A DNA stretch of 44,635 bases from NCBI GenBank assembly GCA_945787525.1, contig CALZJC010000018.1, forward strand, positions 1 to 44,635. Direction: 5' to 3'. A program made the position numbers and the translations under genes. Origin of the DNA: Thermoanaerobaculia bacterium. GTDB taxonomy: Bacteria > Acidobacteriota > Thermoanaerobaculia > Multivoradales > JAHEKO01. The notes beneath the pieces are model-generated. The model ran no database searches. It worked only from the letters and a program-made list of their open reading frames with translations, and was not told the DNA's origin. Positions 1-44,635 of this stretch are shown piece after piece. Positions within the stretch are counted from its first letter, which is position 1. Each line of letters opens with the position of its first letter.

Positions 1-533
1 CCGTCGGCCACCATCGCCGTGGCGCCGGTAGCGTTCTCCTCGGCCGGCTGGAAGAGGAACTTGACCGTGCCCGGCAGCTCCTCGCGCACCGCCACGAGTG
101 CCTCCGCTACGCCGATCCCCACCGCCATGTGCACGTCGTGGCCGCAGATGTGCCGCACCCCGGGCGTCAGCGAAGCGATCTCCGGGATCGGATCGGGCAT
201 CATGCCCAGTGTGGCGTCCATGTCGGCCCGGAAGCCCACCACGCCCCCGGGCTGGCCGCCGCGCAGCACGGCCACGATGCCGTGTCCACCGACCCCGGTG
301 GTCACCTCGAGCCCCAGCGCCTCGAGTCGCTCGGCCAACACCTTCGCCGTACGCTCCTCCTGACCCGAGATCTCGGGATGGCGATGGAAGTCGCGGCGCA
401 GCTCGATCAGATCGTCGCGCAGCGCCTCGAGCCGGGCGGCAAGCCTGTCCACCGGAGGTGCGGAGACGGCGGGCAGCGCCACGACCGTGAGCAGTGGCAG
501 AAGCAGCGAAGCGGTGCGGCAGAGTGTCGGCAA
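1..533 (-). CDS. M20-family amidohydrolase/metallopeptidase, N-terminal part (truncated by window edge)
   Basis: Minus-strand frame open to window edge reads ...DDLIELRRDFHRHPEISGQEERTAKVLAERLEALGLEV...GGHGIVAVLRGG...VGFRADMDA...HICGHDVHMAVGIG...VKFLFQPAEEN; typical M20 motifs (FHRHPE, GHD, FQPAEE). TTG start at 533 with an AGGGAG SD upstream and a signal-like N-terminus. Confidence 0.85.
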   Translation of the reverse strand, partial: MPTLCRTASLLLPLLTVVALPAVSAPPVDRLAARLEALRDDLIELRRDFHRHPEISGQEERTAKVLAERLEALGLEVTTGVGGHGIVAVLRGGQPGGVVGFRADMDATLGMMPDPIPEIASLTPGVRHICGHDVHMAVGIGVAEALVAVREELPGTVKFLFQPAEENATGATAMVAD

Positions 534-723
534 CGGGGCCTCCCTTGCGGTTCTGAGCAGACCTACGAGGAGGAGCGGCCGGGAGTTTCTGTAACGAGTT
601 GGAGCCAGGAGGGACAGAGCCCCGGGATTGTGAGGAGCCTGTGGAACAGTCGGCGCAGTACTACGTGTTGCACGAGAAACTGTGCTAATCTCGTTGCCGC
701 GCACACTGGAGATCTCGAGCGCA

Positions 724-957
724 ATGAAGACCAACGTGACCCTCAAGCTCGACGCCGACCTCCTGCGGGAGGCGAAAGTGCTCGCGGCGCGCAGAAACTC
801 CTCGGTGAGCCGCCTCCTGGCGGATCAACTGGAGAGGCTCGTGCGAAGCGAGAAGTCCTACGAGGCTGCGCAGAAGCAGGCCCTGGCCTGGCTGGCCAGT
901 GGATTCGACCTGGGCTGGACCCCGCCGAAGGATCGTGGCGAGCTCCATGAGCGCTAG
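724..957 (+). CDS. VapB/ribbon-helix-helix-like antitoxin
   Basis: MKTNVTLKLDADLLREAKVLAARRNSSVSRLLADQLERLVR...; RHH-like N-terminus, overlaps a downstream PIN-domain gene. Confidence 0.8.
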   Translation: MKTNVTLKLDADLLREAKVLAARRNSSVSRLLADQLERLVRSEKSYEAAQKQALAWLASGFDLGWTPPKDRGELHER

Positions 958-1369
958 CTACTTCGTCGACACCAACGTTCTGGTCTACGCCCACGATCGC
1001 GATTCGGGCCGCAAGCACCGCCAGGCCACGAAGCTTCTCGAGGAGCTGTGGCGGGACCGTTCGGGTGTGCTCAGCACCCAGGTATTGCAGGAGTTCTACG
1101 TCAACATCAGTCGCAGAGTCGAACGGCCTCTTTCCCGGACAAAGGCCAGCCGGCTGCTGAATGTCTATCTGTCATGGGCGGTAATCGTGAACGACGGAAC
1201 CTCCATCCTCGAAGCCCTCGATCTGGAGCGCCGCTACCGGCTCTCCTTCTGGGACGCCCTGATCGTTCAGGCGGCAAACCGCGCCGCAGCCAGCGCGCTC
1301 TACTCAGAGGACCTCAGCCACGGGCAGCTCTACGGCGCGGTGCCCGTGATCAACCCATTCCTCGACTGA
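947..1369 (+). CDS. PIN-domain (VapC-like) toxin
   Basis: MSASYFVDTNVLVYAHDRD...LSTQVLQEFYVN...LSFWDALIVQAA...LYSEDLSHGQ: PIN acidic motifs; overlaps antitoxin stop. Confidence 0.88.
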   Translation: MSASYFVDTNVLVYAHDRDSGRKHRQATKLLEELWRDRSGVLSTQVLQEFYVNISRRVERPLSRTKASRLLNVYLSWAVIVNDGTSILEALDLERRYRLSFWDALIVQAANRAAASALYSEDLSHGQLYGAVPVINPFLD

Positions 1370-1413
1370 GTTGCCCGGCAGGGCGGCCCCACGAGCGTTA
1401 TGCTGGACACCGC

Positions 1414-1503
1414 GGAGGGGTGGCTGAGTGGTCGAAAGCACCGGTCTTGAAAACCGGCGTCGGTTCACGCCGACCGTGGGTTCGAATCCCACCCCCTCCG
1501 CCA
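1414..1503 (+). tRNA. tRNA-Ser(UGA)
   Basis: GGAGGGG acceptor pairs with CCCCTCC, D-arm TGGCTGAGTGGTCGAAAGCA, anticodon loop CTTGAAA (TGA), long variable arm, T-arm GTGGGTTCGAATCCCAC, encoded CCA. Confidence 0.96.
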
Positions 1504-1785
1504 GATAAGCTCCAGTTTCAAATGCACTTACAGCTTACCTGCGTCGTCGTTCAAGACTGTCCTTTCGGCACCACCCAGAGCTTCGTTGCACTGATCGAAG
1601 GACACCTACCTCCCGACGATGTGGCTGGGTAGCCTTCCCCCTTGACTGAGGCTCTGACGGCCGTGGCCGCCCCGAAGGACCGAGGACAGGGCTGAGCCCG
1701 GCGCGGAGCAGATCGGCCCCTTGAGCGGCGGCCAGCGGCCCTGAGACGGGGCTGAACTAAGTGCAGCTGGGTCTTGCGGGACCGC

Positions 1786-2442
1786 CTACTCGTCCGAGGT
1801 CACTTCGGCAAATACGCTCGCTGCCCACTCCCGGTCGATCTCCACCCAGCCGGTCTGGTCTTCCTCGCCCTGCGAAAGTGAATCGAGGAGTCTCTCGCCT
1901 GCCAACGACAGTGAAGCCCACGGCACACTGAGCCCTTGGCTCTCCTCGTTCACCAAGTGAGCGAACTGGACAGTCGTCTCCTCGTCGGATTCGTGGAGGC
2001 CGTCGTAGAGGAGTTCTCCTTCTTGGAAGGACGGCTCCTGGAGGCGGATCAAGAGCTTCGAGAGTTCGGTGACCCTATCGTCGAGTCCATCGTCGAAGAT
2101 CGAGATCTTCTCTATCAGCTCGTTGAAGCTCCGGACACGTCGCCTCATCAGGGAATCTGTGAAGACGCTCATCGGCCCGGACAGGAATGGGTCTTCGGGG
2201 ACGGGGTCGTCACCAGGCAGAAGCCAGATCATGAACTGCTGGTTCATGTCGTGGAAGAGCATCGGCCCGACCACTTCCGCCGTCTCGCCGCACTTCGAGC
2301 AGCAGAACGTCGTCAGTTCCCTGGAGAGGAGTTTCTCCTTGAGTTCAGGATCGAGTGAGACGTTCACGCTGTCGTAGTGCGTGAACGGCTGCTCGTGGCC
2401 GCAGCCGGGACAGGAGAGGTTGTCCTCAGAGAATCGGGTCAT
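1786..2442 (-). CDS. CpXC-domain protein
   Basis: N-terminus CPGCGHEQPFTHYDSVNVSLDPELKEKLLSRELTTFCCSKCGETAEV: paired CxxC motifs typical of CpXC proteins. Confidence 0.8.
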   Translation of the reverse strand: MTRFSEDNLSCPGCGHEQPFTHYDSVNVSLDPELKEKLLSRELTTFCCSKCGETAEVVGPMLFHDMNQQFMIWLLPGDDPVPEDPFLSGPMSVFTDSLMRRRVRSFNELIEKISIFDDGLDDRVTELSKLLIRLQEPSFQEGELLYDGLHESDEETTVQFAHLVNEESQGLSVPWASLSLAGERLLDSLSQGEEDQTGWVEIDREWAASVFAEVTSDE

Positions 2443-2449
2443 GGCTCAG

Positions 2450-2788
2450 CTAGTCCTCGTGGAAGTTGGCGACCGCCTCGTTCTCGTCATCGAAGACCTC
2501 AGGGAACTCCACCTGTGCAACCGCTAAGATCTCCTTCAGCTCGCTGGGGAGGTGGACCACGCTGAGCGTCGCTCCGCGCTGGACGAGACCGCCATAGCAG
2601 GCGACCAACTCCCCGAGGAACAGGCTGTCCGAGGAAGTCACTCCCTGAAGATCCAGCAGGATCTTCTTGTCGCCCGAGTCGATCAATGTCGAGAACAGCT
2701 CGCGGAGCGCACCGGAGTTCGAGTCACCGACTCTGCCCCGAACATCGACAACTGTGACGCCTTGCCGTTTTCGTCTCGTTACCTTCAT
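2450..2788 (-). CDS. STAS-domain protein (anti-sigma-factor-antagonist-like)
   Basis: VTVVDVRGRVGDSNSGALRELFSTLIDSGDKKILLDLQGVTSSDSLFLGELVACYGGLVQRGATLSVV; STAS pattern including Ser-rich motif. Confidence 0.8.
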   Translation of the reverse strand: MKVTRRKRQGVTVVDVRGRVGDSNSGALRELFSTLIDSGDKKILLDLQGVTSSDSLFLGELVACYGGLVQRGATLSVVHLPSELKEILAVAQVEFPEVFDDENEAVANFHED

Positions 2789-2826
2789 CTCTCGGGCTGG
2801 CCTTCGGTCGGCTCTAGTATGAACCC

Positions 2827-3672
2827 ATGAGACTCGCCTGGGCGACAGATCTGCATCTCGATTCCGTCGAGCGATCCGACGTTGATCGGTTTTGCAGCGA
2901 TGTACTGGCGTCTGATGTGGCCGGACTGCTCCTTGGAGGCGACATCTCTCAGGCGCGGGACCTGGTCCACTGGCTGGAGTTCTTGGATTCTCAGCTTGAG
3001 CTTCCGATCTACTTCGTTCTCGGGAACCACGACTACTACGGCAGCGACATCTCGGCCGTCCGGTGTCGGGTGGCTGGTCTAGCGTCGCCGACGCTCCTTT
3101 GGCTCCCTTCGACTGGCTGCCTCACGCTGACCGAGAACGTCGTCCTGGTCGGGCACGGAGGGTGGGGAGACTGCCGCATCGGCGATACCGACAACTTCGA
3201 GATCTTGACCGACTACCTTGCGATCAGAGATCTCAGCGAGACGGTTGAGCGCCAGGATCTGCTCACCGGTTTCTCGGTCAGGGCTCCGCTCCGGCAGAGG
3301 TTGGCGTCACTCGGGGATGATGCTGCGGGTACGTTGCGGCCCCATCTGCTCGAAGCGGCTCAACCCGGCAAGACCGTGTTGGTCCTGACGCATGTGCCCC
3401 CTTATCGAGAGTCCTGCTGGCACCGGGGAAGGATTTCGGATGAGACTTGGCTTCCTGGCTTCACTTGCAGGGCTGTAGGTGATCTCCTGACGGAGGTGGC
3501 CGCCGAGATCCCGGAGTCGAAGTTCACGGTGCTCTGCGGCCACTCGCACGGGACCGGCTACGTGCGGATGCAGGACAACCTGGAGGTCTACACGGCGGAG
3601 GCAGAGTACGGGCGCGTCTTCTTCCGGATCGTGGAGTTGATTGGTCGAGAGGTGGCCCTCAGAGCCCCGTGA
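2827..3672 (+). CDS. Calcineurin-like metallophosphoesterase
   Basis: ATDLHLD...LLGGDIS...FVLGNHDYYG...VLTHVPPY...LCGHSHGTG: canonical metallophosphoesterase blocks. Confidence 0.92.
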   Translation: MRLAWATDLHLDSVERSDVDRFCSDVLASDVAGLLLGGDISQARDLVHWLEFLDSQLELPIYFVLGNHDYYGSDISAVRCRVAGLASPTLLWLPSTGCLTLTENVVLVGHGGWGDCRIGDTDNFEILTDYLAIRDLSETVERQDLLTGFSVRAPLRQRLASLGDDAAGTLRPHLLEAAQPGKTVLVLTHVPPYRESCWHRGRISDETWLPGFTCRAVGDLLTEVAAEIPESKFTVLCGHSHGTGYVRMQDNLEVYTAEAEYGRVFFRIVELIGREVALRAP

Positions 3673-3711
3673 CAAGCGCCGGATCGAGGTTGTCTGTCAC
3701 CCGGTCAGCTC

Positions 3712-4677
3712 CTAATCAAGGCCGTCGCCGCTCAGAAAATACAGGCTCCCGGACTTCCGGAGTTCTCCATCAGTGCAAGCTCGCTCGAAGGCCGCCAGTA
3801 CATCATCTTCTGATTCAAACCCGTACTCGGACAGCCGACCCCGGACAAACTGTGTCAGAAAGCCGGGATCTATCCCATCGATCTCGCCGTTGTCTCCGAA
3901 ATCGAAGTCGACCCGGCTCTGAGGACCTTCGACGAGGCAGCCGTACCCATGCTTCATGTATCGCCTCCCGTCCGGGAGCCAACCCGACTGCGGAGAGCAC
4001 GAAAACAGGGCCGCCCACTCGATGTTGCTTGTGGGGCGGAGAACGCCAGCGACTTCGAGAAGCCGGACAGCTTCAGCTACCGCCCGTCGATAGTCTGCGA
4101 TCAACCGTTGAAATCCAGCGTCCATCTCTAGTGGTCCGACGCCGCCGGATCGAGATTGCCTGTCACCAGTCGGTTTGTGGAGAGCTTCTAGAGCTTCCTC
4201 GCGGCTGTCGTAGAACCTCATCAAGGGGCCGACAGAATGGGGGAGTACAGAAAGCGGAGGTAGCTTCAGGACCCCGACAATCGCTGCTTCTCGGTGCCTA
4301 GCCTCGACGACTGCCTGCGCCGGATCACCCAACGCTTCTGAGTCGAAGTGAGTCTCTTGACTGAGGTCTAGGACGATGAGAGGAGCCTCATCGTTCGAGA
4401 CAGGAGGCGGAGGTGGAGGTAGCCTCAGGACCCCGACAATCGCTGCTTCGCGGTGCCTAGCCTCGACGACAGCCTGCGCCAGGTCGCCCAACGCTGCTAA
4501 GTCGAAGTGAGTCGCTTGACGGAGGTCTACGACGATGCGACGAGCCCCATCGTTCAAGACCCCCGTCACGGAGTCCTCAATGGAGGCGGGCGACTGGTGG
4601 GAGAGATCCCCACTGACGTTAATGACCACCACGTCATCGAGGTGCTCGATTCGGATTGTTGCTGTCTGTCGGCTCAT
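3712..4677 (-). CDS. STAS-like protein with internal duplication and C-terminal DUF6896-like domain
   Basis: Start at MSRQTATIRIEHLDDVVVINVSGDLSH; two STAS-like half-repeats (THFDLAALGDLAQAVVEARHREAAIVGVLRLPP / THFDSEALGDPAQAVVEARHREAAIVGVLKLPP), then MDAGFQRLIADYRRAVAEAVRLLE... Confidence 0.65.
   Translation of the reverse strand: MSRQTATIRIEHLDDVVVINVSGDLSHQSPASIEDSVTGVLNDGARRIVVDLRQATHFDLAALGDLAQAVVEARHREAAIVGVLRLPPPPPPVSNDEAPLIVLDLSQETHFDSEALGDPAQAVVEARHREAAIVGVLKLPPLSVLPHSVGPLMRFYDSREEALEALHKPTGDRQSRSGGVGPLEMDAGFQRLIADYRRAVAEAVRLLEVAGVLRPTSNIEWAALFSCSPQSGWLPDGRRYMKHGYGCLVEGPQSRVDFDFGDNGEIDGIDPGFLTQFVRGRLSEYGFESEDDVLAAFERACTDGELRKSGSLYFLSGDGLD
4252..4561. repeat. In-frame tandem duplication, period 159 bp, inside the STAS/DUF6896-like gene
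   Basis: GGAGGTAGC[T/C]TCAGGACCCCGACAATCGCTGCTTC... occurs from ~4256 and again from ~4415; offset exactly 159 bp (53 codons). Confidence 0.85.
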
Positions 4678-4876
4678 CGGAGCCTGAGACGAGTGTAACG
4701 CCCCGCGTTCCCGAGTGACCACAAGGGCATGGACCCCGATCTCTACCGGCCCCGCTTCCTCCTCGCCGCCCTGCGGAAGATCCACGCCCCGCCCGCCACC
4801 GAGAGGCGGCTGCTGGCCGCGTTCAGGAGGCGGTGACGGAATGCAATGCGGTGACAGGGTGACGGAATGACGGAAT

Positions 4877-5057
4877 GCGGTGACAGGCTACTCATTGAGG
4901 CCGAGGTTTGCGGCCCGTGGTATCAAACTGGGGAGCACGTCAGCGCACCGCGCTGCGTCACGCGGCACCCCTGGAATGACGACTCGGCAAAGCGAGCCAT
5001 CGTTTGGATGGACGGAAACGGACGTCGGCTCTTGGGTAATGAGTAGCCTGTCACCGC
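4877..5057. mobile_element. MITE-like element copy 1 (181 bp, perfect 20-bp TIRs)
   Basis: Left end GCGGTGACAGGCTACTCATT (4877-4896), right end AATGAGTAGCCTGTCACCGC (5038-5057), exact reverse complements; second near-identical copy at 6464-6645. Confidence 0.85.
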
Positions 5058-5304
5058 TGTCCCGCCCAGCGTTTCGTCTTGCCGCCGGTCTGCCGTAGCG
5101 CGCCGACCCCGGCGACCGGCGCAATTGGCGGCGGCAGAGCCAGCGCCGCACTGGCTCGACTCCGCGCCGGCGACGCAGGCGGAGACGTGTGCGCACTGGG
5201 GTAGCCCGCCGCAGGGGTCTCAGATGGAGCCAGAGCGGGTGGTGGCGGGATGGCTTCCCGGATGGGCTAGAATTCGGGCCAGTTAGCGCAAAAAGGAGGT
5301 CATC

Positions 5305-5391
5305 GTGCGGGGCAGAGGGGCCGGTCCGCTTGTTCTTGGTTTCGTTCTCGCCGGACACGTTGCTACGCAGAGGTCGGTAGACGGCGGTTAG
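5305..5391 (+). CDS. Possible 28-aa leader peptide upstream of the kinase-like gene
   Basis: Strong SD AAAAAGGAGGT then GTG; MRGRGAGPLVLGFVLAGHVATQRSVDGG stop TAG, 3 nt before the downstream ATG and in the same frame. Confidence 0.4.
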   Translation: MRGRGAGPLVLGFVLAGHVATQRSVDGG

Positions 5392-5394
5392 TCG

Positions 5395-6351
5395 ATGGCT
5401 CCCTCGCGTCTCCTCGTCTCGGTACTCCTGCTGGGTGGGCTGCTCTTGCCGCAGGAAGCGGAGCTCGACGGCTTCAGATTACTGGTTGAAGCGGCGCGGC
5501 TGCTGGGCGACGCAGGCCTCGGCGGGCCGATCTGGCTCGACCCCGAGGGCAACCCGTTGCCGTTCGTCACCGACGCGGAAGTGGTCGACTTCCTGGCCAC
5601 CGCACGGGTGATCGACAGGCGGGAAATCGGGCACGGGATCACCAACCCCGAGCAGCTGCTCTTGGAGCGCGACGGCACTCGCGCCCATGCGGTCTTCCAC
5701 GACGTCAACGTCCACAAGACGCGGCAGCAACTGGACGGCCAGCTGGTGATGTTCTTCCGTGACAGCTACACCAATAACGTGGCCGCCTATGAGCTGAGCC
5801 GGCTGCTGGGGATCACCAACGTGCCACCGGCAGTGGTCCGAAAGGTCGGCTCCAACAAAGGCTCGGTCCAGATGTGGCTCGAGCAAGCGATCGAGGAGGT
5901 CGAACGCCGCCAGCGAGGTATCAATCCGCCGGGGACCTGGCGTCTGGCGGGGGCGGACATGTGGGTCTTCGACAACCTGATCAACAACATCGATCGCACT
6001 CAGGAGAACTTCGTCTACGATTCGCAGTGGAACCTCTGGTACATCGACCACACCCGAGCCTTCGGCCGCGGGCGCCGGCTTCCCAGCCCTGAGCGTGTGA
6101 AGCGCTGCTCGCGCCGCCTCTGGCAGGCGTTACGAGAACTGGACGAAGCCGAGGTGCGGAGGGTGCTGCAGCCCTATCTGGGCACCTACGAGATCGCCGG
6201 CGTCCTGCATCGGCACCAGCGGCTGCTCACGCTGATCGAAGAGAGGATCGCCCAGCGGGGAGAGGAGCGGGTTCTGTTCAGCTATCGGGACCCCCGGCCG
6301 CCCGTAGTCGTGCAGACCGAGAACGTGGATATCCCGGCGCCGCCGCCTTAG
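5395..6351 (+). CDS. Exported FAM20C/HipA-like (atypical kinase-fold) protein
   Basis: Signal-like N-terminus MAPSRLLVSVLLLGGLLL; DNLINNIDRTQENFVYDSQWNLWYIDHTRAF resembles the catalytic/metal-binding N-x-D-R...N...IDH region; FRDSYTNNVAAYELSRLLGITNVPPAVVRKV resembles the N-lobe. Confidence 0.6.
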   Translation: MAPSRLLVSVLLLGGLLLPQEAELDGFRLLVEAARLLGDAGLGGPIWLDPEGNPLPFVTDAEVVDFLATARVIDRREIGHGITNPEQLLLERDGTRAHAVFHDVNVHKTRQQLDGQLVMFFRDSYTNNVAAYELSRLLGITNVPPAVVRKVGSNKGSVQMWLEQAIEEVERRQRGINPPGTWRLAGADMWVFDNLINNIDRTQENFVYDSQWNLWYIDHTRAFGRGRRLPSPERVKRCSRRLWQALRELDEAEVRRVLQPYLGTYEIAGVLHRHQRLLTLIEERIAQRGEERVLFSYRDPRPPVVVQTENVDIPAPPP

Positions 6352-6463
6352 CTAAACCGGCTGCGGGTTCTACTCGCTGCCGTGCGCGAGCCGACCCCAA
6401 CGCCAGAATCCGACTGGCAGACACTGGCCGAGTTCAAGCGGCCGTGACCGAGGTTTGCGGAAT

Positions 6464-6645
6464 GCGGTGACAGGCTACTCATTGGGGCCGAGGTTTGCAG
6501 CCCGTGGTGTCAAACTGAGGAGCACGTCAGGGCACCGCGCTGCGTCACGCGGCACCCCTGGAACGACGAGTCGGGCAAAGCGAGTCGTCGTTTGGATGGA
6601 CGGAAACGGTCGTCGGCTCTTGGCTAATGAGTAGCCTGTCACCGC
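6464..6645. mobile_element. MITE-like element copy 2 (182 bp, perfect 20-bp TIRs)
   Basis: Same TIRs as copy 1 (6464-6483 and 6626-6645) and near-identical interior. Confidence 0.85.
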
Positions 6646-7005
6646 TGTCAGCGCAGGTGAATCCTGCAAACCAGATGGTCGCGGGCTGGTCACACACAAG
6701 GGGCAATCGAGGCGGGAACACCCTGGCGGGGAGTTCACATCTTTGCCTGCCGAGGCGGTTGATCAGTGACAGCCATGACAGTCGAACAGGCTACTCGCCA
6801 GCTCGATGCATGGTGTTCCGAGAGCCAGGGAACCAGACCACTCGAGCTGGATCCCGGACTGAGGCTCACAACAGAACGGGGTTGGACCATGAGCCACGGG
6901 GCACCTGGCCACGGGAGGTCCGGGCTATCCGAGATCTCGACTGATATGGGCGACTTATCGGACTTGATACCTCACCTGGCTTGGCGAGCCGGGGCCGCCC
7001 GGGGC

Positions 7006-7329
7006 CTAGCGAATCCGTAAGTGGGCGTCGTTTGCGCCGCGGGGCACAGGAATGGCTTTAACGCGACGCCCGCTGCGGGTCCACCACGCTTTGACGATTC
7101 GGCCCCGGCCTCCGACCACCAGCCAGGCAAGGTGAACGTCATTGGCACCTGGCGGCGCTAGATTGGGACGGCCGATGTTCCTGCGATCTCGCGTGAACTG
7201 AAGGATCGCGCGCACGACAATCGGCTTCTTCGCCGGCTTCTTGGCAACCCTCTTCTGCGCGACCTTCTTCTTGGCGACCTTCTTCTTGGCGGTCTTCTTC
7301 TTGGTGGCTCGCTTCTTGGCTGCTGGCAT
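7006..7329 (-). CDS. Lysine-rich histone H1-like small protein
   Basis: MPAAKKRATKKKTAKKKVAKKKVAQKRVAKKPAKKP... then RAILQFTRDRRNIGRPNLAPPGANDVHLAWLVVGGRGRIVKAWWTRSGRRVKAIPVPRGANDAHLRIR. Confidence 0.65.
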   Translation of the reverse strand: MPAAKKRATKKKTAKKKVAKKKVAQKRVAKKPAKKPIVVRAILQFTRDRRNIGRPNLAPPGANDVHLAWLVVGGRGRIVKAWWTRSGRRVKAIPVPRGANDAHLRIR

Positions 7330-7568
7330 TCGAGCACCCCTTTCGGTTTTGATCACGCAGTCGCTCTCTGCGTAGTGCGCAATCAAGTATGTACTCACCA
7401 CACTATAGAGCTTCGACATGCAGGACGCCATGCGCGGCTGGCCGGGCTGTAGGTGCATCTGGCCTCCTCGATGTCGAAGCCCACCTGACCGGCGAGGTCG
7501 ATCTGCGGTTCAAAGCGGACTTCTTCCCACTCAAGCGTTTCGCCGACGCCAGCGCGCAAGCGGGGCCG

Positions 7569-7659
7569 ACAAGGTCCCACCCCAACAAGGTCCCACCCTC
7601 AAGAAGGTTCCACCCGAGTACCCCCAAGAAGGTTCCAAGAAAGGTCCCACCCGAGTACC
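7569..7659. repeat. Degenerate short tandem repeat (AAGGTCCCACC / AAGAAGGTTCCACCCGAGTAC units)
   Basis: Direct reading: caaggtcccaccc caacaaggtcccaccctcaagaaggttccacccgagtacccccaagaaggttccaagaaaggtcccacccgagtacc. Confidence 0.7.
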
Positions 7660-7698
7660 GGAGCAGTCGGCTCGGCGAGTCTGGAATGCGGTTGAAAT

Positions 7699-7860
7699 GC
7701 GGTGACGGGCTAGTCATTGGGGCCGAGGTTTGCGGTCCGCGGCATCAAACTGGAATGCGGTGACAGGCTACTCATTGGGGCCAAGGTTTGCAGCCCGCGG
7801 TGTCAAACTGGGGAGCACGTCAGGGCACCGCGCTGCGTCACGCGGTACCCCTGGAACGAG
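7699..7860. mobile_element. MITE-like element copy 3: tandem left-end units then truncation (no right TIR)
   Basis: GCGGTGACGGGCTAGTCATTGGGGCCGAGGTTTGCGG...TCAAACTGGAAT at 7699 followed 58 bp later (7757) by GCGGTGACAGGCTACTCATT...; homology with copies 1/2 ends near CCCCTGGAACGA (~7858). Confidence 0.8.
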
Positions 7861-8007
7861 GACCCCATGCGGCCATTTCAACCCTTCCTGCCTGACCCAG
7901 CCACCTAATCCATCCAGGCCGACCCAGACCCTTACCCGGCCAACTTAGGTCGTTTCAACTGGCGTCTTGCCCTGAAACGGCGGCAAGGCGGCGTGTTGAG
8001 GGGCCAG

Positions 8008-8211
8008 CTACCTACAGGGGCCGCGCGTGTCGCCATGCCGGAGATGGGCATCGGCTGCTGGCGCGGGCACCTCCAAGGTCTTCTTTCCCTTGTGACAGAG
8101 GACCACCTTCTCTTGCCCTCTGCCCGGCGTCGGGTGCACGGTGGCTACACATCCCAGCCCGGCGAGCGCCGCCAGGGTCACTAGCAGCGTGATCAGTTGT
8201 CGTGCTCTCAT
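8008..8211 (-). CDS. Small putative lipoprotein with C-H...HL.HGD..G.C motif
   Basis: MRARQLITLLVTLAALAGLGCVATVHPTPGRGQEKVVLCHKGKKTLEVPAPAADAHLRHGDTRGPCR: lipobox-like LGLGC, then CHKGKKTLEV...AHLRHGDTRGPC. Confidence 0.7.
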   Translation of the reverse strand: MRARQLITLLVTLAALAGLGCVATVHPTPGRGQEKVVLCHKGKKTLEVPAPAADAHLRHGDTRGPCR

Positions 8212-8484
8212 GCGCCTATCGTATGCCCTCCGCCCGGCCCCTACGCCTCCAAACCTGCTGCGCCCATGAGCTGGGCTTCCCGCCTGACCGCCGGTGGCGC
8301 CGGCTCTGTACCCAAAGACTCCGACCGCTTCATCTGGCCGGTTCGCGGCGGCCAGTGACCGGCTCGTTGTAACGCCCCGCCCCCGACGCTAATCGCGGGA
8401 GCCACGGACGGCCCTGCCTGCCTGACCTGCCCGCCAGGGTGGCGACGCTCCGGCAGCGTGAGGCGTAATCTGAAGGCTGCCTCG

Positions 8485-8562
8485 ATAAAGGCACGGCCAG
8501 GCGAAAGCCTGACTCCGCAAAGCCTCGGGTCCGAGAACACTTCCAGATCGCCGGGCTGCCGA
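8485..8562 (+). promoter_or_regulatory. GEMM-I-type (cyclic-dinucleotide) riboswitch aptamer
   Basis: AAAGGCACGGCCAGGCGAAAGCCTGACTCCGCAAAGCCTCGGGTCC...AGATCGCCGGGCTGCC: GAAA tetraloop hairpin (CAGGC-GAAA-GCCTG), CGCAAAGCC..GG tetraloop-receptor element, closing CCGGGCTGCC strand as in Vc2-type GEMM RNAs. Confidence 0.82.
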
Positions 8563-8565
8563 AAG

Positions 8566-8590
8566 GCTGGCACGAGAGGAGGCCAGCATG
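8566..8590 (+). promoter_or_regulatory. SD-containing hairpin immediately upstream of an ATG (putative riboswitch expression platform)
   Basis: GCTGGC (8566-8571) - ACGAGAGGAG - GCCAGC (8582-8587) then ATG 8588; SD GAGGAGG lies in the loop/stem. Confidence 0.6.
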
Positions 8591-8763
8591 TCCGTGCAGC
8601 GTGTGGTTGTAAGTTCGGTGAGGTCGACGCCAACGTGACGACCTACGAGAGGGGGAGGTCCTGCTGCGACATCTCCCCGTGCTCTTGCGCCGCGGTCAAC
8701 GCGTCCAGCGGGTGGGGGACGTCGGACGGCAGCAACATCGTCGTCTTGTCTACGGACTGCTGA
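8588..8763 (+). pseudogene. Cys-rich mini-ORF, apparently frame-disrupted after its start
   Basis: ATG 8588 opens MSVQRVVVSSVRSTPT*; the adjacent frame from 8602 reads CGCKFGEVDANVTTYERGRSCCDISPCSCAAVNASSGWGTSDGSNIVVLSTDC*. Confidence 0.45.
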
Positions 8764-8920
8764 GGCCCCCCTCCCCCCAGGCCCCGCCGGGGACGCGAGC
8801 AGTCTGTCGGACGGCGTGGGATATCGGAGGTCAGCGACCGGACGGGGTCACGGCGGCGAGGGCCAGGCTCGCGGCTTCTGGTACCCCCACGGCGACCTCG
8901 AGGCTAGTACGATTCGGCCC

Positions 8921-9319
8921 ATGACCTATTTCACCGCCTTTGCCGCGACGCTCGTCTCCTTCCTCGCCATCGACCTGGTCTGGATCACGAAGGTGGTGCG
9001 ACCGCTCTACGAGAGGGAGGTGCCCGGGCTGCTGCGGGACACGCCACGTCTCGGGGGGGCGTTGCTCTTCTACGTCGCCTACGTGGCCGGAATCGTGCTC
9101 TTCGCCGTGCGGCCGGGCATGGCGCAGCAATCGGTCGGCACCACGCTGGCCTATGGGGCGGCTTTCGGGGCGCTGGCCTACGCGACCTTCACCGTCACCA
9201 ACTACGCGGTGCTGAACCAATGGACGCTGACGCTCGTGGTGACCGACATCGCCTGGGGAGCGGTGCTGACAGGGGTCGCCGGGGCCTGCGGCTTCTACGC
9301 GGCGCGGCTGATCGACTGA
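8921..9319 (+). CDS. DUF2177-family membrane protein
   Basis: MTYFTAFAATLVSFLAIDLVWITKVVRPLYEREVPGLLR...YGAAFGALAYATFTVTNYAVLNQWTLTLVVTDIAWG; hallmark DUF2177 segments. Confidence 0.88.
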   Translation: MTYFTAFAATLVSFLAIDLVWITKVVRPLYEREVPGLLRDTPRLGGALLFYVAYVAGIVLFAVRPGMAQQSVGTTLAYGAAFGALAYATFTVTNYAVLNQWTLTLVVTDIAWGAVLTGVAGACGFYAARLID

Positions 9320-9339
9320 GCCCCGGGTGGCGGCGCGAC

Positions 9340-9867
9340 ATGGATGTCGTCTCCGACTTCTTGAACTGGGCTTGGGAGCGTCACCACAACCCGCTGAGCT
9401 GGTATATCCGCCCGCTGTTCGTCTTGCCCTTTTGCTATTTCGCGTACAAGAAGAGCGTCTGGGGTGTCGTGCTGACGATCGTCGCGGTGCTCTCCAGCAT
9501 GTTCTGGTTCCCGGCGCCGACGAGTGCGGATTCGCGCGCGACAGAGTTCCTCGCCATGGAGCGCCGGTACGTGACCGGGGACTGGACGTTGGCCAAGAGT
9601 GCCATGACGGCGCTCGTGCCGATCTGGTTTTTCGTTCTGGCGTGGGCGTTCTGGCGGCGGTCCTGGCTGGCCGGCTTCCTCGTCATCAACGTGGGTGTGT
9701 TGCTGAAAGTCGTCTGGAGCTTCTACTTTGCCGGAGCCAGTGCTTGGAGCATCATCCCGGCCGTCGGCATCGGAGCCGTGGTGGTCAACGGACTGATGCT
9801 GTCTGTGTACTGGCGGATTCGCAGACGGGCTGGAACAACGAACGAGCACCTGGATGCGCTGCGCTGA
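9340..9867 (+). CDS. Conserved integral membrane protein
   Basis: MDVVSDFLNWAWERHHNPLSWYIRPLFVLPFCYFAYKKS...; several TM segments; close to the DUF2177 gene. Confidence 0.7.
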   Translation: MDVVSDFLNWAWERHHNPLSWYIRPLFVLPFCYFAYKKSVWGVVLTIVAVLSSMFWFPAPTSADSRATEFLAMERRYVTGDWTLAKSAMTALVPIWFFVLAWAFWRRSWLAGFLVINVGVLLKVVWSFYFAGASAWSIIPAVGIGAVVVNGLMLSVYWRIRRRAGTTNEHLDALR

Positions 9868-10139
9868 GATGTCCGTCGGAGGAGGTTCTCCGAACCGAGA
9901 TCGGAGACCCGGGTCACCAACACCAACTTACCCCAGAGCTTCAGGAACAGACCTGATCTGAAACGTCAGGACCAGTTCTCCCTCGAGCCGTCCAGGTCGA
10001 TGGGGTGGCGGGCTCCCACGCTAGGATGGGGCCAGTGGACCTCCACAGCAGGGCGCCGTTGCTTGCCGGGGACCCGGGCCCGGAACTTCGACGCCGGGTC
10101 GCAGTCCAAGTGGAGGTGGTCAACGATTGGAGGCCTGCC

Positions 10140-12566
10140 ATGAGTCGCTTTCTGAAGACCGCACTGGCTGCGACCGCAGTTTGCTTTCTGGTGGGGGCAG
10201 CGCAGCTCCGGGCGGAGCAGAAACTCGACCTTCCGGAGCTCGAGAAAACAGGAGTCGTCGTACCGTGGCAGGACTTCAAGCTCATTCTCGAGGAGATCCG
10301 TCGGCAGCCGGTCGTGCCGCCCGAGCCTCCGCCGGTGGATTTCGCTTTTTCGCAGTGCGAGGTCATCGCGGTCGCCGACCGGGACGAACAGCATCTCAAG
10401 CTCGGGCTCGGCTTCGAGGTGCAGATCCTCAACCCCGACAGGTGGGTGGAGGTGCCGATCCTGCCGGCCGGGGTGGCGATCTCCTCGGCGACGATGGACG
10501 GCGCTCCGGCCAGGCTCTACGACCGCAACGGCTCCTTGAATGTCGCGCTGAGAGGCGCCGGCCGACATCGTTTTGCGATCGAGATCGTCGCGCCCGTGCA
10601 GGACAGCCGGGGTCACCGCACGGCGCAGCTGCGTTTCCCGGCGGCGCCGTCCGCGACAGTCGATCTGAGCATTCCGCGCGGCAATCTGGAGGTTCAATTC
10701 ACCGGCGCAGTCCTCCAATCGGTGGCTGGCTCCGCCGAATCCACGCAGGTCCGAGCGGCGTTGCAGCAGACCAGGAATACGACCGTCACCTGGTTTCGCA
10801 GGGTCGAGGCCGACAAGAAGAGCTCCAAGGTTTTCGTCGAGCTGGCGACTCTGGTGACCATTGGCGAGGGAGCGCTGCGCGGCGCCTCCACAGCCTCCTT
10901 CGTGATCCACGGCCGAGGGGTGGACACTTTCCGCTTCGACCTTCCCAAGAGCATCACGGTTCTCGATGTCAACGCCCATGGTCTCTCCTCGTGGGAGGTC
11001 GGCACCCCGAACCCCGAGAGTGGGCGAGCCGAGCTGCTGGTGAATCTCAACTTCGAGGCTCAGGGGAACTACTCATTGCAGATGAGTTTCGAGCATCTGC
11101 TCGAAGGCACCTCTGCCGAGTTCGACCTTCCCGATCTCGGGGTGCTCGACGTGTTTCGCGAACGCGGCTTTATCGCCGTGGCAGCGGCCACCAACGTCGA
11201 GATCACCCCCCACGGAGAGATCGAGAACGCCGCGCCGGTAGACCCGGCCGAGCTCCCACAGGGCCTCGTCGCCGCTGCCGGCGACACGGTGTTGTATGCC
11301 TTCAAGTACCTCAAGCACCCGGTCGTCGTGCCGCTCACGGTGACCAGGCACGACGACGTGGCCGTCAAGCGCACCATTATCGAGCTGGCGAGCTTGCACA
11401 CCTTCATCAGCCCCGAGGGCAAACGGATCACCTCCGCTGTCTACCGGATGAAGAACAACCGAAAGCAGTACCTGGAGGTCGCTCTCCCCGACGACGCGGT
11501 GCTGTGGGGCGCCTACCGAGACAGGCTGCCGGTCAAGGCGGCACGCCGCGAAGAGGGCGAGATTCTGGTGCCGCTCAAGAAGACCGCGGTTAGCGCCTCG
11601 GGTGAGCTCGAGACCTTTTTTGTCCAGGTGGTCTACTTCGAGCCGGGGGCCGGTATCTCCACCCTGGGCAACCGCCGGCTGTTCGCGCCGCAACTCGACG
11701 TGGACACCTTGGAGGTCCGGTGGGAGGTCTTCATGCCACGCGACAAGCGGTACTTCTGGTTCTCCGGAAACCTGGAGTGGGAGCCGGGCGTCAACCGCAT
11801 CGCATACCTCGGGAGCGCCGCCTACAATCTCGACAATCGGCGGGACCTGAAGAAGCTGGCTCTCGTCGAGCGACACGGGCGGCGGGTCATCACCGATGGC
11901 GACAACGAGGTAGCCGTCGACGAAGTCCGGGTCTCGGCGACCGGCGAGGATCGTCGACTGTCGCAGGAGGAGATGGCGCGGATCGAGGTCGGCAAGATTA
12001 TGGCGCCGGACTCTCCCGACGAAGCCGAGGCACTGGAGGAGGGGCAGCTCGAGGACGACAAAGCGCGGCCGGCGCCGTCCGGTCGGCAGGCTGGGCAACT
12101 CGTCACCCAGGTTCCGGAGCGCTCAAACGTCGCCTTTGGCACCTATCAGGACGTCCGGGGAGTCGGCGGAAACGCCCGCGGTGTGCTTCCCGTGCGGTTC
12201 GATCTCCCCTCCGAGGGCCTGCGCCTGTCATTTGTCGGCCGGCTGATGACCTCCGAGGAGCGGCCTTTGATCGCGATGCGTTTTGTGCCCGCGGCCTGGC
12301 GCCTGCCGCGGCTCGGCCTCTTCGCGGTTGTGCTCCTGACCTTCATCTCGACGCTGTCAGCCGGCCTGATCGCCAGTCGCGGACTCACCGCGCTGTCGCG
12401 CGGCGCCCGGGCCGGGCTCATCGCAGCCGTCGCGGTCTTGCTCGTGACCCTCTACCTTGCAGGGGGGCATCGGATCGCCTTTGTCATGACGTGTGCAGTG
12501 GCCCTGGCTTGCTGCTATGCCATCTGGCGGCTGGCCGGCCGGCCAGACACCGTCGAGGGATTCTGA
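10140..12566 (+). CDS. Large exported envelope protein A (tandem paralogue 1), C-terminal TM segments
   Basis: MSRFLKTALAATAVCFLVGAAQLRAEQKLDLPELEKTGVVVPWQDFKLILEEI...PPEPPP; shares WQDF, SGFVAVA-like, KNNRKQ(Y/F)L and C-terminal TM layout with the next ORF. Confidence 0.82.
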   Translation: MSRFLKTALAATAVCFLVGAAQLRAEQKLDLPELEKTGVVVPWQDFKLILEEIRRQPVVPPEPPPVDFAFSQCEVIAVADRDEQHLKLGLGFEVQILNPDRWVEVPILPAGVAISSATMDGAPARLYDRNGSLNVALRGAGRHRFAIEIVAPVQDSRGHRTAQLRFPAAPSATVDLSIPRGNLEVQFTGAVLQSVAGSAESTQVRAALQQTRNTTVTWFRRVEADKKSSKVFVELATLVTIGEGALRGASTASFVIHGRGVDTFRFDLPKSITVLDVNAHGLSSWEVGTPNPESGRAELLVNLNFEAQGNYSLQMSFEHLLEGTSAEFDLPDLGVLDVFRERGFIAVAAATNVEITPHGEIENAAPVDPAELPQGLVAAAGDTVLYAFKYLKHPVVVPLTVTRHDDVAVKRTIIELASLHTFISPEGKRITSAVYRMKNNRKQYLEVALPDDAVLWGAYRDRLPVKAARREEGEILVPLKKTAVSASGELETFFVQVVYFEPGAGISTLGNRRLFAPQLDVDTLEVRWEVFMPRDKRYFWFSGNLEWEPGVNRIAYLGSAAYNLDNRRDLKKLALVERHGRRVITDGDNEVAVDEVRVSATGEDRRLSQEEMARIEVGKIMAPDSPDEAEALEEGQLEDDKARPAPSGRQAGQLVTQVPERSNVAFGTYQDVRGVGGNARGVLPVRFDLPSEGLRLSFVGRLMTSEERPLIAMRFVPAAWRLPRLGLFAVVLLTFISTLSAGLIASRGLTALSRGARAGLIAAVAVLLVTLYLAGGHRIAFVMTCAVALACCYAIWRLAGRPDTVEGF

Positions 12567-12567
12567 G

Positions 12568-14706
12568 TTGAGTGTTCTCAGACCCGGCTTCGTCGGCGTT
12601 GCCCTGGTTCTGTGGGCCATCGCCGTTCCCGCTCAGCAGCCGCCGGAGCTGCCGGCGCTCAGCGGCACCGAGCTCACCCTCTCTTGGCAGGACTTCAGGA
12701 GTATCGTGGAGAGGACCTACGTCCCTCCAACCCCGCCGGTAGAGCCTCCCGAGGACGCCTTTCTGCGCGCCGCCGAATACACCGGCCGGCTCGACAGGGG
12801 CGTCTTGACACTCGACGCCACGCTGCAGGTGGAGGCGCTCAAAACGGGCTGGGTGAGGCTTCCCCTCTGGGCCGACGGCGCCGTGGTGAGCTTTGATGGC
12901 GACGGCGCGCTGCTCCATCGCAATGGCGGCAGTGTGGAGGCAGTGGCTCAGGGCCCGCGCACCTTTCGGATGCGAGCCCGGCTCGTCCTGCCGGCCACGG
13001 ACCACCCGGGAGAGAACAGGATCTCTCTGACACTGCCCGACGCGCCGCTCAACCTTCTCGACCTCGAGGCGGGTCCCGGGCTGCGCGATCTGGAGGTGGA
13101 GGCGGGTCTGGCTTATCGACGCCAGCCCGGCCGGGTATGGGTGGCTCTGGTCGGCGGCCGAGCCACCGTCCGCTATACCCTCCCGTTTGCCCGCACCGAG
13201 AGCGAGACGGGCGAAGAGCTGGAGCTCGAGCCCAGAGTGCTCGTCACGGCGTACCAGCTGCTGAGCCTGGGGGAGGGGGTGGTGCAAGGCACCCTGGTTC
13301 ACGACTATGAGGTGCAGGTGGCCAAGGTGGACCACTTCGACGTCACCCTGGAGGACGGCGTCGAGGTCTTCGACGCCTCGGCCCCGGGTCTCGAGAGCTG
13401 GAAGATCTTGCAGCGGGAGGGAGAGCGGGTCCTACGCATCAAGCTGGCCGCGCCGACCGAGGGAGCGGTGCGTGTGGTGGTCAGCTTCGAGGGCAGCTAC
13501 GACGCGGAGGCGGGAGTCGTCGAGGTACCGCGCTACCGTCCCGACGATGTCGAGCGGGAGTCGGGTTTCGTCGCCGTAGCCGCCGACGGCGCGGAGGTAG
13601 ACCTCGAGCTCGACGGCAATCTGCTACCCGCCGACGTCAGCGAGATCCCTCCCGATATCCGTGCCTGGGGCGGCAACCTCGTAACCGGATTCAAGTACTC
13701 CGGTGCCCCCGATCGCTCGCGCGTGAAAGTGACCGAGCACGAAGACGCGCCGGTGCTGATGGCTATCGTCGAACGCCTCAACGCCACTAGCGTGTTGCTC
13801 GCCAACGGCGTCGAGGCCAGCTGGATCGACCTCGTGGTGAAGAACAATCGCAAGCAGTTCCTCAAGCTTCGAGTGCCCGAGGGAGAAGTGGAGATCTGGT
13901 CTCTGCTGGTGGACGGACAGCCCACCCGACCGAAGCAAACGGGTAACGATGTCCTGGTTCCGCTGCCAACCACTGCCACCGAGGTCACCACGGGGATCTC
14001 GTTGGTGCTGCTCCGCCGGGGCCGGAGAATCGGCAGTCTTTCGGGCGTGGCCCCCTATCTGCCGAGCTTCGACATCCCCGTTTCCGAGGCGCTCTGGTCT
14101 CTCTACCTGCCGCCGGACAAGCTCTACTCGGTCTCCGACGAGGCCTTTTCCGTTGTCGCGAATACAGCCGCTGTGCGGCGAGGGCGCCCTGTTGGCGGCC
14201 GGTTGGCGCCCAGGGGGCCTGTTTCCTACGAGACCGAGGGCGCCGTGTCCAAGGACACCTACGAGGCTCAGGACAAACAGGAGGCCAAGATCACTCAGCA
14301 GCTCAGGGCGCGTCCGGGCGCCTCCCGCAAGGGCGCCCTGCCAGTGCGCATCGCGCTGCCCGGCGGCATCTCTTCGATGGCGAAGGTCAGCGTCGCCCGG
14401 ATCCTGATGGTGGACGAGACCGAGACGGTACTCCGGATGAGGGCCTTTCCACGCTGGACCCGCTCTCTGACACGCTTCGTGCAGTTGATGTTGATTCTGG
14501 CAGCGGGGCTTCTCGTCGGCCTGCTGGCGGTCGGTCGCCTGCCGCGCCAAAAGCTGCCCGGGGTCGCCGCGTTGTTGGTCGCCGCGCTTGTTCCCTTCGG
14601 CGGTATTGGCGTGATCAGCGCTGTGATTCTCGCGGGCCTCGTGGCTGGGGCCGTCTTCCTCGCCTCATCGATCGCCCGCCGTCGCAGTCTGCAGGCCGGC
14701 GACTAG
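12568..14706 (+). CDS. Large exported envelope protein B (tandem paralogue 2), C-terminal TM segments
   Basis: TTG start 1 nt after upstream stop (TGAGTTG); ...LPALSGTELTLSWQDFRSIVERTYVPPTPPVEPP...SGFVAVAADGAEVDL...KNNRKQFLKLRVPEGEVEIWSLLVDGQP. Confidence 0.8.
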   Translation: MSVLRPGFVGVALVLWAIAVPAQQPPELPALSGTELTLSWQDFRSIVERTYVPPTPPVEPPEDAFLRAAEYTGRLDRGVLTLDATLQVEALKTGWVRLPLWADGAVVSFDGDGALLHRNGGSVEAVAQGPRTFRMRARLVLPATDHPGENRISLTLPDAPLNLLDLEAGPGLRDLEVEAGLAYRRQPGRVWVALVGGRATVRYTLPFARTESETGEELELEPRVLVTAYQLLSLGEGVVQGTLVHDYEVQVAKVDHFDVTLEDGVEVFDASAPGLESWKILQREGERVLRIKLAAPTEGAVRVVVSFEGSYDAEAGVVEVPRYRPDDVERESGFVAVAADGAEVDLELDGNLLPADVSEIPPDIRAWGGNLVTGFKYSGAPDRSRVKVTEHEDAPVLMAIVERLNATSVLLANGVEASWIDLVVKNNRKQFLKLRVPEGEVEIWSLLVDGQPTRPKQTGNDVLVPLPTTATEVTTGISLVLLRRGRRIGSLSGVAPYLPSFDIPVSEALWSLYLPPDKLYSVSDEAFSVVANTAAVRRGRPVGGRLAPRGPVSYETEGAVSKDTYEAQDKQEAKITQQLRARPGASRKGALPVRIALPGGISSMAKVSVARILMVDETETVLRMRAFPRWTRSLTRFVQLMLILAAGLLVGLLAVGRLPRQKLPGVAALLVAALVPFGGIGVISAVILAGLVAGAVFLASSIARRRSLQAGD

Positions 14707-14752
14707 GGCTGTCGGGTACGGCTTTCCGAAGGATCGATCGAGAGGAGCTCGA

Positions 14753-15298
14753 ATGGCGTCACCCTTACCGATACGGCAGGACCCAGCGAGCCGCGCCGTG
14801 GCCGTGGCGTTCGGTCTCGTTGTCGTACTCGGTACCATGTTCGTTCCGCGGCAGAGTGCCGCGATGCAGACCGAGACGGTCGAGGAGACCCTCACGACCA
14901 TGCGAGCGAAAGGCACCTTCGAGGTCAAGCTCAGTCCGCTGGAGACCTACAGCCAGGCCCCGGACGCGAAGATCGGCCGCCTGTCGATCGACAAGACGTT
15001 TGCGGGCGACCTCGCCGGCACCAGCCAAGGCGAGATGCTCTCCGGCGGCTCGCCGGCCGAAGGCTCGGCCGGTTACGTCGCAATCGAGAGGGTGACCGGC
15101 GCCCTTCGAGGCCGGAGCGGCAGTTTCCTGCTGCAACACTCCGGCACGATGACGCCGACGTCGCAGAAGTCGACGATCACCGTCGTCCCCGGCTCGGGCA
15201 CCGATGCTCTCGAGGGCATCGCAGGCACCATGTCGATCGAGATCGAGGACGGCAAACACCTCTATGACTTCGAGTACACACTTCCGAGCAGCCCATGA
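14753..15298 (+). CDS. DUF3224-domain protein (exported)
   Basis: TMRAKGTFEVKLSPLETYSQAPDAKIGRLSIDKTFAGDLAGTSQGEMLSGG...GYVAIERVTGALRGRSGSFLLQHSGTM...: DUF3224 pattern. Confidence 0.85.
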   Translation: MASPLPIRQDPASRAVAVAFGLVVVLGTMFVPRQSAAMQTETVEETLTTMRAKGTFEVKLSPLETYSQAPDAKIGRLSIDKTFAGDLAGTSQGEMLSGGSPAEGSAGYVAIERVTGALRGRSGSFLLQHSGTMTPTSQKSTITVVPGSGTDALEGIAGTMSIEIEDGKHLYDFEYTLPSSP

Positions 15299-15549
15299 CA
15301 GGACTGGAACTAGAGCGAGTTCGACTGGTACCTCAGGTTGAGCCAGCCTGAATCTACTCGACGATGCCGGTGTAGGACTGCCCGGAGCAGAGCGCGGTCC
15401 TGGCCTTCATGCGTGTGTCCCCTTTCTCTCCCCTATCAGGTAACGCGACAAGCTCGGCCGCTGAAGCTCAGGCGCTCGTAGCAAGCCAACAGGGACTCGA
15501 TTCGGGTTTCGGCCTGCCTGGCAGGGGAAGCGCGTCGGGCTCCGGTAGC

Positions 15550-16482
15550 ATGGTCGACATGTCAACTTCCCCTAAAGTCGTGAGAGTCGCTGCCGTGCAG
15601 CACTCCTCGGTCTTCTTGAGTCGCGGGGCCTCGGTCGAGAAGGCGCGCAAGCTCATTGCGGAGGCTGGAGCGAACGGCGCCAAGCTCGTGGTGTTGCCCG
15701 AGGTCTTCATTCCTGGCTATCCGGACTGGGTCTGGGTCGTTCCCAACAGCAAGGGAGCAGTCCTGAACCCGCTCTACCTCGAGCTGTTGACCAACGCGGT
15801 CACGATTCCGGATGAGAGCACCGAGCAACTCTGCGAAGCGGCGCGAGCCGCGGGCGTCCACGTCGCGATAGGGATCAACGAGCGAAACCAGGACAGCTCA
15901 GGTTCGAGTCTGTTCAGCACACTTCTGCTGATCTCCGATGAGGGAAAGATCCTCGGTGCACATCGCAAGTTGATGCCAACCGGTGGCGAGCGAACCGTCT
16001 GGGGCCAGGGAGACGGCAGCACCCTGGCCACATTCGCCACTGGATTCGGCAGGGTCGGCGGCCTGATCTGCTGGGAGAACTACATGCCACTGGCGCGGCA
16101 AGCGATGTATCAGCTGGGCACGCAGATTCTCGTGGCGCCCACCTGGGACTCGAGTGAGCCGTGGATTCTCGCGATGCGCCACATCGCGAGAGAGGGCGGC
16201 ACGTTCGTGATCAACTGCTGCCAGGCTCTACGAATGGACGAAGTCCCGGACCGGTATGAGTTCAAGACGCTCTACCCCGAGGGACGGGAGTGGATCAACA
16301 AGGGCAACAGCTGCATCGTGGACCCGTTGGGAAGGTTCCTCGCCGGGCCGCTCGAGGCGGCTCAGGAGATCCTCTACGCAGATCTCGATATGAGCCTGAT
16401 CCCGGCAGCCAAGCGACTGTTCGATGCGGCTGGTCATTACTCTCGTCCGGACGTCCTGCGCTTCGAGTTCGGTCGAACTTGA
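15550..16482 (+). CDS. Nitrilase/cyanide hydratase-family carbon-nitrogen hydrolase
   Basis: Catalytic E-K-C blocks: VVLPEVFIPGYPDW, HRKLMPTGGERTVWGQGDGS, GGLICWENYMPLAR. Confidence 0.93.
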   Translation: MVDMSTSPKVVRVAAVQHSSVFLSRGASVEKARKLIAEAGANGAKLVVLPEVFIPGYPDWVWVVPNSKGAVLNPLYLELLTNAVTIPDESTEQLCEAARAAGVHVAIGINERNQDSSGSSLFSTLLLISDEGKILGAHRKLMPTGGERTVWGQGDGSTLATFATGFGRVGGLICWENYMPLARQAMYQLGTQILVAPTWDSSEPWILAMRHIAREGGTFVINCCQALRMDEVPDRYEFKTLYPEGREWINKGNSCIVDPLGRFLAGPLEAAQEILYADLDMSLIPAAKRLFDAAGHYSRPDVLRFEFGRT

Positions 16483-16531
16483 CGGGGCCACGAGCCGCGA
16501 CACGGGCCGGCCCGCAGGCCGCAGGGCGACG

Positions 16532-16909
16532 TCATGAAGACGAGGCTGGAGGGTTCACGGCCGCGATCTTCGCGCCAAGCTGGTTCGCAAAGGCCGTCAT
16601 CTGGGGCCAGCTGCTGGACAGCTGAAACCCGGCGGAGAGGTTGCGGCCACGACGCTGGAAGTCGACCTTGAGAACGGGCCGACCGGCGGCCCACCTGCCG
16701 GAATGCCACTTGCCCAGGCGCACACCGGTCATCTCGCGCCAGGGGATCTCGAGCGGCGTCTTGGTGAGAGTCCTGAGGAAGAAGAGACCTCCCTCGTCGA
16801 GCCAGAGCTTGCCGTTGCCGCGGGCGAAGAAGCCGTCCTCGCGAAACCGCCTGAACCAGGCGCCGTCGATCTCGGTGCCGAAGTAGTTGCCTCTCTTGTG
16901 CCCCTCCAT
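16532..16909 (-). CDS. Conserved hypothetical, PH/GRAM-like small protein
   Basis: MEGHKRGNYFGTEIDGAWFRRFREDGFFARGNGKLWLDEGGLFFLRTLTKTPLEIPWREMTGVRLGKWHSGRW...; coherent beta-rich composition. Confidence 0.7.
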   Translation of the reverse strand: MEGHKRGNYFGTEIDGAWFRRFREDGFFARGNGKLWLDEGGLFFLRTLTKTPLEIPWREMTGVRLGKWHSGRWAAGRPVLKVDFQRRGRNLSAGFQLSSSWPQMTAFANQLGAKIAAVNPPASSS

Positions 16910-17360
16910 GACGGCCTCCTGGCTCTCTACGCTCTTGCTGCTGGAGATATTCGGTCGGCTCTGCGTGGGCCCCTTGCCCTGCGTTTCACCTATCCCCTCG
17001 GGGAATCTATGCCGTCTTCAATGCCAGGGCGCCCCGCGGGCTGAGGAGGCTGGGTAAGGCATGCTGTGCCTCTCAACGCCTCGCTGAAGGAGACTATCGT
17101 GGACGCCGTGAGCGCTCCTCAATAGGAGGTCCCGGAAGCAGGGACGGCCAGGTTAGCTCATGGATGAGCACACCTGTTTCTCCGCCGCCTGCTATAGTCG
17201 GCGGGATCTGAACAGACGAAGAGGCCCGGCGACGCGGCGGAATAGCCGACATCGGGCGAGCCTGCCGCGACGCCTGGACCGGGCGTAACGGAGCGGCCGC
17301 TGATCGGCACACGGGGCGCGGAGACGAGGCCCGCGAGTCGTTTCCAGGGGGAGGTGCCAA

Positions 17361-18182
17361 ATGAACGGACCACGCAAAGCAACGGTCAATCTGGGTCTTG
17401 TCAGCTTGTTGGGGGTCCTCCTCAACTCGTGCCTGTTTCCCGAGCTCATCGACGTCTTCGTCTCTGAGGAAGGCGACGGTTTCCTCGTGAGCGTCTCCGT
17501 GGGCAGCGACATCTCGCTCTGCAGCAACGAGGGTGGGGGAGACTTCCTGTGTCTTTATGCCGGGGAAGCGGGGGCCTCCATCACCAGCGATGTGACCCTA
17601 ACCGGAGCCGATATCGCCTTTCTGTTGCTGCTCGACCCCATGATCGTTCAGCTACCCCTCGCGGCGACGAGCTTCGCCGGCACCTTTCTTCACAACGACA
17701 CCAGCATGAGCGGCAACCTGGCGATCACCTCGGGCCTCGCCGCTTTCGACGCCGACTTCGACACCACGGTCGTCGCCGAGCCGGGCACGCAATTCGTCAT
17801 TCTGGATCTGCCGGCCGGTGCACCCACGCAAGGTAGTTTCTCGTTCAACTTCAACTACACAATGCCCCCGGGCACGACCTCTCTCCAGATGAAGTCGATG
17901 TTCACCGGCAGGGTCGACGCCGCCGGCCAGACTTACTACCCGCCGCTGCTTCCATGTGAAACCAATTTCGCCAGCGTTCCGGCGCTCAATGTGCCGTTTC
18001 CGTCGGGCGGACAAGTGGTGGTACCCGCGGACATGGCGCAGGGCTGCACCAACGCGGTCTACAACTACGGCGCCGCGGCGCCGGTTCCTGCTGGCGATCG
18101 GTGGTCTCTGCTGGCTCTCGCGCTGCTGCTGGGAACCGCGGCGGCGGCCAGTCTGAGATGGCGCGCGCGACACAACGGGTAG
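17361..18182 (+). CDS. Secreted protein with C-terminal sorting-signal-like tail
   Basis: SD GGGGGAGG before ATG; lipoprotein-like N-terminus (GVLLNSC); C-terminus AAPVPAGDRWSLLALALLLGTAAAASLRWRARHNG resembles VP/IPTL-CTERM (Pro motif, TM helix, basic tail). Confidence 0.7.
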   Translation: MNGPRKATVNLGLVSLLGVLLNSCLFPELIDVFVSEEGDGFLVSVSVGSDISLCSNEGGGDFLCLYAGEAGASITSDVTLTGADIAFLLLLDPMIVQLPLAATSFAGTFLHNDTSMSGNLAITSGLAAFDADFDTTVVAEPGTQFVILDLPAGAPTQGSFSFNFNYTMPPGTTSLQMKSMFTGRVDAAGQTYYPPLLPCETNFASVPALNVPFPSGGQVVVPADMAQGCTNAVYNYGAAAPVPAGDRWSLLALALLLGTAAAASLRWRARHNG

Positions 18183-18318
18183 CTGCGTCTTCGTAATCCT
18201 CTGATCGAGGACGTACCTCTGGGTGGGCGCAAAAGGGCGTCGGGCGGGCGGCGGATGGCTGTCCCGAAACGCCCTGGTCGCTCGTCTCGCGCTGCCTGTG
18301 CCGCCTTATACTCCTACC

Positions 18319-20994
18319 ATGCGCATTCGGACGAAGCTCGCTACCGCCCTGATTCTCTCTGCTTTCCTCGCGTCTCTCGCTACGGCTGCCGAGCTCGCCG
18401 CGGGTAGCGCTGACACGGGGTATCTGGAGACGGTGCTGCCGAACGGCCTGCGGGTCGCTCTGGACGAGCGGCGCGAGGTGCCGATGGTCAGCGCCACGGC
18501 CATCGTCGGGGCGGGATCCGCCCTCGAGTCGGAGGATTTCTCCGGCGCCTCGCACCTGCTGGAGCACCTGCTCTTCAACGGCACGACGACGATGAGCCAG
18601 GAGGAGCTGTACGCGGCGGTGGATCGCATCGGCGGCTACAGCAACGCCCACACCGACGAGGACCACACCTACTACACGATGCTCGTGCCGGCGGCTCATG
18701 CGGCGAGCGGCCTGGAGATCCAGGCGGCGATGCTGTTCGATTCGACGATTCCCGAGGAGAAGTACGACAAGGAGCGCAAGATCGTGCTCGAGGAGATCGC
18801 CAAGGACCGCTCGCGGCCGGATCACGAGGTCGACCTGGCGATCCGCCAGCGGACCGCGCCGGAGACACCCTATGCCCGACCCGTCATCGGGACCTACGAG
18901 TCGCTGGCCGGGATCGCGCGGGACCGGGTGTGGGAGTACTACAAACGGCGCTATGTGCCCGAGAACATCCTCCTCTTCGTGGCCGGTGACTTCGCCGCCG
19001 GAGAGATGCTGAAGGTGGTCGAGCGGATCTACGATCCGCCCGCCGCCGGAGAGCCCCTGCCGCCGGTGCCCGACCCGTTTGCGGGTCCCGGACAGGGGAC
19101 TCTGACGCGGATCGGCCAGGAGACGCCCTCGGCGGTGGTCACCGTGACGCTTCCGGCCCCTGGCCCGTGTGAGGCCGGCGGTCCCGAGGTGGAGATCATC
19201 GCCGCGGTGCTCTCGAGCGAGGCGGGCCCCCTCCGGCGGGCGGTGCCCGGCGATGAGGCGAGTCGGATCTCCGCCACCCACGTGACGCGACCGGTTGGCA
19301 GCGCGCTGTCGATTCGCGCCGACCTGTTGACCGGCGTCGATCCCGGACCGGTGGCCGAGCGGCTCATCGGAGCCCTGGATGCCACCGGCCGCCGGGGTCT
19401 CGAACAGCCGGGGTTCGGTTCGGTCGAGCTGATGCGGGCCAGCGCCGCCGCGCGTTCGAGACAGCTGCTCATGGGCCAGCGGCTGCACTATCTGGGCATG
19501 ATGGTGGCGGACGCGCTGGGCGCCTGCGGGGGCTCGGTCGCGCCGCTCCTGCGACCCGAGGAACGGGTCGAGCAGACCCCCACGGGCGTGGCAGACACCG
19601 CGGCGGCTCTGTTGGGTGACCTGGCGCGACGGGCCCGAGTCGTGGTGATCGATCCCGGTGGCGGAGCAACGACCACCGGGCCGATACCGGAGCCGGCCAC
19701 GGTTGCGGCGGTCGAATCCCCTCCGTCCGCGGGCCCGACAGCCGCGGATCTCGACCGCACTCTCGACAACGGCATGAGAGTGCTGGTGTCCCAGGAGCCC
19801 GGCACCCAGGTGACCGGTTTCCACCTGCTGATCCGCGACCGGTCGGCGCGGGAGCCCGACGGGCAGGTTGGAATCGCCGATTTGCTGCACCGGCTGTTGC
19901 CCCGCGGCACCCGGCTCTCCGACCGCGGGCAGCTCGAGGCGCGGCTCGAAAGACTGGGTGCCGAGCTCAAGACCGCCGATGCCGACTTCATTCCCTATGA
20001 CGACTACTACACCGATCCCGGCCACTCTTTTGTCCGGCTCGAGGTCCAGGCGGACAACTGGCTGCCGGCGCTCGACCTGTTGGCCGAGCTGGTGAGGCTG
20101 CCGGCGCTCTCCAGGGCCGAGTTCGAGACCCTGCACTCGACTCGCCTGGCCCGCGCCGAAAAGGAGGCCTCGTCCCCGACCGAGGTCGGCCGGTCCGCCT
20201 ACCGGGCTGCGTTGCTCGGCGCCGAACATGCTCTGGCCAGGCCGGTCGTCGGCACGCCGGCGAGCCTGGGCAGCGTGACCCACGAGGCTCTGGTGGACTT
20301 CGCCGGCACCTATCTGGGACCCCGTGCCCTGATCCTGAGCGCCGTCGGGCCGCAGGAGGTCGAGGACGTCTTTGGCGCCGTCGCCGAGCGGTTCGCCTCG
20401 GCGGAGCCGGTTTCCGAGTGGTCGCCGGTGGCGCCCTGGCCGCTGACCGGAGAGGCGGGCCCGGTGGTCGAAGTGGCCCTGGGCGCCGACCAGGCGAAGA
20501 TCTATCTGGGGTTGATCGACGAGGTGGCGCCCGCCGATCGAGCCGCCCTGACGCTGCTCGCGGCCATCGCCTCGGATCGACTGGCCATGACCTTGAGGGA
20601 GGAGCAGGGCCTGGCCTATCGACTGGGCGCTTCGGTGACCTTCTCCGAGACGCCGGCGTTGGCCTGGCTCACCGTCGAGATGGGTACCCGGCCGGAGAAT
20701 CGCGACCAGGCCCTGGACGGGTTGCGCAGCCAGCTGGAGAGCCTGCGCACGAGCATGGTGGACGACGAGCAGATCGAGCGGATACGGGCGGTTCTCGCAA
20801 GCAGGGCGCTGATGCGGCGGATGACGGCGGTCAACCGGGCCCGCTACATCGGTTTGCGGGCCTTCAGCGGGGTTGCGGCGCGGGAGGACCTGGATGCCCT
20901 CGAAGCGCTCGACCGGGTGAGCCGCGATCAGCTCGAGCGTCTCGCCGGTGAATGGCTGGATCCGGCCCGTCACCGGGTGACCGTCGTGCACTGA
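18319..20994 (+). CDS. M16-family (pitrilysin-type) zinc peptidase, two tandem M16 halves
   Basis: VLPNGLRVALDERREVPMVSATAIVGAGSALESEDFSGASHLLEHLLFNGT (HxxEH) plus RPVIGTYESLAGI...YYKRRYVPENILLFVAGDF; second half DNGMRVLVSQEPGTQVTGFHLLIRDRS. Confidence 0.92.
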   Translation: MRIRTKLATALILSAFLASLATAAELAAGSADTGYLETVLPNGLRVALDERREVPMVSATAIVGAGSALESEDFSGASHLLEHLLFNGTTTMSQEELYAAVDRIGGYSNAHTDEDHTYYTMLVPAAHAASGLEIQAAMLFDSTIPEEKYDKERKIVLEEIAKDRSRPDHEVDLAIRQRTAPETPYARPVIGTYESLAGIARDRVWEYYKRRYVPENILLFVAGDFAAGEMLKVVERIYDPPAAGEPLPPVPDPFAGPGQGTLTRIGQETPSAVVTVTLPAPGPCEAGGPEVEIIAAVLSSEAGPLRRAVPGDEASRISATHVTRPVGSALSIRADLLTGVDPGPVAERLIGALDATGRRGLEQPGFGSVELMRASAAARSRQLLMGQRLHYLGMMVADALGACGGSVAPLLRPEERVEQTPTGVADTAAALLGDLARRARVVVIDPGGGATTTGPIPEPATVAAVESPPSAGPTAADLDRTLDNGMRVLVSQEPGTQVTGFHLLIRDRSAREPDGQVGIADLLHRLLPRGTRLSDRGQLEARLERLGAELKTADADFIPYDDYYTDPGHSFVRLEVQADNWLPALDLLAELVRLPALSRAEFETLHSTRLARAEKEASSPTEVGRSAYRAALLGAEHALARPVVGTPASLGSVTHEALVDFAGTYLGPRALILSAVGPQEVEDVFGAVAERFASAEPVSEWSPVAPWPLTGEAGPVVEVALGADQAKIYLGLIDEVAPADRAALTLLAAIASDRLAMTLREEQGLAYRLGASVTFSETPALAWLTVEMGTRPENRDQALDGLRSQLESLRTSMVDDEQIERIRAVLASRALMRRMTAVNRARYIGLRAFSGVAAREDLDALEALDRVSRDQLERLAGEWLDPARHRVTVVH

Positions 20995-21133
20995 GACCGG
21001 GGTGGTCAACCCGGACGAGTTTTGGGCGTAAGCTTATGCAGCCGCTCGAGATGAGCGTCGCACACGACCGCGGTGGTCCCGCTCCTGCGTGGGCTATCGG
21101 ATCTTCGTATCAGATCGACACAGGGAGCAAGCC

Positions 21134-23368
21134 ATGACCCAACAGCCGCCAAGATGCACCACATTGGCAGTCACTCTACTGCTGGCACTCGCCTCGATTG
21201 CGGGGCTGGCGGTGGCCCAGGACGCGGACGATGCCACCCTCGAAGTGACGGTGCGCGACCGCTGGGGCGCGGTGCCGGGGGCCACGGTCCAGGTAACCGA
21301 CCAGGAGCGTGAGTTCGGCCGGCGCCAGACCAGCGACGCCGCCGGATTGGCGACCTTCGCGGCGCTGGCCGCGGGCATCTATCGGGTCGAGGTGGCCCTC
21401 GACGGCTTCGTGCCGTACCTGGAGGAGGGCATCACCCTGGCCGCCGGGGGGCGGGCGACGGTGGAGGCGAGGCTCGCCCTCACCCAGTTCTCCTCATCGG
21501 TCACGGTCACCACCGCCAACCGGCGCGAGCAGCTGCTGCTCGACGTGGCCGAGCCCACGACGCTGATCGACGAGATGCAGATTCTCGACACCGGTGGCCT
21601 GTCGGCGAAGGACGTTCTGGCGGAGCAGGCCGGTTCCGGCATCGTGGTTCAGACCGGCGGCGGCCGGGGGCACGTGTCGATCAACGGGGTCGGCAACGAC
21701 GGCGTTCTGGTGCTGATCGACGGACGGCGTTATCTGGGCCGCGACGGCATCGGCAACTTCAACCTCGAGGATCTCGACCTGTCGGGGGCGGAACGTGTGG
21801 AGGTGGTCAAGGGCGCCGGATCGGCCCTCTACGGCACCGATGCCCTGGGGGGAGTCATCAACATCATCACCAAGAAAGCCGAGCAGGGCACCCGGAACAG
21901 GATCGAGGTGACGGCCGGCTCGCACAGCGACCTGCGGGTAGCGGACAGCTTCAGCAAGCGCACCGGCAAGTACGGGCTCGAGCTCATCGGCTCCTTCCGG
22001 ACCTTCGACGGCTTCGATCTCGACCCGGGTGATCCGCAGCTCCAGGGCGAGCCCAGCAGCGAGCGGCTCGATCTCCAGGTGAACGCGGACCGCCAGCTCT
22101 CCGACGGCATCACCGGCGGCCTGTTTGCCAACTACTCCCGCCGCGAGGTCAGGGACAACTTCTTCACCGGTGCCACGCAGCTCGGGCAGGAGGTCTTCGA
22201 CCAGCAGCTGGACCTGACGCGCTACACCCTGTCGCCCGAGTTCGACTTCGTGCTCTCGCCCAGCACCTCACTCAGCGTCACGCTGACGCAAGGCAAGTAT
22301 GACCGCGACGAGAACGACGTCTACGCCGACCGGGTGGAGGCGGTGCCGTCGTGGCAGGAGTGGAACACCGAGGGCAAGGCCACTGTGCGCCAGGGCTGGC
22401 GGGCGCTGGACCAGGACCAGCTGTTGCAGGTGGGTGTCGAGTTTCGCCGGCAGAAGATGGACCGTTCCGCCCTGCGCCGGCCGGGGACCGACTCGTCGGA
22501 GGTCGATCGCGACCTCAGCGTTGCCTGGTTCCAGCAGGAGCTCAACCTGGGCCCCAAACTGACTCTGGCCGGCGGTCTGCGGTACGACGACGACAGCGAG
22601 TACGGCAGCGAGACGAGCCCCAAGCTCAGCGCGGTCTTCGCCGGCAGTGAGAAGACCCGCCTGCGGGCCAGCTATGGCCACGGCTTTCGGGCGCCGCGGT
22701 TCGGCGAGCTGTTCATCGAGATTCCGTTCTTCTTTGTCGGCAACCCCGACCTGAACCCGGAGACCTCGGACACCCTGACCGCCGGATTCACCTACTTCGG
22801 CGACCGGGTCAAGGCCTCGGTCGATTACTTCGACACCGAGCTCGACAACGCCATCGCCTTCGACTTCGGCAATTTCATCCCGCCCTTCAGCTTCAGGAAC
22901 ATTCCGGGGATCTCGACGCGCCAGGGCTACAACCTCGAGCTGACCGTCGATCTGCCCGGAGGCTTCACCCCGTCTGTCGCGTATACCAAGCTCGACGCCG
23001 AAGACGCCGACGGCGAGAATCTCGGCGGCTTCGCCGAGGACACGGCGTTCTTCAAGCTGCTCTGGCAGGACCCCGGCCGCGGCCTGCGCGCCAACCTGCG
23101 GGCCGAGTACCGTGGCGAGACGAATCCCGGCAGCTTCGACGGCAGCTTTACACCGAGCTACACCCTGTGGAACCTGCAGGCCAGCAAGACCCTGCAGGCG
23201 GCCGGGCGCAAGTACCGCCTGTGGGCGCGAGTCGACAATCTCACTGACGAATCCGACATCTTCCGGCGCGACGCTGCCGGCATGCCGATTCCCGGAGAGC
23301 TTCAGGTCTGGGAGGACGGTCGCAACTACCACGTCGGAGTGGCGATCGATTTCGAGGGGCGGCAGTAA
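21134..23368 (+). CDS. TonB-dependent receptor with N-terminal carboxypeptidase-regulatory-like domain
   Basis: LEVTVRDRWGAVPGATVQVTDQ...; plug VVQTGGGRGHVSINGVGNDGVLVLIDGRRYLG...VEVVKGAGSALYGTDALGGVINIITKKAE; beta-barrel to the C-terminus. Confidence 0.94.
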   Translation: MTQQPPRCTTLAVTLLLALASIAGLAVAQDADDATLEVTVRDRWGAVPGATVQVTDQEREFGRRQTSDAAGLATFAALAAGIYRVEVALDGFVPYLEEGITLAAGGRATVEARLALTQFSSSVTVTTANRREQLLLDVAEPTTLIDEMQILDTGGLSAKDVLAEQAGSGIVVQTGGGRGHVSINGVGNDGVLVLIDGRRYLGRDGIGNFNLEDLDLSGAERVEVVKGAGSALYGTDALGGVINIITKKAEQGTRNRIEVTAGSHSDLRVADSFSKRTGKYGLELIGSFRTFDGFDLDPGDPQLQGEPSSERLDLQVNADRQLSDGITGGLFANYSRREVRDNFFTGATQLGQEVFDQQLDLTRYTLSPEFDFVLSPSTSLSVTLTQGKYDRDENDVYADRVEAVPSWQEWNTEGKATVRQGWRALDQDQLLQVGVEFRRQKMDRSALRRPGTDSSEVDRDLSVAWFQQELNLGPKLTLAGGLRYDDDSEYGSETSPKLSAVFAGSEKTRLRASYGHGFRAPRFGELFIEIPFFFVGNPDLNPETSDTLTAGFTYFGDRVKASVDYFDTELDNAIAFDFGNFIPPFSFRNIPGISTRQGYNLELTVDLPGGFTPSVAYTKLDAEDADGENLGGFAEDTAFFKLLWQDPGRGLRANLRAEYRGETNPGSFDGSFTPSYTLWNLQASKTLQAAGRKYRLWARVDNLTDESDIFRRDAAGMPIPGELQVWEDGRNYHVGVAIDFEGRQ

Positions 23369-23425
23369 GGGGTAGCGGACCTACCTGCAGCGCTGCTTGC
23401 GGCGCCAGGACGAGGAGACCAGCTG

Positions 23426-26400
23426 ATGCTCGAACGAAGCCTGGCGGCGATCTGCCTGTTGGCCTGCGCTGGTCCGGTCGCGGCCGGAGAGCGCATCCGG
23501 CACGAGATGACGGTCGACCTCGATCCGGTTTCGCATCGCCTCGAAGTGAGTGACCGGGTGACCTTGGGTGCGGTGCCGGAGGGCGGGGCGGTGGAGTTCC
23601 TCCTCAACTCCGCTCTCGAGATTCGCCTGAGCGAGCCCGCCGTCACCGAGGTGCCCTTGGGCGACGTCGAGGCGTTTTTCGGCATCAACACCAGCCCGGA
23701 GGAGTCGGACCGGGCGCCACTGACCCGCTATCGGGTGGAGTCGGTGCCGGAGGGAGGCGGTCTCACCCTGGTGTACGAGGGCGTCTTCGACTTCGGGCTC
23801 TCGGATCAGAAAGAGGAGTACACGCGCGGCTTTCGCTCCACCATCGGCATGCTCGGCGAAGAGGGCGTGTTCCTCGGCGGAAGCAGCTTCTGGTACCCGT
23901 ACTTCGACGATCGGCTGGTGGAGTTCCAGCTGAGTGTGGGTCTGCCCGCGGACTGGCACGTCATCAGCCAGGGCGACGGCACGTCGCGCGACGAGGGCGG
24001 CCGCGCCCAGTGGGACTCGCAGGGCCCCATGGACGAGATCTACCTGGTCGGCGGGCCGCTGGACGTCTATCGCGACGCGGCCGGTGCGGTCGAGGCGCTG
24101 GTCTACCTGCGCCAGCCGGACGCCTCGCTGGCCGGCAAGTACCTGGCCGCGACATCGCAGTACGTCGAGATGTACCGCAATCTCATCGGTCCCTACCCCT
24201 ACGGCAAGTTCGCCCTGGTCGAGAACTTCTGGGAGACCGGCTACGGCATGCCCTCGTTCACCCTGCTCGGCCCCACCGTCATCCGCTTCCCGTTCATCCT
24301 GCACTCCTCGTATCCGCACGAGATCCTGCACAACTGGTGGGGCAACTCGGTCTTCGTCGACTACGAGACCGGCAACTGGTGCGAGGGCTTGACCGCCTAC
24401 ATGGCCGACCACCTGATCAAGGAGCAGCGGGGCCAGGGAGAGGCCTACCGGCGGGACGCGCTGCAGAAGTACCGGGACTACGTCAAAGAGGGCAAGGACT
24501 TCCCGCTGAGCGAGTTTCGCTCGCGCCACAGCTCGGCCACCGAGGCGGTCGGTTACGGCAAGACGCTGATGGTCTTCCACATGCTGCGCCGGCAGGTCGG
24601 AGACGACGCCTTCCGCCGGGCGATGGCCCGTGTCTACCGGGGCTTTCGCGGCAAGAAGGCCTCGTTTGCGGACCTCCGGGAGGCCTTCGAATCGGAGACT
24701 GGCGAGGAGCTCGGGCGTTTCTTCGAGCAGTGGGTGATGCGACCGGGCGCCCCTGTGCTGGGCGTTGACGTCACCTCGGTGCGGGAGGGAGCGGGCGGCT
24801 ACACCGTGACCGGGTCCCTCAGCCAGTCCGGGGACGGGGAGCCGTTCGCCGTCAGCGTGCCGTTCGCTTTGCACACCGCCTCGGGCACTCTGGAGTCGGT
24901 CGTGCAGATCGCCGCTGGCCGCATCCCGTTCGAGATCCACAGCAGCGCCGAGCCGTTGGTCCTCGAGGTCGATCCCCAGTTCGACGTCTTCCGCCAGCTC
25001 GATCCGCGCGAGACCCCGCCGTCGATCGGTCGCATCTTCGGCGAGGCGGAGATCCTGGCGGTTCTGCCTGAGGCCGCCCCCGCCGCGGCGATCGAGCGTT
25101 ACCGGGAGCTGATGGAGGCTTGGCAGAGCGCGGCGCATTCGATCGAGGTGAGGCTCGACACCGAGGTGACCGAGCTGCCCGAGGATCGCTCGATATGGGT
25201 TCTGGGCGCGGCGAATCGCTTCGCCGCTCCGCTGTTCGCCGAGGATCCGCCGGCAGGGCTGACGGTAAGCCGGGAGGCGGTCGGCTTCGGCGACGAAAGC
25301 ACTCCGCTGGCCGGCCATTCGGTGGTCGTCATCCGCCGCCACCCGGACCATCTCGAGAAAGCGATCGGCTGGCTGGTCGTCGAGCCGGAGGCGGCCTTCC
25401 CCGGCATGGGGCGCAAGCTGCCCCACTATGGCAAGTACTCCTATCTGGCCTTCGAAGGTGACGAGCCGACCAACGTCATCAAGGGGCAGTGGCCGGCGTC
25501 GAGCTCGCCGCTGCGCGTCGATCTGCGCCCGGCCGACCGCCGAGCGGAGCCGCTGACCGCCTCTGCCCTCGACCAGCGGGCAGCTCTGGCGGAGCTGCCA
25601 CCGGTCTTCTCATCCCGGGCGCTGATGGAGCACGTCACGTTTCTGGCCTCGCCCGAGCTCGAAGGCCGCGGGGTCGGGGGCGACGGGCTGCAGAAGGCGG
25701 CCGAGTACGTCGCGCAGCGGTTCGCGGCCGCGGGACTCGTGCCGGGTGGCGGCGATGACGGCTGGTTTCAGGTCGTCGAGGTGCCCAGCGGTCCCGACGG
25801 AGAGCCGGCCGAGGTGGTCAACGTCGTCGGCTATCTACCGGGTGCCAACGCGGACTGGTCGGATCAATCGGTGATCGTCGGCGCGCACTACGATCACCTG
25901 GGCCGTGGGTGGCCCGATGTGCATCAGGGGGATGAAGGAAAGATCCACCCCGGAGCCGACGACAACGCCAGCGGCGTGGCCGTCCTCCTCGAGCTCGCCG
26001 CCAACCTGGCCTCGGGGGACCCGCCGGCGCGCAACCTGGTGTTCGTCGCCTTCGCCGCCGAGGAGGCGGGCCGGATCGGCTCGCGCCACTACGTCGACCA
26101 GGGCGCGCCGTTCCCGACCGCGGGCATCCGCGCCGTGGTCAACCTGGACACGGTGGGCCGACTGTTCGATCAGAAGGTGTCGATCCTCGGCACCGGAACG
26201 GCCACCGAGTGGCAGCACATCTTCCGCGGCTCGAGCTTCGTCACCGGTGTCGAGAGCCGCAATGTGCCCCAGTCCGCCGAGGCCTCGGACCAGATGAGCT
26301 TCATCGAGCAGGCAATCCCGGGAGTCCAGATCTTCACCCAGGCCCATCTCGACTACCATCGAGCCACCGACACGGCGGAGAAGATCGACCCGGCCGGCCT

Positions 26401-26599
26401 GGTCAAGGTGGCGACGCTGGTGAAGGAGGCCGTCGCCTACCTGGCCGAACGAGAGGAGCCGCTGACGGTGACCATCGAGGCCACGGCGCGGGACTTCTCC
26501 GAGGCGTTGAAGAGCCTCGCGGCCGGCGATACGGTCCAGACGACGGTGCTGCGAGAGGGTGAGCAGATCACCGTACCGGTGACGGTCGAGGCGCGATAG
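23426..26599 (+). CDS. M1-M28 fusion metallopeptidase (exported)
   Basis: N-terminal gluzincin motif HEILHNWWGNSVFVDYETGNWCEGLTAYMAD (HExxH-x18-E); C-terminal VIVGAHYDHLG...HPGADDNASGVAVLLELA...FVAFAAEEAGRIGSRHYV M28 motifs. Confidence 0.92.
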   Translation: MLERSLAAICLLACAGPVAAGERIRHEMTVDLDPVSHRLEVSDRVTLGAVPEGGAVEFLLNSALEIRLSEPAVTEVPLGDVEAFFGINTSPEESDRAPLTRYRVESVPEGGGLTLVYEGVFDFGLSDQKEEYTRGFRSTIGMLGEEGVFLGGSSFWYPYFDDRLVEFQLSVGLPADWHVISQGDGTSRDEGGRAQWDSQGPMDEIYLVGGPLDVYRDAAGAVEALVYLRQPDASLAGKYLAATSQYVEMYRNLIGPYPYGKFALVENFWETGYGMPSFTLLGPTVIRFPFILHSSYPHEILHNWWGNSVFVDYETGNWCEGLTAYMADHLIKEQRGQGEAYRRDALQKYRDYVKEGKDFPLSEFRSRHSSATEAVGYGKTLMVFHMLRRQVGDDAFRRAMARVYRGFRGKKASFADLREAFESETGEELGRFFEQWVMRPGAPVLGVDVTSVREGAGGYTVTGSLSQSGDGEPFAVSVPFALHTASGTLESVVQIAAGRIPFEIHSSAEPLVLEVDPQFDVFRQLDPRETPPSIGRIFGEAEILAVLPEAAPAAAIERYRELMEAWQSAAHSIEVRLDTEVTELPEDRSIWVLGAANRFAAPLFAEDPPAGLTVSREAVGFGDESTPLAGHSVVVIRRHPDHLEKAIGWLVVEPEAAFPGMGRKLPHYGKYSYLAFEGDEPTNVIKGQWPASSSPLRVDLRPADRRAEPLTASALDQRAALAELPPVFSSRALMEHVTFLASPELEGRGVGGDGLQKAAEYVAQRFAAAGLVPGGGDDGWFQVVEVPSGPDGEPAEVVNVVGYLPGANADWSDQSVIVGAHYDHLGRGWPDVHQGDEGKIHPGADDNASGVAVLLELAANLASGDPPARNLVFVAFAAEEAGRIGSRHYVDQGAPFPTAGIRAVVNLDTVGRLFDQKVSILGTGTATEWQHIFRGSSFVTGVESRNVPQSAEASDQMSFIEQAIPGVQIFTQAHLDYHRATDTAEKIDPAGLVKVATLVKEAVAYLAEREEPLTVTIEATARDFSEALKSLAAGDTVQTTVLREGEQITVPVTVEAR

Positions 26600-26623
26600 C
26601 TCGCGCAGCGCCGGGTCCTGCCC

Positions 26624-27301
26624 ATGCCGAGAGAGCATCGAATGGCCGCCGGCCGGTCGTCCGTATCGCTGGTCCTGGGCTTCACGGCGCTGGTGCTCGG
26701 TTCGGCCAGCGCTGGCGGCGACGAGCCGCAGACGGCCGCACCGCCGCCGTCATCGCTGGTGCGGGCCGCCGTCGGAATCGAGCACCGCGATGCGGGGCAT
26801 CTCCGGCCCCAGGAGCGGCGGCCGAATCCGCGGTTCACCGGCAACGGCGACGGTACGGTGACGGACAACCTGACGGGCCTGATCTGGCTGCAGGACGCGA
26901 GCTGCGCCACCCTGCCGCGAACGGATGACGCTGGCAGGGCGTTCGGGGCGATAGCGGTTTCGGCCGCCCTCGACCTGGCCGATCCCGAGTGCGGTCTCTC
27001 CGACGGTTCTCAGGCCGGGGATTGGCGCCTGCCGAGCCGCTTCGAGCTGGAGAGCCTGCTGGATCTGGAGTTCCACGACCCGGCGCTGTCGAATGCGGCG
27101 GGCACGGCGAAGTGGAGTGCCGGCGACCCGTTCTCCGGCGTCGAGTCGTCCTGCTACTGGTCGTCGGTTGCCCTGGCCAGCGACCCCACCTACGTCTGGT
27201 GCGTCGACCTCCTCGACGGCCTGGTCTTCTACGTCTACGAGGTCCACTACTACTACGTCTGGCCGGTTCGGGAAACGCGGGAAATGCAGGAAATGCAGTG
27301 A
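26624..27301 (+). CDS. DUF1566 (Lcl-type) domain exported protein
   Basis: PRFTGNGDGTVTDNLTGLIWLQDASC...GDWRLPSRFELESLLD...YWSS...VWCVDLLDG...YYYVWPVR; last residues ETREMQEMQ come from repeat-like DNA. Confidence 0.85.
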   Translation: MPREHRMAAGRSSVSLVLGFTALVLGSASAGGDEPQTAAPPPSSLVRAAVGIEHRDAGHLRPQERRPNPRFTGNGDGTVTDNLTGLIWLQDASCATLPRTDDAGRAFGAIAVSAALDLADPECGLSDGSQAGDWRLPSRFELESLLDLEFHDPALSNAAGTAKWSAGDPFSGVESSCYWSSVALASDPTYVWCVDLLDGLVFYVYEVHYYYVWPVRETREMQEMQ

Positions 27302-27315
27302 CAGGCTACTCATTT
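27280..27315. repeat. Left-end fragment of the MITE-like family (copy 4)
   Basis: GGAAATGCAGGAAATGCAGTGACAGGCTACTCATT matches the (GGAATGCGG)n-TGACAGGCTACTCATT left edge of copies 1-3 with one TIR change (GCAGTG vs GCGGTG). Confidence 0.75.
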
Positions 27316-27449
27316 CGCCAGCGTGGGGCTGCCGAAACCGTCATCGAGCGAGCGGCGCACTGGCCCGCGAGCCATCGCGGTGCGGCCCGTAGACGGGTCG
27401 GGCTTGCTATGGTTGGCGCCTCGAGCCAACTGATCTGGAGGGCCACACG

Positions 27450-28088
27450 ATGGCGAGCGACAAAGATCTGGCCGTTCTCGGGCGGGGAGTCGAGGAGTGG
27501 AACGCCTGGCGGAACCAGACCGCGGGATGCCCCTGCGACCTCATGGGGGCCGACCTCAGGGGGGCGGACCTCAGGGGGGCGAACCTCCGCCACGCGAAGC
27601 TCGGCGGAGCGGACCTCGGCAGGGCGGATCTCCGCGGGGCGCAACTCCAGCGGGCGGAGCTCGGCGGGGCACAGCTCGGCGGGGCGAACCTCAGCGGGGC
27701 GGATCTCGGCGACGTCGACCTCAGCGGGGCGGATCTCGGCGACGCGGACCTCGGCGAAGCGGATCTCAGCCGGGCCAACCTCGACGGGGCCAACCTCAGC
27801 GGGGCGAAACTCGCCGGGGCGGATCTGACCAAGGCCCGACACCTGACCAGGCAGCAGTTGGACACCGCGCTGCTGGACTCATCCGTGAGAGGCCTGTCGG
27901 AAGACCTGACGGATCGACGTTTCGGCAAGGAGCGCCGGGAGAAGAGTAGCGGCCTCCGGAACGCACCCCTCTTCAGGCTCTGGCTGAATCGCCGGAAGGG
28001 CAAGGCGCGGCGGAGGCGGGAAGACTCTTTGGGGCCGGCTGATCCCGGCACTCGGCAAGGGCTTCCTCGAGGTGAGCTGCCAGAGTAG
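27450..28088 (+). CDS. Pentapeptide-repeat protein
   Basis: Run of A(D/N)LxG repeats: [35 protein letters not shown]...[16 protein letters not shown]. Confidence 0.92.
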
Positions 28089-28195
28089 CGCGCCCCGCCT
28101 TTCGGGGTGTTGCGGTGACTCCCCAACCGGCGCGAGGCTTGGGCCGTGGCGAGGGTAGGGCCTCGTCTCGCTCGGCGGGCGAGAGGTGCAGGCGG

Positions 28196-28429
28196 ATGAA
28201 GATCAAGCTGAACTACACCGGCTACCTGAAGTTCGACGGTGCCGAGACCGGCGCCTATGTCGAGGTCGAAAAGGGCGCGACCCTCGGCGATCTGCTCGCC
28301 GGTTTCGACGTGGCTCGGGACCAGCAGCGCTTTCTCAGGCTGTTTGCCAACGAAGAGAAGGTCGATCCCTCGTATGTCCTGCGGGATGGAGACGAGTTGA
28401 CGGTGATCATGCAGATCGGCGGCGGTTAG
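28196..28429 (+). CDS. MoaD/ThiS-family ubiquitin-like sulfur-carrier protein
   Basis: MKIKLNYTGYLKFDGAETGAYVEVEKGATLGDLLAGF...DPSYVLRDGDELTVIMQIGGG; C-terminal Gly-Gly typical of MoaD/ThiS. Confidence 0.85.
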   Translation: MKIKLNYTGYLKFDGAETGAYVEVEKGATLGDLLAGFDVARDQQRFLRLFANEEKVDPSYVLRDGDELTVIMQIGGG

Positions 28430-28444
28430 CCGCGCGGAGGGAAC

Positions 28445-29290
28445 ATGAGATTTGTTGATTTCCTGATCCCGGAAACGCTGGATGAGGCCCGGGCGGCTCT
28501 CGAGGCACTCGGCGACCGGGGCTACGCCTTCGCCGGCGGCACGGCGTTCCAGTACGTTTCCGACCGGCCGGGGGCGACCGCGGTCGACATCACGCGCCTC
28601 GGCCTGCGGGGCATCGACCAGACCGACGGCGGCTTCCGCGTCGGCGCCACGACAACGCTTACCGACCTGGTTCGCTACCAAGCGGACGGCTGGGTCCTCG
28701 ACCGGGTGGCGACGCGCATCCCGACTCACCAGGTGAGAAACGTCTCGACGGTGGGCGGCAACATCTCGCGCCTGTTTCCGTGGTCGGATCTGCCCCTGGC
28801 GCTGCTGGTGCTGGAGGGCGGCGTGGTCATCAGCGACGGGGAGGAGCAGACCCACGCGGCGCTCGAGTTCTTCACCGCCCAGCCCCTCAACCGGTTCGGT
28901 CACGGCGACCTGGTGACCGCGGTGACCCTGCCGGCGGTCTCTCCGCCGCTGGGCTTCGGCTTCAAGAAGGAGAACATCACCAACGCGGCGTTCGCCCTGA
29001 TGACCGGGGCCGCCGCCATCACCCTCGACGGCGAGCGCTTGGCCAAAGTGAGGCTGGCCGCCAACGGCGCCCTGGCGGTGCCGCAGCGGCTCACGGCGGT
29101 GGAGGATGCCCTCGAAGGCCGGGCGGCCGACCCGTCGCTCTTCGCCGGCGCCGTCGAGGACGGCATCGGCGGCCTCGACTGGCGCGGCCGCGAGGGCATG
29201 TCCGACGAGTTCGCCCGGCACCTGGGCGGCGTGATCCTCTGTGACGTCCTGGAGCAGGCGCTCCAGGCGGCGAAGGGAGAGGCGGAATGA
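28445..29290 (+). CDS. FAD-binding (medium) subunit of molybdenum hydroxylase (XDH/CODH type)
   Basis: MRFVDFLIPETLDEARAALEALGDRGYAFAGGTAFQ...NVSTVGGNISRLFPWSDLPLALLVL. Confidence 0.9.
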   Translation: MRFVDFLIPETLDEARAALEALGDRGYAFAGGTAFQYVSDRPGATAVDITRLGLRGIDQTDGGFRVGATTTLTDLVRYQADGWVLDRVATRIPTHQVRNVSTVGGNISRLFPWSDLPLALLVLEGGVVISDGEEQTHAALEFFTAQPLNRFGHGDLVTAVTLPAVSPPLGFGFKKENITNAAFALMTGAAAITLDGERLAKVRLAANGALAVPQRLTAVEDALEGRAADPSLFAGAVEDGIGGLDWRGREGMSDEFARHLGGVILCDVLEQALQAAKGEAE

Positions 29291-29781
29291 GCGTCGAGAA
29301 GGCGATACGCATCCAGCTCAACGGCGAGAGCCGCGAGTTCAACGTCACCGCGGGCGAGTCGCTGCTCGCCCTGCTGCGGCGCTCGGGCCTGACCGGCACC
29401 AAGCGCGGCTGCGAGGACGGCGCCTGCGGCTCGTGCACGGTGATCATGGACGGCGCGGCGGTCAACGCCTGCATCACCTTCGCCTTCCAGGCCCACGAGC
29501 GCGAGGTCTGGACCATCGAGAGCATCGGCGAGTACGACGACCCCAGCCCGCTCCAGAAGGCGATGGTCGAGGAGGCCGGCGTCCAGTGCGGCTTCTGTAT
29601 CCCGGGCATCGTCATGTCGGTCAAGGCGCTGCTGGACGAGATCCCCAACCCGACCCACGAGCAGATCCTCGAGAACCTGGACGGCAACTACTGCCGCTGC
29701 ACCGGCTACGAGAAGATCGAGGACGCCCTGCACAGAACCATCGCCGAGACCTCGGGGGAGGAGCCGCAATGGACAAGGTGA
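29287..29781 (+). CDS. [2Fe-2S] small subunit of molybdenum hydroxylase
   Basis: GTKRGCEDGACGSCTVIMDGAAVNACITFA...VQCGFCIPGIVMSVKALLDE...LDGNYCRCTGYEKI. Confidence 0.95.
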   Translation: MSVEKAIRIQLNGESREFNVTAGESLLALLRRSGLTGTKRGCEDGACGSCTVIMDGAAVNACITFAFQAHEREVWTIESIGEYDDPSPLQKAMVEEAGVQCGFCIPGIVMSVKALLDEIPNPTHEQILENLDGNYCRCTGYEKIEDALHRTIAETSGEEPQWTR

Positions 29782-32132
29782 AGGAGTTCAAGGTGGTCAA
29801 CAAGTCGGTCGACAAGATCGACTCCATGCAGCTGGCCCTGGGCAAGCCGTCGTTCGTGGCCGATCTGGTGCCCGAGGACGCCCTGATCATCAAGATGCTC
29901 GGGAGTCCCCATTCCCACGCGCGCATCACGTCCATCGACACCAGCGCCGCCGAGGCGATGCCCGGCGTGCACTGCGTGCTGTGCCACGAGAACTCGCCGC
30001 GCCACCTGCACCTGACCGCCGGCCAGGGCTATCCGGAGCCCTCGCCGTACGACACGGCGGTGTTCGACTACAAGGTGCGCCACGTCGGCGACCGGGTCGC
30101 GGCGGTCGCCGCCGAGACCGCGGAGATCGCCGAGGCGGCGCTCGAGAAGATCGAGGTCGAGTACGAGGTGCTCGAGCCGGTGCTCTCCATCGAAGAGGCG
30201 CTGCGCGACGGCTCGCCGGTGATCCACGACGAGCCCGATGTCAGCCACCCGCTGCCGGTGCCGTTCCAGCCGGAGAAGAACATCGTCTCCGAGGTGGGCA
30301 TGAAGGAGGGCGACCTCGACCACGAGATGGAGACCGCCGACTACACCTTCGACCACTTCTACGAGACGCCGTACGCCCAGCACGTGCCCATCGAGACCCA
30401 CGTCTCGTTCGCCTACCTGGACGCCGCGGACCGGGTGGTGATCGTCACCTCGACCCAGGTGCCGTTTCACTGCCGGCGGATCGTCGCCCAGGCGCTGGGT
30501 ATGGACGTCAAGAAGTTCCGGGTGATCAAGCCGCGCATCGGCGGCGGCTTCGGCTCGAAGCAGGAGATGCTGCTCGAGGACGTCTGCGCCCTGATGGCGC
30601 TGCGCACCCGTCGATGCTGCTTCTGGCAGCTGACCCGCGAGGAGAACTTCCGCTACGGTCGCACTCGGCACCCGATCAACTTCCGGCTGCGCACGGCGAT
30701 GACCGCCGAGGGCGTGCTAACCGGGATCGGCATGGAGGCGGTCTGCAACACCGGCGCCTACGGCGGCCACGGTCTGCCGGTGGTGGGCTGCTGCGGCAGC
30801 AAGGTGCTGCCGCTGTATCGCTGGAAGCACATCGACTTCGACGCCAAGGTGGTCTACACCAACCTGCCGGTGGGTGGCGCCTATCGCGGCTTTGGTGCCA
30901 CCCAGGCCTACTTCGCCCTCGAGAGCCAGCTCGACGAGATGGGCCACGCCATCGGCATGGATCCGGTGGAGATGCGGCTCAAGAACCACATCCAGGAGGG
31001 CGAGGGCTCGCCGGTGTTCGCCGCCCTGGGCGAGGGCAAGGCCGGGGTCGAGATGACCATCGGCAGCTGTGGCCTCAGCGAGTGCATCAAGCTCGGCGCC
31101 GAGGAGATCGGCTGGGGCCGGCGCACCCTGCCCGAGGAGAAGACTGGCCGCTACCGCCGCGGCCTCGGCCTGGCCACCCTGATGCAGGGCTCGAGCATCC
31201 CCGAGATCGACATGGGTGCCGCCTCCATCAAGATGAACGAGGACGGATCGTTCAACCTGCTCTTCGGGGCCACCGATCTGGGGACGGGCGCCGACACGGT
31301 GCTGGCGCAGATCGCTGCGGAGGAGCTGGGCACCACCGTCGACATGATGCTGGTCTACGCCTGCGACACCGATCTCACCCCGTTCGACGTCGGCGCCTAC
31401 GCCTCGAGCACGACCTATCTGAGCGGCGAGGCGGTGCGCAAGGCGGCGGCCAAGGTCAAGGCGCAGATCCTCGGGGTTGCCGCCGAGATGATGAACAAGC
31501 CGATCGACGAGCTCACGGTCCGGGACGCCAACGTGGTGGCGGCGGACGGCAGCGAGGTCACCTTCTCGGCCGTCGCCGTCTACTCGCTCTACGAGCGCAA
31601 CCAGTTCCAGATCATGGACGTGGCGTCACACATCACCCACAAGTCGCCGCCGCCCTTCTCCGCCCACTACGTGGACGTGGTGGTGGACACCTTCACCGGC
31701 AAGGTGAAGGTGGAGAAGTACGTCGCCGCCATCGACTGCGGCACGGCGATCAACCCCAAGCTGGCCGAGGGCCAGACCGAAGGCGCGGTGATGAACGGCG
31801 TCAGCTATGCCATCTGCGAGGAGTACCTGTTCGACTCCAAGGGCCGCATGACCAACGCCAACATGCAGGATTACCACATCCACTCGCTCCGGGATAAGCC
31901 GAAGATCAAGACCATCCTGGTGCCGAGCTACGAGGACACCGGCCCGTTCGGGGCCAAGAGCGTCTCCGAGATCTCCATCAACGGCGCCGCGCCGGCCATC
32001 GGCAACGCCATCTTCAACGCCACCGGAGCGCGCCTGCGCCGGTTCCCGTTCACGCCGGAGCGGGTCTGGAGGGCGATCCGGGAGCAGTCGACCGTTCCCA
32101 GCCCGAGCCCGGAGGCTGTTCTGTCGATCTAA
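29769..32132 (+). CDS. Molybdopterin-binding large subunit, xanthine dehydrogenase/aldehyde oxidase family
   Basis: IGGGFGSKQEMLLEDVCAL, GAYRGFGATQAYFALESQLDEM, catalytic-Glu region GAKSVSEISINGAAPAIGNAI; ATG overlaps small-subunit 3' end. Confidence 0.93.
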   Translation: MDKVKEFKVVNKSVDKIDSMQLALGKPSFVADLVPEDALIIKMLGSPHSHARITSIDTSAAEAMPGVHCVLCHENSPRHLHLTAGQGYPEPSPYDTAVFDYKVRHVGDRVAAVAAETAEIAEAALEKIEVEYEVLEPVLSIEEALRDGSPVIHDEPDVSHPLPVPFQPEKNIVSEVGMKEGDLDHEMETADYTFDHFYETPYAQHVPIETHVSFAYLDAADRVVIVTSTQVPFHCRRIVAQALGMDVKKFRVIKPRIGGGFGSKQEMLLEDVCALMALRTRRCCFWQLTREENFRYGRTRHPINFRLRTAMTAEGVLTGIGMEAVCNTGAYGGHGLPVVGCCGSKVLPLYRWKHIDFDAKVVYTNLPVGGAYRGFGATQAYFALESQLDEMGHAIGMDPVEMRLKNHIQEGEGSPVFAALGEGKAGVEMTIGSCGLSECIKLGAEEIGWGRRTLPEEKTGRYRRGLGLATLMQGSSIPEIDMGAASIKMNEDGSFNLLFGATDLGTGADTVLAQIAAEELGTTVDMMLVYACDTDLTPFDVGAYASSTTYLSGEAVRKAAAKVKAQILGVAAEMMNKPIDELTVRDANVVAADGSEVTFSAVAVYSLYERNQFQIMDVASHITHKSPPPFSAHYVDVVVDTFTGKVKVEKYVAAIDCGTAINPKLAEGQTEGAVMNGVSYAICEEYLFDSKGRMTNANMQDYHIHSLRDKPKIKTILVPSYEDTGPFGAKSVSEISINGAAPAIGNAIFNATGARLRRFPFTPERVWRAIREQSTVPSPSPEAVLSI

Positions 32133-32249
32133 GGCGCATCCACAGATGCGGGCCACTGTTCAGAGGCCCTTGGCGGCCGCGGTTCTGCATCGACGACCGG
32201 CCGTTCCGGCGCTGCGGGTGGAGCTCAAGGAGAGGCCCGAGCAGCCGTC

Positions 32250-32660
32250 TCAGGCGATCGTTTCGACCCCCGGGTAGGCCCGCAGCGCCCGGTCCAGTGT
32301 CGCCAGGACCAGCCCATCCACCAGGGCGGTTGCGGCCAGGAATCGGTCCGCCGGGTCGCGGGAAGGGAAGTCGGCGAAGGTCTCGCTGGCGATGGCGATC
32401 GAATGGGTGAGCGGCGCCATGCGGGTGCCGGAGACCGCAAGCGCCTTCTCGACCCATGACAGCGGGTCGGGCTCGAGCTCCAGGCTACCCCGGCGTGCCA
32501 GCACCAACGTCTCCCAGACAGAGACCGGAGAGAGGTAGATGCCGGTGGGCGCTTCGCGCAGAGCCCTACGCAGCCGCTCGGAGAGCCGCTCGGGCTCGAG
32601 CAGGCTCCAGATCCAGACGTGCGTGTCCAGCAGCACCTTCAACGGCGTAGCGCCTCCCAT
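32250..32660 (-). CDS. PIN-domain toxin of type II TA system
   Basis: KVLLDTHVWIWSLLEPERLSERLRRAL...ISLSPVSVWE-type block (IYLSPVSVWETLVLARRGSL)...FPSRDPADRFLAATALVDGLVLATLD. Confidence 0.9.
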   Translation of the reverse strand: MGGATPLKVLLDTHVWIWSLLEPERLSERLRRALREAPTGIYLSPVSVWETLVLARRGSLELEPDPLSWVEKALAVSGTRMAPLTHSIAIASETFADFPSRDPADRFLAATALVDGLVLATLDRALRAYPGVETIA

Positions 32661-32878
32661 TCGTCCTCGTCCGTCGCCGGCGCCACCAGATCACCGCGGA
32701 CCTTGGCTGTTCCGCGCATTGCTCCCAACCAGTCATCGTCGGGATCGGGCGCCAGCGGCGCGAGTTGGGCCACCGGCACCCCTCGCTTTGTGACCACGAT
32801 GGCCTCGCCCGTCGCGCGAACCTCTTCGAGGAGCCGCAGGCAGGTCTGCTTGAATTGGCCGGCCGGGATGGTCTTCAT
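32639..32878 (-). CDS. Phd/YefM-family antitoxin
   Basis: MKTIPAGQFKQTCLRLLEEVRATGEAIVVTKRGVPVAQLAPL; overlaps PIN gene. Confidence 0.9.
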   Translation of the reverse strand: MKTIPAGQFKQTCLRLLEEVRATGEAIVVTKRGVPVAQLAPLAPDPDDDWLGAMRGTAKVRGDLVAPATDEDEWEALRR

Positions 32879-32942
32879 GGGTGGAAAGATTACCATGGAT
32901 ACAGTCCATGGACAAGTTTGCCGCCGTCATAAAATCGGCAGT

Positions 32943-34283
32943 ATGGCGTCGAAGTCCCTGGGCCAGCTCTGGCACTCGGTCGCCGACCGGGGGCGCGAGA
33001 TCCTCGCCCGGCGGCGTGACGAACGGGAGGTGCGCTCGGTCGGCAACCTGTGCCGGGACCTCATGTCCGAGCGGGGCGAGGCTTCGGGGGTGGCGCTGGC
33101 GCGGGAGGTGGTCGAGCACTTCGCGGCCATGGACAAGGGGCAGAGGCTGGCCTTCTTCGAGTTCCTCCACGCCGAGTTTGCGCCCGACACCGAGGAGATC
33201 ACCCGCGCCGCCGGCGCCTATCTCGGCCGCCCTGACGCGGACACGCTGCGCGACCTCGGCCGCGCCGTCGAGCCGCCGCGGCAGGAGCTGATCCGGCGCG
33301 TCAACCTGGCGCCAAACGGCACCGCGGCGATCGTCGCCATGCGCGCCAGCCTGCTGCCCCTCCTGCGGCGCCATCCGAGGCTGGCGCAGGTCGATGCCGA
33401 TATCCGCCATGTGCTGCGCTCCTGGTTCAACCGCGGCTTTTTGGTGTTGCGGCGGATCGACTGGAACACGCCGGCGGCGCTGCTGGAGAAGCTGATCGAG
33501 CACGAGGCGGTGCACGAGATCAGCGGCTGGCCGGATATGCGGCGGCGGCTCGCCGAGGACCGCCGCTGCTTCGCTTTCTTCCACCCGGCGCTGCCCGACG
33601 AGCCGTTGATCTTTGTCGAGGTCGCCCTGCTCGACGGCCTGGCGGACTCGATCGAGTCCCTGCTGACGCTGGAGCAGGGACCGCGGGACGTCGGGCGGGC
33701 CAACACCGCCATCTTCTACTCGATCAACAACTGCCAGGATGGATTGCGGGGCATCTCGTTCGGCAGCTTCCTGATCAAGCAGGTGGTCTTCGACCTGGTG
33801 CACGAGCAGCCGCGGCTCAAGCATTTCGCGACCCTGTCGCCGATGCCGGGCCTGCGCGGCTGGCTCGAGCGAGTCGCGGCCGAGAACAGGGAGGGCCTGG
33901 AGCCGGAGGAGATGCGAGCGATCCGGGCGGTCGCCAAGCCCGGCTGGCACAAGAGACCGAAGGCGGCCGAGTCGCTCAGGGAGCCGCTGCTCCGCCTCGG
34001 GGCCCGCTATCTGTTGGAGGCGAAGGACGGGCGTGAGCCGTTCGACCGTGTGGCTCGCTTTCATCTCGGCAACGGGGCACGGGTCGAGCGGCTCAACTGG
34101 CTGGCCGATCCGTCGGAGCGGGGCCTCCGGCAGTCGGCGGGCATGATGGTGAACTACGCCTACCTACCCAACCAGATCGAGAAGAACCACGAGGCCTACG
34201 TCAAGCGCGACAAGGTAGCCGCGGCCGCCGCGGTGCGGGCGCTGGCGCGCCGGAAGCAGCGGCGGGCGCCGAAGGGCGACTGA
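32943..34283 (+). CDS. Malonyl-CoA decarboxylase
   Basis: WNTPAALLEKLIEHEAVHEISGWPDMRRRLAEDRRCFAFFHPALPDEPLIFVEVAL...FYSINNCQDGLRGISFGSFLIKQV...FATLSPMPG. Confidence 0.95.
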   Translation: MASKSLGQLWHSVADRGREILARRRDEREVRSVGNLCRDLMSERGEASGVALAREVVEHFAAMDKGQRLAFFEFLHAEFAPDTEEITRAAGAYLGRPDADTLRDLGRAVEPPRQELIRRVNLAPNGTAAIVAMRASLLPLLRRHPRLAQVDADIRHVLRSWFNRGFLVLRRIDWNTPAALLEKLIEHEAVHEISGWPDMRRRLAEDRRCFAFFHPALPDEPLIFVEVALLDGLADSIESLLTLEQGPRDVGRANTAIFYSINNCQDGLRGISFGSFLIKQVVFDLVHEQPRLKHFATLSPMPGLRGWLERVAAENREGLEPEEMRAIRAVAKPGWHKRPKAAESLREPLLRLGARYLLEAKDGREPFDRVARFHLGNGARVERLNWLADPSERGLRQSAGMMVNYAYLPNQIEKNHEAYVKRDKVAAAAAVRALARRKQRRAPKGD

Positions 34284-34307
34284 CTCTGGGATACCCTCGG
34301 ATTGCCG

Positions 34308-35795
34308 ATGTCCGGACCCTCCTCGGGTTGGCGGTCGCTCGCCGTTATCCTCACCTGCCAGCTGTGCCTGGCGTGCCCAGCTGACGACCGGCGGGCCTTC
34401 TCGCCCCTGCCCTATCTGGCCGACCTCGCCCAACTCGAGTCGTTCACCGCCGGCACCTACGCCAACTTCGAGTGGGCGCTGAGCGAGGGCGGGCTGGATC
34501 CGGTGGCGGTGCACGGTGAGGCGCGCCGGGCGATCCTCGCGGCGACAAGGGATGAAGAGGCCGCCAGGGCCCTGCACGGGTTTGTCGACGCATTCGGGGA
34601 TGGACACTTCCTCCTGCGGCCCGAAGGAGTCGGCCAGGGAGGGCCCGACGGCGGCGGGCCGGCGGGACCCGGCCCCGAGACCCCGGCGGCCGAAGCCTGC
34701 TCCCGGCTCGGCTACGAAGAGCACGACCACTCCTTCCGGCTGGACTTCGGCGACGGCCTTCGACCCGTCACCCCGTCCGAGGACCCGGTCCCTGCCGGCT
34801 GGCTCGGGACCGGCGGTGCGAGGGTCGGTATCATCCGGATCGACGAGTTCGGCGCCAACCGGTTCGGCGAGTACTGCCCGCAGACCTGGGAGGCCTATAG
34901 GCGGCAGCTGGACGGGGCTTGTGACGACTGGCCGTGCGAGTACGGCTTCCGGCTCGCGATCGTCGACCGCCTGCTCGACGAGATCGCCGGCAGGATCACC
35001 GCCCTCGAGGAGCATGGGATCACTGCCCTGGTGGTCGACATCACCGGCAACGGTGGCGGCTCCGACTGGATCCACCCGACCGCCGGCATGCTCACCGAGA
35101 CGCCGCTGGCGGGCAACGGCCGCTCCGTGGTGCGTCATCCCCACTGGCGTGGGATCTTCGGCGAGATGGCCGCCGACGTCGATCGGGATCTGGCGCGCAA
35201 CGATCTCTCCCTCGAGCAGCGGCGTTTGCTCGAGGAGGTGCGAGCACGGCTCGAGGCAGGCATGGTCGAGGCTGCCGAGGCGTGCGATCTCTCGTCGGTG
35301 TGGGAGGAGGGGCCCGGCGAGCTGCCCTGCACCCTCCTGGTTCGGGACAAACTGTTCACGACGGGTCTGCTGGCCGCCCCACCGCCGATCGATACCGAGG
35401 GCCTGAGCGCGCGTTCGAGCCTCTACAAGGCGCTGGACTACGGTCAGCGAGCCATCGCCTGGCGCGGCCCTCTGGCGGTGCTGACGGATCATGACACCGC
35501 CTCCGCCTCGGAGTTGTTCGCCGCCCTGCTGCGCGACAACGACGCCGCGACGTTGATCGGCGAACGCACCCACGGCACCGGCTGTGGCTACAGCAACGGC
35601 GGCATCCAGACCGTGCTCGAGCATTCACGGCTCGAGGTCTGGCTGCCCGACTGCGTACGCCACCGGCGGGGCGGCGGAAGCGAGCGGGCCGGGATCACGG
35701 CGGACCTGCCGATTGAGTGGATACGCGGCCAGACCGCACGAGAGAAGGGCGCCCGCTTTCTGGCGCAGATCGAGCGCTGGGTCGGGGCGCTCTAG
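34308..35795 (+). CDS. S41-family peptidase-like exported protein
   Basis: Lipoprotein-like N-terminus; ALVVDITGNGGGSDWIHPTAGML and TDHDTASASELFAALLRDNDAATLIGERTHGTGCG resemble the S41 nucleophile region. Confidence 0.75.
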   Translation: MSGPSSGWRSLAVILTCQLCLACPADDRRAFSPLPYLADLAQLESFTAGTYANFEWALSEGGLDPVAVHGEARRAILAATRDEEAARALHGFVDAFGDGHFLLRPEGVGQGGPDGGGPAGPGPETPAAEACSRLGYEEHDHSFRLDFGDGLRPVTPSEDPVPAGWLGTGGARVGIIRIDEFGANRFGEYCPQTWEAYRRQLDGACDDWPCEYGFRLAIVDRLLDEIAGRITALEEHGITALVVDITGNGGGSDWIHPTAGMLTETPLAGNGRSVVRHPHWRGIFGEMAADVDRDLARNDLSLEQRRLLEEVRARLEAGMVEAAEACDLSSVWEEGPGELPCTLLVRDKLFTTGLLAAPPPIDTEGLSARSSLYKALDYGQRAIAWRGPLAVLTDHDTASASELFAALLRDNDAATLIGERTHGTGCGYSNGGIQTVLEHSRLEVWLPDCVRHRRGGGSERAGITADLPIEWIRGQTAREKGARFLAQIERWVGAL

Positions 35796-35976
35796 CCCGC
35801 CCTTCTCACCGATCCTCTACTGCAATGCCGAATCTGCCCGCATCTGCCGCGTTCTGCTCGGTCGGCCATCCTCTCGGCGAACTTACGAGTAACGCCTGCG
35901 GTGACCTCGGTCGCAAGCCCTGCATCTGCAGACAGCGACGGAATCTCGCTAAGAGGCCGGTGAGAAAGGCGGGCTA
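35793..35976. mobile_element. MITE-like inverted-repeat element filling the S41/enolase-superfamily intergenic space
   Basis: TAGCCCGCCCTTCTCACCGATCCTCT at 35793 and AGAGGCCGGTGAGAAAGGCGGGCTA ending 35976 form imperfect ~25-bp TIRs; TA at both edges. Confidence 0.6.
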
Positions 35977-35978
35977 GG

Positions 35979-37307
35979 ATGCGTATCGATCGCATCGATC
36001 TCTGGCATGTGGCGGTACCTCTGCCGGCGCCGTTTCATCCGGCCTGGATCCCGGGCTTCACCCAGTCGGACAACCGGTTCGATCTCATCCGGCTGACGAC
36101 GCGGTCGGGTCTCGAGGGCTGGTCGGCCGCGCCGCGCATGGGACGCGAACGAGCCGGGCTCGGGGCGCTGCTCGGCCCCTACTTCCTGGGCGAGCGGGCC
36201 GACGACATCGCCAACGTGCGCCAGCGGATTCGCGAGATGGGCTATCTCGGCTGGCGCTGCGGCTGGATCGAGGCCGCCTGCTGGGACCTGGTGGGCAAGG
36301 CCCGCGGCAAGCCGGTCTACGAGCTGCTGGGCGGCAGCGGCGGCCGGGTGGAGACCTACGCGTCGAGCGGCGAGGTCCGGTCGGGCGTCGGCCGGGCGGC
36401 GGAGATCGAGGCGCGTTTGGCGGAGGGTTTCAAGGCGGTCAAGCTGCGGGTCCACGATGACACCCTGGCCGAGGACTGCGCCCAGGTCCGAGAGGCTCGC
36501 GCCGCCGTGGGTGACGCGCCCGTCCTGGGGGTCGACGCCAATCAAGGCTGGCGCGTCGCCGCCATTGCGGATGCCCCTACCTGGGACTACGAGCGCGCGC
36601 TGGCCTTCTGCCGTGAGGCCGAAGAGCGGGGCTTCACCTGGGTGGAGGAGCCCCTGCCGATGGACGACTACGCCGGGCTGGCGAGGTTGCGGGCGGCCAC
36701 CCAAGTGGCCGTCGCGGGCGGCGAGCTCAACAGCCAAGGGCTACCGGAGTTCCGGACGATGCTGGAGCGAGGATGTCTCGACTGGTATCAACCCGATGCG
36801 GTTTTCGCCGGCGGTATCGCCGAGAGCTGGGCAATCGCCCGACATGTCGCCGCCGCCGGCGCGGTCTACTCTCCCCACACCTGGACCAACGGCATCGGCT
36901 TCGCCATCAACCTGCAGCTGTTCGCCGCCTCGCCGGGCCGCGGCACCTCACGGCTCGAGTACCCTTACGATCCGCCCGGTTGGGTGCCGGAGGGCCGCGA
37001 CGGCCTGCTCGTCGAGCCCTGGCTGCATCGCGACGGCGAGATCATCCTGCCGGAGCGCCCGGGGCTCGGCTTCGAGATCGACCGCCGGGCCCTGCGTCGG
37101 CAAGGCAAGCGGTTCTACACCGCCACCGGGCGGCGGGTGGCCGTCGGTGCCGTGCTGGACCGTGGGCTGTCGGAGGCCAGACGGTTGGGCCGGGTGCGCG
37201 GGCAGCGACTGGCCTCGCGGGACCGCTGGCTGGACGAGATTGGGGGCGATCCGGCCGTGGACCCTCTTCGTGCCCTCGGCCCTCCTTCGCCCCGGGAACC
37301 CACCTGA
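35979..37307 (+). CDS. Enolase-superfamily (mandelate racemase/muconate lactonizing-like) enzyme
   Basis: MRIDRIDLWHVAVPLPAPFHPAW...WIEAACWDLVGKARGKPVYELLGG...GFKAVKLRVHDD...VLGVDANQGW...WVEEPLPMDDYAGLARL...VAGGELNS. Confidence 0.9.
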   Translation: MRIDRIDLWHVAVPLPAPFHPAWIPGFTQSDNRFDLIRLTTRSGLEGWSAAPRMGRERAGLGALLGPYFLGERADDIANVRQRIREMGYLGWRCGWIEAACWDLVGKARGKPVYELLGGSGGRVETYASSGEVRSGVGRAAEIEARLAEGFKAVKLRVHDDTLAEDCAQVREARAAVGDAPVLGVDANQGWRVAAIADAPTWDYERALAFCREAEERGFTWVEEPLPMDDYAGLARLRAATQVAVAGGELNSQGLPEFRTMLERGCLDWYQPDAVFAGGIAESWAIARHVAAAGAVYSPHTWTNGIGFAINLQLFAASPGRGTSRLEYPYDPPGWVPEGRDGLLVEPWLHRDGEIILPERPGLGFEIDRRALRRQGKRFYTATGRRVAVGAVLDRGLSEARRLGRVRGQRLASRDRWLDEIGGDPAVDPLRALGPPSPREPT

Positions 37308-37338
37308 GGCGATCGGATCGGCCGCGGATCGCCGGATG

Positions 37339-37520
37339 CTAGTGTTGTGTCTCCGACTTGGCTTGCCGTATGGGCGAGCCATCGGCGTTGCTGGCAAGGC
37401 GCGCCGACGCAGGCATAGCCGAGCCTATGTCGAGGAAGCGCAACGTAGCCAGCGACGTACGTAGCCAGCGACGTCGAGGGTCGTCCAGACGGTAAGGCGA
37501 AGTTGGAGACACAACACTAG
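37339..37520. mobile_element. MITE-like element (182 bp) with ~30-bp imperfect TIRs
   Basis: CTAGTGTTGTGTCTCCGACTTGGCTTGCCGT ... ACGGTAAGGCGAAGTTGGAGACACAACACTAG; first 16 bp perfectly inverted; internal tandem ACGTAGCCAGCGACGT x2. Confidence 0.8.
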
Positions 37521-37551
37521 AGTCCAGAAAGCGTCGGAGGCGAGCGCAGCG

Positions 37552-38112
37552 ATGGGCGGCGAGAAGCTGTCAGACCAGGAGATCCTCGGGCTCGAGAGGC
37601 CCGAGAGCGGTCTCATGACCTACTACGTGATGCTGGCGTTCATCGCCGGGCCGTTCTTCTTCATTCCGCTGATCCCGCTCTACTTCCGCTATCACACGCT
37701 GCGCTACCGCTTCGACGAAGAGGGCATCTCGATGCGCTGGGGGGTTCTTTTCCGGCGCGAGATCCACCTGACCTACTCGCGTATCCAGGACATCCACCTG
37801 GTCTCCAACGCCGTCGAGCGCTGGCTGGGCCTGGCGCGGATCAAGATCCAGACCGCCAGCGGCAGCGCCAAGGCGGAGATGACCATCGAAGGCATCGGCG
37901 CGTATGCCCAGCTGCGCGACTTCCTCTACACCCGGATGCGGGGCGCGCGTGGTGAAGGTGGCGCCGCGGCGGTTCGGGAGGAGGCAGGAGCGACCGGCGA
38001 TGACACGGCGGCGGAACTGGCCGCGACCTTGCGCACGGTGGCCGAGGAGCTCAGAGGATTGCGCCGCGATCTGGCTGGACGACCGACCTCGCAGAAGGGG
38101 CCCGATGCTTGA
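37552..38112 (+). CDS. Bacterial PH-domain (YdbS/YdbT-like) membrane protein
   Basis: Two N-terminal TM segments then RFDEEGISMRWGVLFRREIHLTYSRIQDIHLVSNAVERWLGLARIKIQTASGSAKAEMTIEGI. Confidence 0.88.
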   Translation: MGGEKLSDQEILGLERPESGLMTYYVMLAFIAGPFFFIPLIPLYFRYHTLRYRFDEEGISMRWGVLFRREIHLTYSRIQDIHLVSNAVERWLGLARIKIQTASGSAKAEMTIEGIGAYAQLRDFLYTRMRGARGEGGAAAVREEAGATGDDTAAELAATLRTVAEELRGLRRDLAGRPTSQKGPDA

Positions 38113-38866
38113 GCCGCTACAGGAGCGGATCCGCCGGCTGCTGAAGGTCCCACCCGAGCCGGATCCGCCGCTTGGCGAACCGTCCTCCGTACGGGTCTTT
38201 CGCGCCGCGCCGGGCTTTCTGCGCCACCGACTGCTGGGCTGGGGCTGGAAACAGTTGAGTGCCCTGATCGGCCTGATCATCGGCATCGAATTCGCCCAGT
38301 CCGGTAAGAGCTTCCTGGAAGACGGCCCCGGGATCCTGCGCTGGCTGCCGTGGAGCTGGATCGATCTGATCGAGTATCTGGCGATCGCCGCGTTCGTGGC
38401 CCAAGTCTTCTATTCGCTGGTGCTGGTGATGCTCGACTATCGCTACCGCTGGTACGTGATCACCGACCGCAGCCTGCGCATCCGCGAGGGTCTGTGGAAG
38501 GTCCAGGAGCGCACCATGACCTTCTCCAACGTGCAGAACGTCACCATCCAGCAGGGGCCGCTGCAGAGGCTGTTCGGGATCGCCGACCTGCGGGTGCAGA
38601 CGGCGGGCGGTGGCGGCAAGATGGGCGATGGCGACGAGCAGGGCTCGGCCGACCATCTGCACGTCGGCTACTTCCGCGGCGTCGGCAACGCCGCCGAGAT
38701 CCGCGACGTCGTGCTGGCCAGCCTGCGTCGGCTGCGCAGCTCCGGCCTGGGAGACCCCGAGGAGCCGGTCGCTCCGGAGCGCGCTGGCGGCCAGGCTGCG
38801 GCCGTTCAGCAGGCGGCCCGCGAGCTGCTGCGCGAAACGCGTTCTCTGGTCGCGGCGCTGCGCTAG
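38105..38866 (+). CDS. Bacterial PH-domain (YdbS/YdbT-like) membrane protein, second paralogue
   Basis: YRWYVITDRSLRIREGLWKVQERTMTFSNVQNVTIQQGPLQRLFGIADLRVQTAGGGG; ATG overlaps the previous ORF. Confidence 0.88.
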   Translation: MLEPLQERIRRLLKVPPEPDPPLGEPSSVRVFRAAPGFLRHRLLGWGWKQLSALIGLIIGIEFAQSGKSFLEDGPGILRWLPWSWIDLIEYLAIAAFVAQVFYSLVLVMLDYRYRWYVITDRSLRIREGLWKVQERTMTFSNVQNVTIQQGPLQRLFGIADLRVQTAGGGGKMGDGDEQGSADHLHVGYFRGVGNAAEIRDVVLASLRRLRSSGLGDPEEPVAPERAGGQAAAVQQAARELLRETRSLVAALR

Positions 38867-38930
38867 CGGTTGGCGGTCTCCAGTCGGCGTCGCGCCACTC
38901 TTTCGTGTAGCCTCGGATGCCGGTCCAGCC

Positions 38931-39740
38931 ATGTGTCTTCTCGTCGCTCTTCATCGGGTTCACCCGGACTCGCCGCTGGTGATGGCGGCGAACCGTGACG
39001 AGCTCCTGGCCCGCGGGGCAACGGCGATGACGGTGCTCGGCGACGGTCCGCCGAGGGTCCTGGGCGGTCGCGACCACGCCGCCGGCGGCACATGGCTGGC
39101 GGTCAACGAACGGTCGGTGGTCGGCGGTCTGACCAACCGGCCCTCCGGGCGGCGGGACCCGGCGCGGCGCTCGCGCGGCGAGTGGCCGCTGTTTCTCGCC
39201 GGGTTCGACACGGCGCGGGAGGCCGCCGACGCCTTCGTCTCCGCCTTCACGCCGGCGGACTTCAACCCGGGCTGGGTGCTGGTGGGAGACGGCCGCGAGC
39301 TGCTCTACATCGACATGACCGTACGGTCGGCCCGGCCGGTCGGGCTCGAGCCGGGGATCCACATCCTGGAGAACCGACCGCTCGACGGCCCCTCCTCCAA
39401 GGTCGATCTGGTGCGCCGGCAGCTGCGCGGCATCGAGTCGGTGCGCGGGTCGGCGCTGACCGATCGGCTGAGGTCGTTGCTGGCCAGCCATGCCGTGCCG
39501 GACGAGGCCGATCGGCGGCACGGGCCCGGCGGGTCGCCGCCGCGGCCCGCGGCGGCCAACGCCGCCTGTGTTCACCTGGGCGCCTACGGCACCCGTTCGT
39601 CGACCATTGTCCGGGTAGAGCCCGGCGTGCCGCCGCGGGTCTGGTCGTCTGACGGCCCACCCTGCACCGCGCCGTTGATCGAGGTCACGGAGCTGTGGGC
39701 GGCGCCGCCCGCAGTCGAGGAGGCCGGGGCCGGTGGCTGA
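38931..39740 (+). CDS. NRDE-family (TANGO2-like) protein
   Basis: MCLLVALHRVHPDSPLVMAANRDELLARGA...GGRDHAAGGTWLAVNERSVVGGLTNRP. Confidence 0.93.
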   Translation: MCLLVALHRVHPDSPLVMAANRDELLARGATAMTVLGDGPPRVLGGRDHAAGGTWLAVNERSVVGGLTNRPSGRRDPARRSRGEWPLFLAGFDTAREAADAFVSAFTPADFNPGWVLVGDGRELLYIDMTVRSARPVGLEPGIHILENRPLDGPSSKVDLVRRQLRGIESVRGSALTDRLRSLLASHAVPDEADRRHGPGGSPPRPAAANAACVHLGAYGTRSSTIVRVEPGVPPRVWSSDGPPCTAPLIEVTELWAAPPAVEEAGAGG

Positions 39741-40332
39741 TCCGGGTCGGGTACTGGCCGGCAAGAACGTCCTGCTGGGCGTCACCGGCGGCATCGCTGC
39801 CTACAAGACGCCCGAGCTGGTGCGGCAGCTGGTCCAGCTGGGAGCCGACGTTCGAGTGGTGATGACCGTTGCGGCGCGCGAGTTCGTCGCCCCGCTGGCG
39901 CTGCAGGTGGTGTCCGGCCATCCGGTTCTCACCGATCTGTTCGACCGCAGCGCCGGGGCCGAGGTGAGGCACATCGCGCTGGCCCGCTCGGCGGACCTGG
40001 CGGTGTTGGCGCCGGCGACCGCCAACCTGCTGGGCAAGCTGGCGCACGGCATCGCCGACGATCCTGTCGGCACGGTGTTTCTCGCCGTGACGGCCCCGAC
40101 GCTCATCGCGCCGGCGATGAACGACGCCATGTGGGCACACCCGGCGGTGGCCGAGTCGGTGGGCAGGCTGGTTTCCTGGAACTACCGTCTGGTGGGCCCG
40201 GAAGAGGGTTTCCTGGCCGAGGGCTACGCTGGCGTCGGCCGTATGTCCGAGCCCGAGACGATCGTCGCAGCGCTCGTCGAGATGGCCGAGGGCCCGACCG
40301 ATGGTATCCGGCGGTCCGTGGCAGGCCGATGA
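39733..40332 (+). CDS. coaC: Phosphopantothenoylcysteine decarboxylase (stand-alone)
   Basis: GKNVLLGVTGGIAAYKTPELVRQLVQLGADVRVVMT...DLAVLAPATANLLGKLAHGIADD...LIAPAMNDAMWAHPA. Confidence 0.93.
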   Translation: MADPGRVLAGKNVLLGVTGGIAAYKTPELVRQLVQLGADVRVVMTVAAREFVAPLALQVVSGHPVLTDLFDRSAGAEVRHIALARSADLAVLAPATANLLGKLAHGIADDPVGTVFLAVTAPTLIAPAMNDAMWAHPAVAESVGRLVSWNYRLVGPEEGFLAEGYAGVGRMSEPETIVAALVEMAEGPTDGIRRSVAGR

Positions 40333-40985
40333 GCCGCGGTGGGCCGCTGCGCGGCCGGCGAGTCCTCATCACCGCCGGACCGACACGCGAGCATCTCGAC
40401 CCGGTTCGTTTCCTCTCCAACCCCTCCTCGGGACGCATGGGCTATGCCCTCGCCGAGGAGGCGGCAGCGCGCGGCGCCCGGGTGATGCTGGTCTCGGGCC
40501 CGACGGCGTTGGAGGATCCGGCCGGCGTCGAGATCGAGCGGGTCACCAGCGCGGCGGAGATGCTGGCGGCGTGCCGGCGGCGTTTCACCGCCTGCGACGT
40601 GCTGGTGGCTGTCGCCGCGGTGGCCGATTTCCGTCCCGTGCGGCGGTACGGTGAGAAGCAACGGAAGGAGTCGATCGGGCTGACCCTCGAGCTCGAGCCC
40701 ACGACGGACATCGTCGCCACGCTGGCGGCGGAGAAGGGGGACCGCTTTGTCGTCGGGTTTGCTGCCGAGACCACCGATCTGCTCGATTCGGCGGCGGCCA
40801 AGATGGAGCGCAAGCGACTCGACCTGATCGTCGCCAACGATGTCAGCGACCCGGCAGTCGGGTTCGCTTCGGCGGACAACCGAGTGGTCATCCTGGGGCC
40901 CGACGGGTTCCGTGTCGAGCTGGGGCCGGCACCGAAGCGCTCGATCGCCGGCGGTATCTGGGACGCCATCGCCTCGCGGCTCTAG
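40329..40985 (+). CDS. coaB: Phosphopantothenate-cysteine ligase (stand-alone)
   Basis: RRVLITAGPTREHLDPVRFLSNPSSGRMGYALAEEAAARGARVMLVSGP...VAAVADFRPV...VGFAAET...LIVANDVSDPAVGFASADNRVVIL; ATGA overlap with coaC stop. Confidence 0.93.
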   Translation: MSRGGPLRGRRVLITAGPTREHLDPVRFLSNPSSGRMGYALAEEAAARGARVMLVSGPTALEDPAGVEIERVTSAAEMLAACRRRFTACDVLVAVAAVADFRPVRRYGEKQRKESIGLTLELEPTTDIVATLAAEKGDRFVVGFAAETTDLLDSAAAKMERKRLDLIVANDVSDPAVGFASADNRVVILGPDGFRVELGPAPKRSIAGGIWDAIASRL

Positions 40986-41035
40986 CCTGCTGTGGACTGC
41001 CCCGAAGGGGCTATGCGGATAGAGTCCCGATCACC

Positions 41036-41680
41036 ATGCGAATGATCCGTGAGCTGGACGCCACCGAAGTGCGGGTGCTCGGGGCGCTGATGGAGAAAGA
41101 GCAGGCGACACCCGACTACTACCCGATGACGGTCAACTCGCTGATCGCCGCCTGCAACCAGAAGAGCAACCGCGAGCCGGTTAGCGAGCTGAGCGAGACC
41201 GAGGTAGTGGAGGCCCTCGAGCGGCTGCGCAAGGACGTGCTGGCCTGGCGCAGCGATGGCGCGCGTGTCGAGCGCTGGAGCCAGTCGATCAGCCGGCGGC
41301 TGGAGCTGGATGCGCCTTCGAAAGCGCTCCTCACCCTGCTCATGCTGCGCGGGCCGCAGACACCGGGTCAGCTGCGCAGCCGCAGCGGGCGTCTGCACGG
41401 CTTCTCCGAGCTGCGCGAGGTCGAGGACACGCTGCGCGACATGGCCTCGGGCGAGGCGCCACTGGCGGTCGAGCTCGAGCGCCGGCCGGGCACCAAAGAG
41501 AGCCGCTGGGCACATCGGCTCGGCGCCGAGCCGGCCCGAGACGTCACCTCCGTCGCCGCCATGACTCCGACCCCTCGACCGGCCCCGGGGCCCGGGTTGA
41601 GCGAGCGGCTGGAAGCGGTGGAGCGGCGGGTCGAAGAGCTGGCCCGCGAGCTGGCCCGTCTGCGCGAGGATCTGGGCTAG
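41036..41680 (+). CDS. yceH: YceH-family (DUF480) protein
   Basis: LDATEVRVLGALMEKEQATPDYYPMTVNSLIAACNQKSNREPV...LLTLLMLRGPQTPGQLRSRSGRLHGFSEL. Confidence 0.94.
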   Translation: MRMIRELDATEVRVLGALMEKEQATPDYYPMTVNSLIAACNQKSNREPVSELSETEVVEALERLRKDVLAWRSDGARVERWSQSISRRLELDAPSKALLTLLMLRGPQTPGQLRSRSGRLHGFSELREVEDTLRDMASGEAPLAVELERRPGTKESRWAHRLGAEPARDVTSVAAMTPTPRPAPGPGLSERLEAVERRVEELARELARLREDLG

Positions 41681-41742
41681 GCTGCCGGGATGCGTGTCTG
41701 TGCGGTTGATAAACAGGATCGAATTGGTCCAGAATCCGCGTC

Positions 41743-42555
41743 ATGTGTCGCGCTTGCGTCGCCGATGAATCCGCCGCGCTGGTCTGTGCCGAGCGTCTGC
41801 CGGACTACCTGCGGCGGCAGCATCTTTTTGGCGATCTGAGCGCCGAGCAGCTCGACCAGGTCGTCGGCCGGCTGCGCACGGTGCGCCTGGCGGACGGGCA
41901 ATGGCTCTACCGCCAGGGCGATCGCGCCGAACGGTTCTTTGTCGTTCGCGAAGGGCAGATCGCCCTCTTCCGTCAGTCGAGCGAAGGCCGCGAGAGCATC
42001 ATCACGATCGTTGGCACCGACGAGGTCTTTGGTGACGAGTTGATCTTCCTGCCCGAGGCGTTCCACGACCTCAACGCCAGGTCGGTAGGCGACTCGACCC
42101 TGCTGAGTCTCGACCGCACCGGCTTCCGGTCCTTCTTGAAGGGCACGGCGGCGCTAGGCTTCAGGCTGCTGGGCACCCTTCACCGGCGGCAGAAGATGCT
42201 GCTCGACCACATCGAGCGGCTGACGCTTCAGGACGCCACCCAGCGGCTGATGGCCTATCTGCTGGACCGGGTGGGCAAGGGGCAGGGGCCGCAGCGGCTC
42301 GAGCTGTCGCTGCCCAAGAGCACGCTTGCCGCCCACCTCTCGATCCAGCCGGAGACGCTGTCGCGCATCCTGGCGCGGCTCAAGGAGTGCGACTACCTGC
42401 GCGAGGAGGACGATGCGCTGATCGTCAACTCCGAGCAGTTGCGTTCCGGGCTGAGCTGCACCGTATGCCACCTCCGGTGGGGTTGCCCCGGGCCGGAGAA
42501 GCTCCTCAGCCCGCTGACCGAGCCGGCGGCGATTGAGCTCGCCTCGTCCCTGTAG
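41743..42555 (+). CDS. Crp/Fnr-family transcriptional regulator with Cys-rich termini
   Basis: Cyclic-nucleotide-binding fold (GQWLYRQGDRAERFFVVREGQIALFRQ...) and Crp-type HTH (LELSLPKSTLAAHLSIQPETLSRILARLKE); MCRAC... and CTVCHLRWGC. Confidence 0.93.
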   Translation: MCRACVADESAALVCAERLPDYLRRQHLFGDLSAEQLDQVVGRLRTVRLADGQWLYRQGDRAERFFVVREGQIALFRQSSEGRESIITIVGTDEVFGDELIFLPEAFHDLNARSVGDSTLLSLDRTGFRSFLKGTAALGFRLLGTLHRRQKMLLDHIERLTLQDATQRLMAYLLDRVGKGQGPQRLELSLPKSTLAAHLSIQPETLSRILARLKECDYLREEDDALIVNSEQLRSGLSCTVCHLRWGCPGPEKLLSPLTEPAAIELASSL

Positions 42556-42570
42556 CCTCGGGTCTGGGGC

Positions 42571-42714
42571 TCAGGCCGCCTTGGCGAGAAAGCGCCGGAG
42601 CTTCTCGAGCTTCTTGCGCCGCTTCTTCTTGCTCAAGACCGCCAGGAGCGGACAGCGCCGGCAGGCTTCAGCCTTGCGCTCGAACTTTCGGCAGCAGGAG
42701 GACTTGAGCTTCAT
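42571..42714 (-). CDS. 47-aa Cys/Lys-rich protein (CCxKF...CxxCPLL)
   Basis: MKLKSSCCRKFERKAEACRRCPLLAVLSKKKRRKKLEKLRRFLAKAA; ATG overlaps the TGA of the upstream TonB receptor (ATGA). Confidence 0.8.
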   Translation of the reverse strand: MKLKSSCCRKFERKAEACRRCPLLAVLSKKKRRKKLEKLRRFLAKAA

Positions 42715-44635
42715 AGGCCGAAGTCGATGGTGAAGCCGAAGAGCGCCGCCCGCGGACGGCCCGGGCGCAAACCGGCGGGCCGCCGCGCCGCGACGTAGAC
42801 CTCGTCGGAGGCGTTGAGCACCTGTGCCCAGATCCGATGCCGATCCGACAGCTTGACCTCGGCCCGGACATCGACGAGGAAGCGCTTGTCGATCGACTCG
42901 GCGCGCGGGATCGGGCCGTTGCCGGCGTGGGTGCGCATGGTGTCGGCCCGGGAGGTGTCGAGGTGGACCGACCACCGGTCGCGCTCAACGCTGAGCCCGG
43001 CATAAAGCTGGTTTCGCGGCACGTACGGAAGCTCGTCGCCGCGCTCGACCCGTGGCGCCCAGTCGGCGAAGCTGGTCTCGAAGGACTTGCGGAACTCGGA
43101 TGCCGTGTAGGTGTAGCTCAGCCGCAAAGGCAGGCTGAGGCCCCGCGCCGCGCCGCGAGCGAGGTCGATCGACAGGCCGGCTTCCAGACCGGCCACCTGG
43201 ACCGCGCCGGCGTTGAACTGGTCGCCGGTTCCCTCGCCGCCGGTCGAAACGGAGTCGTTGCCGAGCAGGTTGTCGTAGTCGTTGAAGAAGCCGATGACCT
43301 CCGCCGCCGAACCGCCTGCCTGGTGGCGCCAGCCCAGTTCGTAGTTGAGACTTTCCTCGGCATTGACCTCCTCTTTGGAGCTCGGGCTGGGCGGTGAGAA
43401 GCCGCGGTGAACGCCGGCGATCAGAGTCGAGGCCGGTCCGAGACGGTAGCTGGCGCCGACGCCCGGGATCACCTCCGTCAGGTGGTTGCGGCGAATCTCC
43501 AGGTCGGCGCCGGTGCGGCTGGGATCGGAGCGCCCGAAATCCCGGCGGCTGAGATCGATCGACTCGACGCGAGCGCCCGGGGTGAAGGTCCAGCGCCCGG
43601 CCGTGAAGGTGTCCTGGACGAAGACGGCGAGAGCCTCGGCGGACGCAACGCGGTTGGCCTGGCTACCCGGCTCGCCACGGGAGGTGAGAGCTCGCCGCCC
43701 GTCGACCATCTGGAAGAGGTCCTCTTCCTGGAAGCGGTCCTCCTGATCCTCGTGATAGCGCACGCCGAGCTCGAACTGATGCGCCCTGGCCCCGTTCCCG
43801 AGCCTCCAGGCAGCGACGGCCTGGATACCCTGTGAGTCATAGTCGCGGCGGTTGTTTCTCACCGCGAGAGCTCCGGGGGCGCTGTCGGCCTCGCCGCGCA
43901 GGATGTCGAGCTGCCGGGAGTAGGCGGCAGGGTCGGCGAGCACGTTCGCGACGCCCATGCCGTCCACCTTCTCGAGCTTGAACCAGTTGCGAAAGAAGTC
44001 GTTGCGGTAGACCGTGGCAGTGATGTCGAATCCGTCCCGCGGCTCGATGAGATAGCGCAGCTGGATCTGCTCGTGGTCGGTCGAGATGTTGTCTCCGGCA
44101 GAGGATGAATAGCGCCGGTAGGGGGAGCGGTCGAAGTCTTCCTGGGTGAGGCCGAGATAGGTCTCGTCGCCGTCTTGCCGGGTCTTGCCGAGCTTGAGCT
44201 CGAGCGCCTGGTAGAGGTTCGCCTCGGGCCGGCTGTTGAAGCGCAGCTTGCCGAGATAGTCCGCGAGATCGAAGCCCGTGCCGCCGCCTCCGTCGAGTCG
44301 CTTGAAGCCGTCGGTCTCGAGCTGGTAGGTCTCGATCATCCAGCCGACGGTGTCGCTCGAGTCGCCCGCCCAGGCACGGCCCCGCAGGAGGCCTTCTTCG
44401 CCGGCCGCCAGGTTGATCTGTCCGCGCGCGGCTCCGGGGATCGACTTCGAGATGTAGTTGACCGCGCCACCGTTGGTGTAGGGACCCTGGCGGATCGCCC
44501 CCGAGCCCTTGCGCACCTCGAAGCCCTCCATACGGCCGGCGGTCGGCGAGTAGTAGGCCGACGGGGCGGAGTAGGGCGCCGGCGCGATCAGCACGCCGTC
44601 CTCGAGCAGGGTGATCTTCTGGCTGCGGTCGACCC
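42711..44635 (-). CDS. TonB-dependent receptor (5' end outside window)
   Basis: Reading frame open through window edge: VDRSQKITLLEDGVLIAPAPYSAPSAYYSPTAGRMEGFEVRKGSGAIRQGPYTNGGAVNYISKSIP...; barrel ends in ...AALFGFTIDFGL. Confidence 0.93.
   Translation of the reverse strand, partial: VDRSQKITLLEDGVLIAPAPYSAPSAYYSPTAGRMEGFEVRKGSGAIRQGPYTNGGAVNYISKSIPGAARGQINLAAGEEGLLRGRAWAGDSSDTVGWMIETYQLETDGFKRLDGGGGTGFDLADYLGKLRFNSRPEANLYQALELKLGKTRQDGDETYLGLTQEDFDRSPYRRYSSSAGDNISTDHEQIQLRYLIEPRDGFDITATVYRNDFFRNWFKLEKVDGMGVANVLADPAAYSRQLDILRGEADSAPGALAVRNNRRDYDSQGIQAVAAWRLGNGARAHQFELGVRYHEDQEDRFQEEDLFQMVDGRRALTSRGEPGSQANRVASAEALAVFVQDTFTAGRWTFTPGARVESIDLSRRDFGRSDPSRTGADLEIRRNHLTEVIPGVGASYRLGPASTLIAGVHRGFSPPSPSSKEEVNAEESLNYELGWRHQAGGSAAEVIGFFNDYDNLLGNDSVSTGGEGTGDQFNAGAVQVAGLEAGLSIDLARGAARGLSLPLRLSYTYTASEFRKSFETSFADWAPRVERGDELPYVPRNQLYAGLSVERDRWSVHLDTSRADTMRTHAGNGPIPRAESIDKRFLVDVRAEVKLSDRHRIWAQVLNASDEVYVAARRPAGLRPGRPRAALFGFTIDFGL

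Follow-up and report, generated by a model that had tools for sequence, protein, structure and literature searches.

A c-di-GMP-I riboswitch with an SD-enclosing hairpin and without its clade's usual target in a Thermoanaerobaculia bacterium

The DNA analysed here (the window: the whole stretch of 44,635 nt, contig C18 of a 4.43-Mb assembly in 550 contigs that is 89% complete) carries a genuine c-di-GMP-I riboswitch, an ordinary good member of Rfam family RF01051. It is followed by a hairpin that encloses an SD sequence and by a start codon, and it lacks the exported-protein gene that usually lies behind such switches in this clade. Our best explanation, with a probability of roughly 0.55, is a translational ON switch whose usual target is missing, the Cys-rich frame behind it being no conserved gene.

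The aptamer, its promoter and its ligand

8466..8471, + strand: -10-like element TAATCT of the riboswitch promoter, placed by the TANNNT spacing across GEMM loci
8480..8563, + strand: c-di-GMP-I (GEMM-I) riboswitch aptamer, Rfam RF01051, with the selectivity base G8490

In the cmscan search of the window a single riboswitch was found, RF01051 at 8480-8563 on the + strand, with 47.6 bits (E 2.3e-6) at a gathering score of 35 bits. The alignment runs over the full length of the model (1-87) and the aptamer is complete; each of the 19 consensus pairs for which both bases are present is a standard pair, and no other family scored better for this aptamer. A preliminary description had recognised a GEMM-type riboswitch from the sequence alone, and the covariance model confirms this. 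Its aptamer start at 8485 was nearly right, the model match beginning slightly upstream.

GEMM riboswitches of the cGAMP type carry an A at the selectivity position. At the window locus this position (model position 11) is G8490, so the A that marks GEMM-Ib cGAMP riboswitches was not found. G11 of Cd1, the equivalent of G20 in Vc2, is described as a factor in selectivity among cyclic dinucleotides (PMC9262584), and the G20A variant has been examined with cGAMP (PMC6274999). Because the selectivity base is G, the c-di-GMP type is expected, and the ligand looks like c-di-GMP rather than cGAMP. Thus the GEMM type named in the preliminary description holds, and 3',3'-cGAMP, which had been offered there as the second possible ligand, is argued against.

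Across 96 GEMM loci, a TANNNT element was counted 43 times at a distance of 13-15 nt 5' of the aptamer. Within the last 25 nt before the aptamer it is present at 52 loci, with about 20 expected from shuffling. At the DNA level, 8440-8520 is kept at 81-82% in two further loci. Transcription would accordingly be placed near 8478-8479, just upstream of the aptamer.

The SD hairpin and a possible mode of switching

8566..8587, + strand: SD-enclosing hairpin with the stem GCTGGC/GCCAGC (arms 8566-8571 and 8582-8587); SD AGGAGG at 8577-8582, mostly in the loop
8479..8567, + strand: proposed P1 closing pairs GCC/GGC (8479-8481 with 8565-8567), read from the sequence

The SD hairpin is real and locally unusual. 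The perfect 6-bp stem that the preliminary description had pointed out, with the SD in its loop and abutting ATG 8588, is present: six Watson-Crick pairs enclose AGGAG, and the ATG follows directly 3'. A stem of at least 6 bp arises in only 0.4% of shuffles (P 0.004), and none of 116 control SD-ATG starts in the fetched DNA has a stem of such length. The folding z-score of the 35-nt hairpin piece is modest (-1.89). In RNAs running at least 20 nt beyond the ATG the hairpin is predicted with a probability of 0.98-1.0; in a 120-nt RNA that ends at the AUG the value is about half (~0.55). A general SD-hairpin design was not found in the clade's short-linker switches: arm swapping at 25 starts (p 0.37) led us to reject such a hairpin as their clade-wide platform. 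Since it is not general among these switches, the window hairpin could be coincidental.

The suggestion of translational control, also made in the preliminary description, finds support in a hairpin that exceeds chance and overlaps the proposed P1, though such a hairpin does not recur in the clade. It is suggested because the 5' arm of the hairpin shares bases with the likely P1 closing strand, P1 taking two bases of this arm. Across the clade's loci, the complementarity between the 5' and 3' flanks of the aptamer is slightly greater than expected from arm swapping (mean stem 4.09 vs 3.85, p 0.014). When P1 was enforced in the folding model, at a cost of about 9 kcal/mol, the outer hairpin pair went to 0 and an inner pair to 0.36.

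The interpretation that we favour is the following. The RNA would start just upstream of 8480 and open with the c-di-GMP-I aptamer. Without ligand, the hairpin at 8566-8587 would keep the SD in its loop beside AUG 8588 and hinder initiation; as most of the SD is unpaired in the hairpin, this repression is perhaps weak. With c-di-GMP bound, P1 would use 8565-8567, in part the hairpin 5' arm, and leave a shorter hairpin, which would permit more initiation. The locus would then act as a translational ON switch. Activation by ligand is the simplest view of this platform, and ON with ligand is possibly the direction of switching.

GEMM-I loci in the clade

RF01051 was found in 29 of 59 genomes (the source assembly and 58 relatives), including 15 of the 17 relatives from the same family (G002-G014, G016, G017), and a single genome can carry as many as 18 copies. 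Downstream DNA was read at 96 GEMM-I loci. The start codon typically lies 18-130 nt past the aptamer, starts having been sought within 140 nt only. Among the 59 loci whose first ORF is clear under a rule blind to hydropathy, 52 encode a hydrophobic N-terminus, compared with 23 of 83 control ORFs (p 4e-13); the size of this effect is approximate, as hydrophobicity was scored by a crude hydropathy window and the controls include some spurious ORFs.

Judged by these N-termini, the clade regulon looks like a group of exported proteins under c-di-GMP control. The usual target in the clade would be an exported-protein gene, and the window locus is without one; most likely its target has been lost or broken, or is no more than a very small leader peptide. 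The window riboswitch adds a well-supported c-di-GMP switch to its lineage. Within one bacterial family the switch is reused many times per genome, mainly before export-like N-termini, which gives a testable c-di-GMP regulon. The locus also carries a caution: an open frame behind a riboswitch is not automatically its target.

Several other loci deserve mention. At L118/L147 (G010:C90) and L146 (G009:C178) the leader has the riboswitch promoter but contains no more than the aptamer's 5' half ahead of a gene; the gene of L147 is NAD(P)-binding-like and has its SD in a GCAC..GTGC context. These leaders are possible half-riboswitch relics. At L030 (G013:C83:5044-5125) GEMM-I precedes the gene for an exported-looking protein of 148 residues, 11.5% of them Cys. 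In the window itself, a small lipoprotein-like ORF on the minus strand (8008-8211) has a CHK...HGD..GPC-type motif that resembles part of the GEMM-controlled exported protein in L029. The stretch 6455-7850 is gene-poor and has similar segments near 6500 and 7750, with similar ORF translations.

Candidate targets and comparison with known systems

8588..8638, + strand: 16-codon ORF MSVQRVVVSSVRSTPT, started from the SD, with TGA at 8636-8638; too short for family searches
8590..8763, + strand: Cys-rich frame, -1 relative to ATG 8588, an open frame only, with TGA at 8761-8763
8921..9319, + strand: DUF2177 membrane protein, the next gene downstream (Pfam PF09945, E 7.9e-38)

The arrangement of frames is as first described: the ATG frame stops after 16 codons at TGA 8636-8638, and the adjacent -1 frame, which reads CGCKFGEV...STDC, is open to 8763. 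The proposal built on it, that a cyclic dinucleotide controls a Cys-rich peptide whose frame is broken or recoded, is not supported: the searches returned no homologue and no family for the frame, its codons are ambiguous, and no similar Cys-rich ORF was seen after the aptamer at the 95 other GEMM-I loci surveyed.

Neither the 39 related genomes searched nor plasmids nor a scan of contigs across GTDB gave a homologue, and none appeared in phages at meaningful E-values. Viral contigs gave no relative apart from one chance match, the IMG/VR locus L148, which is antisense to another ORF, has an internal stop and lacks a riboswitch. Comparison with Pfam, NCBIfam and PDB yielded no family and no credible match; the hit to PDB 8tl0 (E 0.054, domain E 0.95) was discarded. 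The weak matches L008, L009, L010 and L013 were read and contain no matching ORF, and no orthologous locus was found by synteny with DUF2177 and an 810-residue neighbour. The preliminary description had named homologous loci as a check on the Cys-rich ORF. In relatives, DNA-level conservation is restricted to the promoter-aptamer part and lost after about 8580, and neither frame is conserved. A Cys-rich mini-protein is thus not supported.

Nor is the open frame as such remarkable, because the DNA is GC-rich: about 29% of random sequences with the same composition keep a single frame open over such a length. Its first-position GC is 0.47, compared with about 0.7 in most window genes, which may be due in part to the Cys/Ser/Thr/Gly composition. 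The positional GC of the frame on the reverse strand looks more like that of a gene, but no relative of it stands out from noise.

Could the Cys-rich frame still be a real lineage-specific small gene, interrupted early by a one-base contig error or a natural frameshift? The strong SD-ATG is placed as at other GEMM loci, there is a 3-base periodicity in 8560-8829, GC3 is 0.84, and the GEMM-controlled gene of one relative (G013:C83) likewise encodes a Cys-rich exported protein. The synonymous codons (log-ratio -1.9 bits) score above the non-coding null (p 0.03) but below coding expectation (p 0.005), and the GC contents of first and second codon positions are exchanged compared with the window genes. 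Moreover, unlike most of the regulon, the product would have no signal peptide, and it has no homologue in everything searched. We therefore lean to the frame not being a gene and consider this reading rather unlikely.

The switch might instead act by read-through on the DUF2177 membrane protein gene, the interval being a leader. This is the next gene on the same strand, and no strong terminator lies between, the single match at 8725-8742 being weak. However, the gap is 357 nt, an SD-ATG stands right after the aptamer, and the DUF2177 loci of relatives are without an Rfam riboswitch. The gene has no SD of its own and a TACGAT box at 8908-8913 ahead of it, which suggests that it may have its own leaderless promoter. 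Control of DUF2177 by the switch is thus improbable. Further downstream, 10134-12566 and 12595-14706 are two genes side by side that are related to each other (30% identity over part of their length); they have no Pfam match and only distant single matches, in 4 of 39 relatives.

Alternatively, the 16-codon ORF could be a leader peptide whose TGA overlaps GTG 8635 (GTGA) and couples translation of a 42-residue Cys-rich peptide with no frameshift. The overlap is directly visible in the DNA, and a related locus has a similar layout: at L101 (G005:C85), GEMM-I is followed by an SD and a 20-codon ORF, possibly a coupled leader peptide, with its stop TGA and the main gene's ATG sharing bases (ATGA). 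Yet any TGA after A, G or T yields such an overlap, and the 42-residue product has no homologue and a synonymous score of only +0.6 bits, so that this coupling seems quite improbable. Taken as one proposal, control of a lineage-specific Cys-rich micropeptide by the c-di-GMP riboswitch, whether by termination-reinitiation at the GTGA of the short overlapping leader ORF or by recoding, is very unlikely. Programmed ribosomal frameshifting that fuses the 16-codon frame to the Cys-rich frame is the least likely of these readings: the order in which the frames overlap is the right one, but inspection revealed no slippery heptamer in the 16-codon frame, and neither frame is conserved in the relatives searched.

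We thus favour the ON switch without its usual target, in which AUG 8588 would now open the 16-codon frame, and the Cys-rich frame that follows would most likely be no conserved gene but a remnant or a chance frame.

Among known systems, c-di-GMP-I-GGC (RF03167) belongs to the same clan as RF01051; two weak GEMM-like loci in relatives (L141, L145) score best with RF03167, below its cut-off. The GEMM-Ib cGAMP riboswitches of Geobacter share the fold family and differ in the selectivity position, which is A there and G at the window locus. Like the genomes of this clade, G.sulfurreducens has many GEMM-I switches (n=17; PMC8835794). The closest likeness is to the c-di-GMP-I riboswitches of RF01051 such as Vc2 and Cd1. 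The window locus differs from them in having no recognised target gene and in its platform, a short hairpin with the SD in the loop; it shares with them the complete aptamer, the selectivity G and the position at the start of the presumed mRNA, followed by an SD and a start codon.
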